This document shows positions 1 through 64,000 of a stretch of 64,000 nt of DNA, piece by piece. The first letter of the stretch is position 1, and the number at the start of each line of letters is the position of its first letter. This stretch comes from Clostridium sp. BJN0013. GTDB taxonomy: Bacteria > Bacillota > Clostridia > Clostridiales > Clostridiaceae. The translations under genes were made by a program, and so were the position numbers. The stretch lies in the NCBI RefSeq assembly GCF_040939125.1, contig NZ_CP162495.1, positions 2,976,001 through 3,040,000 of the forward strand. Reading direction: 5' to 3'. The notes beneath the pieces were generated by a model. The model had not been told where the DNA came from. It did not search any database and worked only from the letters and a program-made list of their open reading frames with translations.

Positions 1-864
1 AATATCTACAGAAGCTATTTCTCCAATTTTAGGATATCCTCCTGTAGTCTGTCTGTCCGCTAATAGTATAATTGGATTGCCATCTAAAGGAATTTGTACT
101 GTGCCAAAAGAAACTGCTTCAGAAATCATGTCAAAAGTTTTTCTCAATTTCAATGTAGGCCCTAACAGCCTGTATCCCATTCTATCGGACTGATGGGAAA
201 TTTTAAAAGGATCGTGAAAAAATCTCTTTAAGCTCCCTTCAGTAAAATCTTTAAAATTCCTTCCTCTAACAATTCTTATAAAACTATGTGCGGAATTTTC
301 CTCCTTATATCCTCTTACATACCAATTGACTGTAGTAAATATTTGTGATGCGGATTTTTTCCACAACGTATTTATAATATTAACTGACTGTACTTCTGGA
401 GGATTGAGATTAATTCTATCACCTTCTTTCAAAGCTCTACCACTATAACCCCCTATTTTGGCCTTAATATATGTACTTTTACTTCCCATAATTTCTGGTA
501 CATCAAATCCTCCTGCAACACATAAATAGCCATAACAGCCTAATCTACAATTACTAAATTTTAATATAGCATCTCTATTTAAATATACAGGTCTCCACAT
601 AGGTACAGTTTTTTCATCTATGGTTGGTAAAAAATCCCCTCCTGTTATGGAAAAAAGAGTGCCTTTTGGCATACTTAAATAAGGTCCAATTAGCGTAATT
701 TCCAGTGCTCCTTCTCCTTCCTTATTGCCAATTAAAATATTTCCTACACGCAATGCATAGGTATCCATGGCACCACCCACTATAACTCCATACTTTTGAT
801 ATCCAACCCTTCCTAAATCTTGAATGGTTGTAAGAAATCCTGATTTTAAAACACTTATGTTCAC
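1..864 (-). CDS. pxpC: 5-oxoprolinase subunit C, biotin-dependent carboxylase-like (partial)
   Basis: This is the large subunit of the prokaryotic ATP-dependent 5-oxoprolinase, which opens 5-oxoproline to glutamate together with PxpA and PxpB. The GTG start overlaps the pxpB stop by four bases (GTGA), a sign of translational coupling. The translation opens NISVLKSGFLTTIQDLGRVG, the usual beginning of the carboxyltransferase C/D domain, and later has GAMDTYALRVGN and LADRQTTGGYPKIG. About 288 codons are present. The family is near 330 residues, so the C-terminus lies beyond the left edge of the window. Family assignment is secure. The exact metabolic role is inferred from the operon. Confidence 0.93.
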   Translation of the reverse strand, partial: MNISVLKSGFLTTIQDLGRVGYQKYGVIVGGAMDTYALRVGNILIGNKEGEGALEITLIGPYLSMPKGTLFSITGGDFLPTIDEKTVPMWRPVYLNRDAILKFSNCRLGCYGYLCVAGGFDVPEIMGSKSTYIKAKIGGYSGRALKEGDRINLNPPEVQSVNIINTLWKKSASQIFTTVNWYVRGYKEENSAHSFIRIVRGRNFKDFTEGSLKRFFHDPFKISHQSDRMGYRLLGPTLKLRKTFDMISEAVSFGTVQIPLDGNPIILLADRQTTGGYPKIGEIASVDI

Positions 865-1610
865 TTCTCACTCTCCCTATATTTATCATATTCATCAGGA
901 GAAATAGGATAAAATCTCACCACATCACCTGAACGTAGAATACTGGGCGGACATTTAGAAGGAGAAAACAATACTTTCGGTGTATTTCCAATAATTCGCC
1001 ATCCTCCTGGAGTACTAATTGGATAAACACCTGTTTGCATTCCTGCAATTCCAACAGAACCTTTTGAAACTGATTTACGGGGTGACTTACACCTTGGAGC
1101 AGCTATTTCCTTAGACATTCCTCCCAGATAAGGAAACCCAGGGGCAAATCCAATCATATATACAATATAATCATTATTAGAATGAAGTTCTATTACCCTA
1201 TCTACAGAAATTTTATTATATTCAGCAACATAGTGGAGATCTGGTCCAAATTTTCCCCCATAACATACAGGAATTTTCACAATCCTCACTTTTTCATCTA
1301 TATTTTCATTTATACATACATTAAAATTAGCAAGCATATCATTAATCAACAAAGAAACTATTTCATAGGAAGATTTTCTTCTTCCTTTATTGACTTCTCT
1401 AACTCTTACTTTCATTATATCGTAAAATATAGTAACCGTTGAAAAAGCAGGCACATATTCTATCATTCCTTTAAAAGGATGTTTATCAAGGTATTTTCCA
1501 AACATTCTAACTGTTTTGTGAATGTCTTTATTAATCTCCTTTCCAAACTCTATTAAAATTGCAGACTCACCCATAGGGAAAATATTCCACTTAAACTTAT
1601 AATGAACCAT
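861..1610 (-). CDS. pxpB: 5-oxoprolinase subunit B (KipI / allophanate hydrolase subunit 1 family)
   Basis: A 249-residue cytoplasmic subunit of 5-oxoprolinase, with the cyclophilin-like fold of KipI proteins. Family motifs are visible: PVCYGGKFGPDL near residues 114-125 and GFAPGFPYLGG near 154-164, followed by a PRKSVSKGSVGIAG segment and the GGWRIIGNTP motif. It lies between pxpA (65 bp upstream) and pxpC (4 bp overlap) on the same strand, the standard pxpABC order. KipI homologs in Bacillus also inhibit the sporulation kinase KinA, so that alternative role cannot be excluded, but the operon favours oxoprolinase. Confidence 0.93.
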   Translation of the reverse strand: MVHYKFKWNIFPMGESAILIEFGKEINKDIHKTVRMFGKYLDKHPFKGMIEYVPAFSTVTIFYDIMKVRVREVNKGRRKSSYEIVSLLINDMLANFNVCINENIDEKVRIVKIPVCYGGKFGPDLHYVAEYNKISVDRVIELHSNNDYIVYMIGFAPGFPYLGGMSKEIAAPRCKSPRKSVSKGSVGIAGMQTGVYPISTPGGWRIIGNTPKVLFSPSKCPPSILRSGDVVRFYPISPDEYDKYRESEK

Positions 1611-1675
1611 AAAAATTTCTTCCTATAATAATTTTTATAAATTTATACACATAATCACCCTAACTTAAATTATTT

Positions 1676-2437
1676 CTATGTTACCTTCTCTATATGAATG
1701 CCTGCATTTTTAAGATATTCATTGATTTTACGTGCAAAAATCAATGATTGCGGGCTATCACTATGAATACATAAGGTATCTGCCTTTATTCTAATGTCCT
1801 TTTTCTGTTGACACATAACCAATCCATCTTTTATCATACGACAAGCCCTATTTACTGCCTCATCACTGTCTGTAATTATTGCAGTATTACCTTGGCTTCT
1901 AGGTGTAAGCGAACCATCTAATTGATAAGTCCTATCTGCAAATACTTCACTAGCTGTTTTAAGTCCTATCCTATTTCCTTCAGATACAAGCTCACTTCCT
2001 GATAATCCAAAGAGAATAAATTCAGGATTCACACTATATACTCCTTCTGCAATAGCCCTGGCAAGTTTTTTATTCTTTGCAGCCATATTATAAAGTGCAC
2101 CATGAGGTTTTACATGATGCATAACACCTCCTTCAGATTTTACAAAAGCATAAAGTGCCCCTATTTGATACACCACCATATCATAAACTTCCTCAGAAGA
2201 TACACTAATATTACGTCTTCCAAATCCAGCCAAATCTAAAAATCCAGTGTGGGCTCCAATTGCCACATTATTTGATAGTGCAATCTTTACAGTTTCATGC
2301 ATTATTTTAGGATCTCCTGCATGAAATCCACATGCAATATTAGCAGAAGTAATATATTTTAATATTTCTTCATCATTTCCTATTTTGTAGACCCCAAAGC
2401 TTTCTCCCAAATCACAATTTAAATCCACTTTGTACAT
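1676..2437 (-). CDS. pxpA: 5-oxoprolinase subunit A (LamB/YcsF family)
   Basis: A 253-residue LamB/YcsF protein and first gene of the pxpABC operon. The N-terminus has the family signature [11 protein letters not shown] (residues 5-15). It is followed by [13 protein letters not shown] and [18 protein letters not shown], which in this fold form the metal and substrate site, and by VKPHGALYN. Length matches the family (about 250). A good ribosome site (GGAGTGG) precedes the ATG. Together the three subunits degrade 5-oxoproline formed by spontaneous cyclisation of glutamine and glutamate. Confidence 0.95.
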
Positions 2438-2454
2438 TTATCCACTCCTTTTCT

Positions 2455-2530
2455 AATCAAGTAACATTAGATTCAGATAGAATTTGTTATAAGAAATGCT
2501 TTTCTCTACTTGAATCTTAAAAGGATCTAT
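2455..2530 (+). repeat. Partial copy of dispersed hairpin repeat (copy E)
   Basis: The 5' part of the repeat family described at 36029-36181. It begins ATCAAGTAA, has a diverged arm TTCAGATAGAA, the loop core ATAAGAAATGCTTTTCT and the closing arm CTACTTGAATCTTA. It sits in the divergent pxpA/map intergenic region. The rest of this 335-bp gap is AT-rich promoter DNA. Confidence 0.7.
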
Positions 2531-2772
2531 ACTATAACTTTTTATATTGAATCTATTGTTTAATACCTATAATTATAGCTAATATTTATAAAATCAACAA
2601 TCAAGCGATTATTAGGCAGGTAAGTAAAATATTTTAGACAAAAAAATAGGAATAGAAAAAAATATAGATATAAATTTTTACTGTGATATAAATAAAAAAT
2701 AATATTATTTTTTATTTATAAATATGTTAAAATGGAGTAAATATTATAAATTTTAAGATAGAGGGGAAAATA

Positions 2773-3528
2773 TTGATAGCTATAAGAACTAATAAGGAAA
2801 TAAGCTACATGGCAGCAGCTGGAAAAATACTAGCATCCTGTCATAAGGAAATCAGAAAAATAATAAAACCAGGTTTAACTACTATGGAAATAGATTCTTT
2901 TGTAGAAAAATATCTAAAAGAACATGGCGCAAAACCAGAACAGAAAGGTTATATGGGATTTCCCTATGCAACCTGTGCTTCTGTAAACAATGAAATTTGT
3001 CACGGTTTTCCCACAAATAAACCTTTAAAAGAAGGAGACATTGTGACCATTGACATGGTCGTAAACCTAAATGGATGGTTAGCTGACTCTGCATGGTCCT
3101 ATTCAGTAGGAAAAATCTCAGAAGAAGCTAAAAATCTTATGGAAGTTACAAAAAAATGCCTTTATAAAGGTATAGAAAAAGCCCTTTCTGGAAATAGAAT
3201 AGGGGATATAGGATACACTATACAAACTTATGCAGAATCTTTAGGATATTCTGTAGTAAGAGATTACACAGGACATGGTATCGGTAAAGTAATGCATGAT
3301 GATGTGGTAGTACCCCATTATGGAAAACCTGGTAGAGGACTAAAGCTTAGAGAAGGAATGGTACTTACTATAGAACCTATGATAAATATAGGAACCTATA
3401 GGACCCTACTAGATCCTAATGACTGGACTGCACGTACTGCTGATGGCAGCTTATCAGCACAATATGAACACACTATTGCCATCACAAAAAATGAACCTAT
3501 AATTCTAACAGATCAAGATAATATATAA
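2773..3528 (+). CDS. map: Type I methionine aminopeptidase
   Basis: A 251-residue enzyme that removes the initiator methionine from nascent proteins. All expected active-site residues are visible: H77 (EICHGFP), D94 and D105 (VTIDMV...LADSAWS), H168 (GHGIGKVMHDD), E201 (TIEPM) and E232 (QYEHT). The start is a TTG preceded by GAGGGG. The gene stands alone, divergent from pxpA, and is not next to ribosomal protein genes, so it may be an additional copy beside a housekeeping map elsewhere. Confidence 0.96.
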   Translation: MIAIRTNKEISYMAAAGKILASCHKEIRKIIKPGLTTMEIDSFVEKYLKEHGAKPEQKGYMGFPYATCASVNNEICHGFPTNKPLKEGDIVTIDMVVNLNGWLADSAWSYSVGKISEEAKNLMEVTKKCLYKGIEKALSGNRIGDIGYTIQTYAESLGYSVVRDYTGHGIGKVMHDDVVVPHYGKPGRGLKLREGMVLTIEPMINIGTYRTLLDPNDWTARTADGSLSAQYEHTIAITKNEPIILTDQDNI

Positions 3529-3537
3529 GTATATAAC

Positions 3538-3579
3538 ATAACTAATTTCAAATAATGATTATTGCTTGAAATTAGTTAT
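3538..3579 (+). terminator. Stem-loop after map
   Basis: A 14-bp perfect inverted repeat (ATAACTAATTTCAA / TTGAAATTAGTTAT) with a 14-nt loop starts ten bases after the map stop. The tail is A-rich rather than T-rich, so termination is probable but not certain. Confidence 0.6.
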
Positions 3580-3598
3580 TAAAAAATTATAAAAACTA

Positions 3599-3627
3599 TT
3601 GAATAAACAATTTTTATGGTGTATAAT
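3599..3627 (+). promoter_or_regulatory. Sigma-A-like promoter of the rubredoxin gene
   Basis: TTGAAT (3599-3604) and a perfect TATAAT (3622-3627) are separated by 17 bp. The predicted transcript starts near 3634, giving a leader of about 160 nt before the ATG at 3797. Confidence 0.7.
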
Positions 3628-3741
3628 TTATTTAAGAAAACATTTTATATAAAAACTTATCTCACATAAAAAAAGGGGGGAAGTAACCAAATACTGCTTT
3701 TAATACACTACTTTAAATAATATGTAAATGAGAGGAGGTAT

Positions 3742-3788
3742 TACTTACATACTAAATTTTAATATTAAATTTTAATATTATGTAAGTA
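3742..3788 (+). promoter_or_regulatory. Leader hairpin covering the upstream edge of the rubredoxin start
   Basis: TACTTACATA (3742-3751) pairs perfectly with TATGTAAGTA (3779-3788), ending 8 nt before the ATG. The loop holds a 13-nt direct repeat (AAATTTTAATATT type). A strong purine-rich site, GAGAGGAGGT, lies just 5' of the stem at 3730-3739, more than 55 nt from the start codon, and a second TATGTAA (3721-3727) could compete for the same arm. This suggests a fold that brings or hides a ribosome site. Confidence 0.4.
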
Positions 3789-3796
3789 TATGAATT

Positions 3797-4486
3797 ATGA
3801 TTAATAATAAAGCATTTTATAAACTAAGTTACGGCTTATATGTTATAAGCTCTATCTCTGAAGGTAAGAAAAATGGACAAATTGCCAATACAGTTTTTCA
3901 AATAACATCAGATCCAGCTAGAATTGCTGTAAGTATTAATAAACAAAATCTTACTCATGAATATATACAAAAAAGCAAGTTAATAGGGGTATCTGCCCTT
4001 TCCACGGAAACTCCTTTAGAATTTGTAGGTAAGTTTGGGTTTAAATCAGGAAGAACTACTGATAAATTTTCTGGAGTATCCTTCAAAACAGGTGCAAGTG
4101 GCGTTCCAATAGTTCTTGACAATGCCGCTTCATGGATTGAATTAAAAGTTGAAAAAGAAATAGACATAGATACCCACACTATATTCGTTGGAAAAGTACT
4201 TAATTCAGAATTAATAAAAGATATAGATCCTATGACATATGCATATTACCAGGATGTAAAACGTGGTAAATCTCCACAAACCTCACCAACTCATGCAGCA
4301 AATAAAAATAATCCTGTAAAAGATGCTCCTAAATATCAATGTTCTGTATGTGGATTTATTTATGATCCCGCAGTTGGAGATCCTGACTCTGGTGTTGAAC
4401 CAGGTACATTATTTGAAGATCTGCCTAAGAGCTGGGAATGTCCAGTCTGTGGCGTAGGTAAAGCTAAATTTAAACCTTTGGATTAA
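3797..4486 (+). CDS. hrb: High-molecular-weight rubredoxin (flavin reductase domain + rubredoxin)
   Basis: A 229-residue fusion. Residues 1 to about 155 form a flavin reductase-like FMN-binding domain (start [19 protein letters not shown]). A linker is followed by a C-terminal rubredoxin domain with both CxxCG knuckles ([11 protein letters not shown] and [10 protein letters not shown]). In acetogens such Hrb proteins pass electrons from NAD(P)H to flavodiiron proteins or rubrerythrin during oxygen and nitric-oxide defence. No partner gene is adjacent. The start has no close Shine-Dalgarno and is fronted by a hairpin (3742-3788). Confidence 0.92.
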
Positions 4487-4506
4487 ATAACCTAATCTGA
4501 TTTTAA

Positions 4507-4554
4507 AATTTAAATTATAGAAATTTCTTAAAAGAAATTTCTATAATTTAAATT
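4507..4554. terminator. Near-perfect 23-bp palindrome between convergent genes
   Basis: A 23-bp perfect stem with a 2-nt loop lies between the rubredoxin gene and the convergent 2H phosphoesterase gene. It is probably a bidirectional terminator, although no clear T-tract follows. Nothing else is recognisable from 4555 to 4727. Confidence 0.6.
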
Positions 4555-4727
4555 GGCAATTATTAAATTTTATAATAACATACAAATAAGAAATTAAAAA
4601 CTTAATAATCAGTTGAAGGGGAGTAATTTTAAATTACAAAGTCAACATTTCGATCTAAATTTAAGGATCCGGTTTTGTAAGCCCTATTAAAATTAATCTT
4701 GATGACAAACTGCACTTATATTGTTCT

Positions 4728-5261
4728 TTAGCTGTCATTAAGATTATATCTTTTTATTAGTATCCATGTATTATTTTTCCACTGATAAAGGGATATATTA
4801 TCAAAATACTCATTAAAATTACAGGTATATTTATTGACATAATCCCATATTTCTTTAAATCTATCCTTTATTCTCTTAGATACTACGGTACAATGAAAAA
4901 CTTTATTTTTTCCTTCATTATGTTTGAACTTTATCCATGGTACCTTTTCTAATTCATCTATAAAATCATCGTGGACTTTTTTAGCTTGTGATGACATTTT
5001 TATATCCATATAAACTACATCTTCTCTAAATGTTCCATAACCTTCAATTTTTATTGGTGACTTATAATTACTCTTAGAAAATTTATTTAAAATATTTGTT
5101 ATATCCTCAATTTTATCAGTTTCAAAAGGGGCTTTTATTGTAAAATGGGCCGGTAATTTAGTACGTTTTTTATTGAATTTATAACAGACATCATTAGTTA
5201 ATTTCTCATGAAATTTTAATGCACCGCCACCTATAGCACACACTATGACATATCTTCCCAT
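4728..5261 (-). CDS. 2H phosphoesterase (2'-5' RNA ligase-like)
   Basis: A 177-residue protein of the 2H phosphoesterase superfamily, which act on 2'-5' or cyclic phosphodiester bonds in RNA or nucleotides. Both catalytic HxT motifs are present: HFT at residues 39-41 and HCT at 123-125. Length is typical for the bacterial YjcG/LigT-like group. The start lies three bases after the stop of the dehydrogenase gene, and the ribosome site is inside that gene, so the two are translated together. The substrate is unknown. Confidence 0.82.
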   Translation of the reverse strand: MGRYVIVCAIGGGALKFHEKLTNDVCYKFNKKRTKLPAHFTIKAPFETDKIEDITNILNKFSKSNYKSPIKIEGYGTFREDVVYMDIKMSSQAKKVHDDFIDELEKVPWIKFKHNEGKNKVFHCTVVSKRIKDRFKEIWDYVNKYTCNFNEYFDNISLYQWKNNTWILIKRYNLNDS

Positions 5262-5264
5262 ATG

Positions 5265-6224
5265 TTACATATTCCTTTCAATGGATTTATTATTTTTATC
5301 TTTTTCCAAAAAATCCATGAGCAGCTGGATTCTTTCATTTTGCTTTTTTTGTAAAAATTCTGGTGTCCAATTATAAAAACCTTTTCCAGTCTTGCTGCCT
5401 AAATTACCACTGTCCACCTTACTTTTTAAAAGCTTAGAAGGTTCAGTATCGTTGCAAAGATCTTTAAATAGATAGGAAGATATATTATTAAATATATCAA
5501 GTCCTCCTAAATCCGCACTACATATAGGGCCCGTAACTAGTAATCTTCTTCCATGACCATATTCTATAGCCTTATCTACCTCTTCTGCCGTTGCAAATCC
5601 CTGTTCAACTATATATAATGCCTCCCTAAGCAATGCAAGCTGGAGACGATTACCTATAAATCCAAGACATTCTTTCCTCATTTTAACCCCCTTTTTACCT
5701 ATATGCTCAATCCAATCCATAGTTATACCCACGGTTTTGGAATCAGTGTGTTTTCCCGGTACCACTTCTACCAATGGTATAAACTGTGGTGGATTCCAAA
5801 AATGAGCAATAACCACTCTCTCAGGATGCTTTGTATTTATTGCTATATCTGTGGGGCTAAGTCCTGAAGTATTAGAAGCTAAGATAACTTCAGGAGCACA
5901 TATTTCATCCAGCTTAGAGAATACTTTTTGTTTAAGTTCTAAATCTTCAGCTATACATTCTATTACAAAATCGACGCCTTCTACCGCTTCTTCAATAGTT
6001 TTAACACCCTTTATCCTTCTTAATGTTTCTTTTGATATATTGGCTTTTATTTTTCCCTTTTCCTCAAGGTTCTTGAGACTACTTTTTATATTTGTAAACC
6101 CTCTTTCCAAACTAGCATCAGTTCTCCCGAACATATTCACATTTAATCCACTTTCCGCACAAAGCTGAACTATTCCATTTCCCATAGTACCGGTACCAAG
6201 TACAGCTACATTTTTTATATTCAT
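5265..6224 (-). CDS. 3-hydroxyacyl-CoA dehydrogenase family protein
   Basis: A 319-residue NAD-dependent dehydrogenase. The start is the internal ATG (MNIKNVAVLG) because AGGAGG lies six bases upstream of it; an earlier in-frame ATG has no ribosome site. The Rossmann motif is VLGTGTMGNG. The catalytic regions are ASNTSGLSPTD and HFWNPPQFIPLVEV. Butyrate-type Hbd usually has HFFNP at the second site, whereas FWNPP is closer to carnitine/gulonate-type or uncharacterised 3-hydroxyacyl dehydrogenases, so the substrate is uncertain. It is not in a crt-bcd-etf cluster. The C-terminal domain is complete (GSKTGKGFYNW). Confidence 0.88.
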   Translation of the reverse strand: MNIKNVAVLGTGTMGNGIVQLCAESGLNVNMFGRTDASLERGFTNIKSSLKNLEEKGKIKANISKETLRRIKGVKTIEEAVEGVDFVIECIAEDLELKQKVFSKLDEICAPEVILASNTSGLSPTDIAINTKHPERVVIAHFWNPPQFIPLVEVVPGKHTDSKTVGITMDWIEHIGKKGVKMRKECLGFIGNRLQLALLREALYIVEQGFATAEEVDKAIEYGHGRRLLVTGPICSADLGGLDIFNNISSYLFKDLCNDTEPSKLLKSKVDSGNLGSKTGKGFYNWTPEFLQKKQNERIQLLMDFLEKDKNNKSIERNM

Positions 6225-6324
6225 AACATCCTCCTGAATTCTATATTTATAGATTATATTATAACCCATATTCCATATTTTTTGAAATTCAGAACTTCCA
6301 TTTTAATTCCATACATATATAAAA

Positions 6325-6365
6325 ATATAATGTTCGGCAAAAACCATCTTTACCAAACATTATAT
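6325..6365 (-). terminator. Terminator of the osmolyte transporter operon
   Basis: The inverted repeat ATATAATGTTYGG / CCRAACATTATAT lies 30 bp past the transporter stop and is followed on the minus strand by ATTTTTATAT. Confidence 0.7.
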
Positions 6366-6395
6366 CTAATACTTCTATGATGCTTCATCAGCACC

Positions 6396-7985
6396 TTATT
6401 TGATTAATCCCTTCTCTTTCAGGAAATCTTCTGCTATTACTTTAGGATCTTCACCATTATCAGCTCTATAATTCATTTCTCTCATATCATCATCCGTAAT
6501 TTTTCCTTCTAAACTTAAGAGTAATGGTTTAATTTCAGGATACTTTTCTAACACATCTTCTCTTACCAAAGGAACTGCATAATAAGGAGGGAAAAAGTTT
6601 TTATCATCTTTTAGAAGTTTCAAATCAAATTTCTTAAGCAGCCCATCTGTAGAAAAAGCATCTGTTACCTGAGTTTCATCATTTTCAAGAGAAGAATATC
6701 TAAGCCCCCCATCTAGACCTTTTACAGTTTTAAAATTTAATCCATATAATTTTTGAAGTCCCGGATATCCATCATCTCTATTTGCAAACTCCATAGTACA
6801 ACCTAAATTTATATTATTACTTATTTTTGTCAAATCCGATATGGTATTTATATTATATTTACTTGCCATCTCTTTTTTCATCGCCAGTACATAGGTATTA
6901 TTAAATCCTAAGGGTTTAAGCCACTGCATACCATAGTTTTTCTTAAAATAATCTTCTACTATATCATAAACCTGATCTGCATCGCTTATAGATTCTCGTT
7001 TCATTATATTAACAAGTCCTGTACCTGTATATTCCACATATAAATCTATATTACCGGACTTCATGGCACTAAAAACCACACTGCTGCCACCCAAATTTAA
7101 CTTTCTATCTACTTTATAATCCGTATTGTACTCTATTAAAGAAGAAACCATATTTCCAAGTACTATCTGTTCATTAAAGTTTTTTGAACCAACCACTATG
7201 GTTTTTCTAGTTAATCCACTATATGTCATAAATACAACAATACCCAATATCAATAAAGCTACTACTGTTAAAACAGGTTTTTTATTCTTTAATATTTTAG
7301 TAATAATTTTATTAGTTTTTTTCTTGGATTTTTTATGTGAAACTTTTATACCTTTAGGCGTTACTATATCTTCAATCTTTCCTATAATAAAATCAAAGAA
7401 TATAGCCAGAAAACAAGCTGGAATTGCCCCTGCCAGAATCATGTTATTATTAACAGTCTGTACTCCTGAAAATACCAGATATCCTAGTCCTCCAGCTCCT
7501 ACAAAGGCCGCAATGGTCATAAGTCCCACTGCAGTAACTGCCGATATTCTTATACCAGACATTATAACTGGCATTGCAAGAGGAAGTCTAACCTTTATTA
7601 AAATCTGACTTTTGGTAAGTCCAAGTCCCTCTGCAGCCTCAATTACAGATCCATTTATGTTAGTAAGTCCGGTAAAAGTATTTTTTATAATTGGAAGAAG
7701 GGAATATAAAACTACCATCGCAATTGCAGGTTTACTTCCTATTCCTAGTACCGGAATTAAAAAACCCAGTAAGGCCAGACTAGGTATAGATTGTATAACA
7801 TTTGCAACTCCAATTACCCCGGCGGAAAGTTTCCTGTTTCTTATTATAAACATTCCCAGGGGAATTCCTATTATTACAGATATTAAAACTGCAAACATGG
7901 TCAACTGTATATGTTCTATAAAAAGATTGTATATTTGTAATCTTCTGTCTATTACAAATTGAAAAAAGTTACTTATAGTATTCAC
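6396..7985 (-). CDS. Osmoprotectant ABC transporter, permease fused to substrate-binding domain (OpuCB-OpuCC type)
   Basis: A 529-residue fusion. The first 210 residues are a BPD_transp_1 permease with about six membrane spans and the EAA-like loop (EAAEGLGLTKSQILIKVRLP). After a further span near residue 240 comes an OpuAC-type substrate-binding domain (VVGSKNFNEQIVLGNM, YVEYTGTGL, SRYSSLEND-like regions) exposed outside the cell. It imports glycine betaine, choline or carnitine-like solutes. The GTG start shares one base with the stop of the ATPase gene (TAGTG). Such permease-binding protein fusions are common in Firmicutes. Confidence 0.93.
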   Translation of the reverse strand: MNTISNFFQFVIDRRLQIYNLFIEHIQLTMFAVLISVIIGIPLGMFIIRNRKLSAGVIGVANVIQSIPSLALLGFLIPVLGIGSKPAIAMVVLYSLLPIIKNTFTGLTNINGSVIEAAEGLGLTKSQILIKVRLPLAMPVIMSGIRISAVTAVGLMTIAAFVGAGGLGYLVFSGVQTVNNNMILAGAIPACFLAIFFDFIIGKIEDIVTPKGIKVSHKKSKKKTNKIITKILKNKKPVLTVVALLILGIVVFMTYSGLTRKTIVVGSKNFNEQIVLGNMVSSLIEYNTDYKVDRKLNLGGSSVVFSAMKSGNIDLYVEYTGTGLVNIMKRESISDADQVYDIVEDYFKKNYGMQWLKPLGFNNTYVLAMKKEMASKYNINTISDLTKISNNINLGCTMEFANRDDGYPGLQKLYGLNFKTVKGLDGGLRYSSLENDETQVTDAFSTDGLLKKFDLKLLKDDKNFFPPYYAVPLVREDVLEKYPEIKPLLLSLEGKITDDDMREMNYRADNGEDPKVIAEDFLKEKGLIK

Positions 7986-9115
7986 TAAACATCCACATCC
8001 TTATTAATATACTGATTACTCATTACAGATAAAAGACTACTTCTTGTAATAAGCCCTACTAAAGTTGACTTGTCATCTATAACAGGAATATATCCTTTTT
8101 TGTTATATTCCATTTTTTCTAAAGCATTTATTATAGAATCTTCAAAACTTACTGTTATTACATCTGTCTCCATAATATCCTTTAATCTCTTATTTTTATC
8201 AATATTAAGTCTGATCTTTTTCAAAGTAACAAGTCCCATTAGATTATTATTCTCATTTACTACAAGCAAACTATCTACATGATTTGATTTCATTATTTCA
8301 AGTGCCTGTACTACCGTTCTTTCACCGCTTGATTTTATTGGATTTTTTATCATGATATCCTTTGCCTTAATAAACTCCGGTTGATTCCAAATTCTGTTTT
8401 CTCCAATAAATTCCCTTACAAAATCATTAGCCGGATTTTTTAATATTTCTTCCGGTGTGTCAAATTGTAGCACAGTACCCTTTCCCATAATACATATACG
8501 GTCAGCAAGTTTTAATGCTTCATCCATATCATGCGTTACAAAAACAATGGTTTTTTTAAAATTTTGTTGAATATTAAATATTTCATCTTGAAGTTGACCT
8601 CTTGTTATTGGATCCAATGCATTAAAAGGCTCGTCCATTAATATTATATCCGGATTCATAACCAGTGCTCTTACTATTCCAACTCTTTGCTGCTGTCCTC
8701 CACTTAATTCATTGGGATACTTATGCATGTAATCCTTAGGAGACATACCTACCAGAGTCAATAGCTCTTCCATCCTTTCCTGAATTTTTTTATTGTCCAT
8801 TTTTTCAATATTAGGTATTAAAGATATATTCTCAGCTACAGTCATATGCGGAAAAAGACCTGTCTGTTGTATTACATAGCCTATATTTCTCCTAAGTTTG
8901 ATGGTGTCCTCCTCTTCAATTTTATTTCTATTTATAAAAATTTCACCTGAACTTGGAGTTATCAATTTATTGATCATTTTTAAAGTAGTAGTTTTTCCAC
9001 AACCGCTTGGACCGATAAAAGTTACTAATTCTCCTCTATCTATATTTAAACTTATATTGTTAATAATAGGTTTATTATTTATAGTTTTACTTACATTTTT
9101 AAATTCTATCAACAT
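7985..9115 (-). CDS. opuCA: Osmoprotectant ABC transporter ATP-binding protein with CBS pair
   Basis: A 376-residue ATPase. Walker A is GPSGCGKTT, the signature is LSGGQQQRVGIVRAL, and Walker B is DIILMDEPFNALDP followed by the H-loop VTHDMDEA. The C-terminus (about residues 250-370) holds two CBS domains, which in OpuC-type transporters sense ionic strength or cyclic di-AMP. A strong AAAGGAGGG ribosome site precedes the ATG. It is first in the operon and its promoter carries a palindromic operator (9140-9176). Confidence 0.94.
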   Translation of the reverse strand: MLIEFKNVSKTINNKPIINNISLNIDRGELVTFIGPSGCGKTTTLKMINKLITPSSGEIFINRNKIEEEDTIKLRRNIGYVIQQTGLFPHMTVAENISLIPNIEKMDNKKIQERMEELLTLVGMSPKDYMHKYPNELSGGQQQRVGIVRALVMNPDIILMDEPFNALDPITRGQLQDEIFNIQQNFKKTIVFVTHDMDEALKLADRICIMGKGTVLQFDTPEEILKNPANDFVREFIGENRIWNQPEFIKAKDIMIKNPIKSSGERTVVQALEIMKSNHVDSLLVVNENNNLMGLVTLKKIRLNIDKNKRLKDIMETDVITVSFEDSIINALEKMEYNKKGYIPVIDDKSTLVGLITRSSLLSVMSNQYINKDVDV

Positions 9116-9139
9116 AATCCCTCCTTTTAAAAAACAGTA

Positions 9140-9176
9140 ACAACTTTAATTTATCACAAAGTTGTCACTTTGTAAA
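9140..9176 (-). promoter_or_regulatory. Osmolyte transporter promoter overlapped by a palindromic operator
   Basis: On the minus strand, TTTACA (-35, 9176-9171) and TAAATT (-10, 9153-9148) are 17 bp apart. The inverted repeat ACAACTTT-N10-AAAGTTGT (9140-9165) is centred on the -10 box. The same half-sites occur at the dapB promoter (10394-10420). This is a likely site for the BusR-like regulator encoded at 9564-10184. Confidence 0.65.
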
Positions 9177-9508
9177 GATTTCTGCCATTTATCCAACAAT
9201 ATTGCAAGACTTACACAAGTAAATAATAGTAAATAAATTGTTAAAGCCTATCCATATTTTAATATAATATAACAAATTTACTATAAAACTGAAGTTTATC
9301 TGGTTTTAAAGAATCTTTTTGCATTATATATTAAAATAAAAAATTTAAGGTTTTGAAAGTTTCAAATAATGCTATCATATTCAATTATTTCTTAAATCAA
9401 AAAATTTAAATAAAAATAAAATACATTTCATATAAATCATATTATGTATACTAGTTGAGGTGAAAATAATTTACTTGAAATTATTTAAAAGATATCCTAG
9501 GATAAAAT

Positions 9509-9549
9509 AAAAGAACATAGACTTTTATAAATAAAATCTACGTTCTTTA
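9509..9549 (-). terminator. Terminator of the busR-like gene
   Basis: An imperfect stem (AAAGAACATAGACTTTTAT / ATAAAATCTACGTTCTTT) lies 15 bp downstream of the regulator stop. Between this and the transporter promoter (9177-9508) no gene is seen, only AT-rich sequence and a short palindrome TATCCTAGGATA at 9492-9503. Confidence 0.65.
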
Positions 9550-9563
9550 AATTATACGTTCAG

Positions 9564-10184
9564 TTAACAAATAAATTTTTTAATTCTATAATAACTAGCT
9601 TCATCACCTATGGCTATAAAGATATCATCTTCTTCAAATACAGCATAAGGTCCTGGAGAAAGTATTAAATTACCTCGCCTTCTTATACCTATTATAGTGG
9701 CAAATGTATTTTGCCAAAATTTACATTCAGATATAGTTTTTCCAATAATATTAAATCCCTTATATATTTTAAATTCAAAAGGTATAAAAGAATTAGTGCT
9801 GGTAAATCTATTAGAATAATCTATAAGTTCATTAAGTACTCCTTCAATTTTTTTCTCTAATATATTTTTTTCATCCAATAATTCAAGCATTTCCTTTTTC
9901 AAGAAATTCATAGAATCTATATCTTTAAATTTGCCTATAAATTTTAAGCAGTTATCTACAGATCTAACAATGATTCCACTGCCTTTTGTTACTTCCACAA
10001 TATCCATATCATTTAAAAGAATCATTGCTCTTCTAATAGTTTCAGGAGAGACATTATAGTGGCTTGCAAGAGAGGATCTGCCATAGAGTTTATCACCTAT
10101 AGAAAAATCCCCAGCTACTATTCTATTCGCTATATCTATTGCTATTTTTTGATACACAGGTTTCATAACATATTGTGATGACAT
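9564..10184 (-). CDS. busR: BusR-like transcriptional regulator (GntR HTH + RCK_C)
   Basis: A 206-residue regulator. Residues 8-75 form a GntR winged helix (IANRIVAGDFSIGDKLYGRS...NVSPETIRRAMILL). A helical linker (about 85-120) leads to a C-terminal RCK_C/TrkA_C domain (FNIIGKTISECKFW...IIGIRRRGNLILSPGPYAVFEEDDIFIAIGD). This architecture is that of BusR, the cyclic di-AMP-dependent repressor of the betaine transporter BusA in lactic streptococci. Its place beside an OpuC transporter, whose promoter bears a palindrome, supports the same role. The ligand is inferred from the family. No clear Shine-Dalgarno precedes the first ATG, and M7 is an alternative start. Confidence 0.85.
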   Translation of the reverse strand: MSSQYVMKPVYQKIAIDIANRIVAGDFSIGDKLYGRSSLASHYNVSPETIRRAMILLNDMDIVEVTKGSGIIVRSVDNCLKFIGKFKDIDSMNFLKKEMLELLDEKNILEKKIEGVLNELIDYSNRFTSTNSFIPFEFKIYKGFNIIGKTISECKFWQNTFATIIGIRRRGNLILSPGPYAVFEEDDIFIAIGDEASYYRIKKFIC

Positions 10185-10383
10185 TTTAGATTTACTTTAA
10201 GATCGTTCAATCCTAAAGCAATTCCCCCTTTCAAATACATTCTTTAAGCCATTAATTAGTATAGATTATTCTTAACTGTATGTAAATAATAATTTAACTA
10301 ATTTATAAATAAAAATTATTGCTGCACAATATTCATAATAAAAATAAGTACAAATAAAAAAAATAAAATATAATTAGTTATTA

Positions 10384-10421
10384 ATGACAACAAACAACTT
10401 TTATTGTATAATAAAGTTGTT
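10384..10421 (+). promoter_or_regulatory. dapB promoter with BusR-type palindrome
   Basis: ATGACA (10384-10389) and TATAAT (10407-10412) are spaced by 17 bp. The inverted repeat ACAACTTT-N11-AAAGTTGT (10394-10420) covers the -10 box just as at the osmolyte transporter promoter. Weaker outer symmetry (TTAATGA / TCATTAA) widens the palindrome. It also lies in the region upstream of the divergent regulator gene, so autoregulation is possible. Confidence 0.65.
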
Positions 10422-10516
10422 GATATCATTAAATACTAATTTATATAAAGTATGGATAGTATTTTCATATGAGGCTATAAATTAAACTTTATAAGAATAA
10501 AAAGGAGGTAACCAAC

Positions 10517-11332
10517 ATGATTAAAGTAGGATTAATAGGTTTAGGTAAAACAGGACACCACATAGCCCGAGGAATTTCAGAACAAAACAATATGAAAATC
10601 GTAGCAGCAATATGCAGCCCTAAAAGTACAAAGAAAGGTATGGACTTAGGAGAATTACTTGGAACTCATAAAACAGAAATAAAAATAAGCACTTCTGACG
10701 AGCTTCAATCTATTATTTTTAAAACTAAGCCAGATGTAATTGTAGACTTTTCAAAGCCTTCATCTACTATGGAAAATGCTTTGACAATATCCAAGATGAA
10801 AGTAAACTTAGTAATAGGTACTACAGGCTTTACTAAAGATGATATCAGTAAGCTCCAAGACATGGCTTATAGATTTAATAACGGCATAGTGTACGCTCCA
10901 AATATTACTTTAGGAGTCAATGTAGTAATGCTTTTAAGCAATATTGCCGCAAGCATATTAAATGAATATGATTTTCAAATTACAGAGATTCACCACAAAA
11001 ATAAAAAAGATGCGCCCTCTGGCACTGCTTTAAAACTATCTTCCGAAATAGAAAATGGGCTTGAATCTGCCGGAGTATACGACAAAGACATACCTATCAA
11101 TGTTGTACGTGCTGGTGGTGTAGTAGGAAAACATCATGTTCTTATAGTAGGAGAGAATGATAAAATAGAGATAAGCCATGAATCCTTTTCAAGAAAAGCT
11201 TTTGCTGCAGGAGCCATTAGTGCAGTAAATTATATCTATAAAAAATCTGGATATTATGAAATGAAAAATGTACTGGATCTTAAAAGAATACTTTATAAAT
11301 ATATTGATACTATGGATAGTGCTTTATGTTAG
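10517..11332 (+). CDS. dapB: 4-hydroxy-tetrahydrodipicolinate reductase
   Basis: A 271-residue reductase of the diaminopimelate/lysine pathway. It has an N-terminal Rossmann domain (VGLIGLGKTGHHIARGI; here GLGKTG instead of the more common GxxGRMG), IGTTGF, and the catalytic signature EIHHKNKKDAPSGTA (about residues 156-170). A perfect AAAGGAGG ribosome site precedes the ATG. It is away from other dap genes and divergent from the busR-like regulator, with a BusR-type palindrome over its promoter. Activity is family-based. A specialised paralog is possible given the unusual glycine loop. Confidence 0.88.
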   Translation: MIKVGLIGLGKTGHHIARGISEQNNMKIVAAICSPKSTKKGMDLGELLGTHKTEIKISTSDELQSIIFKTKPDVIVDFSKPSSTMENALTISKMKVNLVIGTTGFTKDDISKLQDMAYRFNNGIVYAPNITLGVNVVMLLSNIAASILNEYDFQITEIHHKNKKDAPSGTALKLSSEIENGLESAGVYDKDIPINVVRAGGVVGKHHVLIVGENDKIEISHESFSRKAFAAGAISAVNYIYKKSGYYEMKNVLDLKRILYKYIDTMDSALC

Positions 11333-11435
11333 CATAAAATTAGTTTTTTATAACTTTCAAACATTTTACCTATTAACAATTTCACATAACAATATAAATT
11401 CATTCCTTAAATTATAGTTTCACCATAAAAAATTA

Positions 11436-11477
11436 AAATTTAAAGGCTTATCATTATTATGATAAACCTTTAAATTT
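11436..11477. terminator. Bidirectional terminator between dapB and the YiiX-like gene
   Basis: A 19-bp stem with one G-T mismatch (11436-11454 with 11459-11477) and a TATT loop lies between the convergent genes. Confidence 0.7.
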
Positions 11478-11526
11478 ACAGAAAATTCTTAATTATATAA
11501 TCTCTCATGCAAAACATATTGGTAAT

Positions 11527-12217
11527 TTAATCATTTGAACTACTTATACCAAAAGGATTTTCAATAAGTTTTATCCATATATGATTGTTCCTGTTAAATA
11601 AATCGTCCAACGGACTTCCTCTTTGTATAATAAATTTTTGCTCACCTGTAACTTGCCCATCGTACATGGAAACCACACTCATACCGTTGAGATAAATATT
11701 ACGTGGATTACCACAAGTTAACAGCTTGAATTGTTTGTTGTACAATATCCATCCCGCAAGTACTTTTCATTTTGGAATTAGAGTCTATATTTATTATCCA
11801 ATCATTTGCCCTTATATACATATATTGTTGGCGTTCTCTATATGTATTTTCAATAGAATTTGAAAAATCTATCAAATCATCTATTACTATTATCAAGTCC
11901 ATTTTTGTATAGGGTTCTCTATTGGTAACACAATTCTTTGCAATATCAAGAACTTTAGACATATCCTTGTTAAAAGGGGTGAGTCTCATCACTGTAATCT
12001 TTCGGTTAACTATTCTATCTTTTATCGAATTAACCTGTGTATAAGGTGGAATTTCCTCAACAATTTCATTATAATCATAATATGACATAGCTGCATGGCT
12101 TACAGGGGATTTAGTAATTAAAGCTATTAATCTCGATTCCCAGTCTGCGGTAGGTGAAAACAATAATATATCCCCCTGTTTTAAATCTCTTATTTCTATT
12201 GTTTTAACATCACTCAT
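11527..12217 (-). pseudogene. YiiX-like permuted papain-fold hydrolase, frameshifted
   Basis: The first 169 codons (12217 to 11708) encode DLKQGDILLFSPT with the catalytic-type His in SPVSHAAMSYY and the Cys in KSTCGMDIVQQT, the His-then-Cys order of permuted NlpC/P60 (YiiX/YebB-like) enzymes. The frame then stops at TGGTAA. A second frame, shifted by +1 and open from 11745 to 11527, continues with NPRNIYLNGMSVVSMYDGQ. A single-base indel near 11706-11712 would join them into about 225 residues. Both key residues lie before the break, so a shortened protein could still fold. The ATG abuts the kinase stop (TAAATG), so the two are coupled. Substrate unknown; cell-wall peptides or lipids are possible. 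Confidence 0.6.
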
Positions 12218-13186
12218 TTACTCTCCTCCAATCTTATATTTATTCTCAGGAATTTCAAAAGATATGCTTGTCCCATATGATAATTTACTTACAATTTTTA
12301 ATTTTGACTGATAGCATTTCATTAATCTAAAGTTTACATTTTTAAGCCCTACTCCTGATATGGAACTTTTATTATGAAGCAATTGGGAAAGCACATCTTT
12401 CCCTATACCTTTTCCATTATCTGAAACAATTATTTCTAAATTATTATTCTTTTTTAAAACAATAATATTTATTGTTATTCCGCCGGATTTTAAACCATGT
12501 TTAATTGAATTTTCTACAATAGGCTGTATTAACAATTGAGGAATTGGAGTCAACATATATTCTTCTTTTATATCTATAATTAAATGAATTGAATCATTAA
12601 ATCTTGCATTTTCAATTTTTACATAGGACTTTATCAAATCAATTTCCTCTCTTAACGAATAAAAGATATTCTTACGATAATCAAATTTATGTTTTACTCT
12701 GAGAAAATCACAAAAATTCAAGATTAGTTCTTTTGATTTAGGTACAGACTGATCCATAAGACAATATATATTATTTAAAGTATTGAAAAAGAAATGTGGT
12801 GCTATCTGTGCCTGTAAAAAGGCAATTTCTATATCTTTTGCTTTATTTGAACTTTCAAACGCATCCATTACATCCACAGACAATACATATATTTCACATA
12901 GTAAAAAAAACAAGAGTCCTAATATATAATTGCCTGAAGAAAAATAGATATTTACATAATTATTGACATATAAAATATCAATAATTGTAGTAAAAATCAT
13001 AACAATAATTCCTGTTAATAAGAGCCATGCAAATTTACGTTTTTTAAGAATTGCCTTTACCAATGTTATTATTACTACCAGGCAATTGAACATCAGTATA
13101 GACATATAAATCATATCACTATAGCCAAATATCTTGATTGGTGTGAAAATTATCAAGCTTAAATAAACAAAATTTATTTGACTCAT
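12218..13186 (-). CDS. LytS-like sensor histidine kinase, no response regulator nearby
   Basis: A 322-residue membrane kinase. It has four predicted membrane spans in the first 105 residues, resembling the later part of a 7TMR-DISM sensor. Then comes the His_kinase domain with phospho-acceptor H131 (LQAQIAPHFFFNTLNNI) and a HATPase_c domain with N-box PIVENSIKHG and G-box VSDNGKGIG. The ATG lacks a Shine-Dalgarno and an in-frame TAA lies just upstream, so the sensor may be shortened at its N-terminus or coupled to hsp20 17 bp upstream. No LytTR or other regulator gene is adjacent. Confidence 0.85.
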   Translation of the reverse strand: MSQINFVYLSLIIFTPIKIFGYSDMIYMSILMFNCLVVIITLVKAILKKRKFAWLLLTGIIVMIFTTIIDILYVNNYVNIYFSSGNYILGLLFFLLCEIYVLSVDVMDAFESSNKAKDIEIAFLQAQIAPHFFFNTLNNIYCLMDQSVPKSKELILNFCDFLRVKHKFDYRKNIFYSLREEIDLIKSYVKIENARFNDSIHLIIDIKEEYMLTPIPQLLIQPIVENSIKHGLKSGGITINIIVLKKNNNLEIIVSDNGKGIGKDVLSQLLHNKSSISGVGLKNVNFRLMKCYQSKLKIVSKLSYGTSISFEIPENKYKIGGE

Positions 13187-13203
13187 TAGGGTAGGTGTTT
13201 AAA

Positions 13204-13587
13204 TTATTTTTTAATTTCAATACTATATATTGAATTATGATAATTTGCAGATATATTTTTTATTGTAAGATTATATTTCAAAGTTATTTTTTTATAATAA
13301 TGTTTTTCTGGTCCTTTTGCTGTAACATTCAGATTATTACCATCAATTTCTAAATTTATACTTTCTTTTTCTATACCAGGTAATTCCATTACAATTATGA
13401 TTTTATCTCCTTCATCAAATATACGGGTTATAGGGTCAACTATTTCTTTATTGTTTTTAATATCATTCACCAGAGATCTTCTATGTGATTTATGTTTATC
13501 GTTTTCAATTATATCCAAAATTATATTCATAAATCTGTCTATATTTCTACGTAAAGATTTTGAGTTATTATATTCTTTCTTTTTCAT
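13204..13587 (-). CDS. Hsp20 / alpha-crystallin family small heat-shock protein
   Basis: A 127-residue chaperone-like protein. The alpha-crystallin domain spans about residues 55-127 (DEGDKIIIVMELPGIEKESINLEIDGNNLNVTA...SIYSIEIKK). The C-terminal IxI tail found in most oligomeric Hsp20s is missing, so assembly may be limited. The ribosome site GAGGAGAATT is good. It is the first gene of a tight three-gene unit with the kinase and the YiiX-like hydrolase, an unusual combination. Confidence 0.85.
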   Translation of the reverse strand: MKKKEYNNSKSLRRNIDRFMNIILDIIENDKHKSHRRSLVNDIKNNKEIVDPITRIFDEGDKIIIVMELPGIEKESINLEIDGNNLNVTAKGPEKHYYKKITLKYNLTIKNISANYHNSIYSIEIKK

Positions 13588-13690
13588 AATTAATTCTCCT
13601 CAATAATTATAATTTTTTTAATATATAAGATGAACTTATATACTATAATTATTGTATTCACTAATAGACTTTATAATCACTTAATATCAT

Positions 13691-13719
13691 AAGCTGAACC
13701 GATAAGATCGATTCAGCTT
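13691..13719 (+). terminator. Isolated terminator-like hairpin
   Basis: AAGCTGAACCGAT / ATCGATTCAGCTT (one mismatch) with a 3-nt loop is followed by ACTTTTTATT. No plus-strand gene precedes it, so it may end a small unannotated transcript. Otherwise 13588-13930 holds no visible gene. Confidence 0.5.
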
Positions 13720-13934
13720 GACTTTTTATTCTAATAAACTTTGTCAATATTTAATAATTCATCACTAATTTTTTCAGAATCCTGCCATTATAAATTTTAA
13801 ACTCCCATAACTTAATATCTGTTAATCATTCTTTAAAAGTCTATTGCATCTTTAATACATAATATTAATAAATATTTATATCTGTTACAAATCTTTAGTT
13901 TTTTATATTAAATTATTCTGAATCCAATAACCAT

Positions 13935-13962
13935 TTGATAAACAGTTAATTTATGGTATAAT
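13935..13962 (+). promoter_or_regulatory. Promoter of the MutS-like gene
   Basis: TTGATA (13935-13940) and TATAAT (13957-13962) are 16 bp apart. The leader then contains a 15-nt match (ATCAAGTGATTCTTA, 13997-14011) to the start of the dispersed hairpin repeat. Confidence 0.6.
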
Positions 13963-14045
13963 GTGCCTGTAAGCTTTCCTAAAAATATGTAAAATATCAA
14001 GTGATTCTTAGAATAGAATATCAAAAAGTGATTGGGGGAAAATAT

Positions 14046-15848
14046 TTGAATAGTTCACATGATGTTTATATTAATAGATTAAAAATCTACACAGATTTAA
14101 TTAAAAAACAGAACAACTCAATAAAAACTATAGAATATCTAAGGCTTCTTACTCTAATAGTAGGTATTAGTATTACAATTTATACTTTCAATGTTAATAA
14201 ACATTTTGTAAGTATAGGAATTTTTATTTTCTCACTAGCTATTTTTATTTACTTAGTTAACCAGCATAACAAAGAAATAAAAAAGAGAAAATATTCCATG
14301 GCCTTAAAGGATATAAATGAATCTGCCCTGAAGAGACTAAATGGTCAATGGAAAAATTTCGAAGATGATGGAAGTGAATTTAAGCATAAAGAACATCCTT
14401 ATTCAGAGGATCTGGATATATTTGGTGAGAACTCCCTATTTCAGTGGATTAATACTTGCAAAACATTTATGGGGAGAGAAGCACTAAAAAACCGACTTTT
14501 AAATCCCCTTAAAACATCTTGTGACATAAATATGACTCAAGAATCATTACAGGAGTTAGCTGTGGATTTAAAATGGCGTCAGCTATTTGAAGCTGAAGCA
14601 ATGGTTATTCCTTCAGAACCCATTAGCCCTAAAGAATTATATAAATGGGGAAAAGATAGAAATGAGTTATATATAAAATCCTGGTTTGCTTTTACAATTA
14701 AATTACTGCCTTTTTTAACATTAATGTTAATGATTTTATCTTATGGTACTTCCTTGATAAGTTTTAAGTTGCCCTACATTATGCTTATCATTCAAATATC
14801 ACTTTTATTTATAGATGTAAAAAAAAGAAATACTACCTTTAAAAGTCTTTATAAATACAAAAATAGTATAACTATATATTCAAAAATGTTAACTTTAATT
14901 GAGGAAAAAGATTTTAAAAGCAGTTACTTGAAACAATTAAAAAATAATCTATTTACTTCTAAAAATATATCTGCAGTAAAATCCATAAAAAAACTATCTG
15001 CTGTATATAATAAAGTATCTGATAGAAAAAATATGTTGTCTATAATCCTTAATATATTATTTCTATGGGATTATCAGTGTATAGTAGAATTTGAAAAATG
15101 GAGAGTTAAATCGGGCAATAATCTGGAAAAATGGTTTAATACCATAGGACAATTTGAAGCATTAAATAGTATTTCAAATATTATTTATGATAATCCAAAT
15201 TGGGATATGCCTTTAATTTCAGATAAGACTTATGTACTCAAAGCCACTGAATTAGGTCATCCTCTTTTAGGGGATACAAGAGTATGTAATAATATTACAA
15301 TAAATAATAAAAAAAATATTTTATTAATAACAGGTTCAAATATGTCTGGTAAAAGTACTTTTCTAAGAACTGTAGGTTTAAATTTAGTACTAAGTTACAT
15401 TGGTGCTCCGGTATGTGCAAAAAAATTCCAATGCTCATTTATGGAAATATTCACCTGCATGAGAATAAGAGATGATTTAGAAAACAATATATCCTCCTTT
15501 TATGCAGAAATATTAAGGATAAAAATGATTGTTAAGAATGTAAAGAAAACTACAAAAGTATTTTTCCTTCTAGATGAGTTATTTAAAGGCACTAATTCTA
15601 TTGATAGACATCTTGGAGCTAAGGCATTAATAAAACAATTGGGTGAACAAGGGGCATCAGGACTCATTTCCACCCATGACTTGGAACTGTGCAGTTTAGA
15701 AAAAGAATATCCTAGAATTAAAAATTATCACTTTCAAGAATACTATTTAAATAATAAATTAAAATTTGACTACAAAATTCGAGAAGGAATATCCACTACC
15801 AGAAATGCTAAATATCTCATTAAACTGGCAGGTATAGATTTTGAATAA
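14046..15848 (+). CDS. Membrane-anchored MutS-family ATPase
   Basis: A 600-residue protein. The TTG at 14046 is chosen because GGGGG lies eight bases upstream; an earlier GTG has no ribosome site. Two pairs of hydrophobic segments (about residues 40-80 and 215-260) suggest membrane anchoring, unlike MutS or MutS2. The C-terminal MutS ATPase has Walker A ITGSNMSGKSTFLRT, a Walker B region FFLLDELFKGTNS and the ISTHDLEL switch. No mismatch-recognition domain I is present and there is no Smr domain. Such proteins are widespread in clostridia but uncharacterised. A role in recombination or DNA handling at the membrane is only inference. Confidence 0.85.
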   Translation: MNSSHDVYINRLKIYTDLIKKQNNSIKTIEYLRLLTLIVGISITIYTFNVNKHFVSIGIFIFSLAIFIYLVNQHNKEIKKRKYSMALKDINESALKRLNGQWKNFEDDGSEFKHKEHPYSEDLDIFGENSLFQWINTCKTFMGREALKNRLLNPLKTSCDINMTQESLQELAVDLKWRQLFEAEAMVIPSEPISPKELYKWGKDRNELYIKSWFAFTIKLLPFLTLMLMILSYGTSLISFKLPYIMLIIQISLLFIDVKKRNTTFKSLYKYKNSITIYSKMLTLIEEKDFKSSYLKQLKNNLFTSKNISAVKSIKKLSAVYNKVSDRKNMLSIILNILFLWDYQCIVEFEKWRVKSGNNLEKWFNTIGQFEALNSISNIIYDNPNWDMPLISDKTYVLKATELGHPLLGDTRVCNNITINNKKNILLITGSNMSGKSTFLRTVGLNLVLSYIGAPVCAKKFQCSFMEIFTCMRIRDDLENNISSFYAEILRIKMIVKNVKKTTKVFFLLDELFKGTNSIDRHLGAKALIKQLGEQGASGLISTHDLELCSLEKEYPRIKNYHFQEYYLNNKLKFDYKIREGISTTRNAKYLIKLAGIDFE

Positions 15849-15880
15849 AAAGACTTATCAATTTTTAAGATAAGTCTTTT
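15848..15880. terminator. Bidirectional terminator
   Basis: AAAAGACTTATC / GATAAGTCTTTT, a 12-bp perfect stem with T and A tracts on each side, lies between the MutS-like gene and convergent yjbQ. Confidence 0.85.
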
Positions 15881-15889
15881 TTAATATAA

Positions 15890-16285
15890 TTATATATATC
15901 TCAATACCTTTATATAAACTTTTCTATTTCTTGGTCCATCAAATTCGCAAAAATAAATACCCTGCCATGTTCCCAATTTCAATTCTCTATTTTCAATAAT
16001 AACATTACAGGTCGAACCCATTAATGATGCCTTTATATGAGCATGAGAATTACCTTCAATATGTAGGTATTCATTTTGCTCTGGGAATGCTTTGTTTAAC
16101 CCTGCCAAAATATCACTTACAACATCAGGATCGGCATTTTCATTTATTGTAATTCCCGCAGTGGTGTGGGGAACAAAAATTACAACTATGCCATCTTTTA
16201 CATTATTCTTCCTTACAGTTTCTTTCACCAGACCTGTTATGTCTATAAATTCCTGTTCCTTTTTAGTTTTTAATAAATATTCCAC
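15890..16285 (-). CDS. YjbQ family (UPF0047) protein
   Basis: A 131-residue YjbQ protein with the family signatures VPHTTAGITINENADPDV and GNSHAHIKASLMGS and the C-terminal WQGIYFCEFDGPRNRKV. The E. coli homolog shows thiamine phosphate synthase side activity; the true role is not known. A GTG with GGGGTGATT upstream is the likely start. An earlier in-frame TTG (16309) overlaps the RNase H stop. It forms a minus-strand operon with the RNase H gene. Confidence 0.88.
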   Translation of the reverse strand: MEYLLKTKKEQEFIDITGLVKETVRKNNVKDGIVVIFVPHTTAGITINENADPDVVSDILAGLNKAFPEQNEYLHIEGNSHAHIKASLMGSTCNVIIENRELKLGTWQGIYFCEFDGPRNRKVYIKVLRYI

Positions 16286-16305
16286 ATTAATCACCCCACA
16301 TTTTA

Positions 16306-16938
16306 TCAAACTTTAATCCCTACAGCTCTTTTAGCCAGTAAATCAGCCATATCATTATATTTGTCTTCTCCAGAGTGGGCTTTAACCTTTTTGAATTTTA
16401 TATTTATTTTTTTCATGTATTTTTGCATAAATTCTTTATAATCCCTTGTCAATATCTTATTGGCTTTCCATTCACCTTTGGCCCAACATTCAATTCCCAT
16501 ATAGTCATAAACTATGGTTATCTCTTTAAAGTCATTTGCAATGGCCAATTCGACGGCTTTTAATGCTCCTCTTATTTCTCCAAAAACATTTTTACTTTCA
16601 TTCATCTCCATACTTCTAAATGCCCCCAGATCTTTAAAAATAACCTGATCATTTTTTACCAAAACCAGACCATAACCTGCCACTTTTTCTTTATTATTAA
16701 AAGAACCATCTACATAGGCATAAAGAGTATCACACTCCTGTTTAGTATTTTCATCCTCCATATTTTCATTGACATCATTTTTCTTATTCATAAGTCCTGC
16801 GAATATTTCAGCTTCTTCACGGTTAGTAAACTTCTTATATTTAGCACCAGAAAAACCCTTTATCTGTTCTTCACATTGAGCCCAGGTATTATAAACCCCT
16901 GGTTTCCGTCCCTGTTTAACAGCATAGAAATTTGCCAC
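16306..16938 (-). CDS. rnhA: Ribonuclease H with N-terminal hybrid-binding domain
   Basis: A 211-residue RNase H1. The start is the GTG preceded by AGGAGG, giving VANFYAVKQGRKPGVY; an upstream ATG lacks a ribosome site. Residues 3-45 are the caulimovirus VI / RNase H1 N-terminal hybrid-binding domain (YNTWAQCEEQIKGFSGAKYKKF). The catalytic domain follows, with the acidic residues in YAYVDGSFN, GEIRGALKAVE, VYDYMGIECW and YNDMADLLA. It removes RNA from RNA-DNA hybrids. Confidence 0.93.
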   Translation of the reverse strand: MANFYAVKQGRKPGVYNTWAQCEEQIKGFSGAKYKKFTNREEAEIFAGLMNKKNDVNENMEDENTKQECDTLYAYVDGSFNNKEKVAGYGLVLVKNDQVIFKDLGAFRSMEMNESKNVFGEIRGALKAVELAIANDFKEITIVYDYMGIECWAKGEWKANKILTRDYKEFMQKYMKKINIKFKKVKAHSGEDKYNDMADLLAKRAVGIKV

Positions 16939-17145
16939 AGTACATCCTCCTAAAATAATAGTAAATTCATATTTACTTGTAAGCACAATACTGAAATAAC
17001 AATTTTGTAGTAAATTAATTATAACCTAGAAAAGTATTTATTTCTATAAAAAATAATTGTTTAAAATCTACTGTTGTAATTCAAACATAACTTTTATATT
17101 TCATAGGGGACATCCCCGTATATTCTTTAAAGATTTATTTATTGT

Positions 17146-17781
17146 CTACAACATCCTGGCTATTAAAAACATAATTTTCATTCCTAGATTAGTAAACTTC
17201 TCCTCATACTCTGTAACTACATTCTTATCAAAATTACTATTATGCAAATCATAAGTTATATAATCTATAGTAAATCCACTTTCCACAAAATACTGCTGGG
17301 ATTCCTGAAAAAGCCCCCTATCATCTGTTTTAAACCATATCTCACTTTTAGGCTTTAGAAACTTTTTATAAATATTCAAAAATCCAGTATGGGTAAGCCT
17401 CCTTTTCTTCTGCCTCTTTTTTGGCCAGGGATTACAGAAATTTATGTATATCCTTCCTACCTCATCTCTATCAAAAACATCTTCAATTTTTGATATATTC
17501 ATAGGTATTATCCTTATATTTTTAGCTTCAGCTTCTACAACCTTTTTCAGTGCATAAATTAAAACTTCATCCTTTAAATCAATTCCAATGTAATTTATAT
17601 GTTTATTACTTAGAGCCTGTGTACATAAAAATTTACCTCTTCCACAACCCAATTCCAAATATATTTCTCCATTATTTTTAAATTCATCCTTCCACTTTCC
17701 TTTACATTGACAAGGATTTATTACAGTCAGGTTACTAGCCTCCATCTCAGGTCTAGCCCACCATTTTTTTCTCAGCCTCAT
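17146..17781 (-). CDS. trmB: tRNA (guanine-N7-)-methyltransferase
   Basis: A 211-residue SAM-dependent enzyme making m7G46 in tRNA. Family features are: [13 protein letters not shown] near the start, the SAM loop [29 protein letters not shown], the TrmB signature [19 protein letters not shown], and the C-terminal [14 protein letters not shown]. Length is standard. It is a single gene with an AAAGGAA ribosome site. The 150-bp gap before the RNase H gene holds nothing recognisable. Confidence 0.96.
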
Positions 17782-17891
17782 AATTTGAAAATTCCTTTCT
17801 TTTATTTAAAATTTTTTGTGTATTATTAAAGCTATTTCTACAATATACGATAATTATAAGTACTTATATTATACTAATTTATATTCAGGTT

Positions 17892-19055
17892 GTGAAAATT
17901 ATGGAATACTTTGTAGAAGAACTTAAAAACAAAAAAATAATTGCTGCTGATGATATAAAAATTCTTAAAAACTATATTAATAAAAAGTACTCCAGAGCTG
18001 ATTCTAAAGAGAAAGCAAAAATGCTTTCTAACACTATACATAATATTTTAGATTCAAATCTAAAAGAACTTCCAAAAGAATATAGACAAACTATAAAAAT
18101 GGATATTTTAAGAAGTACCTTTTCTCAAAATAAGACTTCTATTTTTATGTACGATGCATTTAACTGCTGCATGAAAAATGAATATTTAAAACAAAATTTT
18201 AGAAAAGAAATCCTCAGATGGATAAATGCACACATAAAAAATAAAATCAATGAGAATGACTTAAATATATATGTAAGTAAACCACATGACACTGTCTCAC
18301 AAAATATAAAAATAATTCTGCCAAAAGTTAATGCTGTTTATTCAGGTATATCCTCAAATTTAAATACACACATAACTATGCCTGGTGAATCAATTAAAAT
18401 AATGAAGGATTTCCAATTAAATAAAAAAATTTTAATTTTTGCTATATTGATTGTTATATTAATTTTTGAGATAATAGGACAACCTTTTTACGGAGAAAAT
18501 CTTCTAAAGACCTCTTTTTCTCTTATTTCATCCTCTGAAAAAAATAGTATATACATAAAAAATCTTATTGAAGAAGTGACTTTAGAGGATTATAGTAAAA
18601 AACATCCCAATAAATATCTTCCTGAATATTTAAAATACCAAAAAGTAGATACGCGTAAATTAAAAATCTTTTTAAGTAGTCGCAATTCACTTTTATGCAA
18701 AGAACCTTACTTTTCTACTATAATGACTACTGCAAAAGAATTCAACCTAAATCCTATTTTACTCTTTGCTATAACTGGACAAGAACAAAATTTCATACCT
18801 ATAAATACCACCTATGCATACAAGGTAGCGAATAATCCTTTTAATGTATATCACAGCTGGCAGGAATATAATACCAACATAAGTGATTCATCAAAAATAG
18901 CAGCTAATACAATTATAAATTTATCTGAAAATAGGCCCGAGGAAAACAACCCCTTTATATGGATAGGAAAAAAATATGCCGAAGATACAAATTGGGGAAA
19001 TGGAGTTCAATCTATCTTCGAAGAAATCAACAGTTATTTTTCAACTATTAACTAA
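17892..19055 (+). CDS. Membrane-anchored glucosaminidase-like protein
   Basis: A 387-residue protein. The first 170 residues are Lys-rich and of unknown fold. One membrane span (ILIFAILIVILIFEIIG, about 181-197) is followed by an extracytoplasmic region whose last 120 residues resemble the Glucosaminidase (LytD-type) domain: FSTIMTTAKEFNLNPILLFAITGQEQNF with the presumed catalytic Glu, then a NPFNVYHSW region and a C-terminal KKYAEDTNWGNGV. It probably trims peptidoglycan. The start is a GTG with a weak ribosome site. The N-terminal cytoplasmic part could link the activity to an inside signal. Confidence 0.7.
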   Translation: MKIMEYFVEELKNKKIIAADDIKILKNYINKKYSRADSKEKAKMLSNTIHNILDSNLKELPKEYRQTIKMDILRSTFSQNKTSIFMYDAFNCCMKNEYLKQNFRKEILRWINAHIKNKINENDLNIYVSKPHDTVSQNIKIILPKVNAVYSGISSNLNTHITMPGESIKIMKDFQLNKKILIFAILIVILIFEIIGQPFYGENLLKTSFSLISSSEKNSIYIKNLIEEVTLEDYSKKHPNKYLPEYLKYQKVDTRKLKIFLSSRNSLLCKEPYFSTIMTTAKEFNLNPILLFAITGQEQNFIPINTTYAYKVANNPFNVYHSWQEYNTNISDSSKIAANTIINLSENRPEENNPFIWIGKKYAEDTNWGNGVQSIFEEINSYFSTIN

Positions 19056-19059
19056 AAAT

Positions 19060-19090
19060 AAAACTTCCAATTCAACTTATTGGAAGTTTT
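19060..19090. terminator. Bidirectional terminator
   Basis: AAAACTTCCAA / TTGGAAGTTTT is an 11-bp perfect stem between convergent genes. Confidence 0.85.
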
Positions 19091-19103
19091 ATGCAGTTAT
19101 TAA

Positions 19104-19745
19104 TTAAAATATACCCTTAGCTATATTAATAAACATGTGATATAACATATTGGATGGAATACCTACCAAATATGTAGCTAACGGTGTAGCTACAAACAAT
19201 ACCAGTATAATCAACTGATACCTATATACCGTATCTGATATTCTATAAAATATTGAAGGAAATAAATCTTTTAATATGTGAAATCCATCCAATCCCGGTA
19301 AGGGTATTAAATTAAATACAGCCAACATGCAATTTATGTTTATAACATATAAAATAATTTTCATTATTATATTGGAAATTGAAGTAAATTCCATGGACAA
19401 TAGTCCAAATCTATATATAACTACTGTTAAAATAGCCGCTAAAAAGGCTATTATTAAATTAGCCAGAGGTCCTGCAATGGAAACTTTTAAATCATCTTTA
19501 CTTCTATTTCTAAAAGCACCTGGATTTATTTCAACAGGTTTAGCCCAACCAAATCCTACCAGCAATATCATTATAAATCCTATAATATCCACATGTGCAA
19601 ATGGATTTAAAGTGAGCCTTCCTTGAAATTTGGGAGTTTTATCTCCCAGTCTATCTGCTACAACTGCATGTGCAAATTCATGAAAGGTAAGACCTATAAG
19701 TATAGCTGGTATAATAAGTATTTTTTCCAGTATTTTTTCATTCAA
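19104..19745 (-). CDS. Site-2 protease family (M50) membrane metalloprotease
   Basis: A 213-residue integral membrane protease with the zinc motif HEFAH (LTFHEFAHAVVADRLGD) near the N-terminus and the second metal ligand in LIPLPGLDGFHIL. About five membrane spans. It belongs to the short rhomboid-like YwhC/YdcA group, whose substrates are unknown. The start is TTG, with AAGGGATG eight bases upstream. It is downstream of the propeller and glycosidase genes on the same strand and could be co-transcribed with them. Confidence 0.9.
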   Translation of the reverse strand: MNEKILEKILIIPAILIGLTFHEFAHAVVADRLGDKTPKFQGRLTLNPFAHVDIIGFIMILLVGFGWAKPVEINPGAFRNRSKDDLKVSIAGPLANLIIAFLAAILTVVIYRFGLLSMEFTSISNIIMKIILYVININCMLAVFNLIPLPGLDGFHILKDLFPSIFYRISDTVYRYQLIILVLFVATPLATYLVGIPSNMLYHMFINIAKGIF

Positions 19746-19768
19746 ATGATTTCATCCCTTCTTTTTAA

Positions 19769-20797
19769 CTAATTCAATAGCTTTTTTTCTAACTTTCCAT
19801 TACTTATGGAGGCGATTCCCCCATCATATATTCCTATAAAATTCCCTTTATATGTATATTGTTTTCCACTTCCCACCTCTTCAACAATTCCTTCCAGAGC
19901 ATTGTTTATATATATCTTTCCAGAAGGCATTACAAATACATTTTTTTTGTCTACAAATTGATTTAAATTTATATTTTGATAATCATATTTAACAGAATCT
20001 ATGGTTCCACAATATATATTTGATATCTTGCCATCTTTTTCGTCTCCTATATATATTCTATCATTTTCATCTATTCCTACCCATACGGGTTTATTTTCAA
20101 TTCCATGAATAGTAAGTGGCTCATCTTCATCAGTTATATATATATCATTATGTACACTATCTTCATATATTAATTTATCCTGAAGATATAAAATTCCTAT
20201 CTCACCCACCATATAAGAATTTACAGGTGTTTTTTCCACACTTTTATTTATATCCAATCTGTATATAGTGGTTCTCATACCTCTGCTTTCCATTTTAATA
20301 TATATTACATTAGTAAGATGCGATTCCTGTATATTATCAATTTTAGCTCCCGTGTCTGACCAGTCTAATTCTTTTATATTTTCCTTTATATCCTTATCCA
20401 CTTCATAATAAGACAATTCAAATTTTGAACCTTTCTGTGAATCTTCTTTTTCAGCAATAAGTAGCCTATTTCTATCTTGAAGCCACTTATAAAAAGATAC
20501 CTGAACCCCATCTTCAAATTTCAAGTTTTTCTCATCACCAGTTTTTGAATCCACTACTTTTAAAGTATTATCCTCACAGTATGATAAATATCTGCCGTCA
20601 AAGGATACCTTGATATCTTCAGCATCTTCTGGAACCTTTATTTCAACTTCTGATTTTTTAGGTTCACTTTTTACAATTTTTTTAGTTTTTAATTTTATTT
20701 CAGAAGATAAAAAGTAATTATTTATATAAAGCAGTCCTGCAAATTGTATTATCAAGGATACCGCGATCCAAATAACAGTTCTTTTAAAAATTTTCAT
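19769..20797 (-). CDS. Membrane-anchored beta-propeller-like protein of unknown function
   Basis: A 342-residue protein with an N-terminal signal-anchor (VIWIAVSLIIQFAGLLYI, about residues 8-25) and an outside region rich in beta-strand repeats: IKVSFDGRYLSYCEDNTLKVVDSKTGDEKNLKF resembles a DPP IV / TolB-type propeller blade. No catalytic motif is visible. It lies between an M50 protease gene and an NAGPA-type gene, all reading the same way with short gaps, so a shared envelope role is likely. A function cannot be named. Confidence 0.65.
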   Translation of the reverse strand: MKIFKRTVIWIAVSLIIQFAGLLYINNYFLSSEIKLKTKKIVKSEPKKSEVEIKVPEDAEDIKVSFDGRYLSYCEDNTLKVVDSKTGDEKNLKFEDGVQVSFYKWLQDRNRLLIAEKEDSQKGSKFELSYYEVDKDIKENIKELDWSDTGAKIDNIQESHLTNVIYIKMESRGMRTTIYRLDINKSVEKTPVNSYMVGEIGILYLQDKLIYEDSVHNDIYITDEDEPLTIHGIENKPVWVGIDENDRIYIGDEKDGKISNIYCGTIDSVKYDYQNINLNQFVDKKNVFVMPSGKIYINNALEGIVEEVGSGKQYTYKGNFIGIYDGGIASISNGKLEKKLLN

Positions 20798-20832
20798 CTT
20801 GTACTCCCCTTTTAATAGTCATATTAGTACCT

Positions 20833-21840
20833 TCATCTCTCTACATAGACAATGGAAGGTATTGATCTTTCACCTAAAGGATCGCAGGGATTATTTATTA
20901 TTTCTCCTTCATAATACATAGTAGAAGAAGAACCTCCATCTAAATTTATAGCATTTACAGCACCATATTCAAGCATTATATTTTGGACATCCTTTAGAGA
21001 GGCCCCTATACTTTTAGTCTGCCTTCCATCTATAACAAGAAACAGCATAGAACCATCCTCTCTTTGACCTATAGCAGTTCTAGGGGCAATTCCCCATCCT
21101 CCATCCCCAGATTTTATGGTTCCTTTTCCGTTTACCACTAGTGCAGGTTCAAAAGATATAGCTTCTGTAATCCCCTTTTCTTTCATTTCATTTAAGCTGT
21201 AACTTCCCACAAGAAGCTGTCCTTTATTTGTAATTGCCATTACCTGAGTTCTTTGATCATCATCATTTATATCATTAGATATGATATTACCTTTACTCAT
21301 AAGTATGCCTGTAGGTTTTCCACCAGTACCGGTCCACTCACTATCTTCAGAAGATCTATCTGTAAATCCTCCTCCATTTATGGCCGCTACAGCATTATTA
21401 TCTTTTGCAATCTTGCTTGTAAGTTCTCCTGATACTTCTAACTTCTTGCTATAGCCTACCTTAACTCTAGTAGGATCATGTACTATAAGCATATATCCCT
21501 TAAATTTTTTACCACCATCTACTTCTTCTACTTCTATGCTGCTGTCATGTTCATTTTTAAACTCCAGAGTTCCCGAATCATCTTGCTGTATTTGTTCTGC
21601 TGTATTTCCACTCAATATCTTCTTTATTTCATTATCTGACAAAAATAGTTTTGCAATATACTGATGGCTTAAAGTTGTCATGGCAGCACCTACAATAGTC
21701 CTCTTTATATTATCAAAAGGACCATAAAATACTAAAAAAGGAGCTGTCACACCTGTAAATATAAATTCAAACAACAAAAAACAAATTACAAGTTTCCAAA
21801 ATGACTTCTTTTTTTTACCTCCAGTTTCTCTTTTTTTCAT
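20833..21840 (-). CDS. Phosphodiester glycosidase (NAGPA) family protein
   Basis: A 335-residue exported protein. One N-terminal membrane span (about residues 17-37) is followed by a NAGPA/DUF2233 domain: AAINGGGFTDRSS, GKPTGILMSKGNII, ALVVNGKGTI, APRTAIGQREDGSMLFLVIDGR and the C-terminal AINLDGGSSSTMYY. In this family the domain cleaves GlcNAc-1-phosphodiester links, as found in exopolysaccharide or teichoic-acid-like polymers. First gene of a probable three-gene envelope unit. Confidence 0.88.
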   Translation of the reverse strand: MKKRETGGKKKKSFWKLVICFLLFEFIFTGVTAPFLVFYGPFDNIKRTIVGAAMTTLSHQYIAKLFLSDNEIKKILSGNTAEQIQQDDSGTLEFKNEHDSSIEVEEVDGGKKFKGYMLIVHDPTRVKVGYSKKLEVSGELTSKIAKDNNAVAAINGGGFTDRSSEDSEWTGTGGKPTGILMSKGNIISNDINDDDQRTQVMAITNKGQLLVGSYSLNEMKEKGITEAISFEPALVVNGKGTIKSGDGGWGIAPRTAIGQREDGSMLFLVIDGRQTKSIGASLKDVQNIMLEYGAVNAINLDGGSSSTMYYEGEIINNPCDPLGERSIPSIVYVER

Positions 21841-21975
21841 ATATTAAAACTCTTCCTTTCTAAAATTATGTACCTAAATTAAAAATATACTCTTCAATAT
21901 TGTACAATAAATGATAAAAATTTTAAATAGAAATAATTTTATACCACAATGAATATTTTGTAAAAAGCACTCAAA

Positions 21976-22035
21976 AAAGATACTAAATTTGCATGTCCTT
22001 TAACTTTTTAGACAAACATATAATTTAGTATCTTT
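21976..22035 (-). terminator. Long stem-loop after phoH
   Basis: A 14-bp perfect stem (AAAGATACTAAATT / AATTTAGTATCTTT) encloses a 32-nt loop that contains a smaller stem. It lies 20 bp downstream of the PhoH stop. Confidence 0.6.
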
Positions 22036-22054
22036 ATAAATATATAAATACAAA

Positions 22055-23437
22055 TTACAATTTTTTAGAAGCCTCATATGCCAGAGGAGATCTTTCACAT
22101 TCATCATGCTTTAAAGTAACCTGATAACAAAGACTGCTTCCTTTCATTTTTTCTGATGCATAACATAATCCATTGGATCTGGAGTCTAAAAATGCCTGAT
22201 CTATTTGTTCAGGATCTCCCACTAATAATAGTTTAGTGCCAACCCCCACTCTAGTTATAATGGCTTTCACCTGCTTAGGTGTTAAATTTTGCGCTTCATC
22301 GATTATAAGCCAATTTCTAACAATAGAACGCCCTCTTAAATACCCTACAGCTTCTGTGGTTATAATTCTTCTATCAAATAGTTCATGGATCTTGTCCTCT
22401 AATTCTTTCTCATTTTTATATCTTTCCTTTTCGTCTGAGTCCACCAGTATTTCTAAATTATCCAAAATAGGCCTCATAAAAGGGGATATCTTCTCCTGCT
22501 CTGTACCTGGAAGGAAGCCTATGTCTTCATCCATGGTAACATTGGGCCTGCAAATTAGCATTTTTCTATAATTTTCTTTATTTTCCTCTATTATATTATG
22601 AAGTCCTACTGCCAGTGAAAACAAAGTTTTTGCTGTTCCTGCAGGTCCTTTTATTATTACAAGAGGTGCTTTATTGGCATCTGTGAGCAGTGCTTCCAGC
22701 ATAAATTTTTGCCCTACATTTCTGGGAGTTATACCCAAAGGTGTACTATCTTTAAAATAAAGTTGTACAATTTTTTTACCATCAAATCTTCCCAAAGCGG
22801 TTTGTTTAGGATTTTCAAGACAATGTATTATAACAAATTCATTAACATATAAGGTTGGGAAAAAATATTCCTCAGTACTCTCATCATAACAGCTAACTTT
22901 ATCCAGTTCTATATATTTATCTTTATAAAAATTTGTTATATTGTCCTTCGAAGTATATACATCTATCCTGCCTGTATATTGGCTGTCATCTTCTGGCACA
23001 ACTTTTTCATAAAAATCTTCCACATTTATATTTATTATATCGGCTTTAATTCTTTCAAAAATATCCTTGGTTATCAAGCAAGTATTTTCTCCTCGCTCCT
23101 TAAGACCTTTACATACTTGTATTATTCTATTATCCGGTTTGCTTCTGTCCCAAGCTGGTGGTATCTGAGTATCATAATGATTCATCTCAACCCTAAGCTT
23201 TCCACCACCTGGCAGCTCTACCCCTTTATTAAGCTTTCCTTTTTTTCTAAAGTAATCTATTAATCTAGCTGCATGTCTTGCACTAACTCCTAGATCGCTT
23301 TTATCTTTTTTAAAATCATCTAATTCTTCTAATACAACTTCAGGTATAACCACATCATTATCTCCAAAAGATAGCATAGCTCCAGGTGAATACAGAATAA
23401 CATTTGTATCTAAAACATATGTCTTCTTCAAATCCAT
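22055..23437 (-). CDS. PhoH family protein with N-terminal PIN domain (YlaK-like)
   Basis: A 460-residue protein. Residues 5-145 form a PIN ribonuclease domain (YVLDTNVILYSPGAM, with acidic residues in EELDDFK and the LITKD region). Residues about 230-455 form the PhoH ATPase with Walker A IKGPAGTAKT and the DEAQNLTPKQVK Walker B. The PIN-PhoH pairing is known as an RNA helicase-nuclease in actinobacteria and is widespread in Firmicutes. A monocistronic unit with its own terminator. Confidence 0.93.
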   Translation of the reverse strand: MDLKKTYVLDTNVILYSPGAMLSFGDNDVVIPEVVLEELDDFKKDKSDLGVSARHAARLIDYFRKKGKLNKGVELPGGGKLRVEMNHYDTQIPPAWDRSKPDNRIIQVCKGLKERGENTCLITKDIFERIKADIININVEDFYEKVVPEDDSQYTGRIDVYTSKDNITNFYKDKYIELDKVSCYDESTEEYFFPTLYVNEFVIIHCLENPKQTALGRFDGKKIVQLYFKDSTPLGITPRNVGQKFMLEALLTDANKAPLVIIKGPAGTAKTLFSLAVGLHNIIEENKENYRKMLICRPNVTMDEDIGFLPGTEQEKISPFMRPILDNLEILVDSDEKERYKNEKELEDKIHELFDRRIITTEAVGYLRGRSIVRNWLIIDEAQNLTPKQVKAIITRVGVGTKLLLVGDPEQIDQAFLDSRSNGLCYASEKMKGSSLCYQVTLKHDECERSPLAYEASKKL

Positions 23438-23549
23438 TCCTCCCCTCTTCTAATATTATAATATATTCATTTAAATATATAAATGTATTTATTTTTACAA
23501 AAAAGTTATATCAGACTAGTGAAGAAGCTAGAAATACTCATAATATATA

Positions 23550-23577
23550 AAGAGCATAGAATAACTTCTATGCTCTT
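23550..23577 (-). terminator. Terminator overlapping the end of the 77-residue gene
   Basis: AAGAGCATAGAA / TTCTATGCTCTT is a 12-bp perfect stem whose right arm includes the last codons and stop of the gene at 23568-23801. Confidence 0.7.
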
Positions 23578-23801
23578 GAAAATACTTCTGTAAGTCCCGC
23601 TATAACTCCATCTTTGACTTCTGCTTTTAATTCTACGAGCCATTCAGGAGATAAAACTAAAACAGTTCCATCTTCCTCATCAAAATTAAATTCATCTACA
23701 TTATATTTCTGCAGTTCCTCTGGAATACTTAGGACATTAATAGCCTCCGTTTCCTTACCCATTAAAAATTGGTTCACTTTTTCTTTTAATTTATCATCCA
23801 T
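23568..23801 (-). CDS. Small acidic conserved protein, function unknown
   Basis: A 77-residue acidic protein (MDDKLKEKVNQFLMGKETEA...) with an N-terminal helix and a beta-rich second half (GTVLVLSPEWLVELKAEVKDGVIAGL). A ribosome site (AAAGGGGG) precedes the ATG at a suitable distance and the gene has its own terminator, so it is probably real. No motif is recognised. It lies between phoH and an ABC exporter and shares no obvious link with either. Confidence 0.7.
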   Translation of the reverse strand: MDDKLKEKVNQFLMGKETEAINVLSIPEELQKYNVDEFNFDEEDGTVLVLSPEWLVELKAEVKDGVIAGLTEVFSRA

Positions 23802-23964
23802 AACTTACTATACCCCCTTTGTTTACTTTATTGTAAATTTTTTCCTTTTGTTTGTCAATAGTTTTTATCTTTTTTATATATATATTTTCTTAAAATAGTT
23901 GCTATAATATAAGTAATCCCATAAAAATAAATATAATTGACTTTTCAATGAAAGGATATTTAAT

Positions 23965-24690
23965 ATGATTGAATTAATTAACGTAACTAAAAGTTATAGT
24001 AAAAAAATAAAAGCTGTGGATAATCTAAATCTCACTATAAATGACGGAGAAATATTTGGCTTTTTAGGACATAATGGAGCTGGAAAGACAACCACACTAA
24101 AAATGATAACAGGTATATTACATCCTGATGAAGGTGATATAAGACTTAATGGCATAAATATAGAGGACCAGCCTATCAAAGCTAAGATGCAATTAGGATA
24201 TGTCCCTGACAATCCTGACATGTTTTTAAGACTTAAAGGTATTGAATATTTAAACTTCATGTCAGATATGTATGAAGTTCCTTCAAATATAAGAAATAAA
24301 AGAATTGAAGATTTATCCAAAAAACTTGATTTATATGATACATTGGATGATAAAATTCAAAGCTATTCCCACGGAATGAGACAAAAAATCGTTTTAATAG
24401 GAGCTTTGATTCACGAGCCTCCCATTTGGATATTAGATGAACCAATGACAGGACTTGATCCAAAGGCATCCTTTGTACTTAAAGAAATGATGAGAGAACA
24501 TACAAGTGCAGGAAAAACAGTATTTTTTTCTACACATATTTTAGAAGTGGCAGAAAAAATTTGTGATAAAGTGGCCATTATAAATAAAGGCAGAATTTTA
24601 TTTAGTGGTACCCTGGATGAAATGAGAGAGCATTTCAAGGTTAACCAATCTCTTGAAAGTATGTTTTTGGAGCTTACAGAAAATGAATAA
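23965..24690 (+). CDS. ABC-2 type transporter ATP-binding protein
   Basis: A 241-residue ATPase with Walker A GHNGAGKTT, a signature region YSHGMRQKIVLIGAL (SHGMRQ in place of LSGGQ), Walker B IWILDEPMTGLDP and the H-loop FFSTHILEVAE. This form is typical of ABC-2 exporters. The next gene, a large permease, starts inside its last codons (8-bp overlap), so the two subunits are coupled. Substrate unknown. Confidence 0.93.
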   Translation: MIELINVTKSYSKKIKAVDNLNLTINDGEIFGFLGHNGAGKTTTLKMITGILHPDEGDIRLNGINIEDQPIKAKMQLGYVPDNPDMFLRLKGIEYLNFMSDMYEVPSNIRNKRIEDLSKKLDLYDTLDDKIQSYSHGMRQKIVLIGALIHEPPIWILDEPMTGLDPKASFVLKEMMREHTSAGKTVFFSTHILEVAEKICDKVAIINKGRILFSGTLDEMREHFKVNQSLESMFLELTENE

Positions 24691-26368
24691 ATATATTTCT
24701 CTTACAAAAGTATTTTTTAAGAATGGTTCCTCAAACTTTTTAAAAGATAAAAAAGGTTCTCTCTCAAAAACTATAAAACAACTGCTGCTTTACGCTGTAA
24801 TAATAATTTCACTACTGCCCCTTGCCAGTACGTTTGGAGTAGCAACTACAACCTCTTATGACATTTTAAAACCACTACATCAGGAAGGTATTATCTTATC
24901 TGCTGCCATGTCAATTTCAAGTGCCGTTATATTTGCCTTTGGTATATTTTTTATAATATCCGTGTTTTATTTTTCTTCTGATGTTGACAATATTCTGGTA
25001 CTACCGGTTAAACCCTGGATAATTTTAATATCAAAATTTACCATAGTTTTAATATATGAATATCTCACTGAAGCTATAATACTTATGCCTGTTATGGCAG
25101 CCTTTGGAGTAAAAAGCAGTGCAGGATTGATTTATTATATATATAGTATAATAATATTTTTAACTCTACCTATTGTGCCTCTGATAATTGCAGGATTAAT
25201 TACCATATTGATTATGAGATTCTCAGGCTTTACTAAAAATAAAGACCGCTTCAAAACCATAGCTCAAATAGGCATTTTAATCTTTGTACTAGGTATAAAT
25301 TTGATATTACAGAAACTAGGAAAAGGATTTTCCAGTGGTGCAGATATGGCTAAACTTCTTGCTCAAGGGAATAATTCACTATTAAAATCCTCCTCTAAAC
25401 TATTTATTAACATAAGATATGCTGTAGAATCACTTATAAGTGGCAGCAGTTTGGCTGGAATATCAAATATGCTTTTATATTTACTGACTACAGCAATACT
25501 TTTAACAGTATTTATAATTTTTTCAGAAGCTTTTTATATAAAAGGTGTTATAGGAATGAATCAAATTCAAGCAAAACATAAAATACTAACTTCTTCTGAA
25601 ATAACTAAAAAATCTGCTAAAAAATCCAAAGTATTAACCTATACAATTAAGGAACTGAACATTTTATTTAGAACACCTGTATATTTTATGAACTGTGTAA
25701 TTATGAATTTCATATGGCCTTTATTTTTTATTATACCTTTAGTAAGTCAAAAAAATTTCATCAAAAATTTCACATATATGCACAGCTATTTTAATGTCAT
25801 AATGTCAAATAATATAACATCAGGTATTTCTATATCCATAGTTTTTGGTGTATCTTTAATGCTTTCAGTAATAAATCCTATTGGATGCACTGCAATTTCA
25901 AGAGAAGGAAAAAATATTTTTGTAAATAAATACATTCCTATGGACTATAAAAATCAATTGCTGTCCAAAACACTGGCAGCTTTTATAATAAACTTTTCAG
26001 GTATTATGCTTATAATTTTATTAATTACCATTATAGCAAAACCTCCTTTATATATTTTTATTATAATATCTCTACTATCAATTATAGGAACTATATTTTC
26101 AATTTTTTTAGGTATAATTATAGATCTTAATTATCCAAAACTTAACTGGGATAGTGAACAAAGGGCAGTAAAACAAAATTTTAATGTCCTAATAAGTATG
26201 ATTTTAGGTTCACTTATCACTGGAATAGTAATATTTTCTACTATACAATTTCACATACCTTTTTCTGTAATACTACCTTTAATTATTATAATATTTTCAA
26301 TTGCAGATATTGTATTATATAAAATAATAACTACAAAAGGAGTTGTTCTTTATAAAAATATTGAATAA
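24683..26368 (+). CDS. ABC transporter permease, large multi-span
   Basis: A 561-residue integral membrane protein with roughly twelve hydrophobic segments. The start is the ATG at 24683 (MNKYISLTKVFFKNG), with GGAG eleven bases upstream inside the ATPase gene; a longer TTG-initiated frame has no ribosome site. It resembles the large YhaP/DUF-type ABC-2 permeases of clostridia. It partners the ATPase at 23965-24690. Substrate and direction are not known; export is inferred from the ATPase class. Confidence 0.85.
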   Translation: MNKYISLTKVFFKNGSSNFLKDKKGSLSKTIKQLLLYAVIIISLLPLASTFGVATTTSYDILKPLHQEGIILSAAMSISSAVIFAFGIFFIISVFYFSSDVDNILVLPVKPWIILISKFTIVLIYEYLTEAIILMPVMAAFGVKSSAGLIYYIYSIIIFLTLPIVPLIIAGLITILIMRFSGFTKNKDRFKTIAQIGILIFVLGINLILQKLGKGFSSGADMAKLLAQGNNSLLKSSSKLFINIRYAVESLISGSSLAGISNMLLYLLTTAILLTVFIIFSEAFYIKGVIGMNQIQAKHKILTSSEITKKSAKKSKVLTYTIKELNILFRTPVYFMNCVIMNFIWPLFFIIPLVSQKNFIKNFTYMHSYFNVIMSNNITSGISISIVFGVSLMLSVINPIGCTAISREGKNIFVNKYIPMDYKNQLLSKTLAAFIINFSGIMLIILLITIIAKPPLYIFIIISLLSIIGTIFSIFLGIIIDLNYPKLNWDSEQRAVKQNFNVLISMILGSLITGIVIFSTIQFHIPFSVILPLIIIIFSIADIVLYKIITTKGVVLYKNIE

Positions 26369-26376
26369 AAAACAGA

Positions 26377-26393
26377 CACTGGTAATACCAGTG
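26377..26393 (-). terminator. Short hairpin, minus-strand terminator
   Basis: CACTGGT-AAT-ACCAGTG is followed on the minus strand by a run of six T, so it may end the DUF554 transcript coming from the right. Confidence 0.5.
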
Positions 26394-26537
26394 CCTATAA
26401 GGCAATAATGCGTTTTTAAGGGGTATAACATTATTTTATTTTTACTGTAAGCTTTATTCTTACATAATTACATTTTATAAACTATTTATGACAATATAGT
26501 GTCACATTAATTAACATTTTATAAAGGTAAAATTTAA

Positions 26538-27227
26538 TTATTGCACTAAGTTTAAAAGTGCTTGATAAAAAATTGGAATAAATATGGCAGGAAGCAAATT
26601 AGCAACTTTTATTTTTACTATGCCTAACAAATTAAATCCAAGCCCTATTATTAAAAGACTTCCCACTGCAGTCATATCCGTAATCACAGATTGAATTAAA
26701 ATTGTTTTTAATCCAAAGGCAGCAATAGTTATAATTCCCTGATAAATTAAAACAGAAATAGAAGAAATCATTACACCAATACCTAGAGAAGAAGAAAAAA
26801 TTACTGATGTTATACCATCTAACATGGATTTTGCAAAAAGTATTTTATTATTCCCTTCAAGTCCACTTTCAAGTGATCCTACTATGGCCATTGAACCTAC
26901 ACAGAATAAAAGACTTGCAGTAACAAAACCCTCTGAAATTTTTACATTCTTGTTTTTAAATTTATCTTCAATTTTATTTCCAAGCCTTTCAATCCTATTA
27001 TCAATATCTATGACTTCTCCTATAAATCCTCCTATAACCATAGAAGTTATAATCAATATAACATTAGAACTTTTAATAACTCCCAATATTCCTATGTAAA
27101 TTATGCAAAGCGATAATCCTTGAATAACTGTATTGCTTATCTTCTCAGATATGCCCCCTTTAAATAAGAGTCCAACTAAACTGCCTCCAACAATAACTAT
27201 AAAATTTACAATAGTTCCAATTAACAC
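26538..27227 (-). CDS. DUF554 family membrane protein
   Basis: A 229-residue membrane protein of the DUF554 (YdfK/YqgA) family with six to seven spans. Visible family traits are the N-terminal GTIVNFIVIVGGSLVGLLFKGGI, the IGGFIGEVIDIDNRIERLG loop and the ASLLFCVGSMAIVGSLESGLEGN motif. The function is unknown, possibly a transporter. The GTG start is preceded by AAGGGGAATG. It stands alone between convergent and divergent neighbours. Confidence 0.9.
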   Translation of the reverse strand: MLIGTIVNFIVIVGGSLVGLLFKGGISEKISNTVIQGLSLCIIYIGILGVIKSSNVILIITSMVIGGFIGEVIDIDNRIERLGNKIEDKFKNKNVKISEGFVTASLLFCVGSMAIVGSLESGLEGNNKILFAKSMLDGITSVIFSSSLGIGVMISSISVLIYQGIITIAAFGLKTILIQSVITDMTAVGSLLIIGLGFNLLGIVKIKVANLLPAIFIPIFYQALLNLVQ

Positions 27228-27363
27228 CCAACATTCCCCTTTTTAAATTTATTAAGAATAAATCAATCCTGAAAATTATATCATATAATCCATACTTTAG
27301 ATATATATTTACAACATAAAAAAGGATAAACTCTAAGGCTTACCCCTTTTAATCAACACAACA

Positions 27364-29079
27364 TCATTGTATTTTAAACTTTTGTACTATTTCATTGAGA
27401 TTTTGTGTAATTTCCGACTGGCTCTGAGCTGTTAATGCTACTTGTTCTATTTCTCTTGTAGTCCCGTTTATCCTATCTCTTATCATTTCTATACTTTCAC
27501 TGGATTTTTGAGCAGTTGATGTCATATTTTGTACTGCATCACTTACCTGATTTATTGTAGCTGCAAGTTCTTCAGACATAGATGCTATATCTTCGGACAT
27601 TTTATTTACAAAATCAGAATCATTGTAATACTTATTTCCTGTATTTTCTAATTTTATAAACTGAGGATTTACACTTTCATTTATAAATTTCAATACTTGA
27701 TTGCCATTTTTAGATAGATTTTTAAAAGCCTCCTGAACTTTTACAATAGTATCCTGAATACCTGTTACTGCCTGAGAAGATTGTTCCGCAAGCTTTCGCA
27801 CTTCTTCTGCAACTACTGCAAAACCTCTCCCCTGTTCTCCTGCCCTGGCTGCTTCTATAGCTGCATTTAAAGCAAGTAAATTTGTCTGTTCTGCTATACC
27901 TAAAATAGTATCTGCCATAACCTTTATATCATCTACTACTTTTCCATCTTTAATCGATTGTACCATATTTTCTCTATTTTCTTTATATAGATTTCTCACT
28001 TCTTCAAGAGATGCTTTGCCATTTTTTTGAACTTCCATAGCCCTTTGTTTTGACTGACTGGCATTATTACTTCCTTCCGTGGCCTTTTCAGATAATTCAT
28101 TTATACTGGAATCTACTTCCTCTACAGAAGCCGTTATCTCTTCAGAAGAAGCACTTGTTTCTTGAATTCCCCCATATATATTATTTACTTCATTATCTAT
28201 ATCTTTAATTTTTGTAGACACTCCTTCTATAGTTGCATAAAGCTGTTCACTGGATGCGCTCATGTCCTGGGTATTTTCCACAATAGTTCTAAGAAGATGA
28301 TTCACATTTTCCTGTGCTGTATTTAATGCAACTCCTATTTCCCCAAATTCATCCTTCCTAGTTATAGAAATAGGTAAAGAAAAGTCATATATAGATAGTC
28401 TCTCTGCAAAAGATCTTATTTTTATTAAAGGCTTATTTATGTGAATTGACATAACTGATCCTAGAGCTACCGCAAGTAATAATCCTATAATAACTAATAC
28501 TATCATAATTTTATTTGACCTTGCATATATCGAGTTAGTATCTAAATTAAATGCCTTTGCCTGATTAAGATTCTCATCTATAAGTTTATTCAGATTAGAC
28601 ATCATTAAATCTCCTGATATAACCAGACTTTGATATTGTTTATTTGCCTGTTGAAAATCCCCTTCATCTACAAGTTTTATAATGTTTTCTCTTAAAACTC
28701 TGTAGGTTTTAAGCTGAGATCTATATGTTTCCCACACTTGTTTTTGTATATTATTTATAGGAATTTTTTCATAAGCTACTATGTACTTCTCATTTTTATT
28801 AACATTAATTTGAATATCATTTTTTAGATAACTTTTTCTGGACTCATCTTTTACATAAATAAGTTCTACAATATCATTTCTGGATTGAATTAAATTTTTA
28901 TTCATATCTGTTAACATATATACACCAAGCAGTTCATTATTATACATGCTCTGAGAATTTGTATTTATTGTCCTTAATGAAGTTATTTCTACTATACCAA
29001 TTACACCTATTAACACAGCTACAATAATAAAAGATAAAGTCAATTTTACTCTCACTTTAATATTCCTTAAAAATCTCAT
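27364..29079 (-). CDS. Methyl-accepting chemotaxis protein
   Basis: A 571-residue chemoreceptor: first membrane span about 10-30, a periplasmic-type four-helix bundle (4HB_MCP, about 31-185), second span about 190-210, HAMP (about 212-265), then a long cytoplasmic coiled coil with the hairpin tip [24 protein letters not shown]. It senses an outside signal or energy state and controls CheA. A GGAGG ribosome site precedes the ATG. No che genes are adjacent. Confidence 0.96.
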
Positions 29080-29283
29080 TATATTTCCTCCCTGATTTAC
29101 ACGTTAAAATTTTACAAAAATGTTTCATATACTTGTCCATACAATTATTTTTCCGGTTTTAGCATTAACATGATCCCCCTTTTAAATTATTGTTATACTT
29201 TGTTTCAAATTTTATATATAATAGTTATTTCGTCCAAAACTACAATTTATTTCTACAATACTTTGTATTTGTCAGTAAATTTT

Positions 29284-30768
29284 CTAATTCTTTTTTGAAA
29301 GAGGTTTGCTAAAATAATAGCCTTGAATTATATTACAGCCTAAATTATTAGGAATATATATTTGTTCTTTAGTTTCTACTCCTTCCACAATTATTTTGCA
29401 ATTTAAAGATTTTGATGAATCAATTATATTTCTAATTAAAATTTTACTTTTTTCATGTTGTATATTATCTACAAATAATTTATCTATTTTCAATGTTTTT
29501 ACAGGCAGTAAAACTAAATAACTTAAGGAGGAACATCTACTTCCAAAATCATCAAGAGCAATACTTATATTACTCTCAAGAAGCTGATTAAATATTTTTA
29601 TGCTATTCTCACATATTTCTAATAAAGTTCCTTCTGTTATTTCTAATTCAAGTAAAGAAGGAGAAACATCATATTTTGTACACAAGGCTAACAGCTTACT
29701 CTTAAAGTCACTCCTCTTTAATTGGATAGGAGATATATTCACAGCCACACTACTAGCTGGATTCCTTTTTCTTCCCATTTATGTATTGTACATATTACTT
29801 TATCCAAGACCCAATTTCCTATTTCAATTATATATTCATTATGTTCCATAATGGGGATAAATTCTTCTGGAGAAACACTTCCCAGTTTTTTATTATTCCA
29901 TCTTAAAAGGGCTTCAATTCCTACAATTCTATTACTGAAAATATCAATTTGTCTATCAAAAAAATATATCGATTTTTTCCCTGTTTTTAGAATTATCTAT
30001 TGCAAAATAACAATATTTTAATAATTCATAACTATCTGATCCATGCTTGGGAAAAATTGATACTCCTATAGTAACTGTTATATAAACTTTATAATTCATT
30101 ATTTTAAAAGGATCTTTAAAATATCTATGTATTTTATTACATATTTTCTCCACATCCTTCATGGTATTAAACTCATGAACTAATATTGCAAATTCACTTC
30201 CTCCTATTCTTCCTAATTCACTATATTTATTAAGAATTCTAATGATTGATTGGGCGAACAACATTAAAATTATATCTTCCACATTATAACCAAAAATAGT
30301 ATTTAAGCTTTTAAAATTATCAATATTAATATAGATAAGTGCTACCCTCTTATTATGTAGTTTGTCCATATTTAAGGAATTATCAATTTTCTTCAGGAAA
30401 AATACTCTATTGGGAATATTAGTAATTTCATTCCAATTTTTACTTAGTTTATCTTCATTGACTTCTGACATCATTTCAGAAAATAATCTACAACATCCAG
30501 ATTCACCTTTTAATATTCTGCCTTTAATTAAAACCCAGGTTGAATCCTCATTTTTCAATCTAAAAGTACTCTGATAAAATAATTTATTACCATTAATATA
30601 CTCATATAGATCCTTTATTGCTAATTCCTTATCTTTTTCATAAACTATATTATTAGTAAATTCATCCATATTCCATTCCCATATACCATAATCTGCACCA
30701 TTTAATGCGCGCCTATAGATTTTATCACATTCCATTTTCTTGTGATAATATTTCTTAAGTTTATTCAT
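29284..30768 (-). pseudogene. Broken PAS-GGDEF-EAL protein (two frameshifts)
   Basis: Starting at 30768 (AAAGGATG ribosome site), 270 codons encode a shortened PAS-like region and a GGDEF domain whose signature is GGSEF. The frame then stops near 29956. The EAL domain resumes in another frame (RQIDIFSNRIVGIEALLRWNN), breaks again near 29770 (KWEEKGI... to SVAVNISPIQL), and is open to 29284 with LELEITEG, IALDDFGS, KIDKLF and VEGVET. Two indels split one diguanylate cyclase/phosphodiesterase. The EAL half keeps its metal-binding residues but lacks a start near the EAL motif. Sequence error could explain one break but hardly both. Confidence 0.85.
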
Positions 30769-31367
30769 ATTGACATCCTTTTATCTTTCTTATACTAAAA
30801 TATTAAGTTATGTTATATAAGCTAATCTAAATTCCCTATATTCTACATTTCCATCATTTATTAAAATATCAATTGACACAAAATAAATATTTTGTATTAT
30901 TATTTTGGTTATGAATATACTTATTTCATAAAAAATACTCTATAGTAAATATTAATAATATATTTATTTATATGGATATAATTAAATATATTGAAATACA
31001 TCAAACAAATTCTATGTCCAGTGATATGAACTTCAATTGGCATCCTAAAAATTATCATAAAAAACACCTTTTAGGCAAAATTCCCGGAAGATGTCATATA
31101 AAAAATGGGCGCAATAGCCGTCTATGAATACTTGTGCTTTTTTGAAATTATGTAGTATTAAAACTTCTGCCACATTTGGCTGTCACGATAAGATGGCGAC
31201 CCTGACGTAAGGACAGTAAAAAGAGAAAAATTAGCAAGGAATAAAGTACCATAAAAAAGGGATAAAAAACATAGCCAAGCTCTAAAATATAAATTGAATT
31301 GGCAAAATAAAAATGGAGGGAAAAGAAGAAATAAAATATATTAGAAATATAAAAGCCCTAAAGAAAA
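30769..31367. other. AT-rich spacer, no certain gene
   Basis: No convincing gene. A 51-codon plus-strand frame opening near 30972 has no ribosome site or recognised motif. From about 31100 the sequence may be the worn start of the transposase remnant that follows. Confidence 0.4.
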
Positions 31368-31607
31368 GTGCAAAAAAGTTCAATGGGGGTTTTACTGAGT
31401 GCTGAGGAATATAAATGTAATTTAGCGGTATGCAGGGCAGAAGAAACCACGGATACCTGGCACATAGTGACCAATATGGATAGTAAAAAGGCTGTTAGAG
31501 AATATAAAAAAAGATTTATTATAGAAGAGAAGAATAAGGCAGCTAGAATATACAGTTTATTCAGAAGTGGATTAATCTGGTTCAACAGATGTTACGATTC
31601 AGAGTAA
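31368..31607 (+). pseudogene. Transposase C-terminal remnant (IS4-like)
   Basis: A 79-codon frame. WHIVTNMDSKKAVREYKKRFIIEE matches the strand and YxxxR-like helix before the catalytic Glu of IS4-type DDE transposases, and the end LIWFNRCYDSE resembles the tail of these proteins. No start, no N-terminal catalytic residues and no recognisable ends are seen. It directly abuts a truncated TetR gene. Confidence 0.6.
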
Positions 31608-31732
31608 TTATAAAAGGTTCCTACAGCCATCCCAGCTTTTTTTGTAATCTCAGATACATTAGTATCCTTAAAGCCTTTTTCATTGAACAATTTCTTTGCA
31701 CAATCGTAAATCAGTATTTTTTTATCTTCCAC
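31592..31732 (-). pseudogene. TetR-family regulator, N-terminal fragment
   Basis: A 46-codon frame from a GTG with GGAGG seven bases upstream. It encodes ILIYDCAKKLFNEKGFKDTN followed by VSEITKKAGMAVGTFYNY, the TetR helix-turn-helix. It then runs into the transposase remnant and stops, so the ligand-binding domain is lost. The start and ribosome site are intact, showing that the truncation came from the downstream side. Confidence 0.8.
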
Positions 31733-32199
31733 AGGTATGCCTCCAGACTTTATATAAATAATTAAATGAATAAATATAATATTTTTCGTTCATATTGTAA
31801 TATATAAAAAGAATTTGTCAAGGCTTTATACCATAGGGATATCAGGAATAATTTACGCCAGCACTCATGTACCATAACTTTTGATTACAGCACACACTAT
31901 GTATTAAACTATTTCGGACATACCTTCAATATATTTTAGTTGTGGTTGGCAAATCCACTTTTATTTTACATTGAAGTTTTTCTTTTTTCCACTCATATAT
32001 AGGCTTCTCGAAATCACAGGTAGGACCTGTATCTAAATACAAAAATAAAAGCTCTGGAATCAACCAGAGCTTTTTATCTAAAAGTTTCTCACCAGTATAA
32101 ATCATACTTTATATTTCATCTTGTATACTATATTATATACTGAACTTTTATAAATAGTTACAATTTTACTATAAATTTTGAAAACAAATTTGTTTTTAT
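31733..32199. other. Decayed intergenic DNA with one terminator
   Basis: No intact gene. A terminator-like hairpin (AAAAGCTCTGG / CCAGAGCTTTT, 32047-32074) followed by TTTAT is clear. A short minus-strand frame near 31940-32045 (LDTGPTCDFEKPIYEWKKEK) may be a gene relic of unknown type. Confidence 0.5.
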
Positions 32200-32638
32200 T
32201 GGTTAGGCTGAGAAAATAGTAGAGCAAAATCCAATTAATGCTGGAATATGAGTTTTATAAGTAAGCCATTGTTCTATAAAAATAACTATAAATAAGGCTG
32301 TCACTGCAAAATCAATTCCCTTGGTATTAAATTTTATCAATAAGCCTGCAAATGATCCAACAATTGTACCTACTATCCAGTATATATTTGATTAAAAAAA
32401 GCAATACAAAATAAAAACCAATTACTATTAACACCTTCAGGTGTTTTTGAAGAACACAATAATGAATATGTTTCGTCTGTGAGTGAAAAAATCATATACA
32501 TTTTTTTCTTTCCCAAAAATTGCCCAAAAAATTATATCCTGACTTTTCAAACAACAATCCAAATGCCATACCTACTGAAAGGTAGCCCAACATAACTGGT
32601 ATTGTGGCTAAAAATGCAGATTTGATTATTTTTTTCAT
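32200..32638 (-). pseudogene. AzlC-family branched-chain amino acid exporter, degenerate
   Basis: From an ATG at 32638 with AAGGAGACG upstream, the frame encodes LATIPVMLGYLSVGMAFGLL, a typical AzlC start. It then loses middle membrane segments by deletion and frame changes, and recovers the C-terminal part (GTIVGSFAGLLIKFNTKGIDFAVTAL, then FIVIFIEQW). No AzlD partner follows. The gene is divergent from an XRE-cupin regulator, the usual control arrangement for such exporters, which now lacks its target here. Confidence 0.75.
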
Positions 32639-32707
32639 GTAAGCGTCTCCTTTTATCACTCCTTATTATTTTATAATATAGCGTAATTTTTATTTAAGGA
32701 GATACTC

Positions 32708-33241
32708 ATGGAAGATATAAAATTAATAATTGGCACAAATTTAAAAAATATAAGAAAAAAAAGACAGCTTACTTTGGAAATGCTTTCAAAACTTACAAAT
32801 GTAAGCACAAGTATGTTAGGAGAAATAGAACGTGGAATTACAAATCCCACCATTACAGTGCTCTGGAAAATAGCCGATGGTCTTAAGAGCCCTTTCACAG
32901 ATTTAATAAATGAAGAAAAACCTCAAATTTCCGTAATTTATAATAATGATGCTAAAACTATTATTAATGAATCAGGATTCAAATTATTTTCATTATTTAA
33001 TTTTGACCCTGTAAAAAAAATAGAAATATACTATAAAATTTCAGAAGTTGGTTCATCCTATGAGTTCAAAGGCCACGTTGTTGGTATAGAAGAATATATA
33101 ATGATTTGTGATGGAATAATGAATTTACAAATTGGCAATAAAAACTATATCCTATCTAAAGGAGATATATATCATCGTTATAAAAATGAAGGAGATTCAC
33201 CATTAAGTGCATATATGATTTTATACTATGGAGTTACTTAA
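32708..33241 (+). CDS. XRE-cupin transcriptional regulator
   Basis: A 177-residue regulator with an N-terminal HTH_3 domain (about residues 8-62: LKNIRKKRQLTLEMLSKLTN then VSTSMLGEIERG) and a C-terminal cupin (about 105-175). AAGGAG precedes the ATG. This architecture commonly controls adjacent AzlCD-type exporters or amino-acid metabolism. Here the divergent azlC is a pseudogene, so the regulator is probably orphaned unless it acts elsewhere. Only 69 bp separate the two starts. Confidence 0.88.
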   Translation: MEDIKLIIGTNLKNIRKKRQLTLEMLSKLTNVSTSMLGEIERGITNPTITVLWKIADGLKSPFTDLINEEKPQISVIYNNDAKTIINESGFKLFSLFNFDPVKKIEIYYKISEVGSSYEFKGHVVGIEEYIMICDGIMNLQIGNKNYILSKGDIYHRYKNEGDSPLSAYMILYYGVT

Positions 33242-33402
33242 ATATGTCATACTGCTATTTTAACCATTCCCATTAAAACATTATATCTTCATTAAGTGAT
33301 CAGTTAGCCTTCCCCCTATACTAACTTGTAACTATATTATTTATTATAATTACATATAATAAACTTATGTTGTAACAATTAAAATTAACGGAGGGCGATA
33401 AA

Positions 33403-33624
33403 ATGTCTGATACTAGTAAAATGGTAAAACAAATTTTAAATAATCAGGAAAAATTTCAAAGAATACAGGAAAAAATTCAAGAAGACATTAATTTAATTAA
33501 AATACAACAAAAAAAATACGAAGAAATATTATTTTCTCTCAAATCTACTCCAGAATTTCATAAACCTCATGTAGATAATTTAACACATAAAAACTATTTT
33601 TACTCTATAACCCCGAAACAATGA
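33403..33624 (+). CDS. Small coiled-coil protein, function unknown
   Basis: A 73-residue protein with one long amphipathic helix (KQILNNQEKFQRIQEKIQED followed by INLIKIQQKKYEEILFSLKS) and a short polar tail. A strong GGAGGGCG ribosome site and a terminator just downstream indicate a real gene. Other small coiled-coil genes occur at 39724-40062 and 48301-48799 in this window, but they share no clear sequence identity. No function can be assigned. Confidence 0.65.
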   Translation: MSDTSKMVKQILNNQEKFQRIQEKIQEDINLIKIQQKKYEEILFSLKSTPEFHKPHVDNLTHKNYFYSITPKQ

Positions 33625-33631
33625 TAATTAT

Positions 33632-33658
33632 AATAGGAGAGGTAGTGTCTCTCCTATT
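33632..33658 (+). terminator. Terminator
   Basis: AATAGGAGAG / CTCTCCTATT with a 7-nt loop and TCTTT tail follows the small coiled-coil gene. Confidence 0.85.
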
Positions 33659-33680
33659 CTTTAACTACTAAAGCATACTA

Positions 33681-34130
33681 TTAAAATTTTAAAAGATCTT
33701 TTGCAAACTCTTTAGCTTTTTTAAAATCATTATCATTAGGTCTGCCCTTTGCAATTCCTCCAAATAATTTAAATGGTCCAAAGGTATCATAGCCTTTACA
33801 TGTAAAACTACCAATAACTTCAAAGTTTTTTTCTTTTAGTTTTTGTTCTACTAATTTATTATATTTAATTCTGCCTTGTCCACTTGTAGAAAATACAAAT
33901 GCTTTTTTATGAGACATAATTTTTAAGTTATCAATAAAATTAAGAATATTTTTATGTAATTTGCCATAATATATACCTGAGCCAAACCCTATCAAGTCAT
34001 ATTCATTTAAAGCATTTAAATTTACATCATTTATTTTTCTTATGTCTCCATTTAATGCTTCCCCTATTATTTTACCTATTTTTTCAGTATTACCATGATG
34101 TATGGATTCATATATTATTAGAGTTTTCAA
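33681..34130 (-). CDS. Flavodoxin family protein
   Basis: A 149-residue FMN-binding electron carrier. The phosphate-binding loop is YESIHHGNTEKIG (residues 8-20), followed by LIGFGSGIYYGKLH and the VFSTSGQGR loop. It is related to protoporphyrinogen oxidase-like flavodoxins (EFR-type, HemG-like) more than to classic short-chain flavodoxin. An IS1182 element sits just upstream, between this gene and the next accessory genes, and its target duplication begins about 20 bp upstream of the ATG (34151 versus 34130), so the native promoter was probably displaced. Confidence 0.9.
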   Translation of the reverse strand: MKTLIIYESIHHGNTEKIGKIIGEALNGDIRKINDVNLNALNEYDLIGFGSGIYYGKLHKNILNFIDNLKIMSHKKAFVFSTSGQGRIKYNKLVEQKLKEKNFEVIGSFTCKGYDTFGPFKLFGGIAKGRPNDNDFKKAKEFAKDLLKF

Positions 34131-34185
34131 ATTTGTAACCTCCTTACTATATTAATATTTAATAGGGTTTGCGAAACGCTATAAC

Positions 34186-34209
34186 CCGCATAAATGCGGT
34201 ATATTTTTT
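34186..34209 (+). terminator. Terminator inside the left end of the IS
   Basis: CCGCAT-AA-ATGCGG followed by TATATTTTTT. It lies between the left terminal repeat and the transposase promoter and would stop transcription entering from outside, a known way for IS elements to avoid activation by readthrough. The same sequence is in copy 2 at about 52101-52124. Confidence 0.7.
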
Positions 34210-34303
34210 GTTGTAAAATAGAATAACTCCTCACTGATTTATGGTAAAATTGAATTGCCAAGAAACAAAATCACCATATACCTCAGAAAGGAGTTATATA
34301 CTT

Positions 34304-35761
34304 ATGATACCATATAAACAGCTTTCTTTGGCAGAAGTTTTTTCTGATTGCAAAGAAAAATTTGAAAACAACAAGCCCCAGTTTCTTTCTTTACTTGAAG
34401 ATACTATTGATCTGGATGATTTAGTTCCAGTTTCTTTTATAAATCATTTTTATGCTTCTACTGGAAGACCTCGTAAATATACACTTTATGCCATGCTTCG
34501 TGCTTTGATTTTGCAGCGTATTTTTTCTATTCCTACAGATTCCCTTTTGATTATTTTTCTTAAATATTCAAAAGAGTTGAGGGATTTTTGCGGTTTCACC
34601 AAAGTTCCTGATGCTTCTAAATTCACACGCTTTAGACAAGATTTTATTTTGGACTTACAATCAATGTTCCATAATCTTGTTAATATTACTGAGCCAATAT
34701 GTCAACAAATTGATAAGAACCTTGCTTCTATGACTATCTTTGATACTTCTGGTATTGAAGCTTTCGTCACTGAAAACAACCCTAAATATGCTAACCGCAT
34801 CATAAAACAACTTAAAGCTTTTAAGAAGACACATGGTCTGGATGATTCTTATGACCCTTATAAAGCTGCTTACAGGGCTATGCCTTCTCATGCTGCAGCT
34901 AATCCAGCCATCCAGCAGATGTACATTAACGGTCATTTTTGTTACGCTTTTAAATTTGGCATTGTAACCAACGGCCTTGGTATTGTGAGAGATATTTCAT
35001 TTTACAACCAAGATTTCCTTAAAACTCATCCAGATATCGTTGTTGAGAAAAAATCCAATTCTCCTGATGAAGATAAGTCCCTTGCTGATTCTAAAGCACT
35101 TATACCTGTCCTTAAGGATTTTTTTGAAAAACATCCTTTGATAAATCCTAAAACTTTTTTAGGTGACGCTGCTTTTGATAGTATTGAAATTTATCAATAT
35201 CTTTTTCAAGAACTAAAGTTTGAAAAAGCATATATTCCACTAAAAACTAAGCTTGCACCAGAAGAATCCGATTGTCCTTTGAATGAAGATGGTATTCCAT
35301 GCTGCCCTCATGATCATTCACTACCCATGAAGCAAGAAGGCAGCAAATCACACTTACGCTCAGAAATTCCAACAATGAAATTCGTTTGCCCTAAAATGAA
35401 ATGGATTTATAATAAAGAAACGAAAAAGAGTAAACGAAAAACTCTTTGTGAAGATCCTTGTACTAAATCATCTTGTGGCAGAATGTTCTACATTTATCCA
35501 GAAAAAAATTTGCGTGCATACCCAGGAACAACTCGTGGTTCCCAAGATTGGAATTATACTTATAAAATTCGTTCTACTGTTGAAAAAAGCATTGGACATT
35601 TTAAAAACAGCTATTGCATTGCAAACCGTAGAACACAAAATGAAAAAACTCTTCATGCTGACTTACTTCTTTCAGGCATAACCCAGCTAATAACAGTTGT
35701 TATAGCCAATAAAATACACAAGCATGAATATATCAGAAGTCTAAAACCATTAATTGCATAA
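34304..35761 (+). CDS. IS1182-family transposase, copy 1
   Basis: A 485-residue DDE transposase. The ATG at 34304 (MIPYKQLSLAEVF) has GAAAGGAG twelve bases upstream; a longer frame from 34241 lacks a ribosome site. It has an N-terminal DUF772-like DNA-binding region (STGRPRKYTLYAMLRALILQ) and catalytic acids likely in TIFDTSGIEAF, FLGDAAFDS and RSTVEKSIGHFK. A Cys-rich segment (CPKMKWIYNK...CEDPCTKSSCGRMF) is a possible zinc knuckle typical of this family. Intact and identical to the second copy, so it is probably active. Confidence 0.93.
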   Translation: MIPYKQLSLAEVFSDCKEKFENNKPQFLSLLEDTIDLDDLVPVSFINHFYASTGRPRKYTLYAMLRALILQRIFSIPTDSLLIIFLKYSKELRDFCGFTKVPDASKFTRFRQDFILDLQSMFHNLVNITEPICQQIDKNLASMTIFDTSGIEAFVTENNPKYANRIIKQLKAFKKTHGLDDSYDPYKAAYRAMPSHAAANPAIQQMYINGHFCYAFKFGIVTNGLGIVRDISFYNQDFLKTHPDIVVEKKSNSPDEDKSLADSKALIPVLKDFFEKHPLINPKTFLGDAAFDSIEIYQYLFQELKFEKAYIPLKTKLAPEESDCPLNEDGIPCCPHDHSLPMKQEGSKSHLRSEIPTMKFVCPKMKWIYNKETKKSKRKTLCEDPCTKSSCGRMFYIYPEKNLRAYPGTTRGSQDWNYTYKIRSTVEKSIGHFKNSYCIANRRTQNEKTLHADLLLSGITQLITVVIANKIHKHEYIRSLKPLIA

Positions 35762-36028
35762 ATATCAGCTATTTTTAAATTTTAGAATTAATCATGGTTC
35801 TATTTCTTGCACCCTTTTTTTCTATTTAGCCATTACAAATCAGGAAAATCACCTTTAATCTTCTAATTATCTTTTTTGAAATTCCCCCTACTCCTCAATT
35901 CATTTTTATCAGTGAGTTTCGCAATTGCCTATTAATATTTAATTTCTATATAGAACAAAAAAATCCTTCCCGTTAATATTTTAATAATAAACTACCCGCT
36001 TTATTTTATTAAAGTCTTAAGTTATAAT

Positions 36029-36181
36029 ATCAAGTAATTCTAAAGTTCAGGTGGAATTTGCTCATAAGAAATACTTTTCTCCATTTGAACCTTAGAGAAC
36101 TCATCCAAGGGCGTAACAGTGCTCATTCCCCCACTTTGAAGAAGCTAGGGGTGTTAGCTAATTGCCACCTTCGGATAAAAA
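36029..36181 (+). repeat. Dispersed hairpin repeat, full copy A
   Basis: A 153-bp element. Hairpin 1: the arm ATTCTAAAGTTCAGGTGGA pairs with the arm ending TCCATTTGAACCTTAGA, around the conserved loop TTTGCTCATAAGAAATACTT. Hairpin 2: a CCCCC ... GGGG stem around CACTTTGAAGAAGCTA. The conserved end is GTTAGCTAATTGC, then TTCGGATAAA. It lies directly upstream of the flavin reductase gene. Other copies: B, C, D, E, F, H and two short ends. Confidence 0.85.
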
Positions 36182-36228
36182 CACATAATTTATAAATTTA
36201 AAAAAATTATTTTAAAGGAGGACAATTT

Positions 36229-36738
36229 ATGTATAAATTCAATGAAATTAAACCTGAAGAATTAAATAAAAATGCCTTTCAACTTATAGGCAAAGATTGG
36301 ATGCTTATTACTGCTGAAAAAGATGCTAAAGTAAATACTATGACTGCCGCTTGGGGAGGTTTAGGTGTTATGTTTGGTAAAAATGTAACCTATATTGTTA
36401 TAAGGCCCCAACGTTATACTAAGGAGTTTGTAGATAACTCAAGTACCTTTTCTTTATCCTTTTTAGATAATAGCTTTAGAAAACAATTAAATTACCTAGG
36501 AACTACATCTGGTAGAGACGAAGATAAAATTTCAAATTCTAATTTAAGCATTAACCATGAGAATAATACCCCTTATATTGGAGAAGCAAACCTTGTAATT
36601 ATATGTAGAAAATTATATGCTCAAGATTTTAGTTCTAAACATTTCATCGATACTCAATTAGATAAAAAATGTTATCCTGACAAAGATTATCATACTTTAT
36701 ATATCTCTGAAATAGAAAAAATTCTTATTGGCAAATAA
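36229..36738 (+). CDS. Flavin reductase-like FMN-binding protein
   Basis: A 169-residue protein of the flavin reductase domain family (split-barrel FMN-binding fold). AWGGLGVMFGKNVTYIVIRPQRYTKEF and FSLSFLDNSFRKQLNYLGTTSGRDEDK are characteristic. In clostridia these act as stand-alone flavoproteins, some linked to oxygen response; no partner is adjacent. A good AAAGGAGG ribosome site. The gene is bracketed by two copies (A and B) of the dispersed hairpin repeat in the same orientation. Confidence 0.9.
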   Translation: MYKFNEIKPEELNKNAFQLIGKDWMLITAEKDAKVNTMTAAWGGLGVMFGKNVTYIVIRPQRYTKEFVDNSSTFSLSFLDNSFRKQLNYLGTTSGRDEDKISNSNLSINHENNTPYIGEANLVIICRKLYAQDFSSKHFIDTQLDKKCYPDKDYHTLYISEIEKILIGK

Positions 36739-36786
36739 TTGTTTGATGTATTTACGACAATAAAATAGAGAGATTAATTTCTCTCT

Positions 36787-36938
36787 ATCAAGTGATTCTT
36801 AGGCTCAGGTGGAGTTTGCTCATAAGGAATACTTTTCTCCATCTGAATCTCAGAAGAACTTATCCAGAAGCTTAACAATGCTTATCCCCGACTTTCAAAA
36901 AGTTGAGGATGCTAGCTAATTGCAAACTTCAGATAAAA
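36787..36938 (+). repeat. Dispersed hairpin repeat, full copy B
   Basis: A 152-bp copy starting ATCAAGTGATTCTTAGG. Hairpin 1 arms are TCAGGTGGAG / CTCCATCTGA around TTTGCTCATAAGGAATACTT. Hairpin 2 arms are TATCCCCGACTTT / AAAGTTGAGGATG. The sequence of hairpin 2 differs from copy A but pairing is kept. It ends GCTAGCTAATTGC ... CAGATAAAAA, 13 bp before the next stop codon. Confidence 0.85.
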
Positions 36939-36950
36939 ATCTAAAGTAAA

Positions 36951-37139
36951 TTATTTGCCATATTTATTAAGTAATTTTTCTAATTCTCGTGCTTCCGCTG
37001 CAGATTCCTTAGCAAATTGTTTAAATTTCTCATTGATTTCTTTATTATCTATTTTCTTTGAGTACTCTTGAAAATCCCTTACATTTTCTTGTACATCAAG
37101 AAGCTTATTTCTTATCATATCTTCTGTTGTTAAGTTCAT
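36951..37139 (-). CDS. Small helical protein, function unknown
   Basis: A 62-residue, fully helical, Lys/Glu-rich protein (LTTEDMIRNKLLDVQENVRD ... KFKQFAKESAAEARELEKLL). It looks like half of a ferritin-like four-helix bundle, a type seen as small proteins in Clostridium genomes, but metal ligands are not clear. A GGTGGGA ribosome site precedes the ATG. Its 3' end touches repeat copy B. Function not known. Confidence 0.65.
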   Translation of the reverse strand: MNLTTEDMIRNKLLDVQENVRDFQEYSKKIDNKEINEKFKQFAKESAAEARELEKLLNKYGK

Positions 37140-37474
37140 CTCATTCCCACCTTTCCATTAATAGATTTTGTAAGTATTAATGATTTTATTCACAAATTTC
37201 ATCTTTGTTATACTCTAAAAATTATTTTCTGCTGCATATTATCCTTAAATTGTCAGGTATAAATAAATATCCACCAGCTTAGCTGGTGGTTTTTCCTAAG
37301 CCCTATAAGGGCACATTACCAGCATTATGCCTCAAGGCATCTTAAAGATCTCGCCAGCCGCAATTTATGTTACTTGCTACCCTTAAAAGGGTCCATGTAT
37401 TCCTTCATACTTACTTGGTCGGCGATCATATCTTCTTTCTGTTGATTTCTTATATATTCTTCTATTGCTTTTTT

Positions 37475-38733
37475 CACACGTGTTGATTAACCATTTTTCA
37501 CCATAAACAAATTTGATAATTATTGATATTTTTAAATAATAAGTCAATGCATACTTGAACTTCGTCTTGAAGTGTAGAATTAAGAAGTTTTCTAACAAAC
37601 TCACAAAATGATAACTTAACAAATTTGAAATTTTGAGACACATTAACATAAGAAAAATGAAGTAATACATACGCAATTAAAGCTATAAAAAGTTGATTGT
37701 AAACTGCATTTTCACTTGTTCCAAACAATCTTTTAACATTCAAATTTTGCTTTATAAATCTAAAAAAGCTTTCAACTTTCCATCTTTCTTTATAGATATC
37801 TGCAATTTTTTCAGGTGTAATAGCCATTAAGTTAGTACATACCCTTATGGATTTTCCATAGAAGTCACTAAATTGAACAACTCTAAATCTATTTTCAGTT
37901 TTAGAAGAGCCTTCTCCAAGATAACAAGTAACATCCTTGATTATATTAGAATTTTCAGTTCTTAAACTTTTTATGTTTTTTGGATAACTTAGAGTTATAT
38001 TGTCTTTGATTCTTATGACAAATGCTTGTTTTATAGATTTAAACATATCATATCTCTTATGTTTCCCATAAGCTCTATCTTCTACCAAGATACAATCTGT
38101 ATTAATAAGTTTTTCACCTATTGGACCATCATGTTTGTTTGCAGTAGTTTCAATGACTTTTTGAGGCATTAAAGTATTTACATTAAGAGCCACATGCAGC
38201 TTTATTCCTGACTTATTACCTTTGAACTTTGCCCATTTCAATCTGCCTTCACCAACAGTTATAGTAGTGGAATCTACTGCTAATAAATCTTTTGGTAATT
38301 TAAGTATTCTTCGAGTTGAACGATTGCATTTAGTTATAAGAATCTCAAATAATTTCTTAGCTATTTTATAATCTACATTTGCTGCTTTCTTCGAAATTGT
38401 GGAATAATCAACTGCTCTTAATCCAGCTTCATTCATAAAATCTGAACCAGCTCTAAAACTTTTGTATTCATTAGTTGCTGTCGCTATAAAAAATTGAAAC
38501 AAATCATATACTGTGAATTTTCTTGATGTATCCTTATAGCCTAAAACCGCACATACTGTAATTACTTCTTCTTTTTTTAAAAGTGTTTGAAATATATCAA
38601 ATATAGTGGTATTATTTCTCATGAGGTCACTCTCCTAAACAGTAGTATTTTTTCTCAGCAAATTAATATTACCATAGGATGACCTCATTTTCATACCTTT
38701 TTATTTACGTATTTTAGATAATCAACACTCGTG
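37475..38733 (-). mobile_element. IS4-family insertion sequence
   Basis: 1,259 bp with terminal inverted repeats CACACGTGTTGATTA and CACGAGTGTTGATTA (13 of 15 identical). It is flanked by a 9-bp direct repeat, TGCTTTTTT, at 37466-37474 and 38734-38742. It is inserted in the tnpA of an IS200-type element. Confidence 0.92.
37498..38622 (-). CDS. IS4-family transposase
   Basis: A 374-residue DDE transposase. It has an N-terminal DUF4372-like region (LFQFFIATATNEYKSFRAGS), first Asp in LLAVDSTTIT, second Asp in CILVEDRAYGKHKR, and the Glu in the Y-(2)-R-(3)-E-(6)-K signature YKERWKVESFFRFIKQNL. The frame is intact and reaches close to both ends of the element, so it is probably functional. Confidence 0.93.
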   Translation of the reverse strand: MRNNTTIFDIFQTLLKKEEVITVCAVLGYKDTSRKFTVYDLFQFFIATATNEYKSFRAGSDFMNEAGLRAVDYSTISKKAANVDYKIAKKLFEILITKCNRSTRRILKLPKDLLAVDSTTITVGEGRLKWAKFKGNKSGIKLHVALNVNTLMPQKVIETTANKHDGPIGEKLINTDCILVEDRAYGKHKRYDMFKSIKQAFVIRIKDNITLSYPKNIKSLRTENSNIIKDVTCYLGEGSSKTENRFRVVQFSDFYGKSIRVCTNLMAITPEKIADIYKERWKVESFFRFIKQNLNVKRLFGTSENAVYNQLFIALIAYVLLHFSYVNVSQNFKFVKLSFCEFVRKLLNSTLQDEVQVCIDLLFKNINNYQICLW

Positions 38734-39220
38734 TGCTTTTTTATTTTTTCCAACTGTGTCTACATAGAATCCTCTGCACCAAAAGTGCCTATTTCCATAT
38801 TTATATTTTAAATTTGAAAATCTCTCAAATATCATTAGACTACTTTTTCCCTTCAAGAATCCCATAAAACTTGAAACACTTGTCTTTGGTGGTATCGATA
38901 AAAGCATATGTATATGATCTTCACATGCATTCGCCTCTATTATTTCTACACCTTTCCATTCACAAAGTTTCCTTAATATTTTTCCTATCTCTTTTCTTTT
39001 TTCTCCATATATTTCTTTTCTTCTATATTTGGGTGAAAATACTACATGATATTTACATCTCCATTTAGTATGTGATAAACTATTACTGTCCATTTAGGGC
39101 AAACCTCCTTTGATTATAGATTTGGTTGACGAGACCTCTTCTATTTTATCAAAGTGAGGTTTTTTGTTCACCGCTTAAGCTATTCTGAACACACCTGCAT
39201 AGCAGGTGGTTTTCATATAG

Positions 39221-39723
39221 ACAATTAAAATAATTTTACACATCCTACTTATGTAAAACTTTCCTCGTATTAAAAGTCTTTGTATTAATATTTTTATCTT
39301 TCAATTTGGATAATTGATAGAATATGGGGGTACAGATCCCCCTTATTTTTAAACTTTAATATAAATTTTTCATATTATACCTTATTTTATCTAGAAGACT
39401 ACAGTGACTAAAAATTGCATAAAAAAAGAAGGCACCATAAAATTACAAGTGCCCTTTCTCCTTATTAAACAGTTAATACTAAAAATACATATTGTTTACG
39501 AGAGATTGGAATTTTAATGAGCTTATTTATATGAATTATATTTTATATATTACTACTATTTAATTAATAAATCAATATGTTTTTTAATGATTTCATAAAA
39601 AAATATATGTTTTTTTAATAATAACTTATGATAGCATTATGTTGAAAAGTTACTTACTTTTTGTTCTAAATAAATAATTTTACTTATATAATATTAATAA
39701 TTAATTTGACCCTAAGAAAAGAT
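39221..39723. other. Intergenic DNA with two hairpins
   Basis: No gene is recognised. Two terminator-like hairpins occur: GGGGG-N7-CCCCC (39326-39342) followed by TTATTTTT, and GGCAC-N13-GTGCC (39431-39453) followed by CTTTCTCC. Confidence 0.5.
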
Positions 39724-39861
39724 ATGATTGATAAAATGTTTGGAAATGATAAAACATTTGATTTAATGAAAAAAATGTATCTTGAAGTGCAAACTGAATT
39801 TAAAACCTTAAATAAGAATATTAAAGATATAGAAATTAAAATTAACGTTCTAAAGAATTAA
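39724..39861 (+). CDS. Short coiled-coil ORF (upstream half)
   Basis: A 45-codon frame (MIDKMFGNDKTFDLMKKMYL ... INVLKN) with heptad-like spacing. It ends TAA immediately followed, in the same frame, by the ATG of the next ORF. The ribosome site is weak. It may be a separate small gene or the first half of a single 112-residue coiled-coil protein interrupted by a stop. Confidence 0.45.
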   Translation: MIDKMFGNDKTFDLMKKMYLEVQTEFKTLNKNIKDIEIKINVLKN

Positions 39862-40062
39862 ATGGAAAATAGTTCTATACTAGTAAAAAAATATAATAGC
39901 ACTATTGAAATGTTAACTAAAGGACATAAAGATATATTAGATACAATAAATAAAAACTACGCACTCCATGATAATGCACTAAAAAATATTTCCTCTATAT
40001 CAGATAAAGGTGAAAAAGCATATAACTTTATAAAAGAGCTATCCAATAATACTTTAGGATAA
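39862..40062 (+). CDS. Short coiled-coil ORF (downstream half)
   Basis: A 66-residue helical protein (NSTIEMLTKGHKDILDTINK ... SDKGEKAYNFIKEL). The ATG directly follows the stop of the upstream ORF in the same frame (TAAATG). It has no own ribosome site, so it depends on coupling or on readthrough. The pattern resembles the tail of phage or chemoreceptor-type coiled coils, but no family is recognised. Confidence 0.45.
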   Translation: MENSSILVKKYNSTIEMLTKGHKDILDTINKNYALHDNALKNISSISDKGEKAYNFIKELSNNTLG

Positions 40063-40564
40063 TAAATTCTTATACTTCTTATAAAAAAATTCTTGTACCT
40101 TTACATAAGAATTGCGATATCTTTATTTATTTAATGAATCATTCTTATATTCTATTCCCTTGTTAAGATGCCAATGAAGACATTCTAAAACACTATTCAT
40201 AATAATTTTAAAGCTTTATCATTAATTAAATCTGTATTTTTACATGGAAATACTACATAAGCCACATATTTTCAGGCATAGATATGCTAAAATTAGAAGA
40301 AAGACTGGAGCCTTTAGATTTAAAAAGTTCATCTATTTATTGAAAAGTTAAAGCTCCATAACTTCCAAAATTAGCTACTGTAAAAAATATATTTTAGGCT
40401 TAATTGCAGTGTTTTTTATAAAGCTTTCCATCTTTTAAATTATTACTTAGATTTTTATCTATCTTTAAAGAATTATCTGTTCCACTAAAATAATAAATAT
40501 TTATCCCACTAAATAAACTCATTTTAATATGCTCTTCTAAAAATATATTATCAAATATTAAATA
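40063..40564. other. Non-coding or decayed DNA
   Basis: No intact frame. The minus strand around 40330-40440 encodes TVANFGSYGALTFQ between stops, which suggests a relic gene of unknown family. Confidence 0.35.
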
Positions 40565-40996
40565 TTAGTAAAAATCATCATAGTCCCATATACCTAATTT
40601 ACCCCTTACAGGTATTGCTTTCTTAAGCATCTCTATATCCTTTAAGATCCATGCATATCTGCCTGGAGTATAATCTCCAAAATTATATTCATCATTTTGA
40701 ACTATAAAATTATTTTCTAATTTAGCAGTTAATCCATCTTCATGTAAAACCTTTATACAATCCATCAAATTACACTTAGCCATAATAACCCCGGTAGGCA
40801 TATCTATAAATCGTTCAAAATACTTATCCAATACTTCCTTAAATGGATGCAATAAGCAAACACTTCCATTTATAGTCTTTCCCGCATGTATCAATAATGA
40901 CCCACGATATTTAGTTTTCCAGGATCTTGTTTCAATTTTCTTTTCACCAAGAACTATAAGACTTGCCCAAGGCTGCTTAATTGTTAATACTTTTAT
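40565..40996 (-). CDS. ASCH-domain protein with apparent ATA start
   Basis: A 143-codon frame encoding a full ASCH domain: VLTIKQPWASLIVLGEKKIE, then TRSWKTKYRGSLLIHAGK, and C-terminal YNFGDYTPGRYAWILKDIEM. ASCH domains bind RNA or nucleotides and some act on modified nucleosides. The natural start position is occupied by ATA, six bases downstream of a perfect GGGGGAGGAG ribosome site. The only conventional in-frame start is a TTG at 40894, which would remove the first third of the fold. So the gene either uses ATA or has lost its start by one mutation. Confidence 0.75.
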   Translation of the reverse strand: MKVLTIKQPWASLIVLGEKKIETRSWKTKYRGSLLIHAGKTINGSVCLLHPFKEVLDKYFERFIDMPTGVIMAKCNLMDCIKVLHEDGLTAKLENNFIVQNDEYNFGDYTPGRYAWILKDIEMLKKAIPVRGKLGIWDYDDFY

Positions 40997-41092
40997 GAGA
41001 TCTCCTCCCCCATTTTCTAATATAATAATTTACATATTTAGAACATATGTTAAAATATTTAGTTTTTTGATATTATGTTGTCTATATTTTAT

Positions 41093-41175
41093 GATACACA
41101 ACTTTATGTTGTGTATCAATGCTCTCTTAAACCTTTTGTTGTATAACATATGGTAATAATCTATTTGTTGTATAA
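41093..41175 (+). promoter_or_regulatory. Operator cluster upstream of the XRE gene
   Basis: A perfect palindrome GATACACAAC-TTTAT-GTTGTGTATC (41093-41117) is followed by two direct repeats of TTGTTGTATAA (41136-41146 and 41165-41175, 29 bp apart). A related ATGTTGTCTATA lies at 41074. These share the GTTGTRTA half-site and probably bind the downstream repressor. Confidence 0.6.
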
Positions 41176-41207
41176 TTATAATAATAAGTTAGTGGTGGTG
41201 ACTAATA

Positions 41208-41600
41208 ATGCTAAGTGATCGTTTAAAAAAGCTTAGAAATGAAAACAATCTTTTACAAAAAGAAATAGCTGAAAAACTTAAGATTACAACAAGCGCATAC
41301 GGATTTTATGAACAGGGGAAGAGAACTCCTGATACAGAAACATTAAATAAAATAGCTGAATTTTATAATGTTTCAATAGACTACTTGCTGGGAAGAACCA
41401 ATATTCGTGATTCAGTCGATAAGATAACTAATTCTCTAAATAGCGATCCAGAAATATCAGAATTTTGGAATTCACTAATAAATAGAGAAGATTTACAATT
41501 ACTTTTTAAACAAACTAAAGATTTATCCCCTAAAAATATTAACAGAATAATCAGAATCATAAAAGCCATCAAAGATGACGAAGATAAGACTAAAGGATAA
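41208..41600 (+). CDS. XRE-family phage-type repressor
   Basis: A 130-residue protein with an N-terminal HTH_3 domain (LSDRLKKLRNENNLLQKEIA, then EKLKITTSAYGFYEQGKRTP) ending in the common SIDYLLGRT, and a helical C-terminal part probably for dimerisation. No LexA-type protease motif. GTGGTG provides a weak ribosome site. The upstream palindrome and repeats suggest autoregulation. It resembles repressors of phages and integrated elements, though no phage operon follows. Confidence 0.87.
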   Translation: MLSDRLKKLRNENNLLQKEIAEKLKITTSAYGFYEQGKRTPDTETLNKIAEFYNVSIDYLLGRTNIRDSVDKITNSLNSDPEISEFWNSLINREDLQLLFKQTKDLSPKNINRIIRIIKAIKDDEDKTKG

Positions 41601-41736
41601 TATAGAATTTTATAAAATTATTTAAATATAATAATTCTATTACACAGAATTTCTTTTATTTCTTTTTTAAAATTTAATATATACAATTTTTATCATAAAT
41701 AGGCTTTCAAAACAACTTTTATACTACCCCAAGTTT

Positions 41737-42318
41737 TTATGTGTTTATAATATTTTTGACATCTTTTAAAACTTCTTCAATGTCTCTATTGGCATCTACT
41801 ACATAATCACATGAAACTACCTTAAAACTTTGTTCATCATGCAGTATTCTTTCTTTTATATCTGTATCTATATTATCCCAATTTTCAGGGCAAGAATATG
41901 ATACCACATTATTTTTATTTTTCCTACACCACATTCTTATGGCTCTAGTCCATTTATCACATTTTAGATATATAACTACAATTTTAGCATCTTTTATAGT
42001 TTGCCTTAATTGCTTTACTCCCTTAGCATCTATTACATAAATTGATACTCCTTTTCCCTTATATTGTTTTTTAGTGGCAAAATAATGATTTCCTCCAAAA
42101 CAAGTGGGAGCTATTATATCTTTTTTAAGTTTATCTTTTATAATAACCTGAAAATATTCTTTCCTTGTAATAAATATATGTCCTCTTTCATTTTTATATC
42201 TTCTAGGTCTATCTGTATAGCTTTGAATGTAGTTATATCCTTCATTTTCCAGTAATTCTGCAATTGTACTCTTTCCAGATCCGGATTCTCCTACTAAACA
42301 TACTATTCTATCTTTCAA
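41737..42318 (-). CDS. Guanylate kinase-like P-loop protein
   Basis: A 193-residue P-loop kinase. Walker A is GESGSGKST (residues 9-17). SYTDRPRRYKNERGHIFI is close to the GMP-binding segment of guanylate kinases (TTRxPRxxExxGxDY), and a Y-rich lid follows (GGNHYFATKKQ). It is probably an accessory nucleotide kinase of phage type rather than the housekeeping gmk. A GGAGGAG ribosome site. Repeat fragments lie just upstream of it (42354) and beyond (copy C). Confidence 0.75.
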   Translation of the reverse strand: MKDRIVCLVGESGSGKSTIAELLENEGYNYIQSYTDRPRRYKNERGHIFITRKEYFQVIIKDKLKKDIIAPTCFGGNHYFATKKQYKGKGVSIYVIDAKGVKQLRQTIKDAKIVVIYLKCDKWTRAIRMWCRKNKNNVVSYSCPENWDNIDTDIKERILHDEQSFKVVSCDYVVDANRDIEEVLKDVKNIINT

Positions 42319-42353
42319 TATTTATCTCCTCCACATAGTTGTAGTTCCATCAT

Positions 42354-42368
42354 ATCAAGTTATTCTTA
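42354..42368 (+). repeat. Short end fragment of the dispersed hairpin repeat
   Basis: ATCAAGTTATTCTTA matches the first 15 bases of copies A to C. The rest of the element is absent. Confidence 0.55.
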
Positions 42369-42482
42369 TATTTAATAAATTCTTATTGCTAATTAATTTT
42401 AATATTATATCATAAACTATTACAAGTGGTAAATATTGCGTTTACTTTATAAGCGCATTGAAAAACTTTAATATTTTTAACT

Positions 42483-42575
42483 ATCAAGTGATTCTTAAGT
42501 TCAGATGTAGTTTACTCATAAGGAATACTTTTCTACATCTGAACCTTAGAATAATTTATCCTAAAGTGGTCAATA
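42483..42575 (+). repeat. Dispersed hairpin repeat, copy C (5' half)
   Basis: It begins ATCAAGTGATTCTTAAG. Hairpin 1 arms are GTTCAGATGTAG / CTACATCTGAAC around TTTACTCATAAGGAATACTT. Relative to copies A and B the arms changed from GGAG/CTCC to GTAG/CTAC, a compensating double change. Hairpin 2 is missing or degraded. Confidence 0.8.
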
Positions 42576-42589
42576 AGAGCCTTTCTTAC

Positions 42590-43510
42590 TTAGTTATTTA
42601 AAAATACTCCCCAAGTCTCAGGTCTTAATACACCATCAGTTGGCCTTTCCCAGTTCTTCTGGAGTTCAGTTACAGCTTGAAAAGTTGCTTCGTCATACAA
42701 CATTGAAGTATAGGAATTTTCCTTTAGATATCCATATTGTTCTAGTTTCTGTTGAATCCAGAGAATTACATGAGATCTATGACCCTTTACAACAATATTC
42801 TGAATTCCTTTCAATGCTGCCATAGTAGCTGGACCTACTATTCCATCTATAATTAGCTTTGCATTATAATCTATATTCAAGTTATATTGAAGTGCTTTAA
42901 TTTGAGCTATAAGTGGACTTGGTTTTACTGGTTGTCTTGTACCAAAACTATTATAAAATAATTCTGCCATATAGTTTAAATCAAAATAGCCACTTATTCC
43001 TGATATTTGTCCTTTCGTTGTATACTGCCATATAACATAATCATCCCATAATACAGTACTTGGACTGCTAACCTCATAATGGGCTATCCACAGAGGATAT
43101 TTTGTTATATTACTGTTTAAATATGATCTTATATAGCTTGGATTACTATAAATAAGTGCTGATGCAATAGTTGAGATTATATCTAAAAAAGCTAGACATA
43201 CTTCTGTAATGTCTCCACTAACCTGTCGTTCAACATCCAAAACTACAAAATCAGGTTTATATCCCGAAACAATGGATTTAAAAAAGTTTGCTTCTTCAAT
43301 TGCTTTTGTTTTATTCTGAAACCTGGCAAAATGATAAGCTCCTACAATAAGTCCCAGGTCTTTAGCTTGTTTTATATTATAACTGTAATATTTATCTACA
43401 AAGGTACTTCCTTCAGTGGCTTTTGCAATTATAAAAGAATTCCCCCGATTTTTTATTAAATTTATATTGACTAAACCATTTAAATTACTTATATCTACTC
43501 CTTTAATCAT
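42590..43510 (-). CDS. GH25 lysozyme with C-terminal peptidoglycan-binding domains
   Basis: A 306-residue muramidase. Residues 1-190 are the GH25 domain: KGVDISNLNG with the first catalytic-site Asp, FIIAKATEGSTFVD, VGAYHFARF, DFVVLDVERQVSG with the acidic pair, and WDDYVIWQYTTKG. The C-terminal part (about 200-305) holds PG_binding_1-like helices (LIIDGIVGPATMAALKGIQ; DEATFQAVTELQKNW). No signal peptide, so it is exported by a holin, by lysis, or used as a spore/mother-cell enzyme. It is bracketed by repeat copies C and D. Confidence 0.92.
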   Translation of the reverse strand: MIKGVDISNLNGLVNINLIKNRGNSFIIAKATEGSTFVDKYYSYNIKQAKDLGLIVGAYHFARFQNKTKAIEEANFFKSIVSGYKPDFVVLDVERQVSGDITEVCLAFLDIISTIASALIYSNPSYIRSYLNSNITKYPLWIAHYEVSSPSTVLWDDYVIWQYTTKGQISGISGYFDLNYMAELFYNSFGTRQPVKPSPLIAQIKALQYNLNIDYNAKLIIDGIVGPATMAALKGIQNIVVKGHRSHVILWIQQKLEQYGYLKENSYTSMLYDEATFQAVTELQKNWERPTDGVLRPETWGVFLNN

Positions 43511-43587
43511 TAAAATTCCCTCCTTATCTAATATATTGCCTATATCAATTTTTGATATCTTAATTCATCGAAATAAAACACTCTTAG

Positions 43588-43690
43588 GATCAAGTTATTC
43601 AGAGGGTTCAAGTGAAGTTTGCACATAAGGAATGCTTTTCTCCACTTTGAATAAGATAGAAATATTAGCTAATTCTGCATTCAGATAATA
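43588..43690 (+). repeat. Dispersed hairpin repeat, copy D (short form)
   Basis: It starts ATCAAGTTATTC. Hairpin 1 arms are TTCAAGTGAAG / CTCCACTTTGAA around TTTGCACATAAGGAATGCTT. It then jumps directly to ATTAGCTAATTCTGCATTCAGATAA. Hairpin 2 is absent, giving a 103-bp form with both ends. Confidence 0.8.
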
Positions 43691-43815
43691 GGATATGAAA
43701 ACATTATTTCCATATAATTCCTATTAAAAAGAAGCTTATTGTTTATATTAGGGTTCTTTTTCACCGATTTAGCTTTATCATCTGGATTTATTCGAACGCT
43801 GAATACTGATACACA

Positions 43816-43875
43816 TATGGATAAGCTTTTCTTTTGTTCTTATAAATTATCAACAACTTATCCACATTATCCACA
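43816..43875 (+). promoter_or_regulatory. DnaA-box cluster
   Basis: Two perfect DnaA boxes TTATCCACA lie head to tail without spacing (43858-43866 and 43867-43875). TTATCAACA (43847-43855, one mismatch) lies two bases upstream, and an inverted TATGGATAA (43816-43824) further upstream. The surrounding 43691-43991 has no gene and is very AT-rich. Confidence 0.6.
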
Positions 43876-43991
43876 ATATTCCATTGTTTTATGAACAAAT
43901 CAATTGTATCATATCTTTTCTATTAACACTAACTCTCATAAAGTCTCCATACTACATAAAGTTTGCATATTAATTTAGATTCTGTAGTAAA

Positions 43992-44687
43992 CTAATTTGA
44001 ATTAACTTCAACAACATTGAAACCTTCATACTTTGCTTTTTCAATTAATTCATCACAATCGATATGCATACAATATACCTTATTTCTCTTATCTTTTGAA
44101 ATAGATTTGCACAATAGTTTCAGTGAAGTGTGAACATTACCTTTATATTCAGCCAAACAAGTATCTTGATAAAACTCCTCAATTACATATTCATTAATAA
44201 CATTAGAAACATTACTACAATCACCACTATACCAAATTAGCTTGTCTTTTATATAAATTAAATATCCATAACAATTTAATGTTTTAATATGATTTACTTT
44301 TATTGGTTTTACATTTATAAAATTCAAGGTATTATTTATATCTGTACCTATAAGATTAAATTTATAATTCTGATTTTCTATATGACCTTGTAGTTTCAAA
44401 AAATCATATAATTCCCTAGTTGGGAAAGACACTTCAACTACTATATGTTTTATATAATAGCAATAATAAATTAAACTGCTTAAGCTTCCTATATGGTCTG
44501 AATCCATATGCGTAATTAAAACATGTATATCACTTACATTTTTTAAAATCTTTCTATTAATTATTCTCTCAAAAATATTTTCTCCACAATCTAATAATAT
44601 CAATTCATTTTTAATTTTTACAAAAGCCGAGTTATTCCCTTCTTTAGTATTAAATGCTGAGCCCCTTCCTAAAAAATTTAATAACAT
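43992..44687 (-). CDS. Metallo-beta-lactamase fold hydrolase
   Basis: A 231-residue MBL-fold protein. The start is the ATG with GAGGTGG twelve bases upstream (MLLNFLGRGSAFNTKEG); a longer frame lacks a ribosome site. The metal motif is HVLITHMDSDHIGSLSSLIY (HxDxDH). Later ligands are likely in KVNHIKTLNC, WYSGDCSN and VYCMHID. It resembles RNase Z-like and phosphorylcholine-esterase-like enzymes that contain LLDCGEN in strand 1. The native substrate is unknown. Confidence 0.85.
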   Translation of the reverse strand: MLLNFLGRGSAFNTKEGNNSAFVKIKNELILLDCGENIFERIINRKILKNVSDIHVLITHMDSDHIGSLSSLIYYCYYIKHIVVEVSFPTRELYDFLKLQGHIENQNYKFNLIGTDINNTLNFINVKPIKVNHIKTLNCYGYLIYIKDKLIWYSGDCSNVSNVINEYVIEEFYQDTCLAEYKGNVHTSLKLLCKSISKDKRNKVYCMHIDCDELIEKAKYEGFNVVEVNSN

Positions 44688-44868
44688 ATTTTTATTCCAC
44701 CTCGTATAATATAGTTGTACCAATCAATAGAGATTAGATCATCTCTACTAACGGATATTTATAAATATAAATTAATTATTGTTCGTACATCTCAAGTTCC
44801 GTTATGGAAATTGCAATATCCTTTAGTAAGTCTAAAAATAATAAGAGTGTATCTTCCACAAGGGTAAC

Positions 44869-44896
44869 TTGATTAATAGTTAAATCATTGTATAAT
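44869..44896 (+). promoter_or_regulatory. Promoter in the left end of the IS110-family element
   Basis: TTGATT (44869-44874) and a perfect TATAAT (44891-44896) are 16 bp apart. The transcript would start near 44903, at the first base of the structured leader. Confidence 0.65.
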
Positions 44897-44899
44897 ATC

Positions 44900-45105
44900 T
44901 TCTGAATAGAGGTTAGATGTATTCCTCCTGGGAGGACTCCTTCGGAGTTCCTATACCCGTGAAAAAGCGTATCATTCCATCAGTGAGATTAGATGTTTAG
45001 CTGGTTGAGTTTCTTCCCTTGCGGAAGAATTACTCGTGTCACAAACGAGGTTGTTAGCTCACTGTTAGGTATGGATACTCTGTTCTATCTTCAAAAATAT
45101 ATGAA
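44900..45105 (+). ncRNA. Candidate bridge RNA of the IS110-family element
   Basis: Between the promoter and the transposase start there is no reading frame but several strong stem-loops: CCTCC-TG-GGAGG, ACTCC-TTC-GGAGT, TTCTTCC-CTTGC-GGAAGAA and CTCGT-GTCACAA-ACGAG. A motif GAGRTTAGATGT occurs twice (near 44906 and 44981). IS110-family elements are known to encode a structured bridge RNA in the left non-coding end that pairs with target and donor DNA. Position, size and structure fit that. Exact ends are not known. Confidence 0.65.
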
Positions 45106-45120
45106 AAGGAGATATTTACA

Positions 45121-46419
45121 ATGTCAAAATTTTTTAATTTACCTGTAGTAGGTATCGATGTTTCTGCTGATTATTCTATGGTTGCAGTACTAGCCCCTGA
45201 TGGAGCAGTTTATAGAAAGGCTTTCAAGATAATGCACACTTCTGATGGTTTCTCTTATCTTCTCAAAGAAATGAGAAAAGTGGAAAAAGAGTTCTCCATG
45301 AAACCATCACTTTTCATGGAATCAACTGGTGTTTACCATTTAACTCTTTTCCACTTCCTAAAGAATAACGAATTAGAAACTTTCGTTATAAATCCTCTTA
45401 TTACTAATAGTAACAAAAATTTAGGAATAAGAAAAGTGAAAAATGATAAAATGGATGCCTTAACTATTGCAAACATAGCAAAATTTCAAAATATAAAAAT
45501 GTCTGATTATTTAGATATCCCAATATTTGCTGTAAGATCACTTTGTCGTGATTACTACAGCCTTATAGATAACCGTTCCCAGTTCAAGAAAAAGTTATCT
45601 TCTGATCTTAGAACGTTTTTTCCTGGATATCATAATGTTTTTTCTGACGTAGCTGGTGTTACTTCATTAGCAGTTTTAAGTAAATTTTCATCCCCTAAAG
45701 CAATTGTTGATGCACCAAAAGATGATTTAATTGCTTTACTAAAGGAAAATTCTTGTAAATCAATTGACTGGTGTACAAACACATATAACAAACTTTTAAA
45801 CGCTGCACTAAGTGCTGTACAAATAGGAATAACCAATAATTCCTTTAAAGTAACTATAGGCATAAATATAAAGCTTTTAAACATCATTAATGAACAAATT
45901 GAAACTCTAGTAAATGAAATAGAATCAGCAGTTAAAAATGACTCAACACCTGCTTCATTTAAGAACAACATAGCATTGCTTCTTTCTTTCAAAGGTATAG
46001 GCTTTATTACAGCTGTAACCATAATGAGTGAAATAGGCGATCCTACAAGGTTCAAGCATCCAAAAGAAATGGTTGTTTTCTTTGGAATTGACCCTTCAGT
46101 TAGTCAATCCGGGAAATTTAATAGTGACCAAAATAAAATGTCCAAGCGTGGTACACGCTTTGGTAGAAGAGCACTTTATGCTGCTGCTCTTGCATCAATA
46201 AGAAAATCCAAAACTGGTAAACCAATTAACAGTGTTCTTTACCAGTATCGCAATAAAAACTTAAATGGTAAGAAGAAGAAAGTTGCTCTTTGTGCAATTA
46301 TGCACAAACTTGTAAAGTACATATTTGCAGTTCTTAGAGATCAAAAGCCTTATGAAATTCGTGAACCAAAACTGCACAACCAAATGTATGTTACTAATTT
46401 TTCAAGATCAGTTTCTTAA
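45121..46419 (+). CDS. IS110-family transposase (DEDD recombinase)
   Basis: A 432-residue transposase. The N-terminal RuvC-like DEDD domain starts VVGIDVSADYSMVAVLAPDG and has MESTGVYH and VKNDKMDALTIA. The C-terminal Tnp domain has LLSFKGIGFITAVTIMSEIG, FFGIDPSVSQSGKF and the catalytic-type Ser region KMSKRGTRFGRRALYAAA. AAAAGGAG precedes the ATG. The frame is intact. The long structured 5' non-coding end puts it in the IS110 rather than IS1111 group. Confidence 0.95.
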   Translation: MSKFFNLPVVGIDVSADYSMVAVLAPDGAVYRKAFKIMHTSDGFSYLLKEMRKVEKEFSMKPSLFMESTGVYHLTLFHFLKNNELETFVINPLITNSNKNLGIRKVKNDKMDALTIANIAKFQNIKMSDYLDIPIFAVRSLCRDYYSLIDNRSQFKKKLSSDLRTFFPGYHNVFSDVAGVTSLAVLSKFSSPKAIVDAPKDDLIALLKENSCKSIDWCTNTYNKLLNAALSAVQIGITNNSFKVTIGINIKLLNIINEQIETLVNEIESAVKNDSTPASFKNNIALLLSFKGIGFITAVTIMSEIGDPTRFKHPKEMVVFFGIDPSVSQSGKFNSDQNKMSKRGTRFGRRALYAAALASIRKSKTGKPINSVLYQYRNKNLNGKKKKVALCAIMHKLVKYIFAVLRDQKPYEIREPKLHNQMYVTNFSRSVS

Positions 46420-46710
46420 CCACTTAGACAAATTAATTATGGTCCAAATTGGATAAATTATTTCCAATTTAGTTTTAGTAAAAATTTGCCATAGTTCGTA
46501 TTTTTTTATGGTTTGTTTGCCATGCTCTTTTTTGCTCTTAAATTTAATAAATAAATTTTTTAAATTAACTATTGACTTTTACTAGCTGGTCTTTACCTTA
46601 TATCTTTTTATCATTCTGTAAATATTGAGGTTAATTCGGATAAAGAACACCTAGTTATTAACTAACTGTCTTGATAAAATTATTCTTCATTAATATTTTA
46701 ATTCTTATTC
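46420..46710. other. Right end of the IS110-family element and spacer
   Basis: A hairpin AAATTGG-ATAAATTATTT-CCAATTT (46453-46477) lies just after the transposase stop. The right end of the element cannot be placed, because IS110 elements lack terminal repeats. No gene is visible. Confidence 0.45.
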
Positions 46711-46738
46711 ACAAATTTGATATTTTACTCATAGTATG
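46711..46738 (+). promoter_or_regulatory. Sigma-K-like promoter of the CxxC / Arg-rich gene, copy 1
   Basis: AC (46711-46712), 17 bp, then CATAGTATG (46730-46738) resembles the sigma-K pattern AC-N16/17-CATANNNTA. The same arrangement is kept at copy 2 (61915-61942), although the spacer has changed at two positions. The match is short, so this is suggestive only. Confidence 0.45.
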
Positions 46739-46767
46739 CATTGTAAATAAATTTGTGGAGGTACCTC

Positions 46768-47040
46768 ATGAGCAATAGCGATTCCAATAAAGGCATCAAT
46801 GAGGAAGTTGAAAATTCCTATGACTTTGAAGTTCCTATGTATTGTCCATACTGTTCAATGCCCTACACTAGATCAATTCAAGACGAATATGCAAACCTAG
46901 ATCCTTATGATGAAAACTTTGATGATAACTTTTACCCTGGATATAGACGCAGAAGTCATAGAAGACGCAGGCGTAGAAGACACAGACGTGGATTTCCTCT
47001 TTGGCCATTAATATTTTTCTATGACGACTGGTATTGGTAG
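46768..47040 (+). CDS. CxxC / acidic / Arg-rich small protein, paralog 1
   Basis: A 90-residue protein starting at the ATG seven bases after GGAGGT (MSNSDSNKGIN). Four segments: a polar N-terminus; VPMYCPYCSMPYTR with a single CxxC; an acidic stretch (NLDPYDENFDDNFYPGY); and a dense Arg/His block (RRRSHRRRRRRRHRRG) ending in a hydrophobic aromatic tail, FPLWPLIFFYDDWYW. The paralog at 61972-62259 keeps the CxxC and tail exactly while the middle varies. Probably a spore-layer protein, given the sigma-K-like promoter and neighbouring SASP genes. No known family is recognised. Confidence 0.75.
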   Translation: MSNSDSNKGINEEVENSYDFEVPMYCPYCSMPYTRSIQDEYANLDPYDENFDDNFYPGYRRRSHRRRRRRRHRRGFPLWPLIFFYDDWYW

Positions 47041-47088
47041 TAAATAATGTTTTACACTTCATAAACATACTTAGTTTAAGCATTATAG

Positions 47089-47121
47089 AAAATAAGCACC
47101 CATTTCATCAGTGCTTATTTT
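47089..47121 (+). terminator. Terminator of CxxC gene copy 1
   Basis: AAAATAAGCAC / GTGCTTATTTT, an 11-bp perfect stem. The counterpart after copy 2 (62416-62450) has the same arms. Confidence 0.85.
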
Positions 47122-47280
47122 CACTCTATACATATATAATCCTGCTATTTCCAGCATATTAATTTCAATTATACATATCATATTTATATAAGGTTATATC
47201 AATATATCAAGCTTAATAATATCGGACATTTTGCATAAACTAAAATACTATGATTATATATATTCGATATTTTCCTTTAT

Positions 47281-47303
47281 ACCGGGGATGGATAATCCCC
47301 GGT
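47281..47303 (+). terminator. Isolated GC-rich hairpin
   Basis: ACCGGGGAT-GGATA-ATCCCCGGT followed by GTTTAATTTT. No gene ends here. It may terminate a small RNA from 47122-47280 or protect the next gene. Confidence 0.5.
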
Positions 47304-47396
47304 GTTTAATTTTACTATATTTAAAAATATTTATATCATATTATAAATTATTTGTAACATTTTAAAGCAAAACTATTACGAATTCACTTGAAATAT

Positions 47397-47666
47397 ATGT
47401 CACATATACCCTTTGATATTGTTCTTTATCCTATTATTGGAGTATATATGCTGTATTTTATTAAAAATAAAAAATTGAAATCTTTCTTTATTATTTCATT
47501 TACTGCTTTATTAACTACCTTTTTAGAATTTCTAGGTGTTATAGCTGGCAGAGTTATCTATAATAAAGGATGGTCCATACATTATACCTTTTTTTCTTAT
47601 ATGTTCTCTTATACTACACTCTATTGTTTATACTTATATCTTAAAAAGCTTAAAATATTTAATTGA
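47397..47666 (+). CDS. CBO0543-like membrane protein, N-terminally short
   Basis: An 89-residue, three-span membrane protein (HIPFDIVLYPIIGVYMLYFI; FFIISFTALLTTFLEFLGVI; HYTFFSYMFSYTTLYCLYLY). The layout and the LEFLG...GWSIHYTFF region resemble the C-terminal part of the clostridial CBO0543 family, which is about 150 residues, so the first two spans appear lost. No clear ribosome site precedes the ATG. Probably a truncated gene. Confidence 0.5.
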   Translation: MSHIPFDIVLYPIIGVYMLYFIKNKKLKSFFIISFTALLTTFLEFLGVIAGRVIYNKGWSIHYTFFSYMFSYTTLYCLYLYLKKLKIFN

Positions 47667-47898
47667 TATATTAGTATTAATCTTCTTCTTCCATCTCCAT
47701 TTCAATTTCAAACTTTTGGTCTAGAATTTAGCCATACCTTTAAAATCCCTGTTATTCATAAAAATTTTGTATTATAATGGGAAAACATTAGTGATTCTTT
47801 CTATCCAGAAATTTAATTTCATTCAACAATCTACATCAATATCTTCAGAATATGATTGCTGTGAATACATAAACTAATCTAGGAAGGAGATGATACTT

Positions 47899-48081
47899 TT
47901 GTCCAGAAAAAATAGAATATTAGTACCAGAAGCACGACAAGGTCTCGAAAAATTAAAAATTGAAGCAGCAGAAGATCTAGCTAGATATAACAAAAATCAT
48001 AATTCAGAAAAACAACTTTTTTCTATTGGTGGTCAAATGGTAAAAAAAATGGTTGAAAGTTATGAAAAAAATTTAAAATAA
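47899..48081 (+). CDS. Alpha/beta-type small acid-soluble spore protein, divergent
   Basis: A 60-residue SASP from a TTG nine bases after AGGAAGGAG. It keeps LVPEARQGLEKLKIEAAEDL and the C-terminal SIGGQMVKKMVESYEKNL. The central EAGKKGG segment that contacts DNA in ordinary members is missing, and the GPR protease site is unclear. SASPs coat spore DNA in an A-like form and protect it. Compare the normal copy at 51711-51908. It may be a specialised or decaying member. Confidence 0.85.
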   Translation: MSRKNRILVPEARQGLEKLKIEAAEDLARYNKNHNSEKQLFSIGGQMVKKMVESYEKNLK

Positions 48082-48100
48082 ATTTCTATAAATTTAAAAT

Positions 48101-48128
48101 AATGCTAGGATACACACCTAGCATTTTT
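48101..48128 (+). terminator. Terminator of the divergent SASP gene
   Basis: AATGCTAGG-ATACACA-CCTAGCATT followed by TTT. Confidence 0.9.
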
Positions 48129-48260
48129 CATTTTCCTCTAAACCTCCAATCTAGTTTTTGCCCACTTTCTTAAAACCCAATTATATGGCCAACTACTGTT
48201 CTTGAACACAAGGATCACTTAATTGACAAATTTCTCTCTACTTTTTAGAGCATAATAAAA

Positions 48261-48287
48261 GCACTTACCGATTTATTTAGTAAGTGC
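48261..48287 (-). terminator. Terminator of the coiled-coil gene
   Basis: GCACTTAC / GTAAGTGC hairpin with a T-rich minus-strand tail, downstream of the gene at 48301-48799. Confidence 0.7.
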
Positions 48288-48300
48288 CTATATACTTTAG

Positions 48301-48799
48301 TTATTTAATTGTTTTTAAATATTCAATTTCAATACAGTTATTGCCAGTAACAACTTTAACTTTTTTAAGATCTTCTTTTATTTCATTTTGGCCCTTTCTC
48401 AGTTCTTTAACATCTTTGGAGATATCGCTTAACAATGATAATATTAAATCATATTTATCTTTCATGGACTTGTTAACATCTTCAAATCCTCTTATATCTT
48501 GCTCTTTATGTGCTATTTGTACTTCTGATATTATAACAATTTTTTTCTCAATATTCTCAAGCTTGGTTAAATTCTTTTCAACTTCACTTGTGAAATTATT
48601 TTGTACCCCCTGATAAATTACCTACCCCATCATTAAGTCTATTTATTTCAACTTTAAGACTGTTTTGCCCTTCCGGAAGATTATTTACTTTGCTGCTAAG
48701 ACTGTTGATTTCATCTTTAAGACCGATAATTTCACTTGTAATTTTATCCTGATCTCTTATCAATTTTGTAAGTATGTCTTTAAGTTCTTTATCCAACAA
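48301..48799 (-). pseudogene. Coiled-coil protein split by a frameshift at a G5 tract
   Basis: The first frame (48799 to 48596, TTG start after AAAGGGTG) gives 67 residues of coiled coil (LRDQDKITSEIIGLKDEINS-like heptads), ending SGGTK. A shifted frame beginning at the same G5 run (48608-48612) continues GVQNNFTSEVEKNLTKLENI ... KELRKGQNEIKEDLKKVKVV and ends at 48301. Joined, they give about 165 residues of continuous coiled coil. The cause is a one-base change in the homopolymer, or possibly slippage that allows both products. Function unknown. Confidence 0.65.
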
Positions 48800-48963
48800 C
48801 TACACCCTTTCCATATTTTACATATCCATATTTATTATATTATGCTCACACGACATTTTAAATTTTTATTTTGGGATTGAATATCTTTTTTTCAGTCTGA
48901 TTAGGAAAAAGAGACACTCATTGTAATCTCCTTCTTTTCTAATACTAATCTAATATATAGCCT

Positions 48964-49380
48964 CTATCCTATAACTTCTCTATTATATTGGAGAACTATA
49001 TTTTGTGGTACTCGAGTAAGTTTTTTCTTCTCTAAATCAAAGAAACATCCTAATTGCTTTCCCAAACAATTTATAGTTTCCCCTGAATATATCTCAAAAC
49101 CCATTTCCCATCTACTTCTTCCCATACTTGTCACCCAACATTTACCTAATGGTTTATCATATATTGTAAGAGGAGCCTTGTATTCAATTTCTGTTTTTAC
49201 AAGAATAGGTGATTTTTTTGATTGAATCATTTCCTCATACGGATAATACTTATCTAAGAAAGAGTGACGTAAATCCTCAAACCATCTGACATAGACTATA
49301 TTACTTACAATACCTATTACATCAATGTCATATGCTTTTATCTCAATTTCCCTTTCAACTAACATGGCTCTTATTGACAT
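48964..49380 (-). CDS. Acyl-CoA thioesterase, 4HBT hot-dog fold (YbgC-like)
   Basis: A 138-residue hot-dog thioesterase. The motif YDIDVIGIVSNIVYVRWFEDLRH corresponds to the catalytic YxxxD...G...N..Y..WF.D of 4-hydroxybenzoyl-CoA thioesterase-like enzymes. IEYKAPLTIYD and the GRSRWEMGFEIY strand follow. GGAGG lies eight bases before the chosen ATG; an in-frame ATG two codons earlier is too close to it. It hydrolyses acyl-CoA or acyl-ACP of unknown chain length. It stands alone. Confidence 0.9.
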   Translation of the reverse strand: MSIRAMLVEREIEIKAYDIDVIGIVSNIVYVRWFEDLRHSFLDKYYPYEEMIQSKKSPILVKTEIEYKAPLTIYDKPLGKCWVTSMGRSRWEMGFEIYSGETINCLGKQLGCFFDLEKKKLTRVPQNIVLQYNREVIG

Positions 49381-49485
49381 TCTCATATCCTCCTTTATGT
49401 AATACCTTATTAATCATATGCTTATTTTATTATATAAATAAGTAATATTTATTTCAAATATTTAGAAAAATCATATTTCAAATAC

Positions 49486-49830
49486 AAAAAACAAGTACCC
49501 TAAATAACAGGTACTTATTTCTAGCAATATCATTTTAAGGAGACTAATTGCAAATCGATATTACTTTATTATATTTAATATACTACATTCTGGTAGTTGC
49601 ACTTAAGTTTAAAGTGCCCTGCAACTATAGACACCAGTTTGGTAATTACCATTACTTTTCTTATATATGTAAACACATATTATTTTCATTTCCTCTAAGG
49701 TTATTTCCTTAGGACATTTATAATTATATATGGTATTTGTTACAACTTAATGTCATATTAATTAACTATTTATGAATAATATGAAATATATAAAAAGACA
49801 CCCAATTATCAACTAAGTGTCTTATATATC
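49486..49830. repeat. Duplicated non-coding block, copy 1
   Basis: Colinear with 62416-62985. It contains a GTACC / GGTAC-type terminator hairpin, a structured element (CTGGT-AGTTGCA ... TGCAACT ... ACCAG, 49590-49638) with the invariant run GTGCCCTGCAACTA, the AT-rich string TCCTTAGGACATTTATAATT, and a closing hairpin AAGACACcc / aaGTGTCTT. No reading frame. The gap 49381-49982 contains nothing else. Confidence 0.75.
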
Positions 49831-49982
49831 CTCCTAATATTCTAACTATAAATATTATATTACATATTGGCAATATCTCAATTTCACTTTAATTTCTAAT
49901 ATCTTTGTTTTACAACATACAAATACGGTGGAATTTTACAAACTTTGTAAATTAACTATAAATGAAGATTATATTCATAACA

Positions 49983-50546
49983 CTAAAGTTTTGCTACCAC
50001 TCTACAAGGCAGTCCAGTCATTTCTGCATAATTCACAGGATAAGTATTGGCTATAAGATTTATATTAGTCTGCTCATTAAGAAGTGTTTTTAGATTACAA
50101 AGATTTTCAATGACAAATACTCGTCGGTCAGCACAATATTGGTCCTTTGGTGTATGTTCATTTCCTTGTCTAATTCCTGCAAAATCCACACCAATAATAG
50201 ATATTTTCTTTGCAAGCAACGCATCTATAAGTCCATTGGACAATTGCGGATGCTCTGTAAAATACTTCTTTCCCCCATAGCCTTCTGCTTCAATGAATCC
50301 AGTGTAAAAAGCAACAAACATATTCATTTCCACTCTGTCTAAATCTATATCATTTTCATCAATATCTCTATCTGTTATTCTACTCACATCAAAGACGATT
50401 CCTTTACGTTCCACATATTCTAATGGGAATTCTTTGTTCATCACATCAAAATGTGTACCCAAGTGTCCCATTAATGCTTTCTTTTCATTGCCTTGTGCGT
50501 CTTTAACCATCTTTGGTGTGATTTTAAGTGTAATATCTATAAACAT
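49983..50546 (-). CDS. Cyclase / kynurenine formamidase-like hydrolase
   Basis: A 187-residue protein of the Cyclase (PF04199-type) family, metal-dependent amidohydrolases related to kynurenine formamidase. The metal motif is GHLGTHFDV (HxGTHxD). FYTGFIEAEGYGGKKYFTEHPQLS and IGVDFAGIRQGNEHTPKDQYCAD provide further family landmarks. Length is slightly below the usual 200-210. A good AAAGGAG ribosome site. The substrate is unknown, as there are no tryptophan catabolism genes nearby. Confidence 0.88.
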   Translation of the reverse strand: MFIDITLKITPKMVKDAQGNEKKALMGHLGTHFDVMNKEFPLEYVERKGIVFDVSRITDRDIDENDIDLDRVEMNMFVAFYTGFIEAEGYGGKKYFTEHPQLSNGLIDALLAKKISIIGVDFAGIRQGNEHTPKDQYCADRRVFVIENLCNLKTLLNEQTNINLIANTYPVNYAEMTGLPCRVVAKL

Positions 50547-50610
50547 TTATCTTTCTCCTTTAATAAATAATCTTATATAAAAAACTATACATTGTACATG
50601 ATTATATTTT

Positions 50611-50799
50611 TTATCTTGTTTTTTCATTATTTAAATATTCATTTTTTAAAAGTATCACATGGTATTTAATTTCATAATATAAATCTTCGCTTTTTTCTCT
50701 AATACATTTAGCTATCTCATAACCATAAATATCTTGTTTTTCAATTATAGAAAGTATAAGAATATCGATTTTCATTATCTCTTTATTCACCATATGCAC
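50611..50799 (-). pseudogene. PadR-family regulator, truncated
   Basis: A 62-codon frame. MVNKEIMKIDILILSIIEKQDIYGYEIAKCIREKSEDLYYEI is a clear PadR winged-helix start, but the recognition wing (usually LYPxLxRLExxGYI) is replaced by KYHVILLKNEYLNNEKTR and a stop. The frame is probably shifted and the C-terminal half lost. No regulated gene is recognised. A copy (H) of the dispersed repeat lies immediately upstream. Confidence 0.65.
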
Positions 50800-50807
50800 T
50801 ATCTTTT

Positions 50808-50851
50808 AACCTTATGACACAAACTCCGCTTGAATCTAAAAATCACTTGTT
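50808..50851 (-). repeat. Dispersed hairpin repeat, partial copy H
   Basis: On the minus strand the sequence ACAAGTGATTTTTAGA, then TTCAAGCGGAG, then TTTGTGTCATAAGG matches the first 45 bases of the repeat. It is the only clear copy in reverse orientation in the window. Confidence 0.65.
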
Positions 50852-50947
50852 AAAGCTTTCATCTATTTGCTACTTTATAGTATATTTTTAAAGCTATTAG
50901 CATATTTTTATAGAGTTATACTATTACTTATGAAAGGTGGTTATGTT

Positions 50948-51133
50948 ATGTCTTCTAGGACTGATAAAATCGTAGATTCTGTACTGGACTCCTATGATTT
51001 TGAAAAAGTTTCTGATTTAACTAAAGAACAATTTTCTGAAATTCTTTCAAAAATATTTAATAAATCTCTAGCTGATAGCGACCATACTCAAAGAACATCA
51101 GAATCAGATCATCATCACAGACATAGACGTTAA
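50948..51133 (+). CDS. Small protein with His/Arg-rich tail, function unknown
   Basis: A 61-residue protein. The start is the ATG with AAAGGTGG upstream (MSSRTDKIVDSVLD). A helical body (FEKVSDLTKEQFSEILSKIF) is followed by a polar linker and the tail SDHHHRHRR. A strong terminator follows directly, so it is probably a real gene. The tail could bind metal or nucleic acid. It lies among sporulation-type genes (SASPs, CxxC protein), so a spore role is possible but not shown. Confidence 0.65.
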   Translation: MSSRTDKIVDSVLDSYDFEKVSDLTKEQFSEILSKIFNKSLADSDHTQRTSESDHHHRHRR

Positions 51134-51144
51134 TCGGACATTAA

Positions 51145-51173
51145 CTGTTCTTGAACTTATTATTCAAGAACAG
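51145..51173 (+). terminator. Terminator
   Basis: CTGTTCTTGAA / TTCAAGAACAG with a 7-nt loop and TATTCTTTT tail. Confidence 0.9.
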
Positions 51174-51710
51174 TATTCTTTTCATTTTATCGATTTATTT
51201 TACCTTATTTTTCTCAATTAAGTTGCTCAATGCAATTATATATACATCTTGATAATATTTACTTCATCATATTCATTTTACTACAAAATATGATAAATAT
51301 TAATAAGAAATACTCTAGATGATTAAATGGATATTTGGAAAATAAATATAAAAATAAGCTGAATTGGGTATAATATTAATGCTCATATAAATACCTACGT
51401 TAGTCCTTTAATATCTCACTCAATAATTTTACCATAATTCACAATGAGAGAGCTCTGGGATTTACCAGAGCTTTTTACATTTTAATTAGAGTTTGTTTTC
51501 TATCTAAAAACTAAATTAAAGTTTTCATTTTTTTAAACACTAAATATAAAATTATTTTTATATAATATTTCCACTAAAATAATATATCCCATATATTAAT
51601 ATCTAAAGTCACTACTCATAATACTCCTCTTATTTCCTAGTATAATTCTTGCTACGATGTATAAACTTTAATTATATTAAGTAATTAATACTATAAAAGG
51701 GGTGTTTTCT
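51174..51710. other. Intergenic DNA with a possible small RNA
   Basis: No gene. AATTGGGTATAAT (51363-51375) could be a promoter, and a hairpin AGCTCTGG / CCAGAGCT (51451-51472) with TTTTT tail follows about 75 bp later. The stretch 51349-51425 is clearly related to 59988-60060. An unannotated RNA of about 100 nt is possible. Confidence 0.4.
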
Positions 51711-51908
51711 ATGTCAAATAAACCATTAGTTCCAGAAGCAAAGGGAAAATTGGATAAACTTAAAATGGAAACAGCAGATCAATTAGGAATTAATTTAAAC
51801 AAAAAATATATTGCAGATTTGACTTCAAAAGAAGCTGGAAAGAAAGGGGGAAGTATAGGTGGGAACATGATTAAAAAAATAGTTAAGGATTATGAGCAAA
51901 AACTATAG
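51711..51908 (+). CDS. Alpha/beta-type small acid-soluble spore protein
   Basis: A 65-residue SASP. The start is the ATG after AAAAGGGGTG (MSNKPLVPEAKGKLDKLKME). It has the GPR-site region KLKMETADQLGI and the conserved DNA-binding part LTSKEAGKKGGSIGGNMIKK, then IVKDYEQKL. It is made in the forespore, coats and protects spore DNA, and is degraded at germination. The second IS1182 copy is inserted 170 bp downstream. Confidence 0.95.
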   Translation: MSNKPLVPEAKGKLDKLKMETADQLGINLNKKYIADLTSKEAGKKGGSIGGNMIKKIVKDYEQKL

Positions 51909-52077
51909 TAAATTAATTATAATAGACTCTTTAAATATCTTCTTTCTAGAAACAAAGATACTCCCTATAGATAAGAACTTAAGAAAATAAAGCTTAGAAC
52001 AGTTTTTGCATTACTCTAAGCTTTATTTTTCCAATGAACTACATTCTCTAAAACTCCTTTCTAACATATTAATCTTA

Positions 52078-53846
52078 TAGGGTTTGCGAAACGCTATAAC
52101 CCGCATAAATGCGGTATATTTTTTGTTGTAAAATAGAATAACTCCTCACTGATTTATGGTAAAATTGAATTGCCAAGAAACAAAATCACCATATACCTCA
52201 GAAAGGAGTTATATACTTATGATACCATATAAACAGCTTTCTTTGGCAGAAGTTTTTTCTGATTGCAAAGAAAAATTTGAAAACAACAAGCCCCAGTTTC
52301 TTTCTTTACTTGAAGATACTATTGATCTGGATGATTTAGTTCCAGTTTCTTTTATAAATCATTTTTATGCTTCTACTGGAAGACCTCGTAAATATACACT
52401 TTATGCCATGCTTCGTGCTTTGATTTTGCAGCGTATTTTTTCTATTCCTACAGATTCCCTTTTGATTATTTTTCTTAAATATTCAAAAGAGTTGAGGGAT
52501 TTTTGCGGTTTCACCAAAGTTCCTGATGCTTCTAAATTCACACGCTTTAGACAAGATTTTATTTTGGACTTACAATCAATGTTCCATAATCTTGTTAATA
52601 TTACTGAGCCAATATGTCAACAAATTGATAAGAACCTTGCTTCTATGACTATCTTTGATACTTCTGGTATTGAAGCTTTCGTCACTGAAAACAACCCTAA
52701 ATATGCTAACCGCATCATAAAACAACTTAAAGCTTTTAAGAAGACACATGGTCTGGATGATTCTTATGACCCTTATAAAGCTGCTTACAGGGCTATGCCT
52801 TCTCATGCTGCAGCTAATCCAGCCATCCAGCAGATGTACATTAACGGTCATTTTTGTTACGCTTTTAAATTTGGCATTGTAACCAACGGCCTTGGTATTG
52901 TGAGAGATATTTCATTTTACAACCAAGATTTCCTTAAAACTCATCCAGATATCGTTGTTGAGAAAAAATCCAATTCTCCTGATGAAGATAAGTCCCTTGC
53001 TGATTCTAAAGCACTTATACCTGTCCTTAAGGATTTTTTTGAAAAACATCCTTTGATAAATCCTAAAACTTTTTTAGGTGACGCTGCTTTTGATAGTATT
53101 GAAATTTATCAATATCTTTTTCAAGAACTAAAGTTTGAAAAAGCATATATTCCACTAAAAACTAAGCTTGCACCAGAAGAATCCGATTGTCCTTTGAATG
53201 AAGATGGTATTCCATGCTGCCCTCATGATCATTCACTACCCATGAAGCAAGAAGGCAGCAAATCACACTTACGCTCAGAAATTCCAACAATGAAATTCGT
53301 TTGCCCTAAAATGAAATGGATTTATAATAAAGAAACGAAAAAGAGTAAACGAAAAACTCTTTGTGAAGATCCTTGTACTAAATCATCTTGTGGCAGAATG
53401 TTCTACATTTATCCAGAAAAAAATTTGCGTGCATACCCAGGAACAACTCGTGGTTCCCAAGATTGGAATTATACTTATAAAATTCGTTCTACTGTTGAAA
53501 AAAGCATTGGACATTTTAAAAACAGCTATTGCATTGCAAACCGTAGAACACAAAATGAAAAAACTCTTCATGCTGACTTACTTCTTTCAGGCATAACCCA
53601 GCTAATAACAGTTGTTATAGCCAATAAAATACACAAGCATGAATATATCAGAAGTCTAAAACCATTAATTGCATAAATATCAGCTATTTTTAAATTTTAG
53701 AATTAATCATGGTTCTATTTCTTGCACCCTTTTTTTCTATTTAGCCATTACAAATCAGGAAAATCACCTTTAATCTTCTAATTATCTTTTTTGAAATTCC
53801 CCCTACTCCTCAATTCATTTTTATCAGTGAGTTTCGCAATTGCCTA
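52078..53846 (+). mobile_element. IS1182-family insertion sequence, copy 2
   Basis: The same element as 34163-35931, in the same orientation, identical across the transposase and internal non-coding parts. It is flanked by ATATTAATCTT at 52066-52076 and 53847-53857, a different target duplication from copy 1. The copies therefore inserted independently. Both targets contain ATTAATNTT. Confidence 0.9.
52219..53676 (+). CDS. IS1182-family transposase, copy 2
   Basis: A 485-residue transposase identical to the one at 34304-35761: same start context (GAAAGGAG), DUF772-type N-terminus, DDE region and Cys-rich insert. Identity of two copies points to recent transposition or gene conversion. Because the copies are direct repeats, recombination between them could remove about 18 kb, including the XRE, lysozyme and SASP genes. 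Confidence 0.93.
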   Translation: MIPYKQLSLAEVFSDCKEKFENNKPQFLSLLEDTIDLDDLVPVSFINHFYASTGRPRKYTLYAMLRALILQRIFSIPTDSLLIIFLKYSKELRDFCGFTKVPDASKFTRFRQDFILDLQSMFHNLVNITEPICQQIDKNLASMTIFDTSGIEAFVTENNPKYANRIIKQLKAFKKTHGLDDSYDPYKAAYRAMPSHAAANPAIQQMYINGHFCYAFKFGIVTNGLGIVRDISFYNQDFLKTHPDIVVEKKSNSPDEDKSLADSKALIPVLKDFFEKHPLINPKTFLGDAAFDSIEIYQYLFQELKFEKAYIPLKTKLAPEESDCPLNEDGIPCCPHDHSLPMKQEGSKSHLRSEIPTMKFVCPKMKWIYNKETKKSKRKTLCEDPCTKSSCGRMFYIYPEKNLRAYPGTTRGSQDWNYTYKIRSTVEKSIGHFKNSYCIANRRTQNEKTLHADLLLSGITQLITVVIANKIHKHEYIRSLKPLIA

Positions 53847-53939
53847 ATATTAATCTTTTACATTTAAGTCTATTATAATATCATCTTTGCCTCCATCATA
53901 TAGTTAGATTATTCTCATTTTTAATCTAAATCGTTATTT

Positions 53940-54071
53940 CTTTAAAGATTGAAATAATGAGGAGCTTTTTTCTACCTGAATCTCAGAATAACTTATAAAG
54001 AAACGTAGCAGTGCTCATCCCCCACCTTGAAGAAGCTAAGGGTGTTAGTTAATTGCTGCATTCAGATAAAT
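53940..54071 (+). repeat. Dispersed hairpin repeat, copy F
   Basis: The 3' two thirds are well conserved: CTACCTGAATCTCAGAATAA, GTAGCAGTGCTCATCCCCCA, CTTGAAGAAGCTAAGGGTG and TTAGTTAATTGC ... TTCAGATAAA. The 5' arm is strongly diverged. It lies upstream of the DUF3892 gene. Confidence 0.75.
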
Positions 54072-54182
54072 CCAGAAAAGAACAAAAGTTAAAAACAAGT
54101 CAAATTATAAGAAATTATAGTTAGAGGCTATTGGCTGTTTTTGTAGAAATGATATAATGGTGTAATGAGAGGAGATGATAGT

Positions 54183-54503
54183 ATGGAATATGGAATTATT
54201 AAAGTAGAATATGAAAATTATAATTGTACTAAAGGTGATGCACATATTACAAAAGTTAGAGTTTGTGAAATAATAGAAGGAAAAAAATTTAGTGATAACT
54301 TCCAGGATCAACAAATAGAAGAAGTTATACAAAATATAAAAAATGGTGATAAATATATAACACTAGTTAGTACTGGTTATAACAAATGGAAAAGAGGATC
54401 AGAAATTATATTAAAGGAATTTATAACTACAAAGCCAGATACTAATCGAGGAAGCGATTTAGAAAGCTTACCGTTAATTCCATATGATATATGGGAATTA
54501 TAA
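54183..54503 (+). CDS. DUF3892-like small protein
   Basis: A 106-residue protein; the ATG used has GAGGAGATGATAGT upstream. HITKVRVCEIIEGKKFSDNF, then IEEVIQNIKNGDKYITLVST, WKRGSEIILKEF and a C-terminal DLESLPLIP resemble the DUF3892 pattern (about 80-90 residues, ending in LxxLP). Members are small, often in accessory regions, with unknown function. The flanks are decayed (repeat copy F before, peptidase fragment after). Confidence 0.65.
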   Translation: MEYGIIKVEYENYNCTKGDAHITKVRVCEIIEGKKFSDNFQDQQIEEVIQNIKNGDKYITLVSTGYNKWKRGSEIILKEFITTKPDTNRGSDLESLPLIPYDIWEL

Positions 54504-54660
54504 TAAAAGTATATAGTTAATTAAAGATAGAAAATATTCTGTAACATAATCATTAGGAGCAGTAAAGTATTGATATGGAATATAAAAATATCCTTTATCT
54601 CCCCAATTTTCTCCCCAAGAATTACGCATAATAACTTGATGCTCATTATCTGACCATAGT
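54498..54660 (-). pseudogene. Papain-family (C1) peptidase, C-terminal fragment
   Basis: On the minus strand the open frame reads EHQVIMRNSWGENWGDKGYF followed by YIPYQYFTAPNDYV. It contains the NSWG-xx-WG-xx-GY motif around the active-site Asn of C1 peptidases. The catalytic Cys and His parts are missing, cut off by the transposase fragment at about 54660. It ends at the stop 54498-54500, overlapping the end of the DUF3892 gene. Confidence 0.75.
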
Positions 54661-54669
54661 ACTATCTTC

Positions 54670-54972
54670 AGATTTAGAAAATACTATCTGCCAAATGCAA
54701 TAGAAGATTTGTTTTATCAGTTTGTAAGACATTTAAACAAAATTGGAGAATTAAATTTTGAGAATTTATTTGTAGATGGTGCCAAAATAGAGGCTAATGC
54801 CAACCGTTATACTTTCGTCTGGAAAAAAGTTACAACTAAAAATGAGGCAAGAATTTTTTTTAAAATTCAAGCCTCTATTAACAAAATCAACGAGTTTTGT
54901 AAAATAAATTTCAGACAATTTTACTATTTACTATTTGACTGTTTTGAAATTATTTTTAGCAAATCAATGTAG
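54670..54972 (+). pseudogene. IS1182-type transposase fragment
   Basis: The frame reads FRKYYLPNAIEDLFYQFVRH, then IGELNFENLFVDGAKIEANA and NRYTFVWKK, an internal part of IS1182-type transposases around the first catalytic Asp. It is not from the intact copies in this window (different sequence). Both ends are missing. It continues by chance into antisense of the lipoprotein gene. Confidence 0.7.
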
Positions 54973-56102
54973 TTGAATGAATTATATTCAGTTAGAGCAG
55001 GAAATGTTATAGGGTTGTACCCATTAATAGCATAGTATCTATTATTAAAATTCAAATCAATTGTATAAATTCCTGTTGGCTTCTGACTATTTTGTTGCTG
55101 TGGAGATACATTATCCTGACTTAATTTACTTAATTCAGGTAGATTAATAACAAATTCTGCATTTCCAGTTTCATTTACAACATATCCATCATGACTTACA
55201 GTATATTGAATTGTAATACCCTTATCACCAAGAATCTTTACATTATCCAATGTAGCTAATTTCTTATTTAATTGTGCAATCATCTCAGGCATTTCATCAA
55301 AAGTTTTATTAAGATCTTCTTGATTTTCTGATAATCCCATAATTGAATTAAGATTAGTCATATAATCTTTTAAGAATGCTATCGCATCTCTATTCTCCGC
55401 AAAATTATTAAGGGTATAATGTATCAAATCTTTAAACGTCTTATCATCTAACTTCACTTGATATATACTTACGGACTGAGTACTAGTTGAATCATTTATA
55501 TTTTTAGTGCCTATTTTGCTTATAATATTAAATTTGGGATTAAACTGTTTAGCATAATTAGCCATAAATTGAAGAAACTTAGGTTGAAATTCTTTACTGA
55601 ACTCTGCAAGCTTTTTATAATCAACCTGAGATGCCTCTTGAACATTACCCATATCATTATAATCCATAACCATATAATCTTTGCCTTTAAATTCATTTGG
55701 TAATTGCTTAGTAAGAACATCCGGCATCTTGAATATTTCACTTACTACCGGTTTATCTTTAGTAGTATCCATATTTGTCCAAAGACTCATATCAAACGAC
55801 GTAGGTTCTGTAAATTTAATATCACTTTTCATCTGAGATACTGCATTGTTTTCATCTTGATTTGTATACGTCACTACACTAAGTTTAGAAGCATTAACCA
55901 ACGGTATTATTGTTTGCATCACTTGTTGCTCCTGCATCGATAGATTATCTGTAGAAATATTTAATGTAATATCAGATTGTATTTTCTGGGTTTTATTAAT
56001 TGCATTATATAGAGTTGTACCATTATTTGAACACCCAGTAAATACTAAAAGGGATATCATCGTTGCAAGAATTAACGCCATCAATTTTTTAATATTTTTC
56101 AT
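54924..56102 (-). CDS. Lipoprotein of unknown function
   Basis: A 392-residue lipoprotein. The start is MKNIKKLMALILATM, with AAAGGAATGG upstream; a longer frame adds 38 residues without a ribosome site. The signal peptide ends in the lipobox VFTGC (Cys24). The mature part is beta-rich (NAINKTQKIQSDITLNIST...) with repeats of SMQEQQ/PxxLTKQLPNEFKG type, resembling LolA/LppX-like or DUF6612-type folds, but this is a weak impression. No partner genes are seen. Its 3' end is touched by a transposase fragment. Confidence 0.7.
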   Translation of the reverse strand: MKNIKKLMALILATMISLLVFTGCSNNGTTLYNAINKTQKIQSDITLNISTDNLSMQEQQVMQTIIPLVNASKLSVVTYTNQDENNAVSQMKSDIKFTEPTSFDMSLWTNMDTTKDKPVVSEIFKMPDVLTKQLPNEFKGKDYMVMDYNDMGNVQEASQVDYKKLAEFSKEFQPKFLQFMANYAKQFNPKFNIISKIGTKNINDSTSTQSVSIYQVKLDDKTFKDLIHYTLNNFAENRDAIAFLKDYMTNLNSIMGLSENQEDLNKTFDEMPEMIAQLNKKLATLDNVKILGDKGITIQYTVSHDGYVVNETGNAEFVINLPELSKLSQDNVSPQQQNSQKPTGIYTIDLNFNNRYYAINGYNPITFPALTEYNSFNYIDLLKIISKQSNSK

Positions 56103-56514
56103 AATAACTACCATTCCTTTCGCTGTGCTCAAGGCACAAAAATTAATGAAAGAGTGTTTAACATAATCATTTGATGTAAATGATCTAAATAAGTATATAG
56201 GTGTATTACAGAGCACGGCGGGGTAAGGTGATTACACTTAACTGTAATCCGCATAATAATATGTGCCGATTACTCTTTTAAGCACAAATAAGTGTGCTAA
56301 TGAGCACGTAAGTTAATCTTTGTTTAAGCAAAGACCGTTTAAAAGTATGAATATTCAGTCAACATCTGTGTACTTTATTTTGATTTGTAGGTGATATAAA
56401 TGTTAAAACCTGCAATATTACTCTAGCTAACCCAAAGTACGTTAAAAACATTCCCGGCAAAAAACTGATAAAAGGGGTTCTCTATGGCTTGCAGACCTAC
56501 ACAAGCATGTATTA
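56103..56514. other. Upstream region of the lipoprotein gene
   Basis: It contains an inverted repeat GATTACA-CTTAAC-TGTAATC (56231-56250), a third GATTAC at 56271, and GTGCTC / GAGCAC-type arms around 56110-56310, so some regulation is likely. No riboswitch class is recognised. From about 56396 the sequence is coding-like remnant of an IS110 transposase. Confidence 0.4.
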
Positions 56515-57392
56515 GGGTGTGTCTGAAAACCAAATATTGCGAAAGAAGCGAGTTTTAGGTAAAATAAGATAAAAAACTCGGAGGGTGCAAATATGTCACA
56601 GAAGCGTTATGAAATATCAGATGAACAATGGGATCAAATAAAAAACTTAATTCCAATAGCAAAAACAGGACGACCTCCAAAAGACAACCGACTTATATTT
56701 AATGCCATACTATGGATTGCAAGAAGTGGTGCAGCATGGCGTGATTTACCAGAACGCTTCGGTTCATGGAAAACTGTATACAGTCGTTTTTGTAAGTGGC
56801 GTAACGATGGTACTTTATTAACAATTTTTAAAGAGTTAACCTCAGATGCAGATTATGAAAATTTAAGCATTGATTCAACATGTATAAAAGCCCACCAGCA
56901 CAGTGCTGGTGCTAAAAAGGGGCTGTAAACAGCGAAACAAAACAGCATATTGGACTGAGTCGCGGCGGACATACAACAAAAATTCATGCAGTTGTTGATG
57001 GACTTGGCAATCCAATCCATTTTCAATTATCATCTGGCAATCTACACGACAGTACACAGGCCGTAGATGTTCTTTCCAACGTTGATATAGAAGGCAGCAA
57101 TATCCTGGCAGATAAGGCATATGGCACAAATGAAATTAGAGAATATATTACTTCAAAGAAATCCTCATATACTATTCCACCAAAATCAAATGTAAGAGAA
57201 CCATGGAATTGTGACTGGTGGCTGTACAAGGAACGTCATTTAGTTGAATGTTTCTTTAACAAAATCAAACATTTTAGAAGAATTGCAACTCGTTATGACA
57301 AGCTTGCTGATTCTTTCCTTGCTTTTGTTTATATTGCTGCTATTTTTATTTTATCTAAGTAATTTATTGTTGCATTGTTTTCAGACACACCC
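56515..57392 (+). mobile_element. IS5-family (IS427-like) insertion sequence
   Basis: 878 bp with perfect 16-bp terminal inverted repeats (GGGTGTGTCTGAAAAC) and a TA duplication at both sides (56513-56514, 57393-57394). It is inserted in the IS110-transposase remnant. Confidence 0.92.
56593..57362 (+). CDS. IS5-family transposase made by -1 frameshifting
   Basis: Two overlapping frames. The first 111 codons (YEISDEQWDQIKNLIP; GRPPKDNRLIFNAILWIARS; first Asp in NLSIDSTCIKAHQ) end in AKKGL and stop. The second frame (-1) continues NSETKQHIGLSRGGHTTKIH with Asp in ILADKAYGTNEI and the Glu in ERHLVECFFNKIKHFRR. The overlap has A5G4 (AAAAAGGGG near 56915), a typical slippery site of the IS427 group. 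The fused product would be 256 residues. CGGAGGG precedes the ATG. Confidence 0.88.
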
Positions 57393-57749
57393 TAGTTAAA
57401 AGAAATTTTATTCCTCCAAAGGTTATAAGAGAACTACAAGACCTTATGCGCTATCACTTTAAATTTACAAATTTCCGTTCAAATGAGAAAAACAGATTTC
57501 AAAATTCATTAACAGTTTCCAATATGATGCCTATATGCTTGAATCGCCATGATTATATTAATAATTGTATTTCTCAACTTGATACTGCCATTTCATTAAT
57601 TTCAAATGAAACCTTTGATAATTCTATTTATGAAGAATATCTAAAGAAACAAAACACTTCTCAACATTTTCAACCTAACATAGATAGAATTATTTTTTTC
57701 TTGACAAAATTCGCATAGAGGAAGCATCCCTAGAATTAGAACTAAAGTA

Positions 57750-57919
57750 AATTATATCTCATAAAAAATTTCATGCTCTAAGGCACACCTATACCACTAA
57801 ACAATTTAAAAATAATATACCTTTAAAAACTGTATCAATGCTTTTAGGACATAGCAGCATCGAAATAACTGTCAATATTTATACTCATGTTTTAAAAAGA
57901 GAAAAGGAAAATCTATAGA
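57750..57919 (+). pseudogene. Tyrosine recombinase (integrase), C-terminal fragment
   Basis: The frame reads KKFHALRHTYTTKQFKNNIP, then LKTVSMLLGHSSIEITVNIY and THVLKREKENL, then a stop. It shows the RHTY, LLGHSS and catalytic Tyr (NIYTHV) of phage-type integrases. Everything before box II is missing. It marks a former phage or integrative element end, with the adjacent DNA derived from it. Confidence 0.85.
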
Positions 57920-57984
57920 TATATTAAGCGATATAAAAAATTATGGTGTAAAAATGGCGTAAAATATTAAAAAATAAATATTGA

Positions 57985-58245
57985 GATAAAAAAATAGAAG
58001 ACCAGATAAATTTATTAATTAAGACAGGTGAAATAAAAAGTGGAAAAGATTTTGACGACATTCCGATAGATGGAATTCAACCAAGATGTGGTATATACGT
58101 AAAAGATTTAATATGCTATCGCTATTATAAGCACAATGACAACACATGTAAATATTGTGGTCATGAAAATAATAATCTGCCTCCTGCAGCTGCTCAAGAG
58201 ATAGAAGAATATATAAAGAACATAAAAGAAAAATATAAGTGTTAG
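57985..58245 (+). pseudogene. Zinc-ribbon-like ORF without start codon
   Basis: An 86-codon open frame, with no ATG, GTG or TTG near its beginning. It encodes IKSGKDFDDIPIDGIQPRCG, then YRYYKHNDNTCKYCGHENNN with a CxxC, and ends EEYIKNIKEKYKC. A strong terminator follows 30 bp later. It is probably the 3' end of a gene cut by the integrase-associated rearrangement. Family not recognised. Confidence 0.5.
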
Positions 58246-58275
58246 TTTAATCGCTTAATATGTTTTATAAAATAT

Positions 58276-58304
58276 AAAGAGGGGAATTTTAATATCCCCT
58301 CTTT
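58276..58304 (+). terminator. Terminator
   Basis: AAAGAGGGG / CCCCTCTTT with an 11-nt loop lies between the ORF remnant and the convergent P450 gene. Confidence 0.85.
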
Positions 58305-58404
58305 GCTACATCTTTCTTAATTTGCGTCACAAGTGTAAATTTTTATGTCATTAGCTTACTATAACCAGTCTAGCTTGTGCTACCCAAATTATCAATCATT
58401 AAAT

Positions 58405-60055
<1,651 letters not shown>

Positions 60056-60406
60056 TCATTGTGTATTATTCATTTCTTTTATAAAAGCATCCTGGCTAGA
60101 ATATATTTTCTTAATTTTATGACTGCAAGTGTGAAGCCCTATCTCGTGTCCTTCATCATATATTCTTTTTACAGTTGATTTATTTTCTTCGATTTGATTC
60201 CCTATTAAAAAAAATGTTGCCTTTACATTATTGGCTTTTAATATATCAAGAATTTTATCTGTTATTATACTTGCCCCGTCATTAAAAGTTAAATATATTA
60301 CTTTTTCATCATGCTCTGTATTTGATGCTGCTTTAACACTCAATCTATTATTGTATTGAAAACCTATACAAATGGTTATCAAAAAATGTTTAAAAATATC
60401 AAACAA
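60056..60406 (-). pseudogene. Polysaccharide deacetylase, truncated
   Basis: A 116-codon frame: a signal-like N-terminus, then VIYLTFNDGASIITDKILDI, NNVKATFFLIGNQIEE and GHEIGLHTCSHKIKKIYSS. These are NodB-fold motifs 1 and 2, but the usual LTFDDGP is LTFNDG, so the catalytic-base position is Asn, and the chain ends after FIKEMNNTQ, losing motifs 3-5. The full domain needs about 190 residues. No ribosome site precedes the TTG start. Its 3' end coincides with the boundary of a duplicated non-coding segment. Confidence 0.8.
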
Positions 60407-60637
60407 ACTATAGAATAATGTTTTCCAATTTTCAATTTACACGCCTTCTAAAATAATTAAATTTTTATATAAGCATACATTAAATTATTGTTAACAAAAA
60501 ATTTAATATAATAGCTAGCAATATATTCTTGACATAATTTTATACTAAACCTCTAACTATATATTCTATAGAAGTTTTTACGAGATATTGAACAATAAAT
60601 TATTAAATCATATGATAGGAGTAGTGTTAAAATTAAA

Positions 60638-61510
60638 ATGAATAAATCTGTTCATAGAAGCTTTTTACTAATCTTAAGCACTCTGTCTATATTTTTATAT
60701 GCTTCATCAAAACCCAGCACAATTATTTTTCAAAATTACCCAAGTAAAATAAATGATATCTTGAATCTTAAGAAAATAAAGGTTATTTCTCATAGAGCTA
60801 AATGTTTTATATATCAACATGAAAATTCTATGGATGGCATTAAAGATTCTGTAAACTGTAAAGTAAATTATGCTGAAATTGATGTTCAGGAAACAAAAGA
60901 TGGAGTAGTAATATTAATGCATGATAAAACTTTAAAAAGTACAACAGGCTTAAATAAAAAAATTAATCAACTAAATTATAGTGAAATTAAAAAATTAAAT
61001 ACAGGAGCGTTAAATCTTACAGGTCATATATCTGAAAATATTCCCACTCTAGAACAAGTAGTAAAATATAGTAAAGGAAAACTTAATCTAATCATACATA
61101 TTAAGCCTTATGGTGACACTATTGGTTTAACGAATAAAGTTATTCACATTATTAAAGAAAACAATTTAATTAACCACTGTATTATTCAATCTTCAAATTA
61201 TACTATTCTAACTAATATAAAAAAATTAGATCCCAATATTAATACAAGTTATATAACAACCAATCCTTGTATTAATTTATATTTAATGAATGTAAATTTT
61301 TATAGTATAAAAGAAAATTTAGTAACAAAAAATTTAGTTGAAAACATCCATAATTCTAATAAAAAAATATATGTTTGGACAGTTAACAATGAAACTTCTA
61401 TGCATAAGTTAATTAATTTAGGTGTTGATGGTATAATAACTGACAATCCTAAACTACTAATAAACATAAGAAATTTTACTATACTTAAAGGTAGATATCC
61501 CCTATATTAG
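60638..61510 (+). CDS. Glycerophosphodiester phosphodiesterase, secreted
   Basis: A 290-residue GDPD-family enzyme with an N-terminal signal peptide (FLLILSTLSIFLYASSKPS). Catalytic landmarks: ISHRAKCFIYQHENSMDGIK (HRG is HRA here, and the loop is longer than usual), YAEIDVQETKDGVVILMHDK with the metal-binding Glu and Asp and the second His, LNLIIHIKPYG (usual Glu replaced by His) and VWTVNNETSMHKLINLGVDG near the end. It releases glycerol-3-phosphate from glycerophosphodiesters outside the cell. The changed residues warrant caution about activity. Confidence 0.85.
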   Translation: MNKSVHRSFLLILSTLSIFLYASSKPSTIIFQNYPSKINDILNLKKIKVISHRAKCFIYQHENSMDGIKDSVNCKVNYAEIDVQETKDGVVILMHDKTLKSTTGLNKKINQLNYSEIKKLNTGALNLTGHISENIPTLEQVVKYSKGKLNLIIHIKPYGDTIGLTNKVIHIIKENNLINHCIIQSSNYTILTNIKKLDPNINTSYITTNPCINLYLMNVNFYSIKENLVTKNLVENIHNSNKKIYVWTVNNETSMHKLINLGVDGIITDNPKLLINIRNFTILKGRYPLY

Positions 61511-61564
61511 CTGGTGAGATAACAACAAGTTTAATGGCAACAGTCTTTATTTCATTCATCTTTC

Positions 61565-61732
61565 TCACCTCACCCTCCTAACAGCACCTTTGACCCTCCT
61601 ATAACAATCATGTCGCATTAATCTTTCAATATCAGAAAAGGAGAGGTATCCACCTATCCTTGGTTTATCTTTATTTAATTTTTTATCTTGGTTAAGTTTT
61701 TCTTTCAGGATTTCTCTTATCTTTATATCCAT
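61565..61732 (-). CDS. Small basic phage-type protein
   Basis: A 55-residue protein (MDIKIREILKEKLNQDKKLN ... IGGYLSFSDIERLMRH), ending DCYRRVKGAVRRVR. The pattern RLMRHDxYRRxxGAxR occurs in small proteins of clostridial phages and prophages, so this is probably a relic of one. The ribosome site AATAGGTG is moderate. A short following frame (MNEIKTVAIKLVVISPA) ends after 24 codons. Function not known. Confidence 0.5.
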   Translation of the reverse strand: MDIKIREILKEKLNQDKKLNKDKPRIGGYLSFSDIERLMRHDCYRRVKGAVRRVR

Positions 61733-61757
61733 CACCTATTTCTCTTTTACATAAAAA

Positions 61758-61816
61758 GAGTATATCTGAAATTTAAATATTAGTGTAAAAAGGAGATATG
61801 TTAAACAGATATACTC
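61758..61816. repeat. Inverted repeat with 11-bp arms
   Basis: GAGTATATCTG (61758-61768) and CAGATATACTC (61806-61816) are perfect inverse copies with a 37-bp AT-rich spacer holding AAGGAGATATG. Possible operator pair or relic of a mobile element end. The rest of 61733-61914 shows nothing else. Confidence 0.45.
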
Positions 61817-61914
61817 ATAGCAAGTAACTATCTGGAGTTTAGTTACACTTATATTTATATATATGCTCTAACTTTAATATTTATACACCTTCTAATGATT
61901 CTTAACTCTCATTC

Positions 61915-61942
61915 ACAGATTTGATACTTTACTCATAATATG
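61915..61942 (+). promoter_or_regulatory. Sigma-K-like promoter of the CxxC / Arg-rich gene, copy 2
   Basis: AC (61915-61916), 17 bp, CATAATATG (61934-61942): the same arrangement as at 46711-46738. Confidence 0.45.
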
Positions 61943-61971
61943 GCATTGTAAACAAATTTACGGAGGTACCT

Positions 61972-62259
61972 ATGAGTATCAATGATTCTAATGACAACTC
62001 CAATGAAAAAGTTGAAAATTCTTATAACTTTGAAGCTCCCATGTATTGCCCATACTGCTCAATGCCTTATACTAGACCAATTCAAGATAAATATACGGAT
62101 GTAAATCCTTATGATGAAGACTTTGATGAAAATTTTGATTATGACTTCAATCCTGGATATAGACAAAGACGTCGTAGAAGACGTAGAAGACGTAGAGGGC
62201 ATAGACGTGGATTCCCTCTTTGGCCATTAATATTTTTCTATGATGACTGGTATTGGTAA
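61972..62259 (+). CDS. CxxC / acidic / Arg-rich small protein, paralog 2
   Basis: A 95-residue paralog of the protein at 46768-47040. It keeps APMYCPYCSMPYTRPIQD, an acidic middle longer by about five residues (NVNPYDEDFDENFDYDFNPG-like), the Arg block (QRRRRRRRRRRGHRRG) and the identical tail GFPLWPLIFFYDDWYW. GGAGGT precedes the ATG at the same distance. Conservation of both ends with a variable charged middle suggests that the CxxC knuckle and the aromatic tail are the working parts. Probably a spore-surface or spore-core protein. No known family recognised. Confidence 0.75.
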   Translation: MSINDSNDNSNEKVENSYNFEAPMYCPYCSMPYTRPIQDKYTDVNPYDEDFDENFDYDFNPGYRQRRRRRRRRRRGHRRGFPLWPLIFFYDDWYW

Positions 62260-62415
62260 TAAAAAATATTTTACACTTTATAAATATACTTAATCTAATT
62301 ATTATAAAAAATAAGAGATACCTATTCTATTTCTCTCTGATTATACCGAGAAATATCTATAATATCATGTTCATAATATTATGATGCTACTAGCTCTGTC
62401 AATAATCTCAGATAA

Positions 62416-62985
62416 AAAATAAGCACCCTAAATTGATGAGTGCTTATTTTCAACAATATTATTTTAAAAGGAGATTAATTTAATATATCAGCTTCTGGCA
62501 GTTGCATTTCAATTTATCGTGCCCTGCAACTACAGACACCAGTTTGGTAATCACCATTACTTAAATGATTTTTAAATTTATTTTTAATTAACGCTTAAAT
62601 GTCTGATATATATAGAAAGTTGAAATTGAATATTTGTATATCCATCAAATGTAATCAATCGAGGATCAGGTTTGGGTATTACTTCAACTTCACAGTTTCC
62701 ATTTAGTCTTTTATGTTCAAATTCAATTTCTTCTATTTTACTTTCTAAATCTTCTAATTTATTTGTACTATAAACTACAGTAGCATTCGGAAAATCATAC
62801 ATCATACTCACCCTTTCAAATAGTTATTTTTCATTTCCTCTAAGACTATTTCCTTAGGACACTTATAATTATATATAGTATTTATTACAATTTAATGTCA
62901 TATTTATTAACTATCTATAACAAATTTCATTATTTTATGAACAAAATGAAAATAGGCACTATTTTAACAGTGCCTACCTTCTGGA
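62416..62985. repeat. Duplicated non-coding block, copy 2 (interrupted by a small gene)
   Basis: Colinear with 49486-49830. It has a terminator AAAATAAGCAC / GTGCTTATTTT, a structured element (CTGGC-AGTTGCA ... TGCAACT ... ACCAG, 62495-62542) with the identical run GTGCCCTGCAACTA, then after the gene at 62584-62811 the string TCCTTAGGACACTTATAATT and a hairpin AGGCACT / AGTGCCT (62954-62975). Confidence 0.75.
62584..62811 (-). CDS. Small protein of unknown function
   Basis: A 75-residue protein (MSMMYDFPNATVVYSTNKLE) with an acidic amphipathic helix (LEDLESKIEEIEFEHKRLNG) and a beta-like C-terminal part (VIPKPDPRLITFDGYTNIQF). A ribosome site AAAGGGTGAG precedes the ATG. It sits inside the duplicated non-coding block; the equivalent place in the other copy (49655-49685) lacks it. 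No family recognised. Confidence 0.6.
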   Translation of the reverse strand: MSMMYDFPNATVVYSTNKLEDLESKIEEIEFEHKRLNGNCEVEVIPKPDPRLITFDGYTNIQFQLSIYIRHLSVN

Positions 62986-63096
62986 TATATACTATAGTAT
63001 AATTTTTATTTATGGTTTCCCGCATTGGAAGCCTCATTTAACCTCGAGGCTAGAGGTATAATCTTAAGGGAGAATTCGTATGAGTTACCATCAATA

Positions 63097-64000
63097 TCAA
63101 ATTTCTACCAAATTTTCATGGTTTATTGCCTGTGGAGGCTGTTCAAACCATTCATTATCAATCATGATATCTATACCATCTTTAGAATACTCCATAGCTT
63201 CATCTAGATATTTCCTGTAGGTAGCCTTCAAGTCACTTCTCATTATATTTCCCAATGCTATACCTATACTACCTATCTTTAACCTATACATTATAAAAAT
63301 TTTGCTTAACATAAGTTTATCTGAAAATGGTGAAATTGTTGAGTCAGTTACATATGAATCTGAAGAACTTCCAATTGGAATACCTTCATCTATTAAGAAT
63401 GAATTGAAACCATCATTTTGTTTAATTGCAAGAGTTATAACTCTTGATATATAATTAGAAACTTCTTTACTTTTACATACTTGATTGAAACCAACTAGTA
63501 AAGCTTTTCTTATCACAGTATCATTCGTGATGGAAACAATGTCAGTTATTTCACTGGTAAGCAATGGTCTCTTTTTTCCAAACTTATCTAAAATAAAACT
63601 TTTATTTTTTACATATTCAACTTCTTTAGGCACTTCTACCTGGGGTGCTTTAACAAAAATACCCTTTGATAAGCCCAGCTCTGCCGTTCTGTTATAAACT
63701 TCAGCACTTTCTTGAATACATTTTGAGAAGTAATTTCTAATATCAGAACGTGTTATACGACTTAAAATCACACTATAACTACGTACTGCTGCTCTTGCCT
63801 CATATGCTACATACTGCAAGTAGAGAGTGTCAGTAAATAAACGTGGAGCATTTACATCGACATCGCTATCTGTAAGACCTTCTGGTAAAGGTAGTTCCTC
63901 CTGATTAAATAAATCAGTTAATAATTCAATACGCTGATTAGATAAATTTAAGACATGTTGTAAAATATCACAAATTTCATCATCATCAACTCTGTTAGAA
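63097..64000 (-). CDS. DUF3231 spore-coat-like protein (partial)
   Basis: At least 300 codons, open to the right edge. It consists of two ferritin-like helical repeats: the first ends LPEGLTDSDVDVNAPRLFTD, then LYLQYVAYEARAAVRSYSVI, and the second has GIPIGSSSDSYVTDSTISPF, then SDKLMLSKIFIMYRL. DxDVNxxAPRLFxD repeated before each bundle is typical of DUF3231, a clostridial/bacillar family related to spore coat protein CotF. It is probably made in sporulation, in line with the SASP and sigma-K-like signals nearby. N-terminus outside the window. Confidence 0.9.
   Translation of the reverse strand, partial: SNRVDDDEICDILQHVLNLSNQRIELLTDLFNQEELPLPEGLTDSDVDVNAPRLFTDTLYLQYVAYEARAAVRSYSVILSRITRSDIRNYFSKCIQESAEVYNRTAELGLSKGIFVKAPQVEVPKEVEYVKNKSFILDKFGKKRPLLTSEITDIVSITNDTVIRKALLVGFNQVCKSKEVSNYISRVITLAIKQNDGFNSFLIDEGIPIGSSSDSYVTDSTISPFSDKLMLSKIFIMYRLKIGSIGIALGNIMRSDLKATYRKYLDEAMEYSKDGIDIMIDNEWFEQPPQAINHENLVEI

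Follow-up and report, generated by a model that had tools for sequence, protein, structure and literature searches.

A two-hairpin repeat dispersed through Clostridium genomes is a family of mobile DNA elements

The repeat analysed here is a mobile DNA element family, and the pairing in its 3´ half (domain 2) has been kept by compensatory change far beyond the genus. We read it, with a probability of about 0.62, as a non-autonomous element of two hairpins that is probably moved as hairpin DNA by an enzyme acting in trans. It came to attention in a stretch of 64,000 nucleotides of Clostridium sp. BJN0013, referred to as the window, in which an earlier note had picked out a dispersed hairpin repeat. 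That repeat is confirmed. With full extents scored by a covariance model, R1, built on an alignment of 29 copies from the genome itself (A2), the window holds two full copies, four that are partial or degraded, and three 5´ fragments:

36029-36180, plus strand: full copy A, subfamily I, without inner module (R1, 147.8 bits)
36787-36938, plus strand: full copy B (R1, 152.8 bits)
36791-36860, plus strand: domain 1 of copy B, a long stem with a loop of ~22 nt near 36815-36836
36861-36935, plus strand: domain 2 of copy B, with outer helix TTATC/GATAA, inner helices and terminal hairpin CCCC/GAGG
42483-42564, plus strand: copy C, domain 1 whole, domain 2 gone after a few nucleotides (R1 match to 42578, 81.5 bits)
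43589-43690, plus strand: copy D, both ends kept (R1 match to 43728, 36.7 bits)
53940-54071, plus strand: degraded domain 1 with recognisable domain 2, starting 264 nt past the IS1182-like ORF at 52156-53676 (R1 match from 53929, 65.7 bits)
2456-2530, plus strand: degraded domain 1 alone (R1 match to 2538, 42.5 bits)
50808-50851, minus strand: probable 5´ fragment, one arm of domain 1 with some of its loop
13996-14011, plus strand: bare 16-nt 5´ end, exact match to the 5´ end pattern
42354-42368, plus strand: bare 15-nt 5´ end, exact match to the degenerate end pattern

Copy A has its left AT at 36029-36030 and its right AT, followed by AAA, at 36175-36176; a flavin-reductase-like ORF (36229-36738) begins 48 nt downstream. 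The ATs of copy B are at 36787-36788 and 36933-36934, and a terminator-like hairpin called on the minus strand (36764-36789) stands directly before it. The two copies are 87% alike in one stretch of 69 nt and 80% in another of 55 nt, and the core CTCATAAGGAATACTTTT has four matches at up to three mismatches, where 0.30 are expected. Copy D has lost an internal segment running from domain 1 into domain 2. Because the 5´ end pattern matches the window 10 times at up to two mismatches against 2.7 expected, exact ends count and ends with two mismatches are weak; the fragment at 50808-50851 has two mismatches in its 15-nt end and no R1 match. R1 also matches the minus strand weakly at several of the same places, as expected because the hairpins are palindromic. 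The bare end at 13996-14011 overlaps the GTG that opens the longest frame of a MutS-like ORF (14001-15848), so that the real start of this ORF may be elsewhere or borne by the element. The window further encodes a paralogous pair of small proteins (46753-47040 and 61972-62259), both with a CPYC motif and an extended run rich in arginine; the first has no Pfam match.

A full copy measures about 152 nt, consists of AT, the hairpin of domain 1, domain 2, AT and AAA in that order, and contains no ORF. Domain 1 has 21 modelled pairs and a loop of ~22 nt. Domain 2 is closed by TTATCC/GGATAA, in which three pairs covary, and continues through a conserved mismatched stretch to an inner helix beside a GTAG-like loop and a terminal hairpin. 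The earlier note had described a hairpin repeat with a fixed loop. The hairpin and its nearly fixed loop stand, but they form only one of two domains in an element with AT on both sides; moreover, the loop varies among copies, and it is missing or much shortened in subfamilies II and III and in most of the distant relatives read. The stem change from GGAG/CTCC in copy B to GTAG/CTAC in the copy at 42483 is present in the sequence as it had said.

Three subfamilies have domain 2 and the ends in common and differ in the first hairpin, which reads ATCAAGTGATTCTTAG in subfamily I, ATCAATGAATCTTACTTAG in II and ATAAACAGAGTTCTTGG in III. Read directly, the ends are ATCAAG.. or ATAAACAGAG.. on the left and ..CGGATAAA on the right; inverted ends of the kind found on miniature inverted-repeat elements (MITEs), which the earlier note had held to be incompatible with its proposal, were looked for and are not present in any of the three subfamilies. 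Subfamily III starts with ATAAA, and ATAAA or ATAAG comes after it. All three pair the inner TTAT with ATAA at the right end, through a helix that covaries at the adjacent base (TTATCC/GGATAA, TTATCT/AGATAA), and TTAT is also able to pair with the left AT(C)AA.

The element is modular. Long forms carry, between the domains, a module of 52 nt (M1) that is itself a hairpin, with 11 of 12 pairs formed. Its 31-nt core has 46 matches in the genome at up to three mismatches, the module occurs in 9 of 13 genomes of the genus, and in 23 long copies of the genome itself it is 97% alike, against 85% for the body of the element. The terminal loop of domain 2 can house a second module of ~50 nt (M2), of which three tandem copies are found at one locus. 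Two alignments of orthologous copies caught the modules changing: M1 was cleanly gained or lost in one, and M1 and M2 were exchanged in the other. Isolated 5´ ends, followed up at 10 places, belong to six truncated copies, three internally deleted copies and one nearly complete copy. The breakpoints of the internal deletions at loci L299, L300 and L302 resemble those left by slipped pairing of short direct repeats or by removal of the upper hairpin.

The genome contains at least 150 copies, all scored ones passing E 0.001. The search of Clostridium genomes with a covariance model that the earlier note had proposed was run, and at E 1e-4 it found 22 to at least 150 copies in 9 of the 13 genomes of the genus; two others (G001, G012) have one weak match each, which a second model, R2, does not confirm, and two have none. 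At E 1e-6, R1 matches 78 of 206 genomes and 21 of 46 genera in the family. In a sample of the phylum the same threshold gives 28 of 398 genomes, 22 of 267 genera and 17 families including its own, of which one (f83, genome G326) is not confirmed by R2 and several rest on matches near E 1e-7. Thirty-six distant loci were chosen and three were left out as broken by contig ends; in the 33 that were read both domains are present and the ends are of the same type, with point changes in some. The core pattern also occurs in C. ljungdahlii, C. ragsdalei, C. carboxidivorans, C. drakei, C. muellerianum, C. luticellarii and C. uliginosum, and further in Clostridium sp. OS1-26, Clostridium sp. BL-3 and one metagenome-assembled genome. 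Three query elements had no blastn match in plasmid records, a weak negative, and one query element had no match in phage records. The statement that the repeat falls in no known RNA class holds against the 4227 families of Rfam, which give nothing at gathering score over the whole window; a relaxed search (E up to 10) of four other loci placed no match on the element. A RAGATH-18 RNA motif (74.9 bits, gathering score 44.9) lies ~190 nt upstream of one copy (L002, 1236-1309). No description of the repeat was recognised from titles in the literature, a weak negative since subscription papers were mostly outside the search.

Mobility was seen by comparing 400 kb of one genome (G009) with the matching stretches of two others (G006 and G007), all ~95% identical. 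One locus on the G009 contig is identical to C. ragsdalei P11, and one of G007 likewise to C. ljungdahlii ERI-2. One-sided inserts were found in 41 comparisons, many of them other repeats, and 17 comparisons, covering 11 orthologous places at which the element is present in one genome and absent from another, were scored; they had been chosen because the element shows the end patterns of subfamily I, II or III on both sides, AT included. Joining the flanks across one AT fitted the empty site best in 16 of the 17, against joining with no AT or with two. The remaining comparison was nearly tied (0.83 to 0.84), and four of the 17 score low (0.54 to 0.67), which makes their exact junction less sure. 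Five further comparisons in which an end is altered or lost, including one right end AG and one GT, were left unscored. Another clean empty site is seen at locus L172 against L239, and at L193 and L171 a terminator-like hairpin has the element on one side in one species and, inverted, on the other side in the second. The same three genomes show further insertion polymorphisms of ~100-400 nt that belong to other repeat families, several of which have inverted ends when read by eye (L242-L295). The insertion site is AT^AAA, with AT on both sides when filled and a single AT when empty, which corresponds to either a 2-bp duplication or a 2-bp core. The earlier note had set covariation against a mobile element as if one spoke against the other; here both hold.

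The flanks of distinct copies give the same site. A set of 176 copies was selected to have both ends, a choice biased toward intact ones, and 35 were dropped because their end patterns did not fit; among the 141 profiled, the left AT is present in 136 and the right AT in 128, and the bases after the right AT are A in 94%, 94% and 91%, then in 51% at the fourth. None of the 176 copies lies inside an ORF of at least 100 aa. By a simple ORF heuristic, without random control, the ORFs flanking 156 copies are tandem in 93 cases, divergent in 35 and convergent in 28 (the other 20 were omitted, with the locus edge near or the ORF too far). Copies often stand close behind genes, at a median of 27.5 nt after a co-directional ORF. 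Relative to the replication fork, with origin and terminus placed by GC skew, 62 of 150 copies are oriented with the leading strand and 88 against it (P = 0.04).

The pairing-preserving changes reported from the few copies of the window are borne out on larger samples. In 106 distinct subfamily I copies fitted to the model (alignment A3), double changes occur in 25 of 44 pairs against 12.4 in shuffles, and in 144 cells against 47 in shuffles and at most 33 in slid controls. In 49 domain 2 sequences from within and outside the family, aligned with MAFFT and not fitted to structure (A4), the corresponding figures are 18 of 26 pairs against 10.6 and 136 cells against 42, with at most 29 when slid, and several pairs take three or four Watson-Crick forms. 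The 29 copies of A2 are mixed: nine pairs with double changes against 7.5, a value reached by 139 of 500 shuffles, 27 double-change cells against 16.1, and a covariation score that none of the 500 shuffles reaches. The outer helix of domain 2 usually contains conserved mismatches, but in L333 and L340, two distant copies, it is fully palindromic, as expected from DNA template switching at a hairpin.

Whether such pairing is maintained as RNA or as DNA can be approached through its mismatches. A structured RNA tolerates G.U on its own strand and does not tolerate A.C. Among pairs whose commonest form is Watson-Crick, the ratio of G.T to A.C in the element is 149:156 in A3 (here 110 rows), 26:26 in A4 and 58:73 in A2, compared with 29:2 in 29 SAM riboswitches of the same genus (the best-scoring, with RNAalifold structure; one of 30 was dropped as incomplete). 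At E 1e-8 there are 22 SAM riboswitches in the genome itself and 6 to 30 in each of the other 12 of the genus. The covarying columns of A4 alone give 10:11. These strand-symmetric mismatches therefore argue against upkeep of a folded RNA from individual copies; they oppose RNA upkeep in the copies more than an RNA intermediate, because decay of dead copies also makes G.T equal to A.C. Outside this count are four columns of A3 in which G.T is the commonest form (73:1, 93:0, 47:0 and 71:0 in favour of G.T), and these may be left over from an RNA strand or represent four inherited states. Copies A and B fold to similar stability on either strand (-41.6/-46.1 and -42.0/-42.5 kcal/mol). Against a DNA reading, copy B folded as DNA is within the range of its shuffles (z -1.25, with 19 of 200 as good), while copies A and B folded as RNA are unusually stable (z -3.2 and -3.1). 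Overall, upkeep of a DNA hairpin fits the conserved pairing better, and the RNA reading is not supported. The proposal of selection on folded RNA or on folded single-stranded DNA, rather than a relic, consequently survives in part: the element is folded and covaries, but the mismatches oppose its upkeep as RNA.

A search for the mover found no enzyme among the Y1 transposases of the genome or at the IS110 element of the window. The 15 matches to PF01797 (Y1 transposase) in the genome include no intact RAYT-type gene. Nine belong to nearly identical copies of an IS200 (151 aa), two of which contain an in-frame TAG; the rest are reduced in length, split or interrupted by stops (one, L115, scores 23.2 bits and has three stops). 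The resident nine-copy IS200 was rejected as the mover, its ends differing from those of the repeat; by eye, several of the nine adjoin terminator-like hairpins (L101-L109). Genomes with few copies were also read: 16 of 19 had a match, and 27 of 30 loci were read, two incomplete ones being left out. The 5´ hairpin lies directly upstream of domain 2 at 23 of the 27 and is missing, shortened or ambiguous at L363, L369, L370 and L373, and no ORF-bearing copy was seen by eye at any of the 27. In 2.3 Mb searched for an autonomous relative, 18 domain 2 matches lack the 5´ hairpin, and by eye these are truncated, degraded or fitted with another or a shortened hairpin. Two IS1182-like transposase copies in the window (34241-35761 and 52156-53676) are 99.4% identical over 1804 bp and each has a copy of the repeat ~265 nt behind its ORF, beyond the end of the IS; a link to the repeat was rejected, as the IS ends before the repeats and the flanks differ beyond it. 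The IS110 transposase at 45121-46419 has no R1 match at its flanks.

For the trans-moved DNA element that we favour, a course of events can be proposed. An enzyme supplied in trans would recognise both hairpins on DNA, most likely on folded single strands during replication. It would cut at the AT on each side and join the element to an AT in T/A-rich surroundings, frequently next to a terminator. Base pairing by the inner TTAT may select this site, much as guides do in IS200/IS605 elements; such pairing does not account for the A at the third position after AT. A more far-reaching version, which we hold to be unlikely when taken as a whole, would make these phylum-wide, gene-less elements with a nucleic-acid target code of their own. 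In it TTAT would pair with both junctions and with the ATAA target, an enzyme of a class not yet linked to such elements would carry out the exchange at AT, hairpin cassettes would be exchanged between copies, and covariation would be kept by DNA hairpins and not by RNA function.

Among the alternatives, the repeat may be carried along by a site-specific recombinase that crosses over at a 2-bp AT, either a serine recombinase or an enzyme of the IS110 type that uses the repeat as its bridge RNA. Two ATs when filled and one when empty are what a 2-bp core would leave, an IS110 transposase is encoded within the window, and the available text on bcr1, another repeat with a TTTAT motif, credits it with a mechanism like site-specific recombination (PMC6542083). 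The bare flanks of the window IS110 and a site of only ~5 bp that is AT-rich speak against such an enzyme, which we regard as quite improbable. About equally improbable to us is retrotransposition, in which a transcript would be reverse transcribed at the target with its 3´ AUAAA paired to the TTTAT of a nicked site, as in a bacterial counterpart of a SINE. The GGATAAA at the 3´ end agrees with the right side of the target, the RNA is stable, terminal inverted repeats are lacking and insertion occurs without a long duplication, all of which would suit this route. It is opposed by copies that are truncated at the 3´ end and intact at the 5´ end (6 of 10, a biased sample because it was picked by the 5´ end), the opposite of what target-primed reverse transcription leaves, and by the absence of a strand signature.

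The covariation, the conserved loop and inner-loop motifs, the stability of the RNA folds, the four G.T columns and the position of copies shortly behind co-directional ORFs might also describe a structured RNA that serves the host, as a regulator or as the leader or trailer of an mRNA, and happens to be repeated. We think this very improbable: copies come and go between 95%-identical genomes, genomes of one genus hold anything from 0 to at least 150 of them, neighbouring genes have no consistent orientation, and outside the four columns the element lacks the excess of G.U that marks the riboswitch. Least credible is an ordinary decayed MITE of a resident DDE insertion sequence, IS1182-like or IS4-like, since the small size, A+T-rich non-coding sequence, high copy number and two copies behind IS1182-like ORFs (34241, 52156) that suggest one are countered by the lack of terminal inverted repeats, by IS1182 copies that both stop before the repeats and have different flanks, and by a structure and ends that recur far beyond the genus.

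The repeat bears on two wider questions. Acetogens that can be manipulated differ in their copies of it, and its site and ends are defined, so that what moves repeats of this kind becomes testable. It also illustrates that strong covariation alone is no proof of a functional RNA; a count of G.T against A.C, calibrated on a riboswitch from the same genomes, helps to tell RNA from non-RNA cases cheaply.

Several known systems are comparable. According to the accessible parts of its description, the BOX element of Streptococcus pneumoniae and S. suis is interspersed, non-coding and tightly folded, was mobile in the past and has no enzyme of its own; it consists of boxA, boxB in numbers from absent to many, and boxC, with more in S. 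suis, and its size varies between strains with the number of modules (PMC3049150). The same source gives it terminal inverted repeats, target duplications and a weak similarity to the ends of ISSpn2, in two species (PMC3049150). Our repeat shares the modular build and variable module number, as seen in the changes of M1 and M2, the three tandem M2 and the long and short forms, and differs in lacking inverted ends, in having AT on both sides and in its occurrence in 17 families of the phylum sample. The element bcr1 of the Bacillus cereus group is described, in the parts of the reports available, as folded, of ~150-170 bp and 11 to 130 copies, with features of mobility, associated with TTTAT and restricted to that group (PMC6542083, PMC3446304, PMC2267715). 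The repeat is similar in size and copy number, and its site ATAAA is the reverse complement of TTTAT, a likeness drawn from the description only. As far as these sources go, BOX and bcr1 are each described from single species or groups, with movers only proposed, whereas the repeat matches 17 families of a 398-genome sample.

The EFAR element of Enterococcus faecalis has two independent stem-loops, measures ~170 bp in most cases and 42-650 bp by assembly of several sequence types, and its insertion removes part of the stem-loop that serves as target. The repeat likewise has two stem-loops, but its AT^AAA site is joined without loss; this comparison too is by description only. EFAR is named in the available part of PMC3733652, and Efa-1, of 163 bp (PMC2267715), may be the same. 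REP sequences and REPINs mobilised by RAYTs (PMC3733652, PMC3116915) are, like the repeat, hairpin-forming, extragenic and non-autonomous, and the repeat has GTAG beside its inner helix. Judged by the accessible text of these sources, they measure 20-40 nt, compared with the two large domains and 130-200 nt of the repeat, whose genome has no intact Y1 gene of the RAYT type.

IS200/IS605 elements have hairpin ends without inverted repeats, a short target and inner guide sequences that pair with the cleavage sites, and their insertion is strongly biased to the lagging strand. Hairpin ends, the absence of inverted repeats, a short target and an inner pairing sequence are shared by the repeat, which differs in its AT on both sides, in a site that includes the AAA on the right and in a weak fork bias; no TnpA with repeat-like ends was found when the ends of the resident nine-copy IS200 were compared. 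In conclusion, the repeat resembles BOX, bcr1 and EFAR in build, and on the strength of their descriptions we set it beside these elements rather than file it as a member of any of them.
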